The notes under the pieces were generated by a model. That model searched no databases and was not told the origin of the DNA. It saw only the letters and a list, made by a program, of their open reading frames with translations. Positions 1-64,000 of a DNA stretch of 64,000 nucleotides are shown here, piece by piece. The first letter of the stretch is position 1, and every line of letters begins with the position of its first letter. The stretch lies in assembly GCA_907163375.1 (NCBI GenBank), contig CAJQUW010004464.1, positions 62,001-126,000 on the forward strand, in the 5' to 3' direction. The position numbers and the translations under genes were made by a program. The DNA is from Prostheceraeus crozeri (lineage: Eukaryota > Platyhelminthes > Polycladida > Euryleptidae).

Positions 1-394
1 AAATTCACTCAACTCAATCCTGCACAAAAAAGTCAAAATTTCAAAAAGTTTAAATTGCCGCTGTACGCTATTTGAGCGGAAGACATTCGAATCTCATTGG
101 TCGATAGCAGGATGCATCATCTCAAGTTTCTCAGGCAACTACGAGCGAACTCTGTCGCTTTGTTGATGGCTGAAAATACCTGGTGTCGCCATTACTGACG
201 TGTCGTCATTTCCCCATTCTCCCCATTCTCCCCTTGATTTAAAACCAGCGATTTCATTTAAAATACATGATTTTGTCCACAATCGATTTATTATTCTACA
301 ACAAAGTTCAAAGTTACGAATTAACATCGTCCAACATTCTTATGACACTGATGATTCGTTACACTCATCATAACTTCTTGAGTCTAGTTTTCTT

Positions 395-721
395 TCAATT
401 TTCCCTAAAAATGGCTGAGAATGTCTGTACCACATTGCTTTGACCACCTCCTGTCATACATCGCGATCGTCTCCAGACTGCATATTCCTTTTTAGCCTTA
501 GCTTTTAAATCCCGCCACAAAATAATAAGCTGTTTTGCATTTCTTGACGAATAGCCCTGAGCATTATACAACTGCGTCAATCTTTCCCATAGGTTATTCT
601 TTGCAGCTATTGAAAAGGAGTCATACTTTTTACTCTGCAGGAGTTCGACCTCGCCACTTCCTTTTATTATTGCTACAAAATTGAGATTTTCAGCATCCGT
701 AAAATTCTTCGTCCGCTGCAT
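395..721 (-). pseudogene. Myb/SANT-like DNA-binding domain fragment (MSANTD / Harbinger second-ORF type)
   Basis: The 108-residue reading frame begins RTKNFTDAENLNFV and continues through NLWERLTQLYNAQGY and AKQLIILWRDLKAKAKKE to a TGGG end. This is the layout of the Myb/SANT-like domain (Myb_DNA-bind_5 type) found in MSANTD proteins and in the accessory DNA-binding protein of PIF/Harbinger transposons. The domain covers nearly the whole ORF, about residues 3-95. No partner DDE gene or terminal repeats were recognised nearby, so it may be a stranded transposon ORF, one exon of a host MSANTD-like gene, or a small intact protein. The family call rests on the tryptophan and lysine pattern of the three helices; functional status is unknown. 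Confidence 0.6.
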
Positions 722-1269
722 GTTATGCTGTCATTAAACGCATGAACAATGATTCTCGTCGTTCGAATAAGTGCAATATACACGTGTTCTATTGACCTTG
801 TGATGTTGCCTACTTTATTTGGGTCAAAGCCATGGATATCTATACTCGCGGAATTGTCAGCCGATGATTTGTTACTACACGGTTGAACAACAAAACAGTA
901 ACAACTAACCAACTTGTCGGTGACTAACTTTAATTAGTGACTGATAATTCTCGATTGAACAACCCACCAAAAGTAGTTTAGCGAGGATGCTTCAAACATG
1001 CATTTGGCATACAATATTGTGCCTGCGTGTATAACCATTGTTAGACCATTTCGATTCAATCTGCTCATTTCTGTGCACATTAAACAGAGAGATAGATAAA
1101 CATGGAAGGAATGACACAAGGAAAGACATCATTGTACCCAATATGAGTTTCTCCAATCGTAACGCGTTATCACAACTGATAACATTTCATTCGTGCGCAG
1201 AGACTATTTCTAACATTATTTTGACAGAAACATGTTTCGCAAATCGTCATATCTAAACTTCACCGAAGG
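722..1269. other. Intergenic stretch upstream of the GPCR
   Basis: There are no convincing coding signals. Short ORFs on both strands lack domain-like composition. The stretch presumably holds the 5' UTR or promoter of the GPCR, but no clear TATA box or initiator could be picked out. Confidence 0.4.
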
Positions 1270-2328
1270 ATGAATAGTAGTAGTATTATTTGTAAACCTG
1301 AAAACTACTCAAATATTTGGAATAACGGAACACTTAAAATTCGCTTTGCAATCAACTTTCCAAGATGGAATCAAAGTCCCTATATCAAAATAAGATTAAC
1401 AGCAGCTGTTATTGCAATGGCAATAATGGTGCTCGGCACTTTAGCAAATATCTGCACGGTTATCGTTCTAAAGAGATTTAAAGGATTGCGGAAGAGTACA
1501 AGGTTCTATTTCTTTGTCGCTGCAATTTGTGACCTGTTTGGAATGCCAATGGGAATGTTTGCTACTTGGTACCAATTGCAATATGCGAAGTCATTTGCAA
1601 GCAATAACGTTTACACGTGCAACACATATTTTCTAATTGCAGAAGGATTTCAAGATTTTAGTTGGTATTCAGTTGTTGCGGTGGTTTTTGAAAGATTTGC
1701 CCTTGTTATCATGCCTCACAAAATGCGATTTGCTAATCAGAAGGCAATTATCATTGTTTCCTATATCGTCATAACTGCTTTGGATGTCCCTCGGAGGCTT
1801 TATTTCACGTTATACCGATTTGATGGATGCGTCTGCAACTTAATCACCGATGATGCTTATATCTCGGTAGTCTTCAATTTATATATAAATTTTACAGCGT
1901 TGACATATCTACTTTTTGCAATTCAATTGATTTTGTCAACTATTACTTTAATTTATACTTTGACAAAACATAATGGCAAAAAAAAGGGAACAAGCAATCA
2001 TGACCAGCAGACAAAAGAGGCGGTGGATTCGGTGAAAATGATGTTTTTCGTTGGCATATTTCAATGTCTATTTATTTGCCCTCCACTCATTTTGCATTCT
2101 TTGGAATCTACCATAATGGCGACTGGTTATCATCAAGGCACATTTCTACTTATGATGCATGTTTGCTTTATCTCATTAAATTCTATTTTCGCAATGAATT
2201 TCCTATTATACTATGGAAGCTGCAAAGGATTTCGCGACTCTTTCCATCAATTTGTCTATTCTCTAAAGCGAAACAAGATACAGGTGAAGGATGTAACGAG
2301 TACAACAGGTAATAGTACTATTTCGTAA
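1270..2328 (+). CDS. Class A (rhodopsin-like) G-protein-coupled receptor, orphan, probably peptide-receptor type
   Basis: This is a single-exon, 352-residue plasma-membrane receptor with seven hydrophobic segments. N-glycosylation sequons lie in the N-tail (N12-Y-S, N19-G-T). TM1 carries GTLAN with N60 as the conserved N1.50. TM2 has AAICDL with D88 (D2.50). C117 precedes TM3 and can pair with a cysteine of loop 2 (C187 or C189). TM3 ends in E141-R142-F143 in place of DRY. TM6 contains FQCLFICPP. TM7 ends N310-F-L-L-Y314, a proline-less NPxxY variant, followed by a helix-8-like segment (GFRDSF). The spacing resembles invertebrate FMRFamide/TRH-type neuropeptide receptors, but the ligand cannot be assigned. 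The start was chosen because the first Met precedes a plausible extracellular tail; the frame is intact. AATAAA signals follow at 2334 and 2418. Confidence 0.85.
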   Translation: MNSSSIICKPENYSNIWNNGTLKIRFAINFPRWNQSPYIKIRLTAAVIAMAIMVLGTLANICTVIVLKRFKGLRKSTRFYFFVAAICDLFGMPMGMFATWYQLQYAKSFASNNVYTCNTYFLIAEGFQDFSWYSVVAVVFERFALVIMPHKMRFANQKAIIIVSYIVITALDVPRRLYFTLYRFDGCVCNLITDDAYISVVFNLYINFTALTYLLFAIQLILSTITLIYTLTKHNGKKKGTSNHDQQTKEAVDSVKMMFFVGIFQCLFICPPLILHSLESTIMATGYHQGTFLLMMHVCFISLNSIFAMNFLLYYGSCKGFRDSFHQFVYSLKRNKIQVKDVTSTTGNSTIS

Positions 2329-2333
2329 TCGAA

Positions 2334-2339
2334 AATAAA
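2334..2339 (+). promoter_or_regulatory. Polyadenylation signal AATAAA of the GPCR gene
   Basis: AATAAA lies 5 bases after the receptor stop codon. A second AATAAA at 2418-2423 is the better spaced candidate for a usable 3' UTR. Confidence 0.4.
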
Positions 2340-2833
2340 TTCATTGACGAATTATTCATCTAAATACATTCCAAACAACATTTCACTGAATGCCTTCATA
2401 TTCTGACTTCCTATCGCAATAAAACATTGTTGTCATTTCATGTTAAGACTCTTTAATTCAGATATCACTAAAAGCCAAATGGAATCCATAATCTTTTTTT
2501 GAGCAAAAGTTCAATGAGATCTTTCTTTTTTGCAGGCCTGTCTGTAAACTTGTTTCCTTGCACATGTTATTTTTGTGACTTGCATAGTGCACGAAACATA
2601 ATTTTCAGTGTACTCCATCACAAGGAGCTCCTTGCGGAAGTTGATACATAATATCTTGACAATAATATTTAGTGATGATCCATGCTTGTTTGTGCGTTCT
2701 ATGTAAATCATCAAATAGTTTGAAAAACCGTTGATGGATGCTATTCAATCATTATTTGCATTTATGTAATATCATATAAATACAATTATAAATTAATTTA
2801 CAATATGTTAATTACAGTCAGTGTAGGTTTATC
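2340..2833. other. AT-rich non-coding stretch downstream of the GPCR
   Basis: It probably contains the GPCR 3' UTR. No other gene or repeat was recognised. Confidence 0.4.
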
Positions 2834-3350
2834 TAATAATAATAATAATAATCGTATATTTTCATAGAATGCCACAATAATGAAAATCGGGCGGCCACAG
2901 AATTACAAAGTGAAAAGCCGATACGAGAAGACATCATCATAAACAAAAGAAACAAGCAAAAAAATATCAAATTAAAAACCGCTATTCGCCAGTTGAATCA
3001 TGTTGACAGCAAATGATTTCTCTCTTTGAGTGCTCATTATGATGGGAAGGCGGAAAGTTCTCGAAAACTGATTTTGTATAGGTGTCAAGTAATGAAGCGG
3101 ATGATGCTCATCTTTGATTAACGTTCTGAAAAGACGCATACCTAGCATTAAACGACGATAATCTAATGGAATGAAATTGGAACAGTTACAGTCAGAATCA
3201 CTGCATATGATTTTGTGAGCTCTTCTTTAAATTCTTTCAATAGAACCGTGTTGTTGAGCTTGCAACTTTACAAAAAGAGGCGCAGCATATTCTAAGACAC
3301 TTCGAAGACAGGTATTAATGATAAAAGCATAATTATATATGAATTTCAAT
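2834..3350 (-). pseudogene. LINE (CR1/L2-like) ORF2 C-terminus and 3' end, decayed
   Basis: The reverse strand reads NTCLRSVLEYAAPLF, then an IERI..RRAHKIIC segment, PLDYRRLMLGMRLFRTL, and PLHYLTP. This order is typical of the region after the reverse-transcriptase core in CR1/L2/Jockey-type LINEs. One in-frame stop lies after IERI. On the minus strand the remnant runs into an (ATT)n tract at 2834-2852, the kind of short tandem tail that ends CR1-like elements. It is 5'-truncated near 3350 and certainly non-functional. The clade is inferred; a LINE origin is well supported by the motif order. Confidence 0.6.
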
Positions 3351-3354
3351 CAAT

Positions 3355-3899
3355 TACATTAAATTTATTCTGCAAGCTATAATTCTGTTATAGTGAATAA
3401 TGGGTAATTAGTGAGCAATTTGTTGATTGCGAAAAATTAGATAATTGAGCAGTGATCATTACGTATGTTATCAAATCATTATTATTAAATATAGTATAAG
3501 TTATCTAACTCCACACTGATACAGCCATTAGTCAATGGCAGCCGCTAACATGCAATTATTTTATATCCTCTGTGCCAACAGCACTCAACAACATAGAATG
3601 AGAAAATGCTCATAATTAATAAGAATTAAGAAAATATAGATATTACATATTGCAGGCAAGTAAGCTCCTTAAAGAATGTGAACGACAAATCTTTCATGAA
3701 TTAAAAACTCAAACAATCCTCAAGGAAAACCCTTCAAGACATTTTCTTCTTGCAGGACCAATATTTTTCTTGAAGGAACTTTGAAATAAATCCTGAATAA
3801 AAAATCATCAGTCGGGATCGCACTTACATAAAGAATGACCACCTCCCTTAAGTCATGGCTCCTGGCAATGGTCCTGATCGAAGCCTAAATTGGATCCGG
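3355..3899. other. Non-coding stretch, nothing recognised
   Basis: AT-rich sequence with no long ORF, terminal repeat or RNA-like structure that could be supported. Confidence 0.35.
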
Positions 3900-4165
3900 C
3901 CGTTCTTTGGTTTAAAACAAAGCATCTACTGTGCAGGTTTTATCAGCCAAAAAGTTTAGTAGCGGCAATGTCATCATCACAATAGATTGACAAAGGTCTG
4001 TCGCAGTACATTGAATGTCGAAAGAGAATGACAACTATTAAGTCAATGAAGGACACCAACACCCTAGATTCCTCGACCACACTCGCCCGACCCAGGAATC
4101 GAACCGAAGTCCGCGCGCGGTTTGGACGAGCTCGCACCCTCCTCACTAGGCAACGCTGACTGTAC
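3900..4165 (-). mobile_element. tRNA-derived SINE-like sequence
   Basis: On the minus strand a perfect RNA polymerase III B box, GGTTCGATTCC, is the complement of 4095-4105. An A-box-like TAGTGAGGAGGG lies upstream (complement of 4137-4148), about the right distance for a tRNA promoter. The segment after the B box (GGGTCGGGCGAG, then GGAATCTAGGG) does not fold into a tRNA acceptor stem and continues into a body of over 150 bases, as in tRNA-headed SINEs. Short ORFs crossing it are not protein-like. The element's 3' end is not defined and no flanking duplication was found. Confidence 0.5.
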
Positions 4166-4360
4166 AAGAGGCATGTGAGCTCGGTAGAAGGTAAGACCTC
4201 GTCTACACCGCCGCGTGCAGTTCGGAAGAGCTTTCATGTGTTTTGGACTAGAGCAAAGTTTCGATATTGGGACGTCTAAGCTTAGCCGCAGCTTCTGCTT
4301 GGCTCGGTCGGCTGACGTACTCGAGTGATGCTCGAGTGATGTGCATCTACTAATGTACAT

Positions 4361-6131
4361 TTCCTAATACTTTACATAGAAAAATTAGCATGAGTCAGAA
4401 ATGGTTCAGCAGAAACTTAATATATGTATTTCCAAGAGTCACAAAACGGAATTTCTCGGTATAGTAAGTTAGAACATTAGCAATTTGCATGGTAAGAGGA
4501 AATAAGTGATAATTAACTATCACAGACCTCAGCTTTTTCGCACCCTCTGAGACCTGAGGGGGTCCACTGGAACCCTTCTATAAATTCTCAGTTTACCAGT
4601 TCAAATCAATATCAAATCACTAGTAAACCTGATTTTGAGTAAAACAATGATGCCAGCGTGTAGCGAGTCGATCTAGTTAATCCTTTGAGTGTGCAGAAAA
4701 TGTGGTGTTTTTGTAATTCAATCACATTGAGCGCAGTATCAGTTGTACTAAAAGGCAGTTTTACGATGTTTCCTGTCACCATGTAACTTCAGATAGCTGA
4801 TTATAGTGAAATTGATTCATTCCATTCAGCTAGCCCTTACATTTGGCCAGTTTTTCAAATTTATCTAAACCAATCGGAAATAGGCCTGACTTGAGGAACA
4901 ATCACTGCATTTTAGGACCCTCAAAACAGCTGTGGAGATCTCAAACTCATAAATTACTGCTGTGAAAGATTTGTCAACAGTCTGTTTTTAGTTTTGAACA
5001 ATGAATATAATGATAGTTTTCATTTTGAATATTGATCTATGCTGATTTGTTCATGCAGTTCAACCAGTCATGCACGATCATGTGCAAAAACAGAATATTC
5101 ACATTTTTCGATCTTCCTACACAACGCACATGCACGAGCATGATGTGAACATTGAAGACGTGAATTTCACTCAACATGCACCATTGTGGACATGTCCAAA
5201 ATCATTTTTCATCTGATAGTAAAAATTTTTTATGAGAATTTCTACACCCTCTGAGATCTGAGGAGGGGTCCAGTGGACCCCCTTGGGCTGTCTGCCATAC
5301 TTCTGCTGATTCAATTGAAATGAAATAGCACTTACAGATTCATTGTCAAAAATGTTGATTTTACATGGGCATGAGCGGTTGATATATCCTCAGCACAAAA
5401 AATAAAATAGAAAAATATGACTCCGGGCTCCACTGGATCCCCCCTCTGGTCTCTGAGGGCTAGATATGAACATCACGTTGGTATGATCTGCTTCTTCCAG
5501 TGGCAATCCGTTGAGAGCATTAAAGGGGCATTAAGACTTAAATGCAGCGTGTGAATTAAAAGAGGAGAAGGCAGCCAATCCTTTCATCAGATATTTTTAC
5601 AACATGTAAGCAGTCTTGATACGTTTTGAATTGTGCAGACAATCTATCAAATAGTCACAGAATTAAATGAAGCCCTTCGGCTGAGATAGAAGAGCAATAA
5701 AATTCAAATTCATGATTATACAGTAGAATTCTGTGAATCCTTAGTTATATAACTGAAAAGAAGGTTTCGCTAAAATATATTCATCGTGAAAAAGAGCTAT
5801 TTCCTTTTCATTTTTCCCTTCACTAAGGTTCAAGACTAAATATGGAGGAGTTCAGTCATCACATTCTCAGTAATTTGACTTTTCAGTGAATTTTTTTCTG
5901 GTCGGTTCGGGTTCGGGTATACGTGGAAGATGGTCGGTTTCGGACTCGGGTTTCAATTCATGGCCATTGTACATCTCTACTTTTAGTACTTTAATACTTT
6001 TGTTGAATGGTCCCCATTGGTTGAATAGAGCCCATTGATGCATTAATGCAACACTTGAACATTTGGGCTCTATGAAAGTAATGACGTAGTCAACAGGATT
6101 TCTCTATAGATGTATCCCAAGATAACCTTCC
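4361..6131. other. Non-coding AT-rich region with a thrice-repeated CTCTGAGA...GGGTCC motif
   Basis: No coding evidence. A motif of about 35 bp, CCCTCTGAGA followed by CTGAGG and GGGTCCACTGG, occurs at 4543-4575 and 5247-5281, and inverted at 5425-5460. These may be ends of short non-autonomous elements; no clear boundaries were seen. Confidence 0.4.
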
Positions 6132-6135
6132 TTAA

Positions 6136-8441
6136 CCCTTTAGGGTTTAGTGGTACATTTTTATACCACCAACAATGTATTCTTTTGTGATCGTGTTTCG
6201 GCTCTTGTTTTCCGCTGTCATTTACCATATCTAACAACTTGGTAGAAAATGCATTGAAAAAAAGCTGTGACGAGTTTGTTTTACAAAATCAATTATTTTC
6301 TAGTGGATACAGACGATGAAATTGGACATTTTTTTCATTATCGACTTTTTGGGAATTGCATCGGGTAAGTGTTCATGTCATCTGTCTCTTTCATGTTCTA
6401 GTAACTTTTCTACCACAATGTTGGTAAGATGATAACCTGAAAAAACATAATTGGTCAAGACATGAGCTGATAATTTGTTTGTTTGTGCAAAATTGAAATA
6501 GAACACGTAGGTGGTGCAAATATATACCACTAAGCCTTAGAGGAAAATTATGCAAAATAATGAAATATTCACGAATGCTAGTAGCCTACATGTTCTGAAA
6601 AATGTATTTCTAGGTACTTGACATACATCCAAAAAGCCTAGATACACTTTTGCGTCTATGACGCTCCACCAATGTAGTTTTTGGCAAAATTTTCTCTTCA
6701 GGGACTCGACCACACACTATCAGCATCGTTATTCCGAAGTTGTTCCACTAGGCTATGTCCGTTTCTGTGGTGCTTATGCCTCAATTATAGTTTATACCGT
6801 AGCCGTAGATGTTTGCTTTCTGTGACTTAAGTAATACATTGAATCTTCTAAATAATGTACAGAATCAGAAAATGATTACAAGTAGCTGCTGCTTCAAATT
6901 TGACTTCTTATTTCAGGTGAGCCTGCCCATGTTGATGAAGAGGATATGTCTTTCTTTGAAGCGGACTATGACGCCGGATTGGACGAAACCGTCATATCGA
7001 CTTCACAAGCACCTGAATCTGATGAACGACCTACTACTTCAACTATGACAGGACCCAGAGAAACCCTCTTCTGTAACTCATGAAATACTAAAGCTAGTCT
7101 TCAACACAATCCATCGTTCTCAAAAACAATTGAATATGATATTATTCGGTCTGACATCCTTGAGCTGAACTGCCCATATGAAGTATTTCTCAAAGTTTCT
7201 GGTTTGAATCAACTTATTGGTGACATACTAATTCCCCAGTCACACGAATACGCGAAACAAAATGGGAATGTTTTTTCTGTTGAAGAAGAAGAAATGAAGG
7301 CCTTCGTGGGTATTTGTGTTCTAATGGGCCTGCATGTTCTTCCTGAAATGAGGGATTATTGGTCCACTGACAAAGCAGTTGGTGTTCCATTTGTGAATAA
7401 TATAATGACCCTGGCAAGATTCGAAGCAATTAGAAAGAATCTGCACTTCTCTAACAATTGGGACGCCACCCCTAATGACCGTGCCTACAAGATTCAGGCG
7501 GTTTTAGATCATTTCAACATGCACATCTCTGTGTACATCATGTGTACATCTCTGATCAAAGGAAAAAATGCTATGAAATCGACCACCGAAGCCGGTACAA
7601 ATACTACCTCAGACTATTCTTCGATCAAATTGACACCGCCATTTCAAATGCCTACATAGTGTACAAGCAGATGAAAGACGCTTCCTGTAGCAATTCCTGT
7701 AGCTTCCCTTCCATGTCATCAAAGGACTTTCGCTTGAAGATTGTTCATGGTCTTGTAGGACAATTCTCATCAAGATCCAAACCGAGGTTCGAATCGGCAA
7801 AGTCGAAGAAAAGAAAGTTGCTCCAACCATCATCCAATGGTATCCCTCACCTTCCAATTGTCAAAAGCAATAGAGCACGATGTACGTTCTGTTCTTCAAA
7901 CGAAAACGACTGCCGAAGTAATGTATTCTGCAGGATCTGTGACGTTGCTCTATGTCTGAATAGTCAGAGGAACTGCTACTCATGTTATCATGAATAGTTT
8001 CATTCCCCTATTGCTTGATAGGCCTAAATTTGGACACAACACACGAATGATAATGTATATTGCTAATCATTATCAATCATCGATTGATCATTTTTTTTAG
8101 TTGTATGTGAAAAACAGGCATTTCTCCAACAAGTGTAGTGCTCTGAATTACGCAATAACATGAGGGGTTTGGTATATTGCACAATATCAAAATACAATTT
8201 TAACCATGCCTACGTAGGTACTTGCATTAAAGAGCGCAACAACAATTGCAAAAAAACTATCTGCCGAGAGCGAAAATTTCACTAGGGTATAGTGGTACAA
8301 AAATGTACCACCCCCAAAAATAATATTCCCGATATATATTTTTCAAAATACTTGAGATATGTCTTAATGGGACCCTATAACAACTATCCATGAGAAGAAA
8401 ATAAGATTCCTCAGTAAAATGGAGATCTGTGCCCTAAAGGG
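6136..8441 (+). mobile_element. piggyBac-type transposon with TTAA target duplication, internally deleted
   Basis: TTAA at 6132-6135 is followed by the inverted end CCCTTTAGGG (6136-6145). The other end is CCCTAAAGGG (8432-8441) followed by TTAA (8442-8445). TTAA duplication with CCC-starting ends is diagnostic of piggyBac. Subterminal palindromes of the GTGGTACA...TGTACCAC kind lie near 6149-6171 and 8291-8312, with a related box near 6514-6536. The 2306-bp element encloses a broken transposase (6917-7997). Its boundaries are intact, so it could have been mobilised in trans. Confidence 0.85.
6917..7997 (+). pseudogene. piggyBac transposase, degraded (DDE_Tnp_1_7)
   Basis: A probable exon starts after a TTTCAG acceptor at 6916, with an acidic N-terminal segment (EPAHVDEEDMSFFEADYD). 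A single in-frame TGA at 7081 interrupts it. The same frame then continues as the piggyBac N-terminal DDE_Tnp_1_7 region (ELNCPYEVF, VFSVEEEEMKAFVGICVLMG, LHFSNNWD). It is lost near 7530. A second frame (7563-7997) supplies the C-terminal part: RSRYKYYLRLFFDQIDTAI, SSKDFRLKIVHGLVGQ, and a cysteine-rich finger (C..C, C..C, C...C). The central segment carrying the first catalytic aspartates is absent, so this is an internal deletion near the repeated TGTACATC at about 7531-7550. The protein cannot be an active transposase. Confidence 0.8.
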
Positions 8442-8904
8442 TTAAGGAGGCATCGAAAAACTTGTTTGAAATTTTCTCTATTGAACGCCCGCAAATCAAT
8501 TCGATTTATCAATTTTGTGAAATGGCGACCTCGCGGAAGAATAGGTAAGTATCTTCCTTCTCATTTGTTACAGAGATATACATGTAGCAATCATCCAGAT
8601 ACTTCTGAGTATTCTAATGATGCTCTATAGATACTACCTAAATGCAAATAAGCAAATATGTGGACAAATCAGAGGTTCCACGGTGAAAAATGCTGCTGAG
8701 ACATTACAACAAACCTGTAAATTATCAAAATCTTCAATGGAGACATTATTCATTTTATTGTAAATAACTCATTTTTAGTCTCTCTAAACAGCTCAAAATG
8801 TATACGTTAGTAAAATAAGGATGTGTTTTAGCATAAAATTCCAAGAAAATTAATTGAAGACATGAGCGAAATATCACACTCCGTACGGGTTCTAACTCGC
8901 GACC

Positions 8905-9460
8905 TCGTGCTCGTGCTGATCATTACCCAATGGCATGATAATCGAGTTGTTCTTATTGCTTCAAACTTCACAGCAATTAGATCTAAAACTTCATGTCGTC
9001 GCTTTTGCTGAAAATGCAAAAGAGAAATCCGAGTACAACAACCGACGTTATCCAGACATACATGTGCAACAAGTCGATGGGCGGAGTCGATGCTCTTGAC
9101 CAAAGAATCAATGCATGCAGGTCACACACCTTCGCATTCGAAAATTGTGCTGATCAATCTTTACCTGGATCCTTGATCATTGCTGCAGCAACTCATGGTA
9201 CATTATGAAACAAAATAAAAATGATGTGGTTCAGTTACCAAGTTTTCGCCGGTCTTTAGTCCTTTCATTATTGTCCGATGATGTACGCATCTCAAGAATT
9301 CCAATCAGACAAAACGTGGGTCATGGTATCAAAAAGGACGAAATTTTACGTCGACTGCAGGTGCAAAATATGCCATTCGCAGACATTGTACCACTGTTCA
9401 TCATGCGACATTGCTTTGCACCCAAACGAGTGCTTCGAAAACTTTCATCTGCAATTATTT
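8905..9460 (+). pseudogene. Second piggyBac transposase remnant (C-terminal part)
   Basis: The region reads WHDNRVVLIASNF, then in another frame YMCNKSMGGVDALDQRIN, the hallmark N-K-x-MGGVD-x-xDQ block following the piggyBac catalytic core. After another frame change it gives a C-terminal cysteine-rich zinc finger (CRCKICHSQ, HCSSCDIALHPNECF). At least two frameshifts separate the parts. It is not the missing piece of the element at 6136-8441, because both carry their own cysteine-rich tail. No terminal repeats were found for it. Confidence 0.7.
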
Positions 9461-9685
9461 AGCTGTTTAGTTACTTTGCTTATGTACATATGGACTCACA
9501 TAGGATTGATAATCAATGTTTCTATTATTCAATGTAACGCTAGACATTCGCAATTACATTTATATACGTTTCATTGCTTATGAATAAATCTTTATTTGAA
9601 TGATTGTGAGCGAAATGATATGTTCTTAATTTTGCCTGCTGGTGCGAAAATGCAACAGTGGGTTGTAATATGAAACAGGATTTAA

Positions 9686-10512
9686 CCCTATCATAACCGG
9701 GGGGGGGCACCCCTTATCAACTTCTTTTTACATCTCCTAAAATAAGTCAGATAAAAGTTCAATTTTTGTAACTTTTGGTTTGTATGCATGTTGAACTTTC
9801 GGTAAAAAATTGGGCAAAATTGACGCAGTGTAAAGTCAGATTTTAATGTCATTTTTAAAAGTACTTTTCTAGAAAATTGATGGTTTTCATTTTGAGTAGC
9901 AGTGATTATTATTGATGCAATTCAAGATTGTTAGCACACACATTCATCTTATCTCATAGAATGAGTGCATGTAAATGTAAAATGTGAAAATATAAAGTTT
10001 TGATGTGAATTTTTAGATATGAAACCCACAGAATAATGCAAAACAAGTATCACCATTCGTAAGATTGCATTCGGAATGCACGATAGCCATCTCTTTTCAA
10101 AAAATAATTCATTAGAATGAGACATTTGTAAAGATAGAAAATGCAAAAATACATGAAAAGACATTATTTACGTTCAAATTTCAAATTGATAATTATAGTA
10201 CTAAAATTAACGCAAGATTTTGCTTATAGCACTATATAGATATACTTGAGTAAAAGTTTGCATAAATACTTTAGTTGTAATGAACAGTTTTTGAAGAGTC
10301 AAAAAATATACATAGATTCATGAAAAATGACATTTTAAATTTGAATTTTTTGTCTGAAGATCTTCGAATCATGCAACATAGGCACGACCATTCGAAAAGG
10401 GAGACTCGAAATATATGGCAACTCGATTTTCAATAAGTTTTATCCATCGGAGCATGGAAATTTTGAGGGGGCCCGGTCCTACGACGCTAAAAATCACCCG
10501 GTCCTGATAGGG
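9686..10512. mobile_element. Non-autonomous piggyBac-like MITE, TTAA-flanked
   Basis: TTAA (9682-9685) precedes CCCTATCATAACCGGG. The opposite end, read inwards, is CCCTATCAGGACCGGG, followed by TTAA (10513-10516). The inverted ends match at 14 of 16 positions and the target is the piggyBac TTAA. The 827-bp interior is AT-rich and non-coding. The ends differ from those of the 6136-8441 element, so it belongs to a different family. Confidence 0.8.
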
Positions 10513-10849
10513 TTAATGTGTACATTTCGTTAAATATTCGCAGCGCGGTAGATTGCCTTCTCAAACTAACACGAGTGAAAGAAGCGCGATTGCATTCTGG
10601 GCCACAGATTATTCTATGTATTCTGCTTCTCACCCCCTCGAATTTCTCGGAGTTTTTCTTATGTTTCCCACCTGAAGTGTTCTATCAAATCCAAGAGTTC
10701 CAAGCAGTGTAGCGCAATAAAGAAGTGCAAGTTCTGGAATAGAGAGGAAGCTCTTCATCTGCTTTGTCACGTAGATTCCTTCAGTCGCATTCTTGCAAGG
10801 ATTATTGATATGATAGTCCTACGTCAATTTAGCGGTATGTAATGCTCCC

Positions 10850-11290
10850 AATATTTTCGAGTTCACCACCAATATGACATTTGAAGGACTAGGAGTCAAT
10901 AATGACGTTGAGACATGACTGTTTTGGTTTTTGAGCGATTTAAACGCTGCACTACCCTCCGGCATGATCAATTTCGCCTAATATCAATTGATCCAAGTTA
11001 CTATTAAAATGGGTTTCGCAATTATGACATCATCGAGGGAAGGGGTGACAAAATGCTGCCTTGAGGAACGCTGAATATTGCTGACGCTAAGCAGCTACAT
11101 TTGTAATTCACTTGAATTCGTCGTGTTCTTTCATGGAGGTATTCACAGCAACAAGCGATGAAGTCATATCAAAGATTGGCTCGATTCAAAGAAATGCGGA
11201 GATGAATGTCACGTTAATTGTCAAAAGCTTTAGCCATATCGAAAGCTATGATAATAATAGTCACAAATGATACAACGGTCACCTATGATA
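10850..11290 (-). pseudogene. LINE reverse-transcriptase remnant
   Basis: The minus strand reads AFDMAKAFDN (RT motif A, about 11218-11252), then YLHERTRRIQVNYK, then FSVPQGSILSP (RT motif B, about 11043-11070). Further weak similarity continues toward about 10860. The order and spacing fit a CR1/Jockey-like LINE reverse transcriptase. Several stops and frame changes show long decay. No 5' or 3' end was identified. Confidence 0.6.
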
Positions 11291-12269
11291 TTAATGGTTA
11301 CCAACAGTTGTGAAAATATTATAAGTATAGACAATGGAAATGAAATAAGTGCTAAGTAAGATATAAATCGCTTAATCGCTGAAACAGAAACCAACGGGTG
11401 AATTGTAGGGTTTGCCTAATCAACATTAGACATCCTGCAAACATTAGGCGAATTGTTGTGTGATATAGCCTCATTCATCAACACTATTCAATGAGGCATT
11501 AGGAAATAGTAAGTAGTCGATTAATAGAAATTAACCGACCAGTGTATCAGGAGATCGGTTTAGTGCATCTAATGATGATGAATATTCTGAATCGTGGGAT
11601 GTCTGTGGGCATTGCAGATATCAGTCAACTTATTCAAATAACAGGTGTTCTGTGAAGCCAGATCCGAGAACGCGAAGCGGACGGCATCTTGTCTTCTAAA
11701 TATATGGCAAATTTCCAATAGCCAATGTGATTATGCGAATATTTCTATGAAACTGTATCTTGCCTTACAAAAAAGGCAAGATAAGAAATATAGTTGAGTA
11801 GAAATACACAATTCTACACTGCCTAATGCTGTGCAAACAATCATTTTCTGCACGCTTTTTTCATTTCTCAAAAAGACCATGAAAACCTCAGGATGACATT
11901 GTAGATATCTATTGCTAAGGCTTGTATTTAACAAACAAACAGAAGAATGTTACAACAGAAGATAATGCACAAGATGAAGTCACAAGACATGAAAATAATG
12001 CGGCTTACTACCTATAACTAATGACAAATACTCTATAAGAAACCCTACAAAAGTTTCAATAAATGCTCCTAATTAATTGTTTTGAAATTCGAGCCATCAC
12101 CAACACTATTTCATCTCTTATTAATTGCGATGGCATTACTTCTCACAAGGTAAGTTGATATTTTCCCACGGATTGAAGAAATTGTCTCTGACATAGCGGC
12201 TCCGGTTTGAATGGCTAATCGGTAAGCCAGTCTAGGGATCATTTCCATATTTTCATCATCAAAACCGCC
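11291..12269. other. Non-coding stretch, nothing recognised
   Basis: No supported gene. Imperfect local repeats around GATTAATAGAAATTAACCGAC (near 11518-11538) resemble sequence near 14945-14990, but no element could be delimited. Confidence 0.3.
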
Positions 12270-12704
12270 TTATGTTATGATGGCAAATGGGAGGCATATC
12301 CATCCTAGTTCATTGCATTTGCTGAGGTCTTGCTGACGCTTGCTTACTTCAGCTTCTGCTGTTATGTCATGCACTGACATGCTCACTCTGGATACGTTTT
12401 TACGATTGAGCGGGTGCACGACAGTCACGTCTATGGCAGCAGGCCGTACGAGAATCCAGTCTGGAATAAGAAGATCAGCTGGTCGTGATTTAGGATCGGA
12501 ATTACCCCCACCAGCTCCGCATTCCAGACGCGCTTGTATAAGTGCTCGATTGCAATTTTGAAACAACAAATCCCGGATCTTAACATGTCGATTAACAACA
12601 TCAGGTCGGTAACCAGGGTTCCTACCGATCTTGGAAATCCTGTGGAATGAAATTCCATTCTTGAAAAGTCTGGAAATTTCATAACTATATTTGAGGGAGA
12701 ACAA
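12270..12704 (-). pseudogene. Retroelement-associated conserved module (possible PD-(D/E)xK-like domain)
   Basis: The 144-residue ORF contains GRNPGYRPDVV, then RPADLLIPDWILVRPAAIDVTV and SVHDITAEAEVSKRQQD, ending LGWICLPFAIIT. From memory, this order (RPxDLLIPxW, then an AAxDVTV strand, then K..D..C.ELGW) recurs after reverse transcriptases and in repeat-derived ORFs of cnidarians and other invertebrates. The D...D-x-T arrangement is reminiscent of PD-(D/E)xK nucleases. It could be a fragment of a retroelement polyprotein. No adjoining reverse transcriptase in frame was found; the nearest RT remnant lies about 1 kb away. Function is inference. Confidence 0.4.
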
Positions 12705-13483
12705 ACTCGATGAGAAAAGGTTGAAACCAACGGAAGAAAGCGGAAATTGGAACTTGCTTTGGAAATTAAATCTACTTGAAAGTCAGCGTGAGCTGTCAGA
12801 TGAACAGACTAAGTCACTGGATATTCGCTTGCGTGATGTTAAGAAAGCTACATCGCTCTTTTGATTTTTATTCTTTCAACGAAATACTATCATGCACGTA
12901 GAGTGTAGACTCATTGTGTCGTTCCAATCTCCATAACACTTCCTTTCATGGAATAATTCGATTTCATCAATTTTGATATGTACACACATTTTTTCTTTTA
13001 TTCTATTTCTTTCAAATGCTTTATATCTCATCAAAATTATGGGAGTAATTGTTTCACTCAGACAGACCAAAGATTACTTTTAACATGATGACGTCCTAAA
13101 CTACATGATGGATTCTAGAAAATTTAGTTATGTACAGCACATATCAGCATGTTAATTGCTTGTGATATTCTAAGTGGGAGATATTCTAATTTTTCAGATT
13201 CTTGTTACATATAAGAGCAATGAAATGTCCATTGATCGCCTTTACTTGATTTAATCATGTATCACGGTCTTAGAAACAGGAAGAAATATAACTAAAATTG
13301 TTAAAATTCGGTTACTGCTTATAAGTTAAAAAGTCCTGGAAAAGTTCTTTAAAAGTTCTGGAAAAGTCCTGAAAGTTTTTCTCCACAAGTCGGTAGGAAT
13401 CCTGTTAACTATAACAGCAGTTGACAAACCGCGCCAGTATCATATTAAAACAAATGGTTTCACTGTTGTGACTTGTAAAATGG
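12705..13483. other. Non-coding stretch before the Tc1-like element
   Basis: Nothing coding was supported. A short A/T-rich imperfect repeat (AAAAGTCCTGGAAAAG-like) lies at about 13329-13375. Confidence 0.3.
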
Positions 13484-14846
13484 ATGGCAGACTTCAGCAA
13501 AATAATTCAGGCCATCAGATTGCATTCAATCCACGAAAATGCAGCAGAAGTTCACAGACAACTTGCTTCACAGCACGGGAATCATGCGATTAGTGTTAGG
13601 ACATTCATCAGAATCAACAATCAGTTTGATGAGCTGAGACATGTCCTCCAGAAAGATATTCCTGATAGACCGACATCTGTTCGCAACGATGAAAATGAGG
13701 ACATGATTCTTCAGCAGCTGAATTAGTCGCTCCTCCACCCAGAGACTGTTCCATGATTTGAAGGCCAAACCGAGCGTTCCACGCAGTGGCGGCTCGTCCA
13801 TTTGGGCAGGTGGGGCAATGCCTCACCTATTGAAATGTTGTCTAACTTAAATAACCAGCAACATCAGTAGTAGACTCCATTTCTTGATCATAAATTTCAA
13901 CTATACTTCATATACATCTATTCCATTTGCGCGACAGTGACGCTGGCAGAATCCATCAATCGTTTTCAAGACTGATGGGCGCGCCCAAGCATCGAGATTG
14001 AGATGACGTGAGAGTGGTTCATTTCACGATCTGAGCGAATAGACAGAATTAACACGCGATGAATACGTAAGACAATGGGCACTCGAGAGGGAGCCCTAAC
14101 GCTTCTGATTGGTTTACCGTCAGTGCAAAGACAGCGCGTTGTAATTACCATTCCCTTTTATTGAGAGTGTGATGTGAGGTTAGTCCATGAATTAGCATAC
14201 AATACCGGTCGTTGCATGAGATTTGCAGACTACAGAGTACAGCGTCGAACGAAGCTCGAAATAATTCATAGTAAACTATATTCATAATATTTATTCACAG
14301 CCTGAATGATAGACATATGCATAACATGAAGTTAACATATCCAATGCTTCTCATTTACAAAATAGAATCATTTTAGACTTTTGCCTATGATTTTGTAAGA
14401 ATTTTACGTTTGTGCCCCACCTGGAACAAATCTCACGAGCCGCCACTGGTTCCACGCTTACTACATGAATTGTCCAATGATGACTTCGACCGACTCTTGA
14501 AACGTGCAATGTGATCTTTCGAAAGATGGACGAAGATACTAATTTCGCAGACAAAGTCGTCTGGTCTGACGAGTCTAAATGCACTTTGAATGGCTGTGTT
14601 AATCGTCATGATCGTGTAATGTGGTCTCTTGACACCTCTCACTTCACTGTTCAACGTTTAAATGATTCTCATGGAGTTATGGTTTGGGCTGGTTTCTCTT
14701 CTCACTGAAGTATTGATCCAGTATTCTTCATTCAAAATGAAAACGTCAACGATTCAAATTACTTGCAAGTCCTAAAAGATCATGTTTGCGAACTTTTGCG
14801 AAACTGTCTGTCGAATTATGCCAAGAAGGCTACCAAAATGCATTGA
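13484..14846 (+). pseudogene. Tc1/IS630-like DDE transposase pseudogene, interrupted by a hAT MITE
   Basis: The first part (13484-13726) is a helix-turn-helix segment: QAIRLHSIHENAAEVHRQL, then ISVRTFIRINNQFDE, and a DRPTSVR linker of the kind preceding DDE_3-type transposases. The second part (14457-14846) carries VVWSDESKCTLNG (the first catalytic aspartate context W/FSDE), NRHDRVMW, and HGVMVWAGFSSH. Between them sits the 665-bp MITE at 13784-14448. If the MITE is ignored, the frame resumes at the insertion site. Stops occur after ILQQLN, after KRAM and after FSSH, and the catalytic third residue region is missing. Dead element; terminal repeats were not found. Confidence 0.65.
13784..14448. 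mobile_element. hAT-type MITE with 8-bp target duplication GTTCCACG
   Basis: The ends are CAGTGGCGGCTCGT and its exact inverse ACGAGCCGCCACTG. They are flanked by the identical 8-mer GTTCCACG at 13776-13783 and 14449-14456. An 8-bp duplication with CAGTGGCGG-type ends is characteristic of the hAT superfamily. Similarity of the ends continues inward (AGGTGGGGCA). There is no transposase inside. It inserted into the Tc1/IS630-like transposase, which dates it as the younger event. Confidence 0.9.
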
Positions 14847-14869
14847 AAATGAAGGAAGACAAATCGGAT

Positions 14870-17800
14870 ATCTGGGATAAAAGGAAGGGACAACATCAAG
14901 TATTGACTATTATATAAAGCGATATTTTTTCTTAATATCTTATTGATAAATCAACCGATAATCAGTTGGTAAGAGTTAATTTGAATCGGTCAGTGTTTAA
15001 CTGGGCCACTCTGTATGGTGGAATGGAAATGAAAAGCGTGCAAAAACATAGCTAAACAAATAACAATAATTGTGCATTGCAGTTCAAGAAAAATATCTAG
15101 ATATACGAATAGAGAAGATGAATGTCTGTGCGCCTCAAAACAATAATCCTGCCATTCAATTGAACCGCAATATGTCATGCTTTCGGGCCCTCAGTCTCAT
15201 AGCAGATTGAGATTCAATATCTTGAACGAAAAATATTAAATTGCTTTCAAAAATTCTATGATAAAATATTATTGTGAGAAATGTCTATGGTGAGAAAATT
15301 TGCTTGCATTGGTAGGATGGATCATTTTTATTCTTAGCCGATTGATGCTTGGACATTTTCCTATCTTGATGTGTAATAGGAGAAGAGATATGCGGTATTG
15401 TCATTTTTATGATCAAAATGTTGGATTAAAACTTCAATTAGTCATACATTAGTGCACAGCTCATAATTCTCTACCTGGCCAGATAGATACTTGCTATTGG
15501 ACTGACCATCCATCGAGTGAAAATGATGTTTGTATGGATGATTAAAAAATAATAATAAATGTCATTGCTGTCCGCCTTTTAAATAGAGTCTTTCTTATAT
15601 TTATTTTAATCATCAATCGAGTAAAAATGATAGAAATACTAGTAGCTTATAAGCTCCGCATGAATCACGGTGACAATGTTATTGCGGTCCTCTTTAAAGA
15701 ATGGCCACAATGAAAATGCTTCAGCATTATCATTGTGACCATCTTTAAATTGAAACCAATCATTCATTGTTGTGTTGATGATTTCAATGATTCAATTACT
15801 GAAAAAAGTGCCCAATGCAATAACTAAAGTGCACCATGCAATTGTGCGCTCATAGACTTCCGTGACGAGAGGTGTACAGTAGTGCCGTCTAAATCACACA
15901 TTGCTTTCAAAAGATTCTATGATATAATGCTGTTGCCCGCATTTTCCCTACATTGCTGGGCAGCAATAAATGCAACTGAAATGTAGGAAAAAAGCGGGCA
16001 GCAATGCTATGCACACACAAGTAGATATAGGCTAACTGAGACTTCTTATATATCTTTCACAATATCATTGCAAATATCATCATCATTTAGGGATACATTG
16101 TTGTATTCCTTTTTACACATTGTATCATGGGTGAACAATACCTACTGTAATGCATCATCTGTACCGATGCCTGTGAAAGATGTTTTGGAAATCTCATTTA
16201 GCGTATATCTGCATATGTAATCATGGTATTGCAACATTTTTTCCTACATTTTTCCATTTTTCCTACAATGTTGCCCAGTCCATTTCAATTCCGCACAATG
16301 CTATTGACATAGATTTTTGTGGGCAACAATGTCAGACATTTTCAAGCGCTTACGCGTTCTCAAATGTTCAGCACTATTGCCCTTAAAAATACATGGCAAT
16401 ACTATGTATATTAACAACTGATATTTTGTATTTGGGGAAGCGAATAGGTGAAGCTTTAAGCGAGCACTGAATTAAATCTCATACAGCCTAGCTTATATCC
16501 TAGTTATGCGCAAGCAAATTTCAAAATGATTTCAAATTTATGGACATTCTGGCACAAATTTGGTAGTGGTACCTATATAATTGCGAGTGATTTGATTTCT
16601 CTTTCGACTACAAATTTCACAATTCTGAGATTAACGTTGAAACGAGAGTTTCTGTTTGGAAGGTCTGCTGAAGCAAAGATTGCGCACAAATGAATTAGAG
16701 TTAATGCGAGTGTAATCCTTCATCCCATTTTTCAGTATTTGCATAGTCACATGTGATGTCGCTTCACTGATGAAGAGTTTTCATTCTGTTCAGGAATGTT
16801 TTTCAATTAATTTCAATATTGTACATGTATCTGCACCTCGGTCATTTTGAAATTTCGACGGTGAAATTTTAAATTAAATCAGAGTTTTCATGTCAATTTT
16901 AATCTTGTTTTAAATGTCACCTTTTATGCTCAATTTTGCAGTATTATAGGACATAGTCGTCTCCAAGTCTAATGTGAATAATGTCTATATTAATGAACTT
17001 ACATGTAGGAAGCCTTTCAATTAAACGTTACAGAAGATTTGTAACTTGGATAATGACATGAAACATCTATATGTCTTATCAGAGAGCTCTGCTTAGAGGA
17101 GAACCTTTAAAAAAGCACTATAATTGACTACATCAATCCCATGCGCATGTAAGAATCGTGGCGTCAGTTTATTAAAGTCTTCGAACTCCCTCACATCTGT
17201 TGCATAATACACGAAATGATATCATTTTCATGACCAGTTGCATGCAATGTACGAAAAGCAAAGGAAAATAGACATGTAGACGAAAGTGAAATCTTATTTG
17301 CCTAAATGGGGAACGCTCGGGAGCAGCTGCTCATTCTCTTCTCTTAGACGAATCACAGAAATTTTCTTGTAAATCTTGAGTTAACCTTACATCATTTGTA
17401 TTTGTGTGTTTAATGCATCACTTATTATATTAATTATGAAAGACACTAGCCATACTTTAGATCAACTGGACATACATGATTTTGGAGTTTTCGGGGACAG
17501 ATGGATGCCTCAAGCTAATCATCGGTAAGTAGTTTGAATCTTTCAGATGTTATTGTGCTGAACTCCAATTCTAAACACGAAACTGCGTAATACATGTGAC
17601 ATTTGAAAGCGATCAGTATATCATTTCTATACCTAAAATGCTTCCTAAACTCTGGTTTCTCTTTAGTTAATTGTTAAATCCCTCCAATCATCAATCACTT
17701 CTAAAGTTATTGTAAATAAAATAAGTAAATATTGAGTTGAAGGGTCCGAAAAATCTAGACGAGAAAGGTCCATAAAAGTTTAACTGAAATCTCATCCTTG

Positions 17801-18781
17801 TGGTGACGTTTGAATAAATATGTCTTGATCTAGCAAGAACTGAAATAAAAATTCGCAAGAATGAGGTTCCTAACCTTCATGATTGTTTTCAATCACATTT
17901 ATTCAAAAAGCGTCCGAATGGTCATGTAGACGAGGGGTCGAAGTTACTGTGCACCAAATTCATATAATGGTCCAAAACTGCTAAGGGCAGATTCAATGGA
18001 TGGATTGTGTGTAACGAAATCGCGATATTTCCAGCTCAATTGATTGATTATCTTCTATGAATGAATGTTGTGCCTTCTTTCCCGGTTACATTAAAAGAAA
18101 AAGCGACTATTTAGCAATTACAGTTTTATTATGCTGAACATCAAATTACAAAACAATGCATTAATCACGTGAAAACATCTAAAGCCGTATGTCAAACTGT
18201 CCTTCTTGACAAGATCTAAAATAAACCAGAAAAATGATAATTTTGTGAAAATGTGAAGATTTTACAGCTGAGAAAAATAAATTTTTTGCTTTTGACAGTC
18301 ACCTTGACAACATGAACACTAAAGTAACAGGAGGTTTTAAAACAAGTAGTCCTATGTGGAACCTATCTTAGAATATGATTACAGGCAACATTACAAGGAG
18401 CTGCGGATACCTCTTCAGTGTAATTGATGTTCCGTTCGCTGATTGGCTAATGAACAGCATTAATATCTTTTTGCAAATAATATATTTTAAAATGCTTTAT
18501 TCAATGCTGATGAAATCAAAGGATTCTAATAGAAAATTTACTTTAAAGAACTGAATAATCTTAATCAATTTAAACTTAAAGAGATATTTAACGTCATTGA
18601 ACCAAAGATGAGTCAAAAGCGACTTGTAAACAAACCATGATAGCATGCATAGACATAAGACAACAACAATGCGGCCAGAAAAATATATTTTTATATCTGA
18701 TGTCTATGATTACAGGCATATTTTTCATCAACAATACCAATCAAAACCATTTTAAATTTCCTCAATATCATTCAATAAGTA
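14870..18781. other. Long non-coding AT-rich region
   Basis: No gene was supported in almost 4 kb. A segment ATTGCTTTCAAAAATTCTATG near 15240 recurs at 15900 as ATTGCTTTCAAAAGATTCTATG. An imperfect 23-bp inverted repeat (GTTGCCCGC...GCGGGCAGCA) lies at 15931-16003, and related TTGCCC/GGGCAACAA words recur at about 16270-16331. Confidence 0.35.
15931..16003. repeat. Imperfect inverted repeat around TTGCCCGC/GCGGGCAG
   Basis: The left arm 15931-15953 and right arm 15981-16003 pair over 23 bp with a few mismatches around a 27-bp loop. This may be a foldback remnant. Confidence 0.5.
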
Positions 18782-18936
18782 TAGGATGTCACACTAATTT
18801 CAGTAGATAAACGCTGAGAATCTACGAGTATCATAAGCTATATATTCTCCGAGCCGGAGACGAAGAGAATAGATTGCTTATGATAGGAGTAGATTTTCAA
18901 GCAGCATTTATCTTCGGAAATCAGTGTGATATCCTA
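18782..18936. repeat. Foldback element of about 155 bp (imperfect palindrome)
   Basis: The left arm runs TAGGATGTCACACTAATTTC through TATCATAAGC to TATTCTC. The right arm is its imperfect complement (GAGAATAGATTGCTTATGAT... to ATCAGTGTGATATCCTA). The apex is CCGAGCCGGAGACGAAG. Pairing spans about 65 bp per arm. There is no coding content; an ORF crossing it is incidental. Confidence 0.6.
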
Positions 18937-20067
18937 ATTTATACGACCGATATCTTAAAGGGAATAGAAATTCATAAAACTCAAGCGTTTAACACTTCAA
19001 ATGTTGACAACATGAAAGACATGTTTAGTGGAACTTTCTCAATGTCTTTTTCAATGTCAACAAATTATTAAAATTTGTTCAATTTACTAATTTATCATAG
19101 TTTTCAATATTTTACTATGGATCTATGTACCCAGTAGAATAAACGATAATCTACTAGTAGAATAAACGATTATATTCTATCGTTAAATATCTGCAATTTT
19201 ACTGATATCGGTCATATAAATAATAAATAATTAGTTACTGTGTTGCGTTTGGCAACCACACTTTCACACATTAATCTATATGATGATGCAAACTTATAAT
19301 CATTTTTTAATTGCTATTTTATACTTTAACCTACACCTAAATCAACTTGATCAATAATTCACCGAATTTTTGCTAGTATACTAAACTTGCTAATGTACTA
19401 GATAATCAAGATAAAATGATGATTAAGGTCAACTTCATGCATCCAATAAAATATTCTGAAAGAGATTTCTCTGTTTTCATAGAGGAGACCTGTTCAAAAA
19501 TACATCCTTATTAACAAAGCATGTATGTATATTTTATATGTTCTAATCTATTTCACACCAGATTCGGTTGAACAGGGAGCAATTCTCTTTGCCTTATTAC
19601 TAAATTATTCGATTGACCAAGAAAATAGACGTAAGAAAATTTTAATTTTGTTATAATGCATGTTTCACGTCTTTAGATTTAGGCTGAATTTCGCTTTAAA
19701 ATCTCGGTGCTGATTGTTGCCTGTCTGTGGGGTCGACGGATGTCGCTTTTCAACTAATAAAATTATAAAATACACAAACCACTTATGTGTACATCCTGGA
19801 AGAAGGTAAGCCCTGGAATAATTCATTTAATTTTATTTATTCATGTAACTTAAGCTGAGCTCGGAAAACTGACAATTCAGCGAAAAGTTTTCAATTAGGG
19901 CATATACAGACTGTTTCATTAATCGCTGCACTGGCGCGAAACTTTCTTCTCCTTAATCTCATCAAATGTAATTTCATTATTGTCTAACATTGCAACTAGC
20001 AACACAAACATTCAGTTGGTCTGTTGAGCTGATATTGCTCAATCAGGAATCCGATATGTAATAGTAT
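18937..20067. other. Non-coding AT-rich stretch upstream of the H1-like gene
   Basis: Nothing was recognised beyond low-complexity AT sequence and short GATATCGG/CCGATATC words near 18949 and 19203. Confidence 0.3.
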
Positions 20068-20155
20068 ACTCCTAATTATAATAATAATATATATAATACC
20101 CCAAATATATATTAAGGAGTATATAATATATATTAGGAGTATTATAATACCGAAG
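20068..20155. repeat. AT-rich repeat cluster with ACTCCTAAT boxes, upstream of H1-like ORF
   Basis: It contains ACTCCTAATTATAATAATAA and the inverted box ATTAGGAGTATTATA (20132-20146). A 17-mer AATAATATATATAATAC (20083-20099) recurs exactly at 20733-20749 on the other side of the gene. The tract also offers TATATAA-like promoter sequence, but this is not specific. Confidence 0.55.
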
Positions 20156-20166
20156 GCAGCAAAATT

Positions 20167-20650
20167 ATGTCAGACGCACAGGCACCAGCAGCCACCAAGG
20201 CGGCAAAGGCTAAGACCACCAAGGCCTCCAAACCAAAGACACCCAAGAAGCCCGCCCAAGAGAGCGGTATGAAGGAAGTTGTTGCGTACATCACTGCTCA
20301 AAAGAAATTCACCCTTCATCAATTGAAGGTGCAATTTCTCGACAAAAAGCCTCATCAGTTGCGACGAACTGTGAAGCTTGATGACCAAGGGAACCGTCCA
20401 AGGCAAGACCATCACTTGCACTCTGAAGGTTACCAAGGAAAAGAAAGAGGTGAAGCCTAAGGCACCTAAAGCCAAGAAGCCTGCGGCCAAGAAATCTAAG
20501 GCTGAAAAGAAGGCTGCCACCCCCAAGAATAAGGCTGCAGCTAAGCCCAAGAAGGCTAGGACACTAACCAAGAAGCCTGCCGCTAAAAAGCCAGCTGCCA
20601 AGAAGGCGAAGACCACCCCTAAGAAGAAAGCAGCACCCAAAAAGAAGTAA
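20167..20650 (+). pseudogene. Linker histone H1/H5-like (or protamine-like) gene with one frameshift
   Basis: The frame from ATG 20167 encodes an Ala/Lys/Pro-rich N-tail (MSDAQAPAATKAAKAK, KPKTPKKP). A short winged-helix-like part follows (MKEVVAYITAQKKFTLHQLK, then KKPHQLRRTVK). At about 20377 the meaningful frame shifts: one extra base separates RTVK from LMTKGTVQGKTITCTLKV and a long Lys/Ala tail (KPAAKKSKAEKKAA..., to PKKK). This is the H1 tripartite plan, but the globular part is only about 55 residues against the usual 75. No histone 3' stem-loop is visible. It could be a frameshifted gene, a sequencing indel in a divergent sperm or protamine-like H1, or a retrocopy. In the cell, linker histones bind nucleosomal linker DNA. 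Confidence 0.65.
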
Positions 20651-20700
20651 ACTTCAAAAGTGCTAAGCCTGTGAACGCTTACTAATTATTATATTAAACG

Positions 20701-20757
20701 CTTATATGTAATTATTATATATTATATATATTAATAATATATATAATACTCCTAATT
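20701..20757. repeat. AT-rich repeat cluster downstream of H1-like ORF
   Basis: It carries AATAATATATATAATACTCC, sharing a 17-mer with the upstream cluster and the ACTCCTAAT box in the orientation opposite to the copy nearest the ORF. Confidence 0.5.
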
Positions 20758-20759
20758 CC

Positions 20760-21330
20760 ATCACCCAAGTCTAACCGATGTGACTTGCAACTCTAGCAAT
20801 TTGTTTGATAAGTTCATCATTGATATCTCATCAAATAGATTGTCGACCCCATTCTGCGGTAGTCGGGTCGTATGTCAATCACAGCATTGGTCGTGTATTC
20901 GGTGACGTCAAAGACAGACGCACACAATAGAAAAATGTTGCGAAACCGACTGGGAGACATCCGGTGTGCGCGCGTGTGTGTTTTGTGAGTCTGATGCACA
21001 TTTTGAATCTCAATAATCTGAAAAATTAGTATGGGAGTGCTCAATACTAAATTCTGAAGTTTTTAAGGGAACCGATGGACCGAATTTAATAAAACCTACA
21101 TTTCTTGGAGCTCATCAGATTTCCTTTGATGTAAGACCTGACACAAATGTCCTAGAGCAAGTAGGAAAGAAGTTAGAATATTATACCGTAGAAGACTGCT
21201 ATTAAAGTTATCTCGTTTCAAGAACAGAAAATGCTGCTTTAACTTGAATGAAAGTGTTCAAAGTGTTGACAAAACTCGAAAAAGCTTAGAGCATGAAAAG
21301 ACTGATTGAATGGTGATAATCCCAATTTTT
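20760..21330. other. Non-coding stretch with possible eroded element sequence
   Basis: No gene was assigned. A short open stretch around 21060-21200 could be eroded transposon sequence, possibly an upstream part of the neighbouring Penelope-like remnant, but no motif was recognised. Confidence 0.3.
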
Positions 21331-22045
21331 TCCATTTTGTCCTAAACAATGGAAAGATAGATTGATAAACGGCATGCTACATAGAGCATGGTATCAAGCA
21401 GTTGGCACACTTTTCACAATGAAGTGAAAAACATAATCGATATTTTTTCAAAAAATGGTTACCCTAAGTTGATAATAGAAAAAGTCGAAAATATTTTCTT
21501 AAATAAAAAAAAACAAAAATACTAAATCACATATACAAGTACAGCCAAATACGAGTAGACATACAAGTAATGATTCTGATGATGCTATACATACAGTCAT
21601 ACCGTACATTGGAAAAACGTCTCAAATGTTTAAATGTTATCTTTCTAAAATTTACAAAAAATACGGTATCAAAGCCAAAGCAGTTTTAAACACCAAAAAA
21701 GTAAAGTCGTATTTCTCACTAAAATGTAAATCGAATCCCCTGTTGAAAGTGTGCGTTGTTTGCGAATTCTCATGCCTGGGAGATCCAGGTAGCCAAATAT
21801 ACATTGGAAAAACCAAACGTCGACTTTAAACGTCGAACATTCTAAAACAGACACTGCCATCAAACAACATATCTGTATATGTAATTGCTGTACGTATGAT
21901 ACAAAACATCAGTTCCGCATAAAATACAAAGATACAAGTAACTATAAAATCAGTGTTGTAGAGGCATTAATGATAAAATAGCATCAGCAAAAAATTAATC
22001 ACTCTGTTGTATATAACGGAATGTCGTATTTGCTAAAGGTATTTA
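21331..22045 (+). pseudogene. Penelope-like element remnant with GIY-YIG endonuclease domain
   Basis: In successive frames the sequence reads CPKQWKDRLINGMLHRAWYQ, VKNIIDIFSKNGYPKLII, and the linker-to-endonuclease segment KVKSYFSLKCKS with a C..C pair. The GIY-YIG-type core IYIGKTKRRL follows, then after a frameshift TAIKQHICICN and VVEALMIK. Reverse transcriptase followed by GIY-YIG is the Penelope-like plan. The RT core is missing (5' truncation) and there are at least three frame breaks. The YIG-x-T-x-R motif is present, but the preceding GIY tyrosine is not clear. Non-functional. Confidence 0.6.
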
Positions 22046-22049
22046 ATTA

Positions 22050-22991
22050 ATCTCCTTGTCTTGTCTTAAATAACTTTAAGTCACCCATAATGGTATTGAA
22101 TTACGCAATTGTTTAATTAAATCAATAACGTTCTTGCTTCAGCGTTATTGATCAGTGTTAACAGCCGCCAGCAAACAGCGGACTACATCTCCATTTTTTC
22201 CATTTTATGTAATTTTCTATGCACTCGTCAGTGAATAAATAATCTGAACAGAAATTTGCACTTTCATTCCTGCTGACCACAACTGACCAGACACAACTCC
22301 CCAACTAAGACGATATATTATCATATTTTTTATTTCAATTCATGTTGATTTTCTCCCTGACTATTTCATAAAAGTAGGCCAGTTAGGAAAACTACTTTCG
22401 ATAAGTAGTTATCCCATACCCTATACATGATTGTCATATGTCTTATTAATCGCTGCTGTCAGGTTGTGAACTTTTTTATTTTTTTATTAAGTACGTGACA
22501 TACAGCAATGGCAATTACATGCCACGGCAATGTTATTGCATTGAACTTATTATGAATGCTATTCTTTGATTGCAATACAACAAACTCCGCTCAAAGCTAT
22601 CTTCAAATTTTGATTAAAATTGAAATGTAATTTTCTATTGTGGGACATATTATGATGAATTCCCTTCACATTTCCGTTTTTAAATCTGATTTGATTATGG
22701 GCGAGACCAAATGACATAGATTCTTAAGTGAATCATGATTCTTTATATAAAATACTCTACCATGACTTTACCTGAGTTAAATATCGAAACTTCTATGATG
22801 TTGGCTAATTTGCATGATTATGATAAAATCGAAAAAAGTCACATCGTATCATGTCCTATCGCATGCGAAGCGATTCGTTATTTCAGTGAGACTGATGCGT
22901 AGGCCGACATAAGACATGGTATCTAGGCTTATATCACATATATCTTATATTTTTTACAGTCAAAGAATCAGTAGCTTTCCATTAGCTACTA
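22050..22991. other. Non-coding AT-rich stretch
   Basis: No gene, RNA or delimitable element was seen. Confidence 0.3.
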
Positions 22992-23587
22992 CTGACAAAT
23001 AGGCCTACCAATAATGTACAGTGCGTCTGCTCGTAATGTGTTAGTGGTATCTGATAGGCTTTCAGTTTCTCATTTGTGTTTGTTGTGCTTCATTGATTGC
23101 TGGACATCGTCGTTTGCATGAAACTGTCGTCCTATATTGCAATTGAGGGTCTGTTCTGGACACTTTCTATGACAGAATTTGTTCTACTTGCAAATAGACG
23201 TATCTCATTTAAACATGTTTTCAAACCAACGCAACTGTAGATGCAAAACTTTTTATTTACAGTCCAATATCCTTTTCAAAATGCAGAATTCGATTTAAAT
23301 CAAGCATTTCAATTACATATTGCCTGTAAAAACTTTCTTTCCAACTCGACAAAAATCATTCCTGATGACTGAATGAACGTAGGGAAATTAGCCTTTTTCC
23401 ATGATGTTTAAATATACAGTATTTGTGTTAGTGATTTATGCCACATATGGCGACAGTCTCATTAAAAAATTCCAGCAGTAAATTAAGCACAACGAAAACA
23501 AATTAGGGAAATCAAAGCCTAATAGATAAAGCACTAACCCATTACGAGTATACGCACTGTAAATTATTGGTGGGCCTATTTGTCAAT
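22992..23587. mobile_element. MITE/foldback of about 596 bp with long terminal inverted repeats
   Basis: The left arm starts CTGACAAATAGGCCTACC at 22992, passes CAGTGCGTCTGCTCGTAATG and TTAGTGG, and continues to about 23140. The right arm (about 23440-23587) is its inverted copy, starting with the complement of TTGACAAATAGGCCCACC. About 150 bp per arm align with moderate divergence. The interior has no ORF. Confidence 0.65.
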
Positions 23588-23676
23588 GGTAGTTAAAGAA
23601 TGACATTGATCGTTAAAGATGATCGTAAATCAGATATCAGCTATGCATGATTTATGTAGATGTCATGCCGAATATA

Positions 23677-23800
23677 CACTGTAAACTGCAGGGCATGAAA
23701 CTTAGGCATCAATTCTAACCAACACAAGGCACGAGCGGGCACGAGTGGCCACGAGGCTCTGGCGCCGAGTTAGTGCCCATTGGTGTCTGTTTTCTCTCTT
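23677..23800. repeat. Partial copy of a CACTGTAAACTG-ended repeat family
   Basis: It starts CACTGTAAACTGCAGGGCA and contains TAGGCATCAATTCTAACCAA followed by CACAAGGCACGAG. The same words occur in the complete copy at 24737-25020. No right end belonging to this copy was found before unrelated sequence. Confidence 0.55.
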
Positions 23801-24736
23801 TACGAGATAGAGGAAATAGAACTTTCACATGCTACTGGTATCAGTAGTATAATCCCCTTGTTCATTAGTACATCGTAAAGTGCTCTTCCGTTTATTATTC
23901 TGAATTAAAAGAAAAACAGCTTCTAAGCTTATAACTCGATCATGCATACATTAAATTTCACATGAACAAAAAGCAAAAAATTGGATTTCAAGTATGCACG
24001 AAGGGAATTATTTTTTGACGATCAGAACAATTCAACATCAATGCATGTATAAAGTATAATCATATTTCATAAGCATTTAAAACTATAAAACATGTTTCTC
24101 GACACGTCTGAATAATTTATATAGCATGATTCAAGTGTACTTAGCAAAACTCCAGGACATGTGCCGTCTACATAAAAGTCAAACCGTTGAGAAATTTTGT
24201 TCTACATTTGCAAAGCGTGTCATCAGAAACGGTGGGAGTAAAAAAACATATAGTTAGAGGTGTTCAGTTAGCCAAAACGTTTCGAGAAATTGTCAAATTA
24301 CCTGTATTTGAATATTAATTAATACGACGTAATAAGGTTCAATTTTCCCGCATCTTTTTTTGCAGTAAAATTCTTTACAAATATGCCATAACAATCAGTC
24401 AATGTCATGGAAATTTTACAGTCACGGAAATTCTTGAAAACTGTGTTATTACAACGAAGTTTCAAAAGTGATAATTTTGAAAATATTTTTTTCATAAATG
24501 TACGATAAAGCTGACAAGGCTTTGAACCTCACAGTTTTTAGTTGTATTTCAAATCATTCAATTCAACACGAAAGAGAGTTCGGACAATTGTTCGAGGGAA
24601 TGCTTGGAGCACAACAAGGCCGTCAATTGTCTGCAGAGACCTTCATAATGATTGAGTATTTACATTGCCTCCATAAGTGCACATAGGCGTCGATTCACTC
24701 TGAACCCAGGGGGGCGAAATTTCTTGATTAAATTTG
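23801..24736. other. Non-coding stretch
   Basis: No supported gene. Near its right edge, CATAGGCGTCGATTCAC..CCAGGGGGGCG (24685-24717) resembles, in inverted sense, CCCCCCTGGGATCGACGC...TATG at 27595-27620, suggesting end fragments of a related element. Confidence 0.3.
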
Positions 24737-25020
24737 CACTGGAAACTCTAGGGCACGAAATTTCGCTTGAATTATGCACGAAATTTAGGCATCAATTCTA
24801 ACCAACACAAGGCACGAGTAGGCACGAAGTTCATAGTGCCGAGTGCGTGCCCATTGATTTTTCCTTCGATTTCATTGGATAAACAAATATTTGGTTTGGT
24901 GCCTATTAGTGCCTAGTGGCGCCTACCGGTGCCTCGAGGGACTAGAAAGGCACTAACTAGGCGCTAACTGGCGCGAAATTTCGGCTTCGTGCTTAAGTTA
25001 GTGCTCTACAGTTTACAGTG
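24737..25020. mobile_element. MITE of 284 bp with CACTG..AAACT ends
   Basis: The left end is CACTGGAAACTCTAGGGCAC. The right end, read inwards, is CACTGTAAACTGTAGAGCAC. The interior is built of short GGCACGA / GTGCCTAG repeats. No target duplication is obvious. The CACTG start is used by several superfamilies, so the superfamily is left open. Confidence 0.65.
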
Positions 25021-25927
25021 TAGCTTACTTCCTCATATGGGCGCATTACTCATGCTCGCACATTTGTTAAACCTTGCCCGCCCTTGTCCATCATATCAAC
25101 ACTGCTTTACCAGATATTGCATGAGCCCTGAACTGAGCGAACGGGATATCCCGGCTTCTATAACTAAAGTGAGAACTAGGAATTTACTGTTCATAAATTG
25201 AAGAATGAAGTGAACTGATGCTTTCCCAATTCTCCCAATTCCTATCGATATTTGACATTGATTGCTTTTTCCTAAGTCTATAATTCCTCGTATTTTGTAG
25301 TTAAGCATTCAAAATCTAAATTTTATGCTATAGCCCTAATACATGAATGCAAAGGTAGCATCCTTATAGATTTTTCTCGATCTCTTTATTTATAATCACA
25401 TCTTCAAGTAGTTTATGAGATCATCAGCAAAATGGTCTCACCGATTTTCGGTGAGAGGAGATTATTCGAAAGTTAAGCAAAATTTCATTATTGCTATGTG
25501 GGGGACCCTAAATGATTATTTTCAGCAAGAAAAAGGGTCGAGTAGATTGATATTTTTCATCTAAAATATAAATGTCTAACAATTTGACGCTTTAGATGGT
25601 CTATTAGGCCCTATGATGCCGCAAATGACCGATCATTGATTTACAAACTTGTATAGTCAATTGAAAGGATATCGACAATGCGAGAGTTAGCCCATGGACG
25701 ATATAGATAATGGATTCAACTAATTAAGCTGATTGCCTCCTCGGATATCAATTAAATGATACTTATAAGCATGTGCTGACGTTTTGTCTACGTTAATTTA
25801 TCAGCAATAATCAGTAGGGCAATTTTTTTAACCTAAAAACCAGCAATTTTTGACTTTAAAAACGATAAAATTTGACAAATTTTGACCTAAAAAAACGAAA
25901 AATTTTCCAATCTAGAATTCTATTCCA
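25021..25927. other. Non-coding stretch
   Basis: No gene was recognised. A small perfect hairpin TCTCACCGATTTTCGGTGAGA lies at about 25437-25457. Confidence 0.3.
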
Positions 25928-26158
25928 TTACAGTTTATTGTAGTACAAAGACAAATATTTGCACACATTTTCATGCAAGAAAAGTCTGTCCTTGCGCAGA
26001 AGCTTACCCAGCATAGAGAATGACCGCTCAACTGCAGCAGAAGTTGGCTGGCAGCACTGAAGTTCAGCGTACACGGTTGGAGACACGTTCTTCGTTTTTT
26101 GCGTTCGTGCATGAATGACGTGCAAATTGAAATACGACGCCATAAACATAAATGTCAT
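25928..26158 (-). pseudogene. hAT transposase C-terminal dimerisation domain remnant
   Basis: The reverse-strand frame contains QPTSAAVERSFSMLGKLLRK, then DRLFLHENVCKYLSLYYNKL and a stop. Pattern P.S.A.VERSFS followed by R.RL...N......L.YN is the hAT-family C-terminal dimerisation domain (Dimer_Tnp_hAT). Only this last segment survives; the BED finger and catalytic core are absent. The upstream residues in the frame (MTFMFMASYF) are not family-like. Confidence 0.7.
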
Positions 26159-26373
26159 TGATCATATAATGGGAGAGAAAAATGCTCTCACATGCAGAAA
26201 TTGCTACCTTCAGAAGAAGATTAAATATGAAATTTGTCCACTTGGGCATTTTATCATAGTACGTCATCCGAGATTATTGTCTACTTTATTAATACAACAA
26301 TACCTGCCTATTTCCCTTGCCAATTTTAAATTGATCGATTTGACGAAATGGCATGAAAGCACTCACATGAGAG

Positions 26374-26907
26374 CAGGAGCGGTCGCAGAAATTTCTGGTG
26401 GGGTGGGATCCTGGGTAAGATCACGCCATGTCGAAATTTCTTCACATTTTTATGCACTTTTATGTCGTTGTTAACTTGCCATCAGCAGAGAAAGCAACCA
26501 CCTAACATCTGCATGTATGCTCTTTGGTGCTGTCAAGGAAATTAGCATAAAAATATGCTCAATTAAAGGTGCCATCGAAGTCAGAGTAGGGTATTTTGGG
26601 CCAAGCCCGCCCACCGCTTAAAGTCGCCCATCTATGTTAACTCGTCTGTAGGACAGCAGGAAAGCAACTTTTAAACCTCTTTTGGCTGCAATTCCTCTTT
26701 TGCACTGCACTATATCTAGTAACTATTAGCTACTGTGAAGATTATTGCGACACTCGCAAGTTTTGAACTTTATGAAGCGCCAAAGTAACTTGAAATGCTA
26801 TTGCAAAAAGCAAAAGTTGAATGCGGATAAAATTCGATTGTTATCACATAGTTTGAGATGGTGGGGAGGGATGAATCCCGGCATCCCACCCCCTCGGACC
26901 GCCACTG
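26374..26907. mobile_element. hAT-type MITE with 8-bp target duplication CATGAGAG
   Basis: The left end is CAGGAGCGGTC and the right end, read inwards, is CAGTGGCGGTC. Further shared inward words include GGTGGGATCC/GGTGGGATGCC. The identical 8-mer CATGAGAG flanks the element at 26366-26373 and 26908-26915. There is no coding content. It lies close to the hAT transposase remnant at 25928-26158 but outside it. Confidence 0.85.
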
Positions 26908-26915
26908 CATGAGAG

Positions 26916-27671
26916 GGTCGAAGGTACGGAATCGAAGACGCGGAAGTGAATGAGCTGATTCGGTAGTTAAGCTATAAATCAAGCGATGACTAAGGCACCT
27001 GCAGGTAATGTGATGACTATGATTCTCTTTTAGTCAAAAGCCAAAGAAATTAGCTAAACTTTCTACATTTCGTTTCTCAAGTGATCGTCTTGAAAGAGAA
27101 TAGTGAAACTCATGTTTACATAATGGATTACTTCCTCGAAACCTTGCAGACCTGCCAGATTCATCAAATATAAGCTAATGGTCTCAACATGCAGTATGAC
27201 CAAATGGATTTCGGGTTTTAGTCATTGTTCCATTATGCAGTTCTTGGTCAAAATCCCGCTGGGCGCACAGATGTGGACGTCACTTGACAAGTGTTCATCA
27301 TATTTCAAGCGATTATCTTCAGCTAATAATCGCCTTAAGAAATTTGCCATTTATTAATGAATGTTTACATTTTACAATGCGCGATCGGAAGAGAAATTCG
27401 AGGCGTGCGGTATACATTGATACAATATATGATGGATAAATTCACCAAAATGCAAATGATCAATTAACGCAGACGGTATTTCATATGATAAATTGTTGAT
27501 CTGCAAGTGGAGACTGCAAAACAAAAAATCCAGGGGGGGGCGAAAACATACTCTCGCCCCGGACAATTTTTTCAGGGGGCGACCGCCCCTCCTGCCCCCC
27601 TGGGATCGACGCTTATGTATGTGCATAAAAAACAAAGATAAGGTGAATGACAACGAATAGATGAACAAACT
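26916..27671. other. Non-coding stretch with G/C-rich element-end fragment
   Basis: A tract with CCAGGGGGGGGCGAAAAC (about 27530) and CCCCCCTGGGATCGACGC (27595) looks like the ends of a small element, partly matching 24685-24717 in inverted sense. No gene is present. Confidence 0.3.
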
Positions 27672-28080
27672 AATAATAACGTGCATCCTACACAGATAAT
27701 AGAAATGTCACAGAATTAGTTTCGCAGCATGAAAACATTGAACAAGTCTGTCTTGAAGTCCACTAGGGATGACGATCAAACAACATAATGGGGTAGTAAA
27801 TTCCAAACGACAATGACTCGCTGGGAGAAAAATGCTCACGAGTCGCGATTTAACCCTTAGAAAATTGAAAACGTTTCAAGCCACATCCGCAAGTCCGCAA
27901 GTTGAAGAAAGTACCGCAATCACAGGGAGTCAGTGAACGCAAAGTGTTTCCCACAGCTATCAATTCGAAGACCTTGAAGGGTTGGAATTCTTAGGATTCG
28001 TAGACGGTCTTCGTAGGAACGCCCATATACTGGCGCCATCAGTACCAAGAATGATCACATTTAAAGAAGTTCCGGGGATA
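27672..28080 (-). pseudogene. Probable LINE 3' end remnant (CR1-like)
   Basis: The reverse strand shows FLPASHCRLE and, one frame over, SQRVIVVWN.LPHYVV...LVDFKTDLF. This matches the F..R....WN.LP..VV.....FK..L pattern that closes ORF2 of CR1/Jockey-like LINEs. It then runs into a short (ATT)n at 27671-27681. It is heavily decayed, with frame changes. The call rests on this terminal pattern plus the tail. Confidence 0.4.
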
Positions 28081-28234
28081 TTCTGAAGATATTCCCCCAA
28101 TATGCATTGATTCCTGAAAATAGAGAAGAATATTTAAGAGTAGACTATGATTCTTTTATTCACAATTGTTGTTCATAAATGAAGATAGCAAAATCCCACG
28201 CAATTGAATGTAAGTCATGTACATACATAAAACA
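28081..28234. other. Short non-coding spacer
   Basis: Nothing recognised. Confidence 0.3.
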
Positions 28235-28425
28235 TCAGGGATTGTTAAAAATTAATTGACTTCAATTAATTCTAAATTAATTGGAACCAATTGATTGTTG
28301 ATAAACCAATTTCAATCAATTAATTGGCTGGAATATAGAATTTCAATAAATTGTTTGATGACTCTACCAATTCCTATTAATTAATTGCTGCATCTTACTA
28401 TTCCAATCAATTAATTGTTATCTGT
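28235..28425. repeat. Cluster of AATTAATTG palindromic words
   Basis: Within 190 bp the words TTAATTG, CAATTAATTGG and close variants occur about ten times (for example 28250, 28263, 28275, 28314, 28376, 28404). TAATT cores are also homeodomain-type binding sites, so the cluster could be regulatory or simply a decayed simple repeat. Confidence 0.5.
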
Positions 28426-28962
28426 TAATAGCCTAGATTGCATATCTAATTTCATCTCTGTAGTCTGCTACTTTTCACAATTCACAATTATAGTGAGCAT
28501 CTCAGGTTAGCAAGCAGCAACAACGTCTAGATTCATGAGTAGTAACAAATTCATTCATGTTTGTTCCAACCAGAGTAGACCACGCACCTCTAAAATGCAG
28601 GCGAAATTTCTCTACTCAATCGTCACTGATGAAAAAAATGGAGAAAATCACGAACGCTTGCATAAACATTATACAATATACCAGAGGCATCTCATACAGG
28701 TGTCTGTGAGAGAGAATCTAAGAAGATTATTCACTTGTCTGATTGGTCTGACCAAAGTAAACGGGTCTGACTAATCGCAGTATCAACCCATTAAACTCGG
28801 CTGTGATTTCTTTGCATAATTTCGAATTACATCAATAAACATAGCTTGAAACATCACGAAACATGAATATTTTCACATGAAGAATGGATACGAGCCATTT
28901 CGGATCGATTTCATTTATTCTTTATTATTCCATATTTTATATTCTATATGTGTATATCTATC

Positions 28963-28964
<2 letters not shown>
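28426..28964. other. Non-coding stretch
   Basis: Short ORFs on the plus strand (28535-28774) lack recognisable motifs or regulatory context; no gene is called. Confidence 0.3.

Positions 28965-29041
<77 letters not shown>
28965..29041. repeat. (TA)n microsatellite
   Basis: An uninterrupted TA dinucleotide run of roughly 38 units. The long Ile/Tyr ORFs crossing it are artefacts. Confidence 0.95.
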
Positions 29042-29043
<2 letters not shown>

Positions 29044-31010
29044 AAAATGAAAAACCACCCATCTCACGCCGACATGTTTCTGCCAGTAGTCTGGCTTCTC
29101 AAGGCGGCAAGTGATTCAAATTTATTGCTACAAAAACTATATAACAGAAATTTGATTTCATAAATGAAATATCTTGATTTTTAGGAGAAATCGTAGTCGT
29201 TCATATGGCACTTAGGGATGGTTCATAGATCTTAATGAACATGGCTTCTTCATGCTCACGATCTATTCTTGTGGACTCCAAAGGCATTTTATAGAATGGT
29301 GTAATAGAAAATTTGATTTCCATGTTAGCTGCACAGTTTCTTATATGCTTGCTGACAGGTAGTAAGAGCATTTAGCTTCCTGAATCAGTTGTCGATTAAC
29401 AGTAACTCTATGGCAAAGGGCATCACCTGACTGGCCAATACAATAATCATTACACATTGTTAAATATAAATAAATGTTACTACGAATTAGATTGTTTATG
29501 TTGTAATGACTGTCAGACAAATAATCCGTCATAGGCTCTCTGAGTAGCAGCCTCCCAAAGATGGCATATTGCATGACGTTTTCCGAGGTCTATTTTGATC
29601 AAAGATATTTAACACTACTTGTTTATATGGAGCTAGATTGGACATAATTCAATTATCGTGGCACCTCTCTCGTTGCCTAATTAGACTGGCAAAAAAGCAT
29701 TACGAGTATAGGGACAATACCGGTTTTTTGCAAACTGCTCTGAATGGGTTTCACGCGAATCACGATCCCGCGGTTTTTCTTTTCACAAATAACGTGAGAA
29801 ATAATGTGGTGCATAAATGATTAGTTGTCGTTCAAGTCAGAACTATAAAAATCGTTGACAAGTTTTGAGTGAAAACAGGGGTCCAATTGCATTTTTGCAG
29901 TTATCTCCAGTGTTTTGCGAGGGCACGATTTGTATTTGGTTCAGGCATTTGAATCATCAACCTAGTTATCATTTGGAACGTTTGTGGTGGATTTTACTTG
30001 TGTTGATTACGTGCGAGAATTATTTTTGACACAAGGTTTTCTCGGAGTTATGATTTAGTTGTTTAATAAAGCCACGTGCTTTGCTACAATGGGTAATGTC
30101 ATAGGGTTATTGCTGAAAATTTAATTAAAGTTTGATGATTAGATGATGTAGTCAGTTTAAGGCAGTAGCTATTACACCGGCTGGGCCGATACAACTTCGG
30201 TTTTGGCTATTGCACCGGCTGAGCTTTTACAACACTACACTATGTCTGTTGTTCCACCTCGTGTTTCCCAGCTGTTAAAGACTCCAAGTGACTTAATGTA
30301 GCGAGAAATATGTACAGTGATGTGACCTGATTCTATCTTGTCTCGCCTTCAGCCTTAGAGGAATTTTGTGAACCCATTCGTGGGAAGCATATTTCCTATA
30401 GTTTTGAACTACTCCAAAACACTAAAAGAGACCCTGTTTGTGATCAATTCATATTTTTTTCTAGAATCTTATTCTGTGGTTGATATTTTTGTGTACAATT
30501 TGGTGTAGATGTTTTCTACTTTTCACTTGTGATGCGATCTCAGTCTTCTCAGTCGCTGTGATACTCACGAGAACGAAATTGGACCGACTCAGCCGTTGCA
30601 GCAGCCATCACTGCCTTTCATTTCTTGTCTTTTCAATGTTGCTTTCTTGACTTGATTTCAATTATATGTGGGCCTTAATTTTTGTGTTAAATGTTTTAGC
30701 AAATTATTTTCTATTTCAACAAATAATCATTCAAGGAAATACTTGAGAGGCAGTATAGACGACATGTACATCGACAGGCTACATACAAGTTGAGCATATT
30801 ACAGTTCCTGTAGATGGTGATAGTTCTTCATGATGTAGCCCACTTGTCTTCCGAAAAGTGAATCTTGTCAATTAATGATGCGGACTTTAGACGTCTATAT
30901 AGCCTAGTCAACCATTTAACAGACATGATTTGCATCCTCAGTTCACATGTTTCTATGCTATTTCTAAGCACACAGTTGGTTCTTGAAATCCTATCGAGCA
31001 TTTACTCATT
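29042..31010. other. Non-coding stretch with a dispersed 60-bp repeat
   Basis: The segment at 29519-29580 (TCCGTCATAGGCTCTCTGAG ... GATGGCATATTGCATGACG) recurs in inverted orientation at 53197-53262. An imperfect direct repeat GCTATTACACCGGCTGGGC / GCTATTGCACCGGCTGAGC lies at 30168 and 30207. No gene was supported. Confidence 0.35.
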
Positions 31011-32983
31011 TCGACAGCCTTATGCAAAAATGGCCTAACTACCGCTTAGGCCAAAATTGAATTATTATACAGCAATAATCCTTATTTTGTTTGTCATCGA
31101 TTAATCATCAACATTTAAAAAAGTTATCGTTGGAAATGCTAATTTTTAGCATAAATGCATTTTGGCCTATCTAACATTGTCAGTTAGGCCATTACGCAGA
31201 AATAACTCAGTTTCACATGTAGGGTACTTCGTCTATTGTCAACACTTAAATTTGTTCGGCATCGTTGCAGGAACACGTAGCGACAATGAAACTCATATTA
31301 ACAGTAGCTTTTTCTAAATAGATGCCAAGCGTGATACTTCTTTATTATGACGCACGTTGCCTGTGGGAAGATAGTGGTCGCATACTGTGCACACAAAATT
31401 GCGTTGTGTGACAGCGCGCAGTAGCTTGTCGATAGAGATGAGAGCCATCGAACAATCGGCCTTCAAAAAATACTGCACTGAGTGGAGCGTCTGCTGTCCT
31501 CATAGAAATTGACAACAATAAAACCTCTAGAATGGAAATTAAGCTTCATGCAATGCACAATAACGGCACATAAATCGCACGCATTTTCACTTAGATGCAC
31601 CTGCCAACGTCTGTATCATTGGGTTAGAATCAGTCACATGAGTGAATCGAAGCTTTTAATTGGTTCTTCATGCCCCAACTTAGTTCCCTCGGATGTGCCG
31701 CGACCTTGAGTCAAGTTCCATTCTAGCGAACTTCAGATAAACAGTTTATTTCTATGGCTGTCCTGGTAGCATACTAAATATAGTACGTCCTTGTGTGGGT
31801 TTAATAATGTGTGTTACAATAGACAGAGGATCAATGGATCATTCTGACATTGATCAGCCTGTTGTTGACATTGACTTTCCTACATTCAAGCGTGTTAGGT
31901 ATATCAACTCGATTGTTAAGTGTGGACTTCGTTTATCGTGGATATGAAAAGTAGAGGGATGCTCATGGTACAGGCAGCCTGCAAAAAACGACGAATTGGT
32001 AAGTTTTTAACAATCGGCCCATTGATGTTTCAGTATTACCGATAGTACAAGAAATATTTGTCAAATATCTAAGTTATGTAGGGTAGTTTATAAAACTCTT
32101 AGTATAATATTATAATCAGTGCTACATGTTAGAATAATGTATCATAAATTAGGCATTATTCAAATAGTATATCCAAATAATTTCAATTTAGAATCCTTGA
32201 ATATTCATTATTTATGATATTATTTTCATTATGACATTAATTTCTACGTACACATATTATTTTAGTTTGCAACTTTATAAAGCATGCACATACCATAAAT
32301 TGATTTTTTATTGAGTTCTATATCCATTTTATGAATCATTTCAATAAATACATATGGTTATAATACTTGTATCGAGCATATGTATATATAGAACATATGT
32401 ATATGTATATGCATATGTGAACATTTATATGTAGGCAGGTATAGCTAAGAAGGAATCAAGAACGTGATAACTTCAATATCAAATGTTTAGTTGACATCAA
32501 ACAAATGTCTGTTTTTACAGGCATATTTTACTTTCCAGAATTAACTGTGAACCCCCGCTCAATGCCCTTGACGCCTAATGAAGTTTTCCGGACGTTATTA
32601 CACGAGCAAGGTATGTAGAAACTAACTTTTCATTCGTGCTAAGAAACGAATAAATAATTGAAATGATATTTTTCTTTCAATAAAATTATGCATTTATGAA
32701 AATCAAATTAGATCGATATGCAAAAGTATTCTAATTAAAGAAATATAGTCAACTATTTAATATATCATTGCTATATTTTTGGCTTTGCAAAACAATGAAA
32801 TACATAGCTGCCCGCTATATGTTTCGTAACATGTTTCGAATTGATATTTAATAGGAACTTCGTGAACATTTATTAAAAAATTCAGGTTAAGTACAATATG
32901 ACCATAGATAGCTGTGCATAGCCCATTGATTTTTACAACCTTTTTAGTCAATAGCTAAATAAAGATAATTAACTTTTATTAAT

Positions 32984-33104
32984 ATACATGTATTTTGCGT
33001 CCTGGTGGCCGGAGGCTATGATCAAATTATGATTTTCATTTTTAGATACATATATTTTGCGTCCTGGTGGCCAGAGGCTATTGTCAAATTATGATTTTCA
33101 TTTA
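32984..33104 (+). repeat. 62-bp tandem duplication in transposon intron 2
   Basis: ATACATGTATTTTGCGTCCT at 32984 is repeated at 33046 with a few substitutions, including GGTGGCC.GAGGCTAT and CAAATTATGATTTTCATT in both copies. Confidence 0.8.
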
Positions 33105-33202
33105 ATTAGCATGCTTTGTTCTACACAATTAAAATATACATGTAATAGTTGAGCATTTAGCATCCATTGTTACTATTGTTTGTTTTCTTTTCAGATACAA
33201 AT

Positions 33203-33283
33203 CATGGAGATGAGATGTCCGTTGTCAGTCATGGAGATGAGATGTCCGTTGTCAGTCATGGAGATGAGATGCCTACAGTTGGC
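33203..33283 (+). repeat. 27-bp coding tandem repeat (HGDEMSVVS units)
   Basis: Three in-frame units begin at 33203, 33230 and 33257. The first two are identical at the protein level (HGDEMSVVS) and the third diverges (HGDEMPTVG). Confidence 0.85.
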
Positions 33284-35543
33284 AAAAGAAAAAGGAAGTA
33301 TGAGCAAAGAAGACCTGACCTGTGGAAACGAAATCGAACCAAGCGTCTAAGAGAAATGGGAGAACCATACAACAACAAACCGGCTCGATCCATGGGAGGG
33401 CCTTGTACATCGAATGGTTGCAAAACCTCATCAAGAGCTTGCTGTAATATCACAGAAGAACAAAGAATGAAAATATTCGACAATGTTTGGGGTAAGATGA
33501 AGACATTTCGAGAAAGGAAAATATACATCAAAAGCCTCATCAAGTCAGCAGAACCAAAACGCCGTACATCAAGCAGTGATTCTCGCAGATCTAGGAGCTT
33601 TTCGTACAATTTGGAAGTGGACGAAAATTCTTATCATGTCTGCGAGAGCCTGTTTTGTTCAACAGTTGGAATTCCAAAAAAGAACTATAATGCATTGGAT
33701 GTCAGAGGAGGCTAATGAATCTCTCATATCACCAGAATCGACTAGTTCTGCTCGAACAGTCGCAAATAGGATCACTGAGGAAGCCACCGCTAACCTAGAG
33801 ACATTCTTGAATAGTATAACTACAATGCCATCGCATTATTGCAGAGCAATATATCAGGACCAGAAATTTCTTGAATCTGGGAAGAGAATACCAAACGAGT
33901 GCACAATCTCTAAACCAAAAGCCAGTGGGTTACAGTACGTTTCTCAAGAAGTTCCACTCCATGGGGTTCAGAGTCTTTACTCCGAGAAAGGACCAATGCA
34001 ATGAATGCATAAAATATAAAATTGGCACTCTATCATCAGAGGATCACTCCAAGCATTTGACTTTAAAGGATGCTGCCCAAGCCGAGAAGTCAAATGACAA
34101 AAATGAAGCAAAAAACAATCCGAAAGTTTCAGTATGGACTATGGACTTGCAGGCAGTCCTGTTATGTCCCAAAACACAAGCAATCTGCATGTATTATAAG
34201 ACAGATGCATTACTTCACATTATAATGTTTAAAAACCAAAGAAGGACATTGTTGTCCTTGGACCGAGGTTGATGGCGATCTATCCTCTGAAGTGTTTGCC
34301 TACCTTCAGTATCAACACTTCAAGGATTATCTCAATCGTCATGACAGTGTTGAGAAACTAATTATTTGGTCCGACGGTTGTGCTTATCAAAACCGCAACG
34401 CAACTGTCAGCAATGCCTACCTACACTTGGCTAAAGAAAAAAACGTAACAATAATACAGAAGTATCTCATCAGCGGGCATAGTCAAATGGAGGCCGATTC
34501 TATGCACAGCACAATTGAAAGAAGAATTAGGTGCGAAATCTATTCACCAAGTGACTACAAGATGGCGATGAAATTGGCCCGCCGAAACCCTGAACCATAC
34601 GTTGTTCATGATTTGAACCATTCCTATTTTAAAAAGGGGTTTCAAAACCTATATGTGAAGTCAATAAGACCCGGAAAGAATATCGGAGACGCAAAAGTTA
34701 ATGAACTATCAGCATTGAAGTACACAATGACAGGCGAAATGTACTTCAAATTAAAAGGAGAAGAGGAGTGGTCACTTTTACCACAAAGAATAAATCGTAC
34801 ATCGACCCTTCTCTTGAACCAAATGTTCCCGACGCATCTGGAAATATCGGAGCGGAAGTATCAAGATCTTCAGGTACTCAAATCAGTGATCCCAAGTGAA
34901 AATCATGCATTTTATGATAGCCTTCCTCACTCTTGATAACTTTTGCAATATTTTGAATAGTTTTTTGTTTACATTCTAACTAACACAAGTAAAGATGAAA
35001 AATTAATCGTTTTCATTGAGCTCCTTTTTAGATTATTCTCGATTAATGGGTGAAATGGAGTAAGATGGTTTCAATATTTACTTCCTGATGTGTTTGAACT
35101 GAAAGTAACAGCCATGTATACAAATCTTTCATTATAATAATTAAATTTTCCCCATAAAATTAGGCCCACAATTAGATTATCTTTTCAAGTCAATACTTAT
35201 AGGCCTAAAGTATGTAATTATCATATAACACACAAAATACTTATCTAATTTTGTAAGATAATATGAAAATATAAATGAAACAAATCATCGATCTGTATTC
35301 TAATTTTGTGCAAAAATGGCCTATCTGCAGAAAATTAATGCAAAATTGGCCTATCTGCAAAAACAACCTATTGTCGAACCAGTATAGCGAAAATGAAGTG
35401 ATCCCCTGTTATATATACTAATCTTGATATAACACACGAAAAAACTATATTGTTTACCTGGAAAATAAAAAATAGGAAAGTTTATTTCAATTTTCTCGAA
35501 AGTGGAAAATTGCAGATAGGCCACTTTTGCATAAGGCTGTCGA

Positions 35544-36676
35544 TTTGTAAAATACTGTAATTGATATTTTTTTTTATCATTTCAATTTCATTCCAAATTC
35601 TTCAGAAATTTGTCAAATGTAAAGAACATAGATCTACTGAGCGCGATTTTCTACAAGTCAGGATTCCGGCATTCTTCTCATCTCTCCTACTGTTAGTTTC
35701 TTGTACAATTTCGTGTTGACTGTGTACACCCTCCGACGTATCACCTTCGCTCCTCTCGAATGCATTTCACTAGTCAACCGAGAAATTCAATTTTAGGTTT
35801 TTGGATCTGCCATTCAGGCAAATACCTCGATGCCAAAACTTCTTGTACCCGCAGATAATCAAGGAGTTGGGCACTCATGCCAACACTACACTAGTTTAGC
35901 CGAATTCTAGGATTCATGGAAAAATGTCACTCACCTATATATTTTTCGGTGGCAAATTCTCGAAAGTTACAATAACCGATGAAAATCAGTCGAAAATCAC
36001 TTAACTGTAATTCTAGACACCACCTCTACGGTAGTTGTGGTGATAAGTGCGTGAAGCTGCTTGTTTATTAACAATTAGAAGGTAAATTTTTACAAATTTG
36101 ATGCAATCTTGGACGGAAAATAAGTGAAGCCACCCTGTCATTCGTCCATGTTTGAACGGGATGAGATGGCCTACTAAAATTGCCCAGTTGGTAATATATT
36201 TGCATGAAGTACTCCCTGATTATTTAGAACTGATTATCTTTTCAATTGCTATTTCACTGCATTAAGACATCTCAGATGCCTGCCATATGAGTAGGCCTAA
36301 GTAGCAGTTCTTACTCTAGTAAGAACCCAGGGTGGCGGCCGAGTGCGGGAATTTTGTTGTGTCCCGGAAATCACTCTAAAATTTTAGTGAAATAGCCAAT
36401 TAGGTGGCTCTTAAATAGCCCGGCAATGTCATTTTGTGACTACTTACCACTAAGTTCAATGAGCAGAATTTCTTGGATTTCAACAGTTATTAATATGGCT
36501 GTTTTTAAGCCCACTATTTCTATTAAATTAAAGTGCATCATAGTTTTCGTTGGAATTTCGAATGAAAGTCAGTGACTAAGCTAAGTCATGAGTTCGAAGC
36601 CATACAGTAAATCATGACAAGAAGGCCACGGGGCTTATGTATCAACGGGGCTTATGTATAGACCACTGCTTCCAAT
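35544..36676. other. Non-coding stretch between two transposons
   Basis: No gene was recognised. A direct repeat GGGGCTTATGTAT lies at 36631-36660 next to the LTR. Confidence 0.3.
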
Positions 36677-37007
36677 TGTCGGGGTCGCTAGTTTTATGGA
36701 ACCATCCGGAGCTTCTTCCAGCGGTAAAGATTTTGCTCTCTGATGCGGTCCCGACAATACCAGAAACGCTGGAAATATATCTAATATGTTGAGTATTTAT
36801 TCCCAAGGGTTAGTTTGAATTGAAAACAGCCAGTCCGAATATACGTGTCGTATTATTGAAACAGGCACAGCGCGTTTATGAAAGTGCAATGTCATGCATG
36901 CGCATTAAGTCGCACATGAACGATAATAGTCAAGCCGAGCCGGTCACTGACAGTTCGGGACTTGGTAACAATAGCCGCATTGTCATAAGTAACAATGCGA
37001 CAACACA
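36677..37007 (-). repeat. Ty3/Gypsy 3' LTR (inferred)
   Basis: On the minus strand the segment starts TGTGTTGTCGCATTG directly after a purine-rich tract (GAGGAGGGGA, complement of about 37013-37022) and ends GCGACCCCGACA. It thus runs TG...CA, contains AATAAA, and follows the Gypsy pol C-terminus. The matching 5' LTR is absent because the element is truncated at about 38668. Confidence 0.6.
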
Positions 37008-38668
37008 CCAATCATCCCCTCCTCAAATTTGAGCAGATCGACTCAAACATATTGAGCAGGATTATACCTCAATCGGGGCACTCCTTTATTCTCCCGATCC
37101 GATCGTCTCGGCCAGTCCGGAGATTCTGGTGGATGATAGGTGGTAGGAGATTCTTCCACGTACCGCCGCATTCTCCTGGCATTCCACAGGTTGCCGTCCG
37201 AGAGTTCGTAATTCCATCGACCCCGAACTTAGATGACTGTCAGCGGTTCGCTCCATGGCCTCCGTCCTTTCGGAGTGTGAGGTCGCCTCACTCGCACTTT
37301 ATCTCCGACTTGATAAAGTGTCTTACCATGACCATTCGCAGACTCTCCCGATTCTCCTCTTCTCGTGCGAAAACGAACAATCTGAAAAGGAAGTCTATGT
37401 TGTCGACCGAGGAACTTCTCAGCCGGACTCTTCTCATCAGCTTCTTGACTGGTACTGCGAAATTGAGCCAATAATTGATTCAGATTTTCTTCCCATGATA
37501 GATGACTATTCTCGAACGTTTGAACGCCATGTTTGAGATACCTATTGAACGATTCCACGAATGCATTCTGTTGAGGTGTATAGACAGGAGTGAATTCTTG
37601 AAAAATGTCTCTATCCTGGAGGAAATTCTTCAATTCTTCGCTCTTGAATTGGGGACCGTTGTCTGTAATTATTTTCGAAGGATTCCCATATCTTGCAAAA
37701 ATTTGACTGAGCCATGATTTGATCTTCCTTGTCGTAATATCCGTTGTACATAAGATTTCAGGGAATCGAGAGTAGTTATCTATGATCACCACCATATGTT
37801 TCATATGACTTGGAGCATTTGAAAATGGTCCCGTGATATCCATAGATACTTCTTCCCATGCTGTCTCTGACACTCTCAGACTCATGTGGGGCATTTGAAG
37901 TTTTGGCGTTGACTTCGCTGAATCATTGCAAGGTAGACATTGTTTTACGAATCGTTCAGACTCCTTGTCCAAACCTGGCCACCAATAGAGCTCCCTCAAT
38001 TTCCGCTTAAACCTCACTATTCATGGATGTCCTTGATGAGCCTTTTTCAGGAGATCTCTGCGCAATGATTGAGGAACAAGAATTCCGTTTTTCTCGCCAC
38101 GAATAATATAACCATTTTCTATTGCCAATTCATGCCGTAATTTACATAATTGCTGTAGATCTTGGCTGCTGTCTTTGAGAGAATTTGGCCAACCGTTTGT
38201 TATGAATTTACAAACTTGCTGCAGAAGCGGATCAGACGACGTCGCATCTTTGAATATTTTGGCAGAAAAACCCTCTTCATTTATTTTCCGGAGTCTTTGC
38301 AATTGTTCTTCCTTATCTGTTTCAGTTGAACCATCCAAAAGTCGAGAAATTGCGTCAGGAACTATATTATTGACACCGCTTTGGTATTGAATTGTGAAGT
38401 CGAACTCTGATAACCGGTCCATCCATCTTCCAAACTTCGCTGATTTTCTTCTGTTATGAGCATTTTGCAATATTCCTGACAGAGGCTGGTGATCTGAACG
38501 TAATATAAATGGTCGACCCAAAAGATATTTTTCAAAATATTCACAGAAATACATTGCTGCAAAAGCTTCACGTTCATTGACAGCCCATCCACGTTCTCGA
38601 GGACTAAATGTATGATGTGCGAAAGCAATTGGAATGTCATGGATTTCATGGTAGTGATTTTCAGCCTT
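37008..38668 (-). pseudogene. Ty3/Gypsy pol fragment: RNase H and integrase
   Basis: From about 38668 downward the frame reads an RNase H domain (SPRERGWAVNEREAFAAMYF, SDHQPLSGIL, NNIVPDAISRLL). The integrase zinc-binding region follows (H..H at KKAHQGH, then QCLPC). A single in-frame TGA at 38018-38020 sits inside the zinc-binding region. The integrase core then has D60 (SMDITGPF), D119 (ITDNGPQF) and E155 (NAFVESFNR), giving D,D(35)E counted from the Met at 38017. A 1-base shift near 37228 precedes the C-terminal NYELSDGNLWNARRMRRYVE segment. Protease, most of RT and gag are missing. It integrates cDNA in intact relatives; this copy is dead. Confidence 0.85.
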
Positions 38669-40042
38669 CGGAAAAGTTCTCCTGGACGTGATGGCCTACC
38701 TACATGGCTCTACAAAGACTTCTGTGATCCTCTGGTCCCCATCATCCATCATATCTGTACATTGAGTGTCAACAGTGGCATTTTCCCCGCTGCTGTCAAG
38801 CGGGCGTATGTAGTGCTTACACCGAAATGCAAAAAGCCACAATTTACTGATTACCGACCATCTCTATTTTGCCTGTTCTGGCCAAAATACTTGAGAAAAT
38901 CATACTGAAGAACTGGTTTCATTCCATCTTGCCAAAGCTTTCAAGTGATCAATTTGCATTCACACCAAGACATGGACAGGGGACTGTTTGTGCACTAACC
39001 TATATGGTCAATCGTATCTTGTCTCATTTGGATTCACCTGGTGCTATCAGACTTCTTATGGTGGATTTCACGAAAGCGTTCGACAAAATACCACATAACG
39101 TCATCATAAACTCGTTGTATTCACTTGCCGCTCCTATTGAACTCATTAAATGGATTCAATCATACTTTGATTCTAGAGTACAATGTGTGAAAACAAATGG
39201 ACAACTTTCTTCTTGGTACCCAGCTATTAGTGGAGTGCCCCAGGGAGGTGTCTTACCAACTCTTCTGTTCGCCATAGCTGTTAACGATTATCATGCTCAA
39301 CAACCAAATAGCACTCTCCTAAAATTCGCGGATGACGAACGGCATGCCAGCGAAGATCTTAGTTCTGAACTTGACCATCTGACTTATTGGTCTGAATTTC
39401 ATGGATTCAAACTTAACAACAATAAGACGAAAGTGATGAACATACAAACGAAACGGTCCATTGTTTTGGCTACATTGGAAGTTACAGCATCTAATTGTGA
39501 AATTGAAGCAGTAAAGACGGCAAAAATCTTGGGTATTACATTTGATGATCAGCTAACGTGGCACCATCACATTGAGAATGTCTTGAGCCGTGCCAGGAAA
39601 AGACTGTACATGCTCTACTCTCTTAAACGGATTAACGCTCCTCAGCGCATCATGTGGCTGGTATACTGTACACTCATACGATCGGTAGCCAGCTACAGCT
39701 TTCCTGCATGGTGTAGCGTTAACAAAAAAACTTGTTTCCGGCAGTTAACCCAATTTGAAGAACGTGTTTTCCGATTTTTGTGACTTGAATATGGCATGAC
39801 GCCTATCAAGTAAAGCGATGTGCCCTCAGCATCCCTTGGATGTGATATTTGACAAATCATCATCTAGGTCTTCTACTCGCAAAGGATTCCTTCACGGGAA
39901 AGTGATGGCCAAAACCAAGCGGTTTCAGTCGTCTTTCATTAGATTTGCTTAACTTTCTTTCATGTTTTATCTTCTGTAATGTTGTACATGCCACTTCCGA
40001 ATCTTGTTTTGAAGTGTAATAAAGCCATATTATTATTATTAT
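38669..40042 (+). pseudogene. 5'-truncated CR1/Jockey-like LINE, reverse transcriptase
   Basis: The fragment opens inside the RT fingers (SPGRDGLPTWLYKDF). One frameshift near 38870 separates this from the main ORF (38869-39783), which has LSSDQFAFTPRHGQG, motif A MVDFTKAFDKIPH, SGVPQGGVLPTLLFA, motif C KFADD, and KTAKILGITFDDQLTW. The thumb/C-terminal RSVASYSFPAWCS precedes a stop at 39781. The 3' UTR ends in (ATT)n at about 40025-40042. Endonuclease and ORF1 are absent. RT residues look preserved, so the copy is comparatively young. It abuts the Gypsy fragment at about 38668. Confidence 0.8.
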
Positions 40043-40590
40043 TACGCTTTCACTCACTGTTTGGAAGTATTTGTCCTTGTGAGTCAAACATTTTCCACAA
40101 TAAAGTCTATCAAATCTAGAGCGCCTTAGCCTCAGTTGACGCGAAGAAACTGACTTACAAAGTGCAGTAACTACTACTAGTAACTAGGAATTTACTTGTT
40201 TTACTTGCGTCTAATAGGCGTAGATAGTGAAAAAGTTGAATAATGTGAACTGCAGTCCGCGGCCTTATTTCCCTGCCAAATGCTGCCCGCGCCCGTATAA
40301 AGTTTGGACAATCCTGATAGAGGTTCAAGTTGCTTTCAAGCAACGACCGCAATCGGTAATGAATTCTCCATATCGACCACAAAGACATATTTTACTGTGC
40401 CGACTTGCGCATTATGGCATTTTCAGTGAAATTGCTCTAAATATTCTTGAGGAATTCTGAATGGAGTTCCCTTGTCGCGTGTTATAAATTTAGAAGACCT
40501 AAAGGGCGCATCGAGTAATCTTGCTAGTTGCTACATTTTCTGATGCGTCGCAAGTCACACTGAGTTGATGATTGAAGATGTCTTGATACA
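40043..40590. other. Non-coding stretch
   Basis: Nothing recognised between the LINE tail and the hairpin. Confidence 0.3.
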
Positions 40591-40715
40591 GATAGTATTG
40601 GACTACATTTTGCCAATAGCAATAGTAATTGATCTGACTAGAATGATGTCAAATACTAATTAATCTAGTCAGATCAATTACTATTGCTCTTGGTAAAATG
40701 TAGTCCAATACTATC
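40591..40715. repeat. Near-perfect 52-bp hairpin
   Basis: The arms 40591-40642 and 40664-40715 match inverted at 50 of 52 positions around a 21-base loop. Each arm runs GATAGTATTGGACTACATTT to GATCTGACTAGA. It could be a foldback transposon or a small-RNA precursor. Confidence 0.85.
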
Positions 40716-40797
40716 AGTCGCATATTTCTATTCCTCCTTTTCCCTATTGAAATTTGTTAACATAGTTTTTACTTTTTACTAGATTTCTTGTCTACTC

Positions 40798-41661
40798 CAC
40801 GGTGCGTCAAAAATCGATATTGCCAAAAAAATTCTCCACTCGCGATTTCTCTTTTTCTGAATACCTATATGCCAACTGTATCTGAAAATCAAAATCCAAA
40901 AATCTTTTACAGGCGTCTTTGCAAATGGGACCACTTTTTTCAAAATGGCGGCCAAATACTTAAAATTGTTAAGTAATGATAGTTTTTCAGTCTCTAATTG
41001 ATACATTCATGCACCCAAATCTAGCAAAAAATGACTCCCTATATTATTCTTGATTTTTTGAGATCATCTGTTTAGTATTGAAAGCCATATTACCTCATGT
41101 ACAGGGTGTTCCATTATGAAAAATAGAAAAATAAATAATCGAAAATTGATATTTGGCTATCCTTGTATTATTCGGCTTTCATGCACCTAAATCAAATAAG
41201 AATGGATCTCTATATTTTTTCTAAATTTCTAAGACCATCTGATTGTCCATTTAAAGCCATTTCGGTACTTCTACAGGGTGTTCCAGAGTGGATAAAAATA
41301 AAAAGAAGTATTCGTAAATTGCTATTTCATTTACGAAATATGTGCTGTTTGACACACTTCAAATTCAATTTGTCATTCACTTTCTTCATAAGAAAACAAA
41401 CTTGTTCTATAGATGAGAACCATTATATGTAGAGATCGCTCGAAGAATTCGAGACGGGAATTCGGGATGTTCATAAGATTTCACTTTATAGCGGTTCCAT
41501 GTCTGTGTGAAATCATGATGGGCGGCTTCGGAAGATTGCTCGCTCCACGGTCCCAGACCCCGCTGTTTCATTTCACAAAATTCAGGAATATGGTGTATAA
41601 CGGCATGAATCTTAGGCGTGATATTGATGCCTAGATCACTGAAAGCTATCTTGAACTGTTC
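40798..41661 (+). repeat. Left inverted arm of the RAG1-like transposon
   Basis: It is the inverted near-copy of 43850-44714. It contains two 108-bp subterminal repeats (41006-41113 and 41178-41285), each ending ACAGGGTGTTCCA, and most of the transposase last exon. Confidence 0.85.
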
Positions 41662-43618
41662 GATGTGATCCTTGTAGGACGGATCCAGCTTATCCCCGTA
41701 ACAAGCCACAGCAACCTGAAATAAAAGTTCAAGCTACATAGCACTTGTAGAATATGCTTTTTCCAGTATATATTTATTCACTACGAAGTCTGTATGGGAC
41801 ACAACTCACACACGATCTATGAAACAAACATGCGTTCAGTGCAGTATATAATATCGTGATTTTTACATGTAAGCTTATGTTAACATTCAATAGATCAGCT
41901 TACCTTGTTGAACGCTCGAAAAGCTGTGACATATTTCACAACTTTCAAAGGGGTATAGATTGCAACAAATCAATTTTGTTTAATAAAGGCCTAGAGGAAT
42001 TTCCAGTAAAACTTCCTCCGTGTAAATGCTCTTGCTGAACATTGCAAAGCCGCAGCCATTTGGCTGAGTCTTGCCACTCGGAACACATGGCCTTGTAGAT
42101 TGTTCCCACTGGTCCCGTTAGAAGGTGTAATTCTGGCGGCGGAATCAACTCAATCACTCTCTTGCTCTTGTTTTCGTGGGAAACAATCGAGGGATGTATG
42201 GTATTGTGATGTAGTTTGGCACGTATCTTCTGTCCACCACCGCCGTGCCAATCCCAGAAATCCTTTTCTAGAGTTTGGAATGTTCGAGGTAATCCTTTAG
42301 ATTGTAAATTTGAGCTTGGAGCAGTGCACCAACAACAAGGATAGGATGATCCGTGCGGCATGATGCCAATGAGAATATTACATAACTTCAGATCTGAAGC
42401 GATAAAGAATTCCGATTGTAGCATATGAAGGTTCATGGAAATCCACAGTTTTCGAATATTAGCGTAATTTTCTTGTACCATTGGGGCAATTCCTATTATA
42501 AAGAGACGTTTGACACCAGATTCCTTGAATGAGCTTGAGCAGTGGAGTGACGAATCATTGAGCTGGAAAATACTCAAGCACACCTTAATAAAACCGCCGC
42601 CGCCGTCTATTCACAATTTGATCAAGGTTTCTTCATCGTAACCTCTCTTGGATGTAACATATGTAATGAAACCGTCGACATCTTTGCAGACAATACTGTG
42701 ACGTGGTGTTCTTTCCGTCACAACATCTCTGTCTATTCTGACAAAGTCAATCAATTTGATTTCAAAGAATTAATCCAGTTCGTGGTTGCTTTCATATAGT
42801 TCCTGTTTTAAACCACTTTGAATAGAAATCGCCGATGATGACCGAAGATGTTGGGTCAGTTTAAGTGTACTTCTATCACTGAGGTTAAGGTCCACACGGA
42901 TCCTCTTCAAGTGCGTGGTTCCAAGATCCTTGCCTGAATCAATCGAGGGCGAGACGGCGAGAGTGACTGGATGTCCACCTCCAACTCGTGCCAATTTTAT
43001 TGCGTTCTCCTTTGATTCAGGCGATGAATCGATCTTTTGTAATATCACTTTTGAAGCAAATTGTTCCTCTTGTTTGGACGAAGAAGCCAGTGAGCTTAAA
43101 TTTTCCAATCGCGATAACTGATTGCATGAATGAGGCTTTCCTCGAGAAAGAATAGATAAACATGCAGAACACAATTTCAAGCACTTTCGTTCAATCGAGG
43201 AATTAGAGGAGTCACATCTGGGTCTTCCCACAAAATTCTTGATTCCATTCATGTTCGACGGATGAGAATTGTGTCGTGGAAAATGCCTGGCAGTCTTACA
43301 TATCAAACATTCACACACGTGATTCGACGATGATCTTGTGCCGCTGTAAGACAATGCAATTTTTGAATAATCAAACACAACTATTTCCTTTTGAAAGTTT
43401 TCATTCTTGTAATTCTGTAGCAAAAGACGGCATGTTCCACAAATTGCAGTTGGTAGCCTTTCGTCATGTCGGTTAAAGCCATTTATACAAAATCGTTCGA
43501 TGAGTTCGAAGTGGGTGTCGTTCAATTGACGAATGTCCTTAGCCTTCTCCATACAAATGATACAAATAACAGCTCTATATTCGGCGTGACTGCGGCGATG
43601 GTTTGGCATGACGAACAC
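41407..43618 (-). pseudogene. RAG1-like transposase: RAG1 N-terminus-like zinc region plus RAG1/Transib-like core
   Basis: The start is M at 43618. Residues 19-63 (CIIC ... AICGTC) and CECLICKTARH (102-112) parallel the zinc-binding N-terminal region of vertebrate RAG1 (C..C, then C..C, then CDICNTAR). GRPR (131-134) and a second cysteine cluster (C146, C150, C153, H163, C165) follow. In the same frame, past stops at about 42770 and 42610, comes IDGGGGFIKVCLS (first Asp), then IASDLKLCNILIG (candidate second Asp), CCWC, PPPELHLLTGPVGTIYKAM and HGGSFTGN. After a 1-base shift near 41956 the exon ends AACAAG|GTAAGC (41894). The last exon (41715-41407, after TTTATTTCAG) has ITPKIHAVIHHIPEFC and GPWSEQSSEAAHHDF, matching the RAG1 segment with the catalytic glutamate. 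No RAG2-like kelch ORF was seen. Broken by two stops and one frameshift. Confidence 0.7.
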
Positions 43619-43849
43619 AATAGCGATGCAAGTTGGGAACGCAGACTTTATTGCTTCGTTTCAGCACGAGATTCGCAATGATTCAGACAGCAAGCATTTT
43701 TGAAATTTCAAACTATGACCTTGAAGTTTGTCAACAATACAGTGTCTTGAAAGTCGTTCAATTCAATCTATAGATATCTATAGATAACCTACACACCTTG
43801 CAAAGTGCTTCATTAGAGAGCAGTGAATGACAAATTGAATTTGAAGGCC

Positions 43850-44714
43850 GTCGAACAGTTCAAGATAGCTTTCAGTGATCTAGGCATCAATATCACGCCT
43901 AAGATTCATGCCGTTATACACCATATTCCTGAATTTTGTGAAATGAAACAGCGGGGTCTGGGACCGTGGAGCGAGCAATCTTCCGAAGCCGCCCATCATG
44001 ATTTCACACAGACATGGAACCGCTATAAAGTGAAATCTTATGAACATCCCGAATTCCCGTCTCGAATTCTTCGAGCGATCTCTACATATAATGGTTCTCA
44101 TCTATAGAACAAGTTTGTTTTCTTATGAAGAAAGTGAATGACAAATTGAATTTGAAGTGTGTCAAACAGCACATATTTCGTAAATGAAATAGCAATTTAC
44201 GAATACTTCTTTTTATTTTTATCCACTCTGGAACACTCTGTAGAAGTACCGAAATGGCTTTAAATGGACAATCAGATGGTCTTAGAAATTTAGAAAAAAT
44301 ATAGAGATCCATTCTTATTTGATTTAGGTGCATGAAAGCCGAATAATACAAGGATAGCCAAATATCAATTTTCGATTATTTATTTTTCTATTTTTCATAA
44401 TGGAACACCCTGTACATGAGGTAATATGGCTTTCAATACTAAACAGATGATCTCAAAAAATCAAGAATAATATAGGGAGTCATTTTTTGCTAGATTTGGG
44501 TGCATGAATGTATCAATTAGAGACTGAAAACTATCATTACTTAACAATTTTAAGTATTTGGCCGCCATTTTGAAAAAGTGGTCCCATTTGCAAAGACGCC
44601 TGTAAAAGATTTTTGGATTTTGATTTTCAGATACAGTTGGCATATAGGTATTCAGAAAAGAGAAATCGCGAGTGGAGAATTTTTTTTGGCAATTTCTATT
44701 TTTGACGCACCGTG
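43850..44714 (-). repeat. Right inverted arm of the RAG1-like transposon, with duplicated last exon
   Basis: It carries on the plus strand a second copy of the exon encoding the catalytic-glutamate segment (ORF 43823-44107). Its inner edge is joined to GTGAATGACAAATTGAATTT (about 43825), a phrase that also occurs at 44135 within the same arm. Confidence 0.85.
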
Positions 44715-44718
44715 ACTC

Positions 44719-46059
44719 CCTTATTTCCTATGTTAATGTGAAATTTGAATTCATGATTTTTGCGTTTATGTTAAATTCCTTCTATCTGATGATGGTTGCC
44801 GAATAGCAACCGAAATTAATTACATCATAATTAAAGTAAAACATCACTAAAACCTTGGCTCTTCCTCAACAATTAAATATAATGAGTTATAGTTATCATT
44901 CATTCATGATATTCTCTTAGAATTTGACTTAATTCTAATTTATTTTGACCTCTAATCATTTGAACTTTATTGCTGACGTAAGAGGGAGATTGCCCCTTGA
45001 TTCATGAATGCGAGCATAACGACGCCCTCGTAGTTAGACGCTCTCCTGGTTAGCAGTTGAGTTCCCGATTTCATCAGTTAGCCGCTTTTACTTTCTTCAT
45101 GAATGGAAACTACGAATGAATGGTGTATGTATCGCTGTTGAGGATAGTATTCCATCCTCATTTTGTTAGTTGAGATTCAGACGTGAGTAACAATTTCTTT
45201 ATGTTAATAGCAAAAACAAATTCTAAGCCATTTATTTGGAAACTCGTGCAGGTGCCAACAAACGGAAAATTTGCCGTTGACTATTAATAATACTTGTAAC
45301 CGTAAATACTTAGTCAAGAAAGAGAACGTGGAAAGTCTAAGCAATTAATTGGAAAAAATATTATGCGGTAACTACGGAACTGATAACCACTCATATTTTT
45401 TGAATATCACACTTTTTGCAGTAAATCTAGCGTAAATTGTATTTCAATGTTAGTGGGGTTATCGAAGAAAACTCTTTGTTAACCTTTCGATGTATGAATT
45501 AAAAATACACGTTCGTTTACATACCGTAATCGTTTTGTCATTATATATTTTATCAGCTTTTACATTACCTAAGACTGAATCAATTTGTGGTTAGGAATAG
45601 AAGACACTTAGAATCAGGAAGTATAAAAGAATAAAATTTCCCTGAAATAACTCCCTGATTTGTCTTTCAATAGCCTCATTTTTATCAGCAAAATTGTTTG
45701 AGGTCATAACGTAGAAGAATAAGGTGATAATGCGTTTCGTAACCTGCTCAAACTTCATTCTTGTTGACTAACGCAAATATTTTCAATAGATGCGTCATTT
45801 CTTTCATGTATTTTTATGTGTTTCTTCGGAAATTGCGAGGTGAATCTCTGAAGTTGGAATGGAGAAAGATTATGTGAGTTTGATTAATTCGTGGAGATGT
45901 TTTTGTGTTTTGAAGTTAGAAATATCAACTGAATTTTGAATATGCCTTCTTGAGGTTGAAAGCAATGTCAACATAGAAGCTATTCTATATTGAATTCTGA
46001 TTACTCATTTTGCTAACGCGTAGCAATGTTATGATGCGATGCGCCTCAATATTTTCAAT
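44719..46059. other. Non-coding AT-rich stretch
   Basis: No gene or delimitable element was recognised. Confidence 0.3.
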
Positions 46060-46067
46060 GTCACATC

Positions 46068-46190
46068 CAGGGATCGCAATTTTCCGGGTTTTTTTTTACT
46101 AAATTAGTCTAACGTGAATATTTCAAATTTATGCATTCAAACCCCGGTTTTTCCCGACTTTCCGTTTTCTTGGGTGAATTGCGATCCCTG
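46068..46190. mobile_element. Tiny hAT-like MITE (123 bp)
   Basis: The ends are CAGGGATCGCAATT and its inverse AATTGCGATCCCTG. The flanks are GTCACATC (46060-46067) and GTCCCATC (46191-46198), a 7/8 match consistent with an 8-bp duplication that has since mutated. Confidence 0.75.
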
Positions 46191-46198
46191 GTCCCATC

Positions 46199-47765
46199 TG
46201 ATGTTTATCCATGATAATCTCAATGCAAGTACCTATATAGTGGATGTTTTATTTCTTTCAGTTCTCATGAGTTCTGCCACTTTGATCTCTGAAGGAAGAT
46301 GAGACATGGAAAACCTAACGTGAGTTCTGGTAATTTTTTCATTTTCAGATTGTTCATTGCCTCAAATTCGTAAGTTTTGAGTCCTGTTACGCAACTAGCC
46401 ACTGGATTTAAAATTACGTTGCGTGAGGTTGGGTCGGCATATCTTTCAAATATATTTGTTAATTGATGTATTCATTTCAGTCGTTTCGTACCGATGGTCA
46501 GTGGATTCCTGTGTCATGCTGATTACAATATTAACAGTATGATCTGGGAGTTAGTTGATTATTGGAGTGTACGGCATGTATAGCAGGAAAAAAATTCAAG
46601 TGAGTGAAATTTGTGGTCATTTGTAGTATTATTCGGTTTGATTCCGGTTTAGTATCATCCTGAGTACAGCAGTTATGTATAATGTCGAAATCTTATCCGT
46701 GTGATTTACACAAAAACCCGTTAAGTCAAACTGTTAATCCTTCATTAATCATGATGAAATCCTTCACATTTGTTTAGTCTGCTGCGATGTTCTTCTATCC
46801 GTTGCTGGATCGCGAGGATTTTTGTATAGGGACAAAAGGCGGAGTTCTGTCTGATGTCCGCTTACCCGGTGGGAACTGTCATTGGTTTTATTGGAAAGAT
46901 TCCTTAAAATGGTTTGTTAAAACATTTGTTAAAATGTTTGTCATTGGTTTGTTAAAAGTCTTTCCTTATTTGAACGCATCTTTCTGCGGCCTTTGACATG
47001 CCAAAGTTTTCTATTGAGCTAATGCGTCTTGCAGTGTCTTCGTTTCCAAAAAGGAAATGCTGTTTAGTTTTCGTGAGTTTGTAGGCTTGTTAAACTAGAT
47101 ACGTGATTACTGTTTATGACTGGATTGTAAACGGCAGATGCTTGATCGTATGCATTATCTCATGCCCGTTATCTTATCAGTTATAAAAGGTACATTTAGC
47201 TTAATCCTAGTAAATGGGGGGGGGAGATGGGATACTACGTGGAGTCTGATGGTATACCCATGCATTTATCAGCAACCGCTGCTGATAAAGACAGATTATC
47301 ATGAAAGAGGCGTCAATATTTGAAGCTGTCAAATCTGTAAGGAGGAAACATGAGGCATTAGACGAGTGAAGAATCTTATTGCATGAAAGGGATAAAAATT
47401 GAGTATGACTGGAAGCCATTAAAAAAGGCGATTTGATCGGAGTTAGGCAAGCAAATGAATTGTTGGACAATACTCAAAGTAAAGTGAAGTTCGGCACACA
47501 GAAGCATTCGAGTTATGAGTGAATAAAGAAAGCGTGTCACACATTGTTAAAAGTGGCCAAAAGGCTGAAGACTTCCAAAGAACTTGATATTTTGTTGTAT
47601 CACCCTGCCGCCCATGCTTCACCTAGATTTCTCGCATGCTCAACTTTAGTATAACATGAGTTGTCATCTTATTTTCGTTGTAGATGATGACATGACGGAC
47701 AGTGATCGAGAGAATAAATTTTCTGACTACTACAGTTAAATTTGACATATGCGCGCATAAGTGTA
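46199..47765. other. Non-coding stretch
   Basis: Several short ORFs lack motifs. A near-repeat AAAATGGTTTGTTAAAACATTTGTTAAAATG lies at about 46908-46938, given here only as position and words. No gene was called. Confidence 0.3.
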
Positions 47766-47773
47766 TAATCTTT

Positions 47774-48396
47774 GGTATTAATGGGTTATCTCCCCCCCCA
47801 CAGGTTTTCAAATTTGTCTAGCATCTGCAAAAATGTATTAATCGCCACCAAACTTCAGGTACACGTAATTAAGCATATTTTCTACCCACATATAAAATTT
47901 CACGCTGATCAGACAAGTACTTTTTGCATTAGAGACGATGACGTGAAGTGTAGCGATGTCAGCTGCTTGATTTGACTTCGTCTGTTCGACGCATTATTGC
48001 TACTCGTGTGTGCATTGTTCTCTCCACCTCTTTGTCTCATCCACTGTTATTTGAAATCTTCCTACGACCACTACCTTGCCACACCTTTATTAAGTTGAAA
48101 ATGTTAGTGTAAGGGATATGGCTTGGTCATCATCACTTCAGGAGTTGTCGGGAAATGACTTTGTTAACTTCAAGTGCTTTATGCTCAGACGATGAGGTCA
48201 GAAGAAATCAGATCAAGCTGCAGCAACGCTTCACTTCAAGTTATCGCCCCTTATTCAGAACTTGTCCAATTTGGACAAGTTTTGGTATGTCGATAGAAAA
48301 TATCCTCACTCACGTGCACTTAAAAGTTTTGTAACGATTGATTCATTTCTACGGATTTTATACAAATTTGAAAATGTGGGGTAACCCATAAGTACC
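47774..48396 (+). mobile_element. MITE copy A (623 bp), 8-bp target duplication TAATCTTT
   Basis: The left end is GGTATTAATGGGTTATCTCC and the right end, inverted, GGTACTTATGGGTTAC. TAATCTTT flanks at 47766-47773 and 48397-48404. The inverted arms are about 200 bp, including ACGATGACGTGAAGTGTAGC and CTTCAGGTACACG-like blocks. It is non-coding. Confidence 0.85.
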
Positions 48397-48404
48397 TAAT
48401 CTTT

Positions 48405-48594
48405 TGTAATGAATATATATTCCTTCATACGTTCGTGTCTTTTTACCGATATCAAAATTACAATAACAACAGATGAATCTACTTCGGACCATAAACTGAT
48501 TACAAAACGGAACCTCCTGGTATGAGCTCATGTTAGCGTCTAAGGGGAAATGCGACTTCATTGTTTTCCGATGAATATCGATATTTATCTGTAA
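48405..48594. other. Spacer between two MITE copies
   Basis: Unique-looking sequence; no gene. Confidence 0.4.
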
Positions 48595-48602
48595 GGCGAA
48601 TT

Positions 48603-49242
48603 GGTACTTGTGGGTTATCTCCACCCCCCCTTTTTCAAATTTGTCTACAATCCGTAGAAATGAATCAATCATCACAAAACTTCAGAGACACGTATTTGAG
48701 TATATTTTCTACCTACATGCAGAATTTTATGCAAATCTGAAAAGTACTTTTTGAATTAGAGACGATGACGTACGTGGAGTGTAGCGATGTCAGCAGCTTG
48801 ATCTAACTTCGCCTGACCTCATCGTCTGAGTAGATTGCACTAGGTCAACAAAGTCATGTCGCGACAACGTTGCAGTAGAAGTGATTATGATCCGGACCAC
48901 ATCCTTTCCATTGGTGTGCTTATATAATTTAAGAAATGTGTGGTGGGGTTGTGGTCGTGAGAAGATTTCAAATAGTAATGGATGAGACGGAGACGGAAAG
49001 AGAACAATGCACACACTAGTAACACTAATTCATGCGTCGAACAGACAAAGTCAGATCAAGCTGTTGACATCGCTACACTTCACGTCATCGTCTCTAATTC
49101 AAAAAGTACTTGTCGAATCTGCATATTTTTTGTATGTGGGTAGAAAATATTCAAATACGTGTATCTGAAGTTTTGCGACAGTTGATTCATTTTTACGGAT
49201 TTTAGACATTTGAAAACGTGGGGTGAATAACCCATAAGTACC
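48603..49242 (-). mobile_element. MITE copy B (640 bp), opposite orientation, target duplication GGCGAATT
   Basis: It belongs to the same family as copy A. Its ends are GGTACTTGTGGGTTATCTCC and, inverted, GGTACTTATGGGTTATTC. GGCGAATT flanks at 48595-48602 and 49243-49250. The unique middle of copy A (for example TTCGACGCAT ... GTGTGCATTGTTCTCT) appears inverted in copy B, so the two inserted independently in opposite orientation. Confidence 0.85.
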
Positions 49243-49250
49243 GGCGAATT

Positions 49251-50614
49251 CATCAAATTCGCTTGATAATTGATATTATCAATACTAAATGTATGGGCTG
49301 TCACTTTTCTTTGTTGCTTTTCTATTTGCTGGAAAAATTTCTGTCGGTATTTCTTATCCCGATGTTTCAATCATATGGTTTCAATACTCGACTGCGCTAA
49401 CCACTTTTGATGCAAACGCGGAATAATGATGTTCGAATGACGATTTAAAGCGGAAAAGCACGGTCATGTGTTCAGTGCTGCTAAGTAGCTAAATTGCATT
49501 AAAGTTTGTTACGGGTGCACACAGCTCAAAATGGTTGGCGAAATTCATGGCTTGGCAGATACAGACGCCCGTCATGGCAATTTCTCTGCATGAATTTCGA
49601 CACCGCTGGCACGCACACATCACGCATCTGGTAACAGACGCGCGCCGGTAACACACACTGATACCACAATATGTTAGTTACTCGTTGCAAGCATCAAGGG
49701 AACCGCATCAGTTCCAACACACACACGCGCGTGCGTTCATGCGCAGGTTTGGCAGTCTTATTCATCGAATGGCTTCTCATTGCAGTAAACCGAGACAATA
49801 AGACTCCTTTAACAGATGTGGATCAGCCACTTATCTCATCGTACGATTATTGCGGAAATATCCAACACAGCGAGGTGCGCTTACACCAAATGAGGGACTT
49901 TGTTATTTATGGAATTGCATGCCTTTTACAACAACGGTACTTTGCTGTTTTTTAATTCTTGATCAAAACCAATCTGGCGTCAATGAGGAATCTTCTTGAG
50001 TGTTCGACAAGTGTTTCGGTGTCTCAACTGATAGAACGATTTTCAAGTGCAGCCATTTGAGTATGCAATATGATCTACACTGCATCATTTTTGCAAATAT
50101 TTGAACACGAAATGGATCAATTCATGGCGAGGGTATAAGTGTGTGATGTCTTCACGTAACTGGCCTGGATAACATGTAAAAAATGAATGATGTCCTCAAA
50201 GCTAATAAGAAAACAATGGTGCAAAATTCACTAATCAATATTTGTCGTGTGGTCGAGCGATTTCAATTATTGCGTCCACTTTCAAATTGTTGCACGCTAT
50301 CGCAATTAATAAATACTTCAAAGTACTACATACAATCAAATTTTACTCCTTAATGCTTGATGACTTGTTACTTAAATTACTGTGCAATGATAATAAATTC
50401 TCGTTTCGATGATCTTCACAACATCTCATAAAGTTCAATATTTAGATCTACTGATAAATTAGTTAGTAGCCACTTATCGTCGGTAAAACAAACCGATAGA
50501 AAAGTCTTTTGTTAAACTGAAATTTTATCATTAAATTGCGTGGTGCCATCAGTCTCTATTGTAAAAGGTCTTTCTGTCCGCTCTAGTTCCCTATATATTA
50601 AACCTCTTTGATTT
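49251..50614. other. Non-coding stretch
   Basis: The ORF 49671-49955 has no recognised motif. A short CACACACACGCGCGTGCG tract lies at about 49718-49735. Confidence 0.3.
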
Positions 50615-53180
50615 TGATGATATCCGATTCCCTATTGGTGCGTGCGTAAATCAGCTGACGCTCTCAGCCAATGAGCGTGCTGCTATCAGTGAGTGGAAAC
50701 TTGACTTGCAAAATATTCATGATCGAACGTTTTTTGGAGTATTTATCGTAAGCCGCACCTTTCTATCTAGCATGTAATCGATTGGTTAGCTATCATCAAG
50801 ATTAGTTGAAGAAAATGAAGTAATTGTGACAGTGCATTAACCATCCATCGCTCATTTATAAAGAAAGTTATTGGTCAACAACACTTTTCAGAACTATGCT
50901 GCATCAGGGCCGTTTCACAACTTCCAGATAATCACAGAATAAAAAGAAGTGTGATGATATATAGTCGCAATCAATTCTCAACTACATTTTCATCGAATGC
51001 TCTGTGTGTCTAAGGAACTTAATGACTTGAAATAATATTTCTATCATGAGTTAGCATCTAGTCTTCGTCTCTTTTTGACGATGTTTTTTTAAGAAAGGGA
51101 AGTAGAAATCAAAAACAGTCATCGTTGTCAGATAGATATTTTCCAATTACAAAAGTATAGAGAGGAATTTCCAAAGAATACTAATTTCCTTATTGATGGA
51201 TGTTATCCGATGCATGCTGTTGTTTGGTAAACCAGTCAATTGTCAGGTCATTATGGAGATAGGCCCATACACATATAGGCTACATTTGTTGATAATAGTA
51301 CAGATGTACTTTGTCATCGTATTTGATGAATATCCCAAAACATCAACCACAACAAATGTTCACGAACCACGTGTGGCATTGCTCCTGAGAAAATATTTCG
51401 TGAGGACATGTATATTGTTTCACCACAAAGCCAATTTCTCGGAAACGCAAAATGTAAGACCAGATTGATCGTTTAGACCTATCTAAAGACAAAAGTTTTG
51501 ACGGCTGACAATGCCTACATAGCAATGCAAGCTGTAGCCGACAGCCTGATTCCTACCGTGTTATTGTTTATACTGTATTTTTAGGATATAAGAATCATTT
51601 AATAGTTGCGTTTGTAGGATGCGACACTGAGCTATTATAGCCAACTAATAATTTAGCATATTTTATATATATTTAATTTTTTGCTGCATTCGTGGCAATA
51701 GACGATGTAATATTCCATTTTCTTTGTTTGTAGCTATTTAGTGATTCACTCATCTTTCTGAGGCAAAATAAACAATATCACGATCTGCATCAGCTACAGC
51801 TTGTATGACTCTATAGGCAATTATGAACCGCTAAAATTTTGGTTGATGTTTCAAGATATTCATCAAATAGAATGCATGGTCGCGCTACATCCACAGCTAC
51901 TAATCTTAGCCCCTGAAAACGAACTAACCTAGCTTTTACGCGAGTAGACATAAATGTCTCTTGTTCACTGACTCATGCATTAAATTTTTTGTCGATTGGT
52001 TGACTTTGACGGTTTCTAAAATAGACTTCAGCATTTGTGCCGAATATCCTAACTCTCATTAGTCTTCTCTCCAATTGATTAGCCTGCTAAATCGATGTTA
52101 TTAAACATTCATGAGAAACATTTCTTTTTTCAAGGAGAGATTTTGAAATCATTTGAATCAAACAAACTTCTTCTAAATTTCGGAATGATGACTTTAAAAT
52201 CAATCGACGTGCACTTGAGTGGACTTGAGTTATGGAATAAAATGTATTTAATTTCAATAATACACTATTAACTGTAAACAGCCACTTATCGAACAATTTG
52301 TGAGCTGCATCAGTATTTTGGCACTTACTGCGTATTATCAGACAAATTTCCTGCTTGTCAGACAATTTTTGTCTCATCGCACGAACTAATTTACATTATT
52401 GCGTTTACTGCCTATCATACTACTTATGACTAATATATCCACTTTATTGACATTGGATGGTATCCTTGATAATTTTTAATTATAGAATATACAATGTTGT
52501 AAATAAGTAGGGTTCTTTGTATACACCTTGAGGCATGGCAATAACAAGTCTGGACGTATTGATGCCATCTTTTAATTCTGTTTTTACGATGTTTTTTTAC
52601 AGCTTTTAAGAGTCTCTATATACTTCCCTAAAGTTGACAATGACACGACGGACTTGTTAAGTAACAGAGTTATTCATAATGCGAGTGTGAATGAGTGGAG
52701 CAGAGTTAGAACCTATGTGATTAGGAGTGACTAGTTGCCATTAGCTGATGTTGAATAGTTTGATCATATTTAAGCACTTTGAGTTTGAGAGACCATGCTT
52801 TTCGAAAAGTAGACAGAATTGTCTGATATTTTGGCGAATAATTGTCTCGTCTTGTCTGCTCTGAACACCCACTTTTCGTTGTTCATTGTCTCATGTTGTC
52901 TGTTGCAATTGTCTGATCATTATGGCTGATAAATTGTCTGTTATTTGGCTGATGCCAGTTTACAGTGTAGGATAATGTTCCGCCGATCAGGCCGGTGCAG
53001 CTAAAAAAAGATAAACAACAAAAAAACGATGATAAACATGATAAACACTCCAAAAAACGTTCGATCATGAATATTTTGCAAGTCAAGTTTCCACTCACTG
53101 ATAGCATCACGCTCATTGGCTGAGAGCGTCAGCTGATTTACGGATTTACGCACGCACCAGTAGGGAATCAGATATCATCA
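50615..53180. repeat. 2.5-kb structure bounded by about 140-bp inverted repeats
   Basis: The left arm 50615-50750 and right arm about 53035-53180 are inverted copies sharing GGTGCGTGCGTAAATC, GCTGACGCTCTCAGCCAATG, GCTATCAGTGAGTGGAAACT and CATGATCGAACGTTTTTTGG. The right arm has an extra 8-bp GGATTTAC duplication. The interior is AT-rich with no transposase recognised; an inner repeat (52271-52977) occupies its right part. It may be one large non-autonomous element or two oppositely oriented copies of a short one. Confidence 0.65.
52271..52977. repeat. Region bounded by ACTGTAAAC ends and rich in CAGACAATT words
   Basis: The left boundary has ACTGTAAACAGCC. The right boundary, read inwards, has CACTGTAAACTGGC. 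Both flanks carry repeated TCAGACAATT / AATTGTCTGA words. The ends resemble those of the family at 23677 and 24737. The boundaries are tentative. Confidence 0.4.
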
Positions 53181-53639
53181 GAATAGACCTAGGAAAACGT
53201 CATGCAATATGCCATCTTTGGGAGACTGTTACTCAGAGAGCCCATGACGGATTTACGGTGACTTTTGATATGTTGATAAGCAGGATCTAAACTACATGTA
53301 TGCCAATTTTTAGGGTACCACGAATTTTGTCCGGGTTACTCATATTTAGTTCCTAAATTTCCTGGTCTACACAGAAGGGCCATGATATTGTAACATTCCT
53401 TGCATCGTGTAGACCACAGAATTAAACAGGTAGTCTCTTCTTCTGTTAGACTAGAAAGCAGACATTGGAACATGTAGCTACCTCTAATGAAATGGCACAA
53501 TCTACTGACATAATACCATAGAAATCGAACAATGAGCAGCCAGTTCAACATTAAACAATCCAAATTGTGCGAAGCTTCAGTGACAGCTTCAGCTTCAGCT
53601 TCTGTTGACAACCTGTGACAACCGGATCACACAGCAAAA
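53181..53639. other. Non-coding stretch with the dispersed 60-bp repeat
   Basis: 53197-53262 matches 29519-29580 in inverted orientation. Nothing else was recognised. Confidence 0.4.
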
Positions 53640-54395
53640 AGACGCAGCCGATATCCAGTTCTACAGAGAAGTTTTTCGTGCGCCTGCCAACTTTTTCAAT
53701 AATGATTGGAGGGCCCAGCATTATCGAGAAAACTTTTACGCAATGATATGACTTCTTCGAATCTGAAGGAATCGTTGCGATCGGAGCATTTTGAAGGATT
53801 TCACAGCAATCCGCAAGCGGCGCACGACTATATTTCCTATTTCTGCAAGGTGGCAAAAATTTCTTTTTGCCTACTCAGCAAGTTCCTGCATGTTCCATCG
53901 CTTTGAATCAGTTTGCAATTCTGACAAACTGACACGGTTAAGCAATCTAATTCTGTGGTGTAGATGGTCTTGGTTGCGTAGCAGTCGCTGCATGAGATCT
54001 CTTCCATGTTTCGAGAATTAGTCCATACCACTGATTTAGATACTTCTTCATCCAACAGTAGTCGCGTGAAGTCTACCGGAGATTCTGGAACAACTATGTG
54101 GAGACCTGTACTGCAGTTTGGTGATCAAGTTCTATCAGGTACAAGGTCTTGGCTTGCTATCACTCTAGTCCACTCGCCTCTAACCGCACCTCTTTTCCTA
54201 GAGCGACCACTAGCAGGATTGGCGTTTTTCTCTTCGTCAGCTGAATCAGAACACTGTGCCTTGCTATGGCATCAATGTCGCCACTGTGAGCCTCATCAAA
54301 TAGATTCTCTCCTTCTTCACTTGTGTCTGCTTCTTTGACCTCACAATCCTATAGCGATTGCGCTTTGGTCTGGAAGCCATCTTATTGCTGCACGA
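53640..54395 (-). pseudogene. Possible piggyBac transposase N-terminal remnant
   Basis: On the minus strand an acidic/basic start (ASRPKRNRYRI, then EGENLFDEAHSGDIDAIARH in fragments) is followed by HIVVPESPVDFTRLLLDEEV and SVVWTNSR. This fits the SP.DFF.L..DE.....IV..TN pattern that opens piggyBac DDE_Tnp_1_7 domains. Numerous stops and frame changes are present, and the downstream catalytic region is not recognisable. The call is tentative because it rests on a single conserved block. Confidence 0.4.
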
Positions 54396-54399
54396 ATTT

Positions 54400-55584
54400 C
54401 GTATCTGTGTCAATATCTACCAAGTGAACAGTGAAATTGCCACCTTCCGAATCATTATTAAATTCTGCAATATAATTTACAACTTATCATGAATCACGGA
54501 GAAGAATTGTAAAGATCAATAACCAACCGACATCTCTGCACAAAGTTCAGACAATAAAGAACGTAGCTATGCGTTGCTGCCTATTGTGTCTAATCTACAA
54601 GTACGCATTGTAAATTGATGGAGTGACCGAAACTATTTCATGTTCGATATTCAGTTTAAGTCAAGATTTCATCTCAGATTCTAAAAGAGATATCACGCAA
54701 ATGCAATTTAGTGAACAACATGCTTAACTATGCAAATCAAAAAGTGTCATCGCAAGTTGATATTGCAGTTGATGCTATCATCTGCGGTATCACTAATACT
54801 CGCACGAAGTGTAAGTCTATGTCCTCGGTTCTCTGACCTGGAAATCTATGTCATTACAAACATGAGCGATCTCGGGCAAACTGACGTACGTTGGATACTA
54901 AAGATGACAATCAATTATTTTTGATATATTTTACTCAAATACACACGCTAACTTACAGTTATGGACTGTTTTGGATTTTGTAATTGACCAGTAAGTCTAT
55001 GTCATTACATGAACTCTTTTACACTCATACCAAAGAAAAAAGCGGCAAGTCTATGTCTTCGATTTTCATACATTAGGATTCCATGGAGGAATTGGAGAAC
55101 GGATCGAGTCAAATGTTATTTTTGCTAAATTCTTCAGCAAACAGAAATAATGATGCAATTGAGAACTAATTTCGCACCGTAGTATCATGCTTTTAACTAA
55201 ACGGTAAGTCTCTGTCTCGATTTAACAGGAACTGTAAGAGAATCTGGATCATCCCTGGGCAAAACTGCATTCCCAGCAAAGATGATAACTTGAAATTTAT
55301 AATTAATTAATTCTTGTGTGGTTTTTATCCTTCACGAACGATTTTTCCGTCGATTAAGGTCAACTCATAGTAAAATAGGCCTATTGTAATTTAAGTCTTT
55401 GTATAATTAATCTATTAATTACGACATGGCTTTAAGATGCTTTGGTGGACAATCGATCCCCGCTACTCGCCTTAATGTCGGCGGTCACAATTGTGACGTG
55501 TTACTTGTCCATTGATTATTATTGCCTTGACAACTGATGTGTGGCGGTGAGGGTTTGATCCTGCCAATTGACAGAGTCGCGTAA
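54400..55584. other. Non-coding stretch with repeated AAGTCTATGTC words
   Basis: AAGTCTATGTC or a close variant occurs at about 54813, 54842, 54993, 55047 and 55206, with follow-on CTTCG or ATTAC. It could be remnants of a diverged repeat. No gene is present. Confidence 0.45.
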
Positions 55585-55658
55585 GTGGCTCGTAGCTCAG
55601 TTGGTTAGAGCACTGGTCTAGTTAACCTTGGTCGTAGGTTCGAATCCTACCAGCCGCA
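55585..55658 (+). tRNA. tRNA-Thr(AGU)-like gene, imperfect, possible pseudogene
   Basis: It has an A box TAGCTCAGTTGG (55593-55604), a D stem GCTC/GAGC, and an anticodon loop CTAGTTA with AGT at 55620-55622. The T arm is perfect: GTAGG-TTCGAAT-CCTAC (55634-55650), containing the B box. The discriminator is A. Oddities: the 3' side of the anticodon stem is ACCTT where CTGGT would need ACCAG, so two pairs are lost. One extra base sits between the acceptor stem and D stem, leaving six acceptor pairs. No T-run terminator follows closely. Best read as a tRNA-Thr pseudogene or young tRNA-derived copy, though transcription signals are intact. Confidence 0.65.
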
Positions 55659-56572
55659 CATCTTTTGCATGGCAATTTGATCTGTTTATTTAATTTCATT
55701 GTTGCTAATTGTCTCTGATTGTAAAACATTTGTACTGTTCGCTTTCTTTTATCTGCAAATATAAACATTCGTCGTATTATAAGTTAATATGATTTGTTTC
55801 ACAGGGGCCTTAAGACCGTCTTTAGGTCTACAATTTCCGAACCATTAAAGCTGCCCATAACCGGCTATAGTCCTAATCAGATATAGCCTAGATGTCTCAC
55901 ATATATTGGGTGAGAACTATAGCTTATCTTTTGATGAATCTCGATAACAAACTTGGCCCTATATAAGATCGAGCAATTTGGTACCGGTAGTTTTGGCCAT
56001 ATATATATTATCCATTAATTTTACAATAGATAACTCAATGGATCATAACATGGACGATTAATATCATCGTTAATCAACCATTATGGGATAGGTCTACACT
56101 TGGCAGCTTTAGTATATCTACAAAGTTCAATTTTCTCCCAGAAACAATTACAAGGAACTTTCAAACCAGCATAACAAATGAGTAGAACTGGCACTTAAAG
56201 CTCATTCGCAAGGCTGTTTCTTAAAGATCTAAGAGTATACTTATTATTCTATTTCTAAATTGGAAAATTACTGTAGAGATTTACGTACTTAGGCCACCAT
56301 CAACCCTAACGATAGGAATTTCATGAAGTCATCGAAAGATCAGGAGGTATTTTCTCTATGGCTGCAGACAATGACTATGAACCCACAGTCTTTGACTGCA
56401 GAGGTCGAACTATATGCATACTGATTCATTTTAAAAGTTGCTCATCATCACATTGAGATTTGAATTATAAAGTTGCGTTATTTATAAGATAGCTGAAAAC
56501 CCAGTGTAAAAGAAAAACGATCTTATAATAACAAGTGAAACGTATGTGCTAAACATAGGGGGTCATGGATTG
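55659..56572. other. Non-coding stretch downstream of the recombinase gene
   Basis: It probably includes the 3' UTR of the minus-strand recombinase gene. Nothing else was recognised. Confidence 0.3.
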
Positions 56573-59500
56573 TTAATTCTTCAGTTCATGAATTCGTTCT
56601 CTATTCCTTGCCAATCGTGTACTTTCATTGCGAACCTGAAACAATAAATAATGGTAAATTTTAGTAACGACTAATAATGTCATATGACTAAATAAGGGAT
56701 ACCACATGCACCAAGAAGACTAAACATTTTCACTGCCTGATACAACAAATTATCAGCCTTCATGCCGATAATATTTAGAAAGTATGACGATTTTCGTTCT
56801 TTGATTTCTTAATTAAAAAGTCGTGTGACATCGACTTACTGTATTAATTCTCATCACGTGAAAAAATATAAAAGATGTTTGTATTATTCTATCTTCAACT
56901 TTACATCCACCATTGTCTCAAATATTGAAGTATTCGCATAATAACAATCAATAATCATTATAGTGAGGGCATGATAATTTTATTTCGATTATATTTTATT
57001 ACATTTCTCTAAATCTTTGCGTAGTATCAGCTTAACGTATTGATTCTCAACATGAGTGAAAATCAAATTTGGACCAGTCTATTACTGCTTACCACCTGTG
57101 AACAACCCTTCATAAGTCTTTCGCAAACATATTTGGCTAATTATTGATAAATCTGAATTTTGACAAAGACTGGTAGACCTGACCGCGCTCAGCTCTGATA
57201 ACATTATTAAGTTTCATTTCGTTTCTTTGAATCTGATATAATGACACGCCATATCTATTATATATAGATATAATAGTATTTAATCTTTCTATATTATCTA
57301 ATTGCTATATCGTATATATACATACAACCAGTAGGCTGTATTTTATTTTGCTTGATAATGATTTTCCTTACTTTGAAATATATAATTATACTAAATCCAG
57401 GGACCAGAATGGAATAACGGGGGACACAGCTGAAATTGAAATTTAGAGGGTCTCAGATAGAAATAATTAGATAATACATATTAGCATAATCTATAGGGAC
57501 CCCAGTGGAATTCCGCGGATCCGCAGAAAATTCTCATCCCTGTTAATCATTAATCAAATGAACAGATAACCAGAATTGATGACATAATTCTACAAATTTG
57601 TTTAAATTCATGACATAAATAGGACGTCGATTGTTGATGATGTAAAGCTGATGAGCTTATTTCCCCAGAATGACATGTAAATATTTAGAAGAATTACAAG
57701 AAGGATATATATAATTCTAACTGATTATTCATGATACTAGTCAATCATGAAAGAGAACTGAAAATAGTTGATAAGAGAAGATTCGCGATCATCGATGTAA
57801 ATTTTAATGTACGATTTCGATATTAAGTTTAATGAAACAGAACAGTGCAGCGACTATAGTTCAGCAAAAACTTAAATCATTACTTAAGTCATAGCACCAT
57901 AACAAATAAAATTCAAAGATTGGATCAGGACCGTAAGAACATTTCTAGAATCAACCGTCGCTCCATTTGAATGGGTTAAAGAAACTCCCGAACAACTGTG
58001 GCAGAATTAAGATAATAATTAGAGCCGGCGAAATTTTTTTACTCTTTAAACTTAATGATAATGCTTTACAATACTGAATTAAAGCACGTATTAAACAAAG
58101 AAAACATACCTTATCTGTCACATCCTTCCACGTCCTCTTTTTCAGGAGCAGTGGCATTTGTTTTACAGCCTCCATTGCTTTCACTTTACTGATTGATGTA
58201 TTAGAATTGATTTCTTTTGAAAATTTCATTTTGAGGTACATTGTTTGGTCTTTCGTCCATCGCGTAGCTGAATAATAGAACGAATTACGTAAACACAACC
58301 TTGATATTATAAAATATATATATTTGGATGAATACTTTTTGTCGACATGTCCATTTCATCGACACCCATTTTCAAGAAAAACTTTCATTTCGTCGACTAA
58401 CTGAATTACATCTATGTAAAATCTCTTGAAATAATATATATCCATTTTTTATCGAAATGGTATCGATTGAAATCTATGCCAGATAACAGCACAGGAAAAT
58501 GCTATGCTGCAAATCCTTAAGTAAAGCAATAATTACATAGATTTGTCAGACATATAGACATGATTTAGGAGACTTTTCCATAGAAATTACTTCAAGTTTT
58601 CTCATTTCATCCTCGACGATATGAACGATAATGGTGTTGACGAAACGTACCACTCCTAATAATATATCTAGTAGATATATCAATTAACGCAAGCTTTCAG
58701 ATACTCTGTTTTACGAGTACGTTAACCGAACTGTGGTGATCGTTTAATGCTTCAAAAAAGGTTCAGTCGACGAAAACCATCAAAAAAGTCAAAAGAACAT
58801 TTCTCCTCCTTTTCACTATAAGTCCTATTATACCATTGTTCATTAGTTGTTGACGAAATATGAAATACAAACAAATGATCATACCTGCTTTTTTGTTGAT
58901 ATTTTTTTCTGAGATATTCCTGAAAGTGAAAAAAATCAGTGAGTCACGTTTTACTAGAAACTAACAGCGCTGCATTTGAAGATTAAACTCATTAGCCATT
59001 TCTATAGTATTACGGTACTCAAAAAACATACAGACAAAAAGTTGTTCCAGTTTGAAACAGAATTTTATCTTTTTTACAACACTTGATACCCAATCACAAA
59101 GATACTTGTTATCAAAATAATGGCAAATCTAAGCCAAATGATTATTACAAAATTCATTAAAGAAATGTTAATAAGAACATGTTCGGGATCAGCCAGATGG
59201 AAACAAAGATAGTGTTTTATAAAAATACTCTATACTACACGGTTATCATGGCTCCTTAATGAAGTTTACAATTCATGAGGGAATTAATCAAAGTTAATGT
59301 CGAACTCACTTTTGATCGATCTTTCCGTCCCTGTCATTGCTGATGTTCATATAGTCTTTGCGTAAGATATCCGCAACTTTGGTCATTTCTACCGCTGTTC
59401 CTCGCAATCTGTAGAACCGTTCATGTACGTTCAAAGTATGACCAAGGTGGTTACATATGAAGCGGTATTCGCTCTCTGAGTAATTTTGAAGCTGAAAGAA

Positions 59501-62500
59501 GTGTGACATGTGTTATGAAAATAATCTATATGAATGAACATAAGTGTAATTGGTAACTGCCATTGGCCTATGTGATTGTTAATTTAAAGAAAAAGGACTT
59601 TGAAGGTGTAAGTTATTGATTAGCCTCAAAGTCCTTTTTCTTTCAATTGTACACAGGTGCCTCAATAGATGTATAATATGCAATGTACACTACACCATAA
59701 AAATAGCGTAGGACACCATAATTCCAGTCTTTGATAAACATTCGTGGTATCACTAACCTTGACAGAAAACATTTGCGGTATAACGTCAGTTCACTGCGCC
59801 CTCAGGATTGGTCAGACTGTTTGGTGCATATTCATTTTAGGATATACCTTACATACAACGTTTGTCGATTTACGTAGTTAAAATTTACGGTATGATAGGC
59901 CCCTAGTTCATTCTGAATGCCGAATAATGTACCTTATTAATGTGAGTTTTAGCACATTATCGCATTGAAATTGCGATAGTTCATGAATGAATTTGAGGTC
60001 ATAATAGAACTTTTGAACCGAAGCATTCGTTTCTCTTTTTTTCTTTTTGTATGCAACTCCCATTGCTTCGAATATCAACTCCTTAGTCAATATAACCTCT
60101 TGACCACGTAAATTCTACGCCTAAACCACTGTATAGACTTACTGTATAGATTCTCGACATGCGTAAAATCGATTTTCGACGTATTTATCTACGTATGTAA
60201 CTCTAACTACTTCAAATATCAACTCCTTGGTCAATAAAACCTCTTGCTGAAGCCAATTCAACGCCCCAATCCCATTTGGCTTATTCCAGCTCTCTAACTG
60301 TTGGTGAGACATTGACTTACTGTACAGATCCTCGACATGCGTGAAATTCGAATTTGCACGCATCTATATTTTAGTATGTAACTCCAACTGCTTCAAATAT
60401 CAAGTACTTTGTCAATATACCGGTAACCTCTTGCCGAAGCCAATTTAACGCCCCAATCCCATTTGGTTTATTCCAGCTCTCTAACTGTTGGTGAGACATT
60501 GACTTACTGTACAGATCCTCGACATGCGTGAAATTCGACTTTGGACGCATTTACCTCTTTGTATGTATGGTGAGAACTGTATGTACTGTTTCGAATATCA
60601 ACTCCTTTTTGGACAACCAAATTTGTTTTATTGGAGATAGCAAATATACCATTATATTCTTATTTTTCCAGGAGTTATTGGTTAGATGCAGATGGAGATA
60701 TTTGTTAAATGTAATCATTTTTGTCATAAATTCAAATTTTTAGGAATAATTCGTGAGATTCAACAAAGGAGTGCGGACAACTGTATATTTCAAGGTAATA
60801 TATAAATTAATCCCTCGAGACTTCGGCTCTCGGAATTTATCTACTTATCACCCTAAATATCCTTGAATATCTTATACATAACACATAAAAGATAACAGAT
60901 AAGTTATCCTAAAACATGACAGAAAAACTGTGTCCTAATTTCCATGCATTACGTACATAACAAACGGAAATTTTGAATATCACACTTTGATTCGCGAGAA
61001 AGCTATGCGTTAAAATAGATATTGTATGATATTTAAAAGCATTATTCTATAACAAAATCCAGTCTTCGGCAGTCGTTTGTTATGTTGATAATTCTTTCAA
61101 ATATCATACGATATCCTATACGTATAATTGCTAATTTTTTTTTATAATTTATCTCGATCAACAAACTATGCACTCGCCCTTTGGGCTCGTGCATAGACAT
61201 ATTGATCTCGAGAAATGCAAGAAAGATGGATATTTTGCACTAGTTGTGTAAATAACTATTAAAGAGATAGGAAAAATGAATATACCAGTTAAACAGACAT
61301 GGTTTAACCAGTGTAAACTTAACATCGATTTACAACATAATAAGTGATATCAAGAATGATAACCTGTGGTCGTAGACATCGTACACAAGTCAAGTATTTT
61401 ATTTTAGACATCGTACACAAGTCATGCATCAGGGACGACTCGAACAGATATAGGCGTTAGATCTAGTTTTAGTAGTCCCTGTCATGTATTATCTCTTTAT
61501 AATTTCAAAATGCAATGACATTCTATGCCAATAATTCAAATACCGATACACGTACAGTGTCCAACACATAGCTTCCTGTAATTGGCGAAATCTCACCTGC
61601 AAAGTTGTGGCTGCCAACTTTCGATATTTCGTACTGGTTATCAAAGATACATCCTCGACTTCAGCCAATAATCCAACCTTTCTGATGGCATCATGACCTC
61701 GAATAAAATTCCCCGCTTTATTTTCGAAGATATACTTTTTCGTCAGAGTTGTGAGCCATTGGATAACCGGAATAATTTCCTTTGGAAACAGTATCGGCAC
61801 GAACTTATTACACTTCCCACGAACGTAAACCAGCTCCAGTGACTCCAGGGTTTTTCTCTCTTCTTCGCTTAGTTTTTTCCACTCCTCGCGGGCATTTTCT
61901 TTCCATTTCTCACGATCATCCCAAGTTTTCTTCTCGAGTTTGGCAACCTCCGAGGAACGCCTTCTATTAAACAAAATCAAGAAAGCTAGGGTTACTTCCT
62001 TCAGAAGTCTGGCGTTTTCCGTCGTTTGTTCGGTTGATACGATTGTGTCAGTCATATATTCTTTCAACTTGGCTATATCAACCTTTTTCGGCAAAGTTTG
62101 TGGCATTCCTGACTGAGAGCACTTCATGTAAACATGGGCATTAGTCATAAGGGGCGTTATTTCGTAATGAAATAACTTAAAAAAAGCTTTCACCTCCCTG
62201 GCCTTTTCAAAATCTAACGTCCGGTAGGCCTCGTTCTGAATTTCTTCTGCAACTTGAGAAATGGTTTGTCCAAGTCGTTTAAGGGCAGATGGTCGCTCCA
62301 TTGATATATCCGTTTCATTGGATGACAATTTAATCTTGTAATTAAACATCTTGATGAAGGCATTTTTCATAAGTTTGAATTTTGCGGGCTGAATCAACTC
62401 CGTATATGAAATTTCCGGATTACCTGCGAAATCTCTGACGAATTTAAGAAAGTTACACAAGCTGCGCACCTTCTGAGAAATAGAAAAATACTTATTCATG

Positions 62501-63455
62501 CCCTTCTTTAAAATCATACTTGATATCAATTTCAACAAAGCGTTGTCATTTTTTGCTATCTCGGAAAGGGGATCTGTTTTCATTCTTTTGAAGAACATAT
62601 TTTGCTCCTCCGTGAATGACAAATCAGATAAATCGATCAATGAGACCCTTCGTACTTTCGTTTCCTTCCTTACTTCAATTGCCGGACATACATGTCTCCA
62701 CATTTCTGTTGACGAATAGTATCCTGCGCACTCTTTACACATCGCATAAGAATCCAAATTACGAGATATATCAATATTGTTTGCTGGTCTTTGTACAACT
62801 ATCAAGTGACCCCCATGCTTCAACACTTTTTGGTTGTTTATATGGTTTCCCTTGTTTCGTAACAACTGTGTCGATTTACGCTTACCAAGCGATCCTTTAA
62901 GAAAAGTGTTGATATGCTGTACCTCTTTTTCTCGGCTGTGCTGGCTGTTTAGGTGACGCAAAAAGCTTGTGCTAAGAACGAACTTTTGGCAATATGGACA
63001 GCAATCTTTTTTATCGAATTTCTGCCGTGGTTTATTATTACACCCTAAAACGACAATTGAACTTTTGTTTTCGACATCTTCAAAGCACTGAGTTCGATTA
63101 TCATTCAAGCTGCACTCAGTATCTGTTGAGTCTTCACAGGATGATATTGAATCCGAATCAAAGTCTGTTTCTGGTACGTAATCATCACAAGACTTCAGTG
63201 GTATAAGATCGTCTTTATCTTCATCGGAAGATCCACCTTCGACGTTCGTTTCCATTTCTCTTTGAAAGCTGAAACACTCGCCTTTAGACGCGTCTGCTGT
63301 TACCACATCATCGGTACATACATCTTTCCCTGAATCACCTGACTTATCGTACAACCGACCTGTGTATTCCACTGCATCTGAGCGCATCTGCATATCACGT
63401 TCATCATTATCTTGTTTACTCTTCCCTTTATTGTCAGACTTTGTTGATTTTTTGC
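56573..63455 (-). CDS. Crypton-like tyrosine recombinase-domain gene, five joined exons
   Basis: Exons on the minus strand are 63455-61597, 59491-59310, 58919-58885, 58267-58110 and 56635-56573, with stop TAA. Every junction has GT-AG sites and the phases fit (0, 2, 1, 0). A CCACAG acceptor at 63456 implies an upstream exon, though ATG 63489 in the same frame is an alternative start. Counting from that ATG: an acidic N-terminal part, a C2H2 finger (C164, C167, H179, H184), and a C..C/H.C cluster (251-268). The recombinase core has NRRRSSEVAKL (box I, R511, E514), STKYRKLAATTL (box II, R623) and, in exon 2, HLGHTLNVHERFYR with candidate nucleophile Y658. Exon 4 encodes a TRWTKDQTMYLKMKF...RTWKDVTDKV module resembling a SANT-like helix bundle. 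Box II has K where many enzymes have H. No internal stop exists, so it is probably a host or recently active gene. Confidence 0.75.
56636..58109 (-). other. Last intron of the recombinase gene
   Basis: AT-rich. It contains two degenerate copies of the repeat seen at 60060-60545 (near 56838 and 57022-57075, each with a TTACTGTATTAATTC- or TTAACGTATTGATTC-like block). It also has a GGGACCCCAGTGGAATTCC motif at about 57496, related to the motif at 4543. Confidence 0.45.
59586..59643. repeat. 18-bp perfect hairpin in recombinase intron
   Basis: AAAGAAAAAGGACTTTGA (59586-59603) pairs with TCAAAGTCCTTTTTCTTT (59626-59643) across a 22-base loop. Confidence 0.85.
60060..60545 (-). repeat. Tandem repeat of about 180 bp inside recombinase intron 1
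   Basis: Two good copies and one degenerate copy share CGCCCCAATCCCATTTGG, CAGCTCTCTAACTGTTGGTG, TTACTGTACAGATCCTCGAC and ATGCGTGAAATTCGA (period 177-187 bp). A further partial copy lies at the right edge of the window (63920-64000). On the minus strand each unit is open for about 60 codons and carries a strong CA|GTAAGTC donor-like site. Confidence 0.75.
60803..60842. repeat. Foldback with TTCG apex
   Basis: TAAATT..TCCCTCGAGA-CTTCGG-CTCTCGGAATTTA forms a short hairpin capped by a C(TTCG)G loop. Confidence 0.55.
61013..61121. repeat. Foldback of about 109 bp with TTCGG apex
   Basis: AAAATAGATATTGTATGATA (left) pairs imperfectly with TATCATACGATATCCTAT (right). Inner AATAACAAAAT-like and GTTTGTTAT segments pair around CAGTCTTCGGCAG. 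Confidence 0.55.
61152..61213. repeat. Foldback of about 62 bp
   Basis: TCTCGATCAACAAACTATGC ACTCGCCC pairs with GGGCTCGTGCATAG...TTGATCTCGAGA. Confidence 0.6.
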
Positions 63456-63489
63456 CTGTGGAAAAATGAAAACATTGTTTTTGACGCAT

Positions 63490-64000
63490 GAAAATACTTG
63501 TATATAATTATATATATAGTGGAGGAGGCCCTAACTCGAAGTGGAGTAAAACAGCCTCTACAATTTTTCGACATAGATATACATCAGAACTCAATAATAT
63601 TCGTGAAAGCACACTTGATGGGGAAGAGACAGAGTTTGCAATCAATATCAATAGTCTTGATATTAAAGGCTATTAATAGTTGTCGTTTCAGTACCGAAAA
63701 TAGTAAGTAAGTACAGAGTGATTCATATGTCGCTGTCTCTGTATTTAGTACTTCCGGCTTGTCTACATTTGCAGAATGATAAAAGTATTGAAAAAAGCAA
63801 ATTTACATAAAAATGAAAAACTTTTAATATACACATGTTTTTCAAGTGGTTGAAGGAGTAATTATATGTTGAAAATGAAAATGACGAAAATGTGAAAAAT
63901 GTGAACGCCCAAACCACATTTCGCTCAGTGCTCTCTAACTGCTGGTATGACATTGACCTACTGCATGGATTCAGGACATGTGTGAAAATCGACATTGGAA
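63490..64000. other. Region upstream of the recombinase exon, no exon identified
   Basis: No convincing upstream exon was found. The last 80 bases are a copy of the intronic repeat (CTCTCTAACTGCTGG and GACATTGACCTACTGCATGG), so this may be more intron with the true first exon outside the window. Confidence 0.4.

Follow-up and report, generated by a model that had tools for sequence, protein, structure and literature searches.

The locus analysed here raises the question of whether one flatworm transposon carries both halves of RAG1, as a sequence-only reading of the DNA had proposed, and whether it thereby bears directly on the origin of V(D)J recombination. The window, a stretch of 64,000 nucleotides from a Prostheceraeus crozeri contig (CAJQUW010004464.1, positions 62,001 to 126,000), contains an element of 3,917 bp at 40798..44714, CACGGTGCGTC...GACGCACCGTG, whose transposase gene lies on the minus strand. 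The element begins with CAC and ends with GTG, and sequence comparison in the window identified the CACGGTGCGTC ends as inverted repeats, which confirms the CAC-type ends of the earlier reading. Allowing up to 3 mismatches, the window has just two occurrences of the 17-base end CACGGTGCGTCAAAAAT, compared to a chance expectation of 0.17. The end sequence CACGGTGCGTC was not found in the literature searched. The family to which the element belongs is very large in this genome.

The insertion is flanked by a target-site duplication, ACTC, at 40794..40797 and 44715..44718. All eight empty sites fetched for it carry a single ACTC, and over 76 bases seven of them are identical to the joined flanks while one differs by two mismatches. 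Among 28 copies examined in the genome, exact 4-bp duplications were present at 7 distinct sites (ACTC, CAAT, CCCC, ACGT, CTAC, GCAT and AACA) and a 4-bp duplication with one mismatch at 1 further site. A 5-bp duplication was observed at one of the nine distinct sites with a scorable duplication (copy L042); the remaining copies were further ACTC-site copies, had mirrored flanks, or had an end that was degenerate or not found. Thus, the 3-4 bp duplication of Chapaev transposons occurs in the window's family, whereas the 5-bp duplication published for Transib and RAG-like (RAGL) transposons is not the rule.

The element holds one transposase gene, as the earlier reading had it, but the window copy is not intact. 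The first part of the reading frame starts with an ATG at 43609 and spans 42611..43609 on the minus strand, with in-frame stops at 42772-42770 (TAA) and 42613-42611 (TGA). It is followed by the first part of the catalytic core (41948..42610, minus strand), with the first aspartate in IDGGGG, the second in SDLKL, the C(2)C motif in CCWC and the LH motif in ELHLL. A frameshift near 41945 lies directly upstream of a predicted GT...AG intron on the same strand (41716..41903, approximate), which would separate this part of the core from the last exon. The latter, at 41407..41715 on the minus strand, contains the H(4)H motif (HAVIHH) and the catalytic glutamate (SSEAAHHDF) and ends in a TAG stop, so that the window protein has the D-D-E triad together with the C(2)C, LH and H(4)H motifs. 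Every motif quoted in the earlier reading was found in place on the minus strand: CIIC, CGTC and CECLICKTAR within 43660-42770, then IDGGGGF, IASDLKLCN, PPPELHLLTG and HGGSFTGN within 42610-41948, and HHIPEF..GLGPWSEQSSE within 41715-41407. In addition to these quoted motifs, PCCWC is present within 42610-41948.

Some other copies in the genome are open across the stretch corresponding to 42611..43609. Four relatives have a single open frame of 652-706 aa that begins with the zinc region and runs across the last-exon part, but three of these carry caveats: L048 has lysine in the catalytic glutamate column, L052 has serine in place of the first core cysteine, and the L051 frame lacks a clear start. 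A nine-row alignment of copies from the genome shows no variation at either aspartate, at the LH histidine or at the second core cysteine.

We compared the core with mouse RAG1. All ten sequences gave z scores of 4.6-8.0, each above all 200 of its own shuffles, and the control, one gypsy integrase, gave a z score of 0.1. The core of the window protein is collinear with RAG1, including the positions of D708, C727, C730, H937, H942 and E962. With hhalign, single core sequences aligned to RAG1 with P 0.025-0.035, and further runs yielded P 0.003 and P 0.048, the latter surpassed in score by at least 5 of 200 shuffles. Judged by these alignments, the core is distantly homologous to the RAG1 core, a relation that profile tools back weakly or not at all. 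The Pfam RAG1 model was not listed for the window pieces at E<=10 or for 9 relatives at E<=1, and neither RAG1 nor Transib was listed in a PDB profile search at E<=10 or by phmmer against the PDB. The profile check suggested by the sequence-only reading returned no RAG1 match in Pfam and neither RAG1 nor Transib in the PDB, with weak hhalign support. The PDB result is weak evidence, since RAG1 itself, used as the query, reached Transib only at E 0.0029 (and a RAG1L chain at 5.9e-68).

No family was named above the cut-off in Pfam, NCBIfam or PHROGs, the best matches below it being zf-AD (E 0.03) and DUF1280 (E 0.0013). Matches of the last exon to angiopoietin (E 0.03) were rejected as chance. 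AlphaFold2 on single sequences gave no usable fold (mean pLDDT 33 and 38.5). Relatives outside the host were sought on viral contigs with one DNA pattern and, for the core pieces only, two protein scans, on genome contigs with one pattern, and in phages with tblastn of the first core piece. These searches gave chance matches only; the 15 pattern matches look like chance, their best local tblastn E being 0.022.

Upstream of the core lies a cysteine-rich, Chapa-like region (43127..43564, minus strand) with CIIC, CGTC and CECLIC followed by VGRPR and CxxC...HSC. Its cysteine order is like that of the RAG1 N-terminus, with weak statistics. The local alignment made first was off register and was equalled by 28 of 500 shuffles; the hhalign P values were 0.32 with the window piece and 0.43 with the nine-row alignment. 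In a later alignment, all six RAG1 cysteines were in register in four of nine proteins; with the cysteines fixed, just two of the nine reached 2/500 shuffles. The region had no match above the cut-off in Pfam, NCBIfam or PHROGs, and no RING model was listed at E<=1 among 9 relatives.

The combination of a RAG1 N-terminus-like Chapa domain with a core distantly related to Transib was described for Chapaev in 2015 (PMC4411706), and the cysteine order observed here fits the zinc region reported there. The RING domain is attributed in that account to just two Chapaev subgroups, which may be set beside the lack of a RING match in the window's family. The hallmarks printed for Chapaev elsewhere are CAC/GTG ends, 3-4 bp duplications and a D-D-E transposase with C(2)C, LH and H(4)H motifs (PMC4079192), all of which are shared by the element. 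Given the ends, the 4-bp duplications with their empty sites, the three motifs and the published architecture, it is very probably a non-autonomous (broken) cut-and-paste transposon of the Chapaev kind, within the CACTA-Mirage-Chapaev/Transib (CMCT) clade, as placed by published hallmarks. In such an element, the transposase would attach to the CAC ends through its N-terminal zinc region and core and cut there with an RNase H-like D-D-E centre, which the C(2)C/H(4)H zinc ligands would brace, and integration would make the 4-bp duplication. In the naming of PMC4411706, Chapaev, for which both sources cite Kapitonov and Jurka 2007, makes up one clade among the four of a wide 'Transib superfamily'; PMC4079192 groups it with CACTA and Mirage. 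In that wide sense the core was correctly called Transib-like by the sequence-only reading; that the element is a true Transib is not supported, its duplication being 4 bp and not 5 bp.

The stronger claim, a RAGL or true Transib transposon with both RAG1 halves in direct line to the V(D)J recombinase, draws on the CAC ends, on the Asp, Cys-Cys, His-His and Glu positions that match those of Transib, RAGL/ProtoRAG and vertebrate RAG1, and on the RAG1-like CxxC order. We consider it highly improbable in view of the 4-bp duplications, the Pfam and PDB searches reported above, the lack of a RING model, and the lack of any RAG2-sized second frame or RAG2-like partner in the element, where the non-transposase open frames are all <100 aa and one of them is the mirrored exon. 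A cysteine-rich N-terminus is indeed joined to a RAG1-core homologue, but the similarity to RAG1 is only distant and a transposon of RAG1 type is not supported. The direct RAG ancestor claim does not hold while the observation itself does, and an undescribed link to V(D)J recombination is not supported either, the architecture being already in print for Chapaev (PMC4411706). N-RAG-TP of Aplysia, composed of RAG1 N-terminal-like sequence (PMC8355894), differs by description in that the window's element has the catalytic core too. The accepted picture of RAG origin is unchanged by the element. Because Chapaev transposons are published relatives whose single protein combines a zinc region like the RAG1 N-terminus with a core related to RAG1, this family, with its very large size and its long open frames, should be useful for testing the origin of the RAG1 N-terminus.

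A separate CMCT-clade lineage, forming a new superfamily-level branch, would also be compatible with a placement made by description rather than by direct sequence comparison, and C(2)C/H(3-4)H motifs are common to the related lineages ESTA, Plavaka and Lanisha (PMC12730594). This seems quite unlikely to us, since the 4-bp duplications, CAC ends, LH motif and RAG1-N-like zinc region jointly fit Chapaev as printed.

The Chapaev-kind element of the window's subfamily departs from other Chapaev in its ends. Far from being short tips, the inverted repeats are arms of 866 bp with 99.2% identity, located at 40798..41663 on the gene's 3' side (minus strand) and at 43851..44714 on its 5' side (plus strand), and they match exactly over 680 bp of the 866. 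Most of the last exon falls within the arms, giving a second, inverted exon copy on the plus strand (43851..44107; 85 of 102 residues in an open frame). The catalytic glutamate lies in this arm-borne exon and is therefore present twice, in opposite orientations. The 866-bp repeats with a doubled last exon are a new observation, for which we do not claim absence from print; a targeted literature search found no precedent for exon-bearing arms. The doubled exon is not private to the window copy, as 28 of 30 near-identical loci, spread over several unrelated sites, have the exon-bearing arm stretch in both orientations.

The two arms of a copy resemble each other more closely than they do the arms of other copies (0.72 versus 2.49 differences in 18 chosen copies), a contrast that is smaller but still there in all 30 loci. 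At one insertion site the interior is inverted in five copies. Element bases 2534-2669 are absent from all five and present in 7 of 8 uninverted copies, the exception, L041, having lost them through a different rearrangement, so that orientation looks inherited. Arm-tip base 18 tracks the flank and not the interior. We rejected a second insertion as the source of the inversion. These comparisons suggest that the two arms exchange sequence and that recombination between them may have inverted the interior at this site.

Inverted repeats are classically prone to being collapsed or flipped in assembly, and in each of the copies L023, L028 and L033 the two flanks are inverted copies of each other, so assembly errors might account for the inverted interior and perhaps for the doubled exon as well. 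We regard this as unlikely, given the exon-bearing arms in both orientations at unrelated sites, the deletion shared by the inverted copies, and an arm tip that goes with the flank. If genuine, the doubled catalytic exon might conceivably be a maintained arrangement that buffers the catalytic glutamate against decay, a tentative and rather doubtful proposal. With the arm boundary inside the last exon, an inversion of the interior by recombination between the arms would leave the gene joined to a complete last exon, and arm-to-arm conversion would keep both exon copies alike.

With arms that carry an exon, conversion and inversion between the ends of a transposon can be tracked in a natural setting, copy by copy. 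Interior inversion between arms is already precedented, in that the interior of ISWpi1 is inverted via TIR-TIR recombination (PMC3004938). Galileo also has long arms; their extension is put down to conversion, and the longest were found in copies without a transposase reading frame (PMC3573991). Both resemble the window's element in arm conversion or inversion and belong to different transposase families.

The element occupies 40798-44714 (3,917 bp, minus strand, ends CACGGTGCGTC...GACGCACCGTG). Its gene starts with an ATG at 43609 and stays in a single frame as far as 41945, interrupted by two stop codons, TAA (42772-42770) and TGA (42613-42611). A frameshift lies near 41945, and beyond it come a GT...AG intron, predicted at about 41903-41716, and the last exon of 102 residues (41715-41407). 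Because of the two stops and the frameshift, the window copy is broken as a gene. All motifs quoted in the sequence-only reading, which took the element for a RAG1-like transposon carrying both halves of RAG1, are present on the minus strand.

To determine the target-site duplication, we used those 28 of the 30 most similar loci, the window's own included, whose alignment extends to the element's first base, which excluded L030 and L040. Thirteen of the 28 copies share a single insertion site, with the duplication ACTC, and were scored as one site. Exact 4-bp duplications were found at six further sites (CAAT, CCCC, ACGT, CTAC, GCAT and AACA), along with a 4-bp duplication with one mismatch in L034 and a 5-bp duplication, ATGCG, in L042. 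The left and right flanks of L023, L028 and L033 are inverted copies of each other, reflecting either a palindromic rearrangement or an assembly fault; the far end of the element is degenerate in L032, and a search for it in L018, L044 and L045 did not find it. The ACTC site lies within a high-copy repeat (804 first-look candidates, of which 40 were scored and found to be 97-100% identical) that includes the window flanks, such as 44715-45214, and the insertion has multiplied together with this host repeat. Eight of the 40 scored repeat loci, chosen as not adjoining known copies of the element, served as empty sites: all eight contain a single ACTC, seven being identical to the joined flanks over 76 bases and one having two mismatches. 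Given the exact 4-bp duplications at several sites and the single ACTC in all empty sites, the element duplicates 4 bp on insertion. This differs from the 5 bp described for Transib and RAG-like transposons (PMC8355894, PMC7204232), whereas it agrees with the 3-4 bp described for Chapaev, which is also reported to have CAC/GTG ends (PMC4079192).

The window element is most likely a Chapaev transposon and thus of a known kind, and the distant relationship of Chapaev to RAG1 is already in print. The features behind the RAG1-type reading are real, but the conclusion drawn from them was too strong. The description as Transib-like holds in the wide sense of PMC4411706, where Chapaev is one of four clades of a Transib superfamily, but not in any narrower sense.

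The catalytic core was aligned across nine copies from the genome, including one member of the window's subfamily; four of the rows reach the last exon. The first aspartate (DGGG), the second aspartate (DLKL) and ELH are invariant. We compared the mouse RAG1 core with the window sequence and with nine copies, among which two belong to the same subfamily as the window's, using 200 shuffles of each. All ten outscored every one of their own shuffles (z 4.6-8.0), although they are mutually related and do not represent ten independent tests. For the sole control, a gypsy integrase encoded in the window, z was 0.1 (91/200). The columns of D708, C727, C730, H937, H942 and E962 coincide with family motifs in seven of the ten, of which L034 and L048 have altered residues in some of these columns; the first histidine is out by register in L051 and L052, and only the C-terminal half of L050 is in register. 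In none of the ten does the local alignment include D600. With hhalign, the core matched RAG1 at P values of 0.025-0.035 for single sequences, 0.003 for the nine-row alignment and 0.048 for a core-only alignment, for which at least 5 of 200 shuffles scored higher. Neither RAG1 nor Transib was among the matches listed in PDB and Pfam searches with the family sequences; RAG1 itself as query reached Transib at an E value of only 0.0029. As judged from these sequence comparisons, the homology to the RAG1 core appears to be real but distant. Pfam DUF1280 was matched weakly by four of nine family members, and in L049, L051 and L052 the match (E 0.0013 to 0.027, under the cut-off) lies directly before and over the first catalytic aspartate; this orphan family may be a relative.

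The zinc region contains three CxxC pairs arranged in the same order as at the RAG1 N-terminus (cysteines 110/113, 175/178 and 210/213 in mouse). In a first local alignment, the window's piece did not fall into register with RAG1, and 28 of 500 shuffles scored as well. Trimming the piece brought it into register; depending on the setting, its score was then equalled by 9-20 of 1000 free and 38-97 of 1000 cysteine-keeping shuffles. Among nine proteins, z over free shuffles was a modest 0.8-5.6, all six cysteines were aligned to those of RAG1 in four, the window's included, and with cysteines fixed L050 and L046 alone reached 2/500. Comparisons using hhalign gave P values of 0.32 and 0.43, and the nearest Pfam model for most members was zf-AD (E 0.03-0.35, under the cut-off). 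Since these scores are modest, homology to RAG1 in this region would rest on the published Chapa domain of Chapaev, described as a RAG1 N-terminus-like zinc region (PMC4411706), and not on the present alignments. According to the same source, two Chapaev subgroups have RING fingers following this domain; the matches listed for nine relatives included no RING model.

A feature that a specialist might not expect is that the arms, i.e. the terminal inverted repeats, bear an exon. They are 866 bp long and 99.2% identical, with 680 bp of exact identity. The boundary of the arm on the 3' side of the gene (40798-41663) falls within the last exon, and the arm on the 5' side (43851-44714) therefore bears 85 of the 102 exon residues reversed, at 43851-44107 on the plus strand, including the catalytic glutamate. 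A 260-bp stretch of the arm was found in both orientations in 28 of the 30 loci, the window's own counted, and in one orientation only within the stretch examined in L030 and L045. No subfamily other than the window's showed the doubled exon; each of seven other diverse loci matches the last exon once, in stretches of <4 kb that may miss the far end. Copies of the exon within one element can differ: the mirrored copy of L017 is 81% identical in amino acids to the window's exon, and its other copy matches that exon in two shifted pieces at 96-100%.

A comparison of the two arms covering 240 bp or more was possible for 26 of the 30 loci. The two arms of a copy differed by a mean of 1.00 substitutions (0 to 3), versus 2.20 for the same arm in different copies (325 pairs). 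When each insertion site was represented by a single copy (n = 11), the values were 1.00 versus 3.20 (55 pairs), and in an earlier chosen set of 18 copies 0.72 versus 2.49. Variants private to copies or groups recur at the tips of both arms, as in L031, L036, L039 and L043. Such likeness within copies is what conversion from arm to arm would predict. Conversion has been proposed to explain the lengthening of the arms in Galileo (PMC3573991).

At the ACTC site, the gene points one way in eight copies and the opposite way in five (L017, L025, L026, L027 and L029). We surveyed base 18 of the arm in 24 of the 28 copies, omitting L018, L032, L044 and L045, which have no clean far end. At this site, whichever way the interior points, 14 of the 15 arms beside one flank have A and 13 of the 15 beside the other have C; at other sites, 17 of 18 arms have C once a one-base insertion in L042 is taken into account. 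The base agrees with the flank in the five inverted copies as well (4/5 and 5/5 arms). All five also lack element bases 2534-2669, which are kept in seven of the eight uninverted copies, L041 having lost them through a larger change. Because base 18 tracks the flank and the same bases are missing from all five, a single inversion of the interior most likely followed insertion, through exchange within the arms, and the new orientation was then passed on during multiplication of the repeat. Since the missing bases fall in the part coding for the zinc region, the inverted copies are incomplete. A comparable inversion between transposon ends is known for insertion sequences in Wolbachia, in a report that also cites a Tc1/mariner case (PMC3004938).

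Using the first core piece as query, 3,741 first-look candidates were obtained from the 2.05-Gb host assembly, and all 150 that were scored matched. Of these, 34 were 95-100% identical, some being open for 588 amino acids over exons 1-2, one was 88% identical and the rest were 47-73% identical, with stop-free frames of up to 708 amino acids within the match. Four of eight diverse stretches (L048, L050, L051 and L052) contain a single open frame of 652-706 amino acids from the zinc region to the part corresponding to the last exon. These relatives are not all sound enzymes, since the catalytic glutamate column holds a lysine in L048, the first core cysteine is replaced by serine in L052 and the frame in L051 is without a clear start.

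Elsewhere in the window, a 672-amino-acid open frame (61489-63507, minus strand) had no Pfam match over the cut-off, and overlapping frames at 33161-34936 (plus strand) form an apparent mobile-element gene with a weak DUF7869 match, under the cut-off, in 34226-34936. Pfam matches identified gypsy-like integrase and RNase H frames at 37229-38695 (minus strand), a reverse transcriptase frame at 38851-39783 (plus strand) and a transposase fragment at 7084-7659 (plus strand; DDE_Tnp_1_7, E 3e-23), which we take to be piggyBac-like. Beside the element lies a MITE-like hairpin of 131 bp (40588-40718), with 60-nt arms that are 92% identical.
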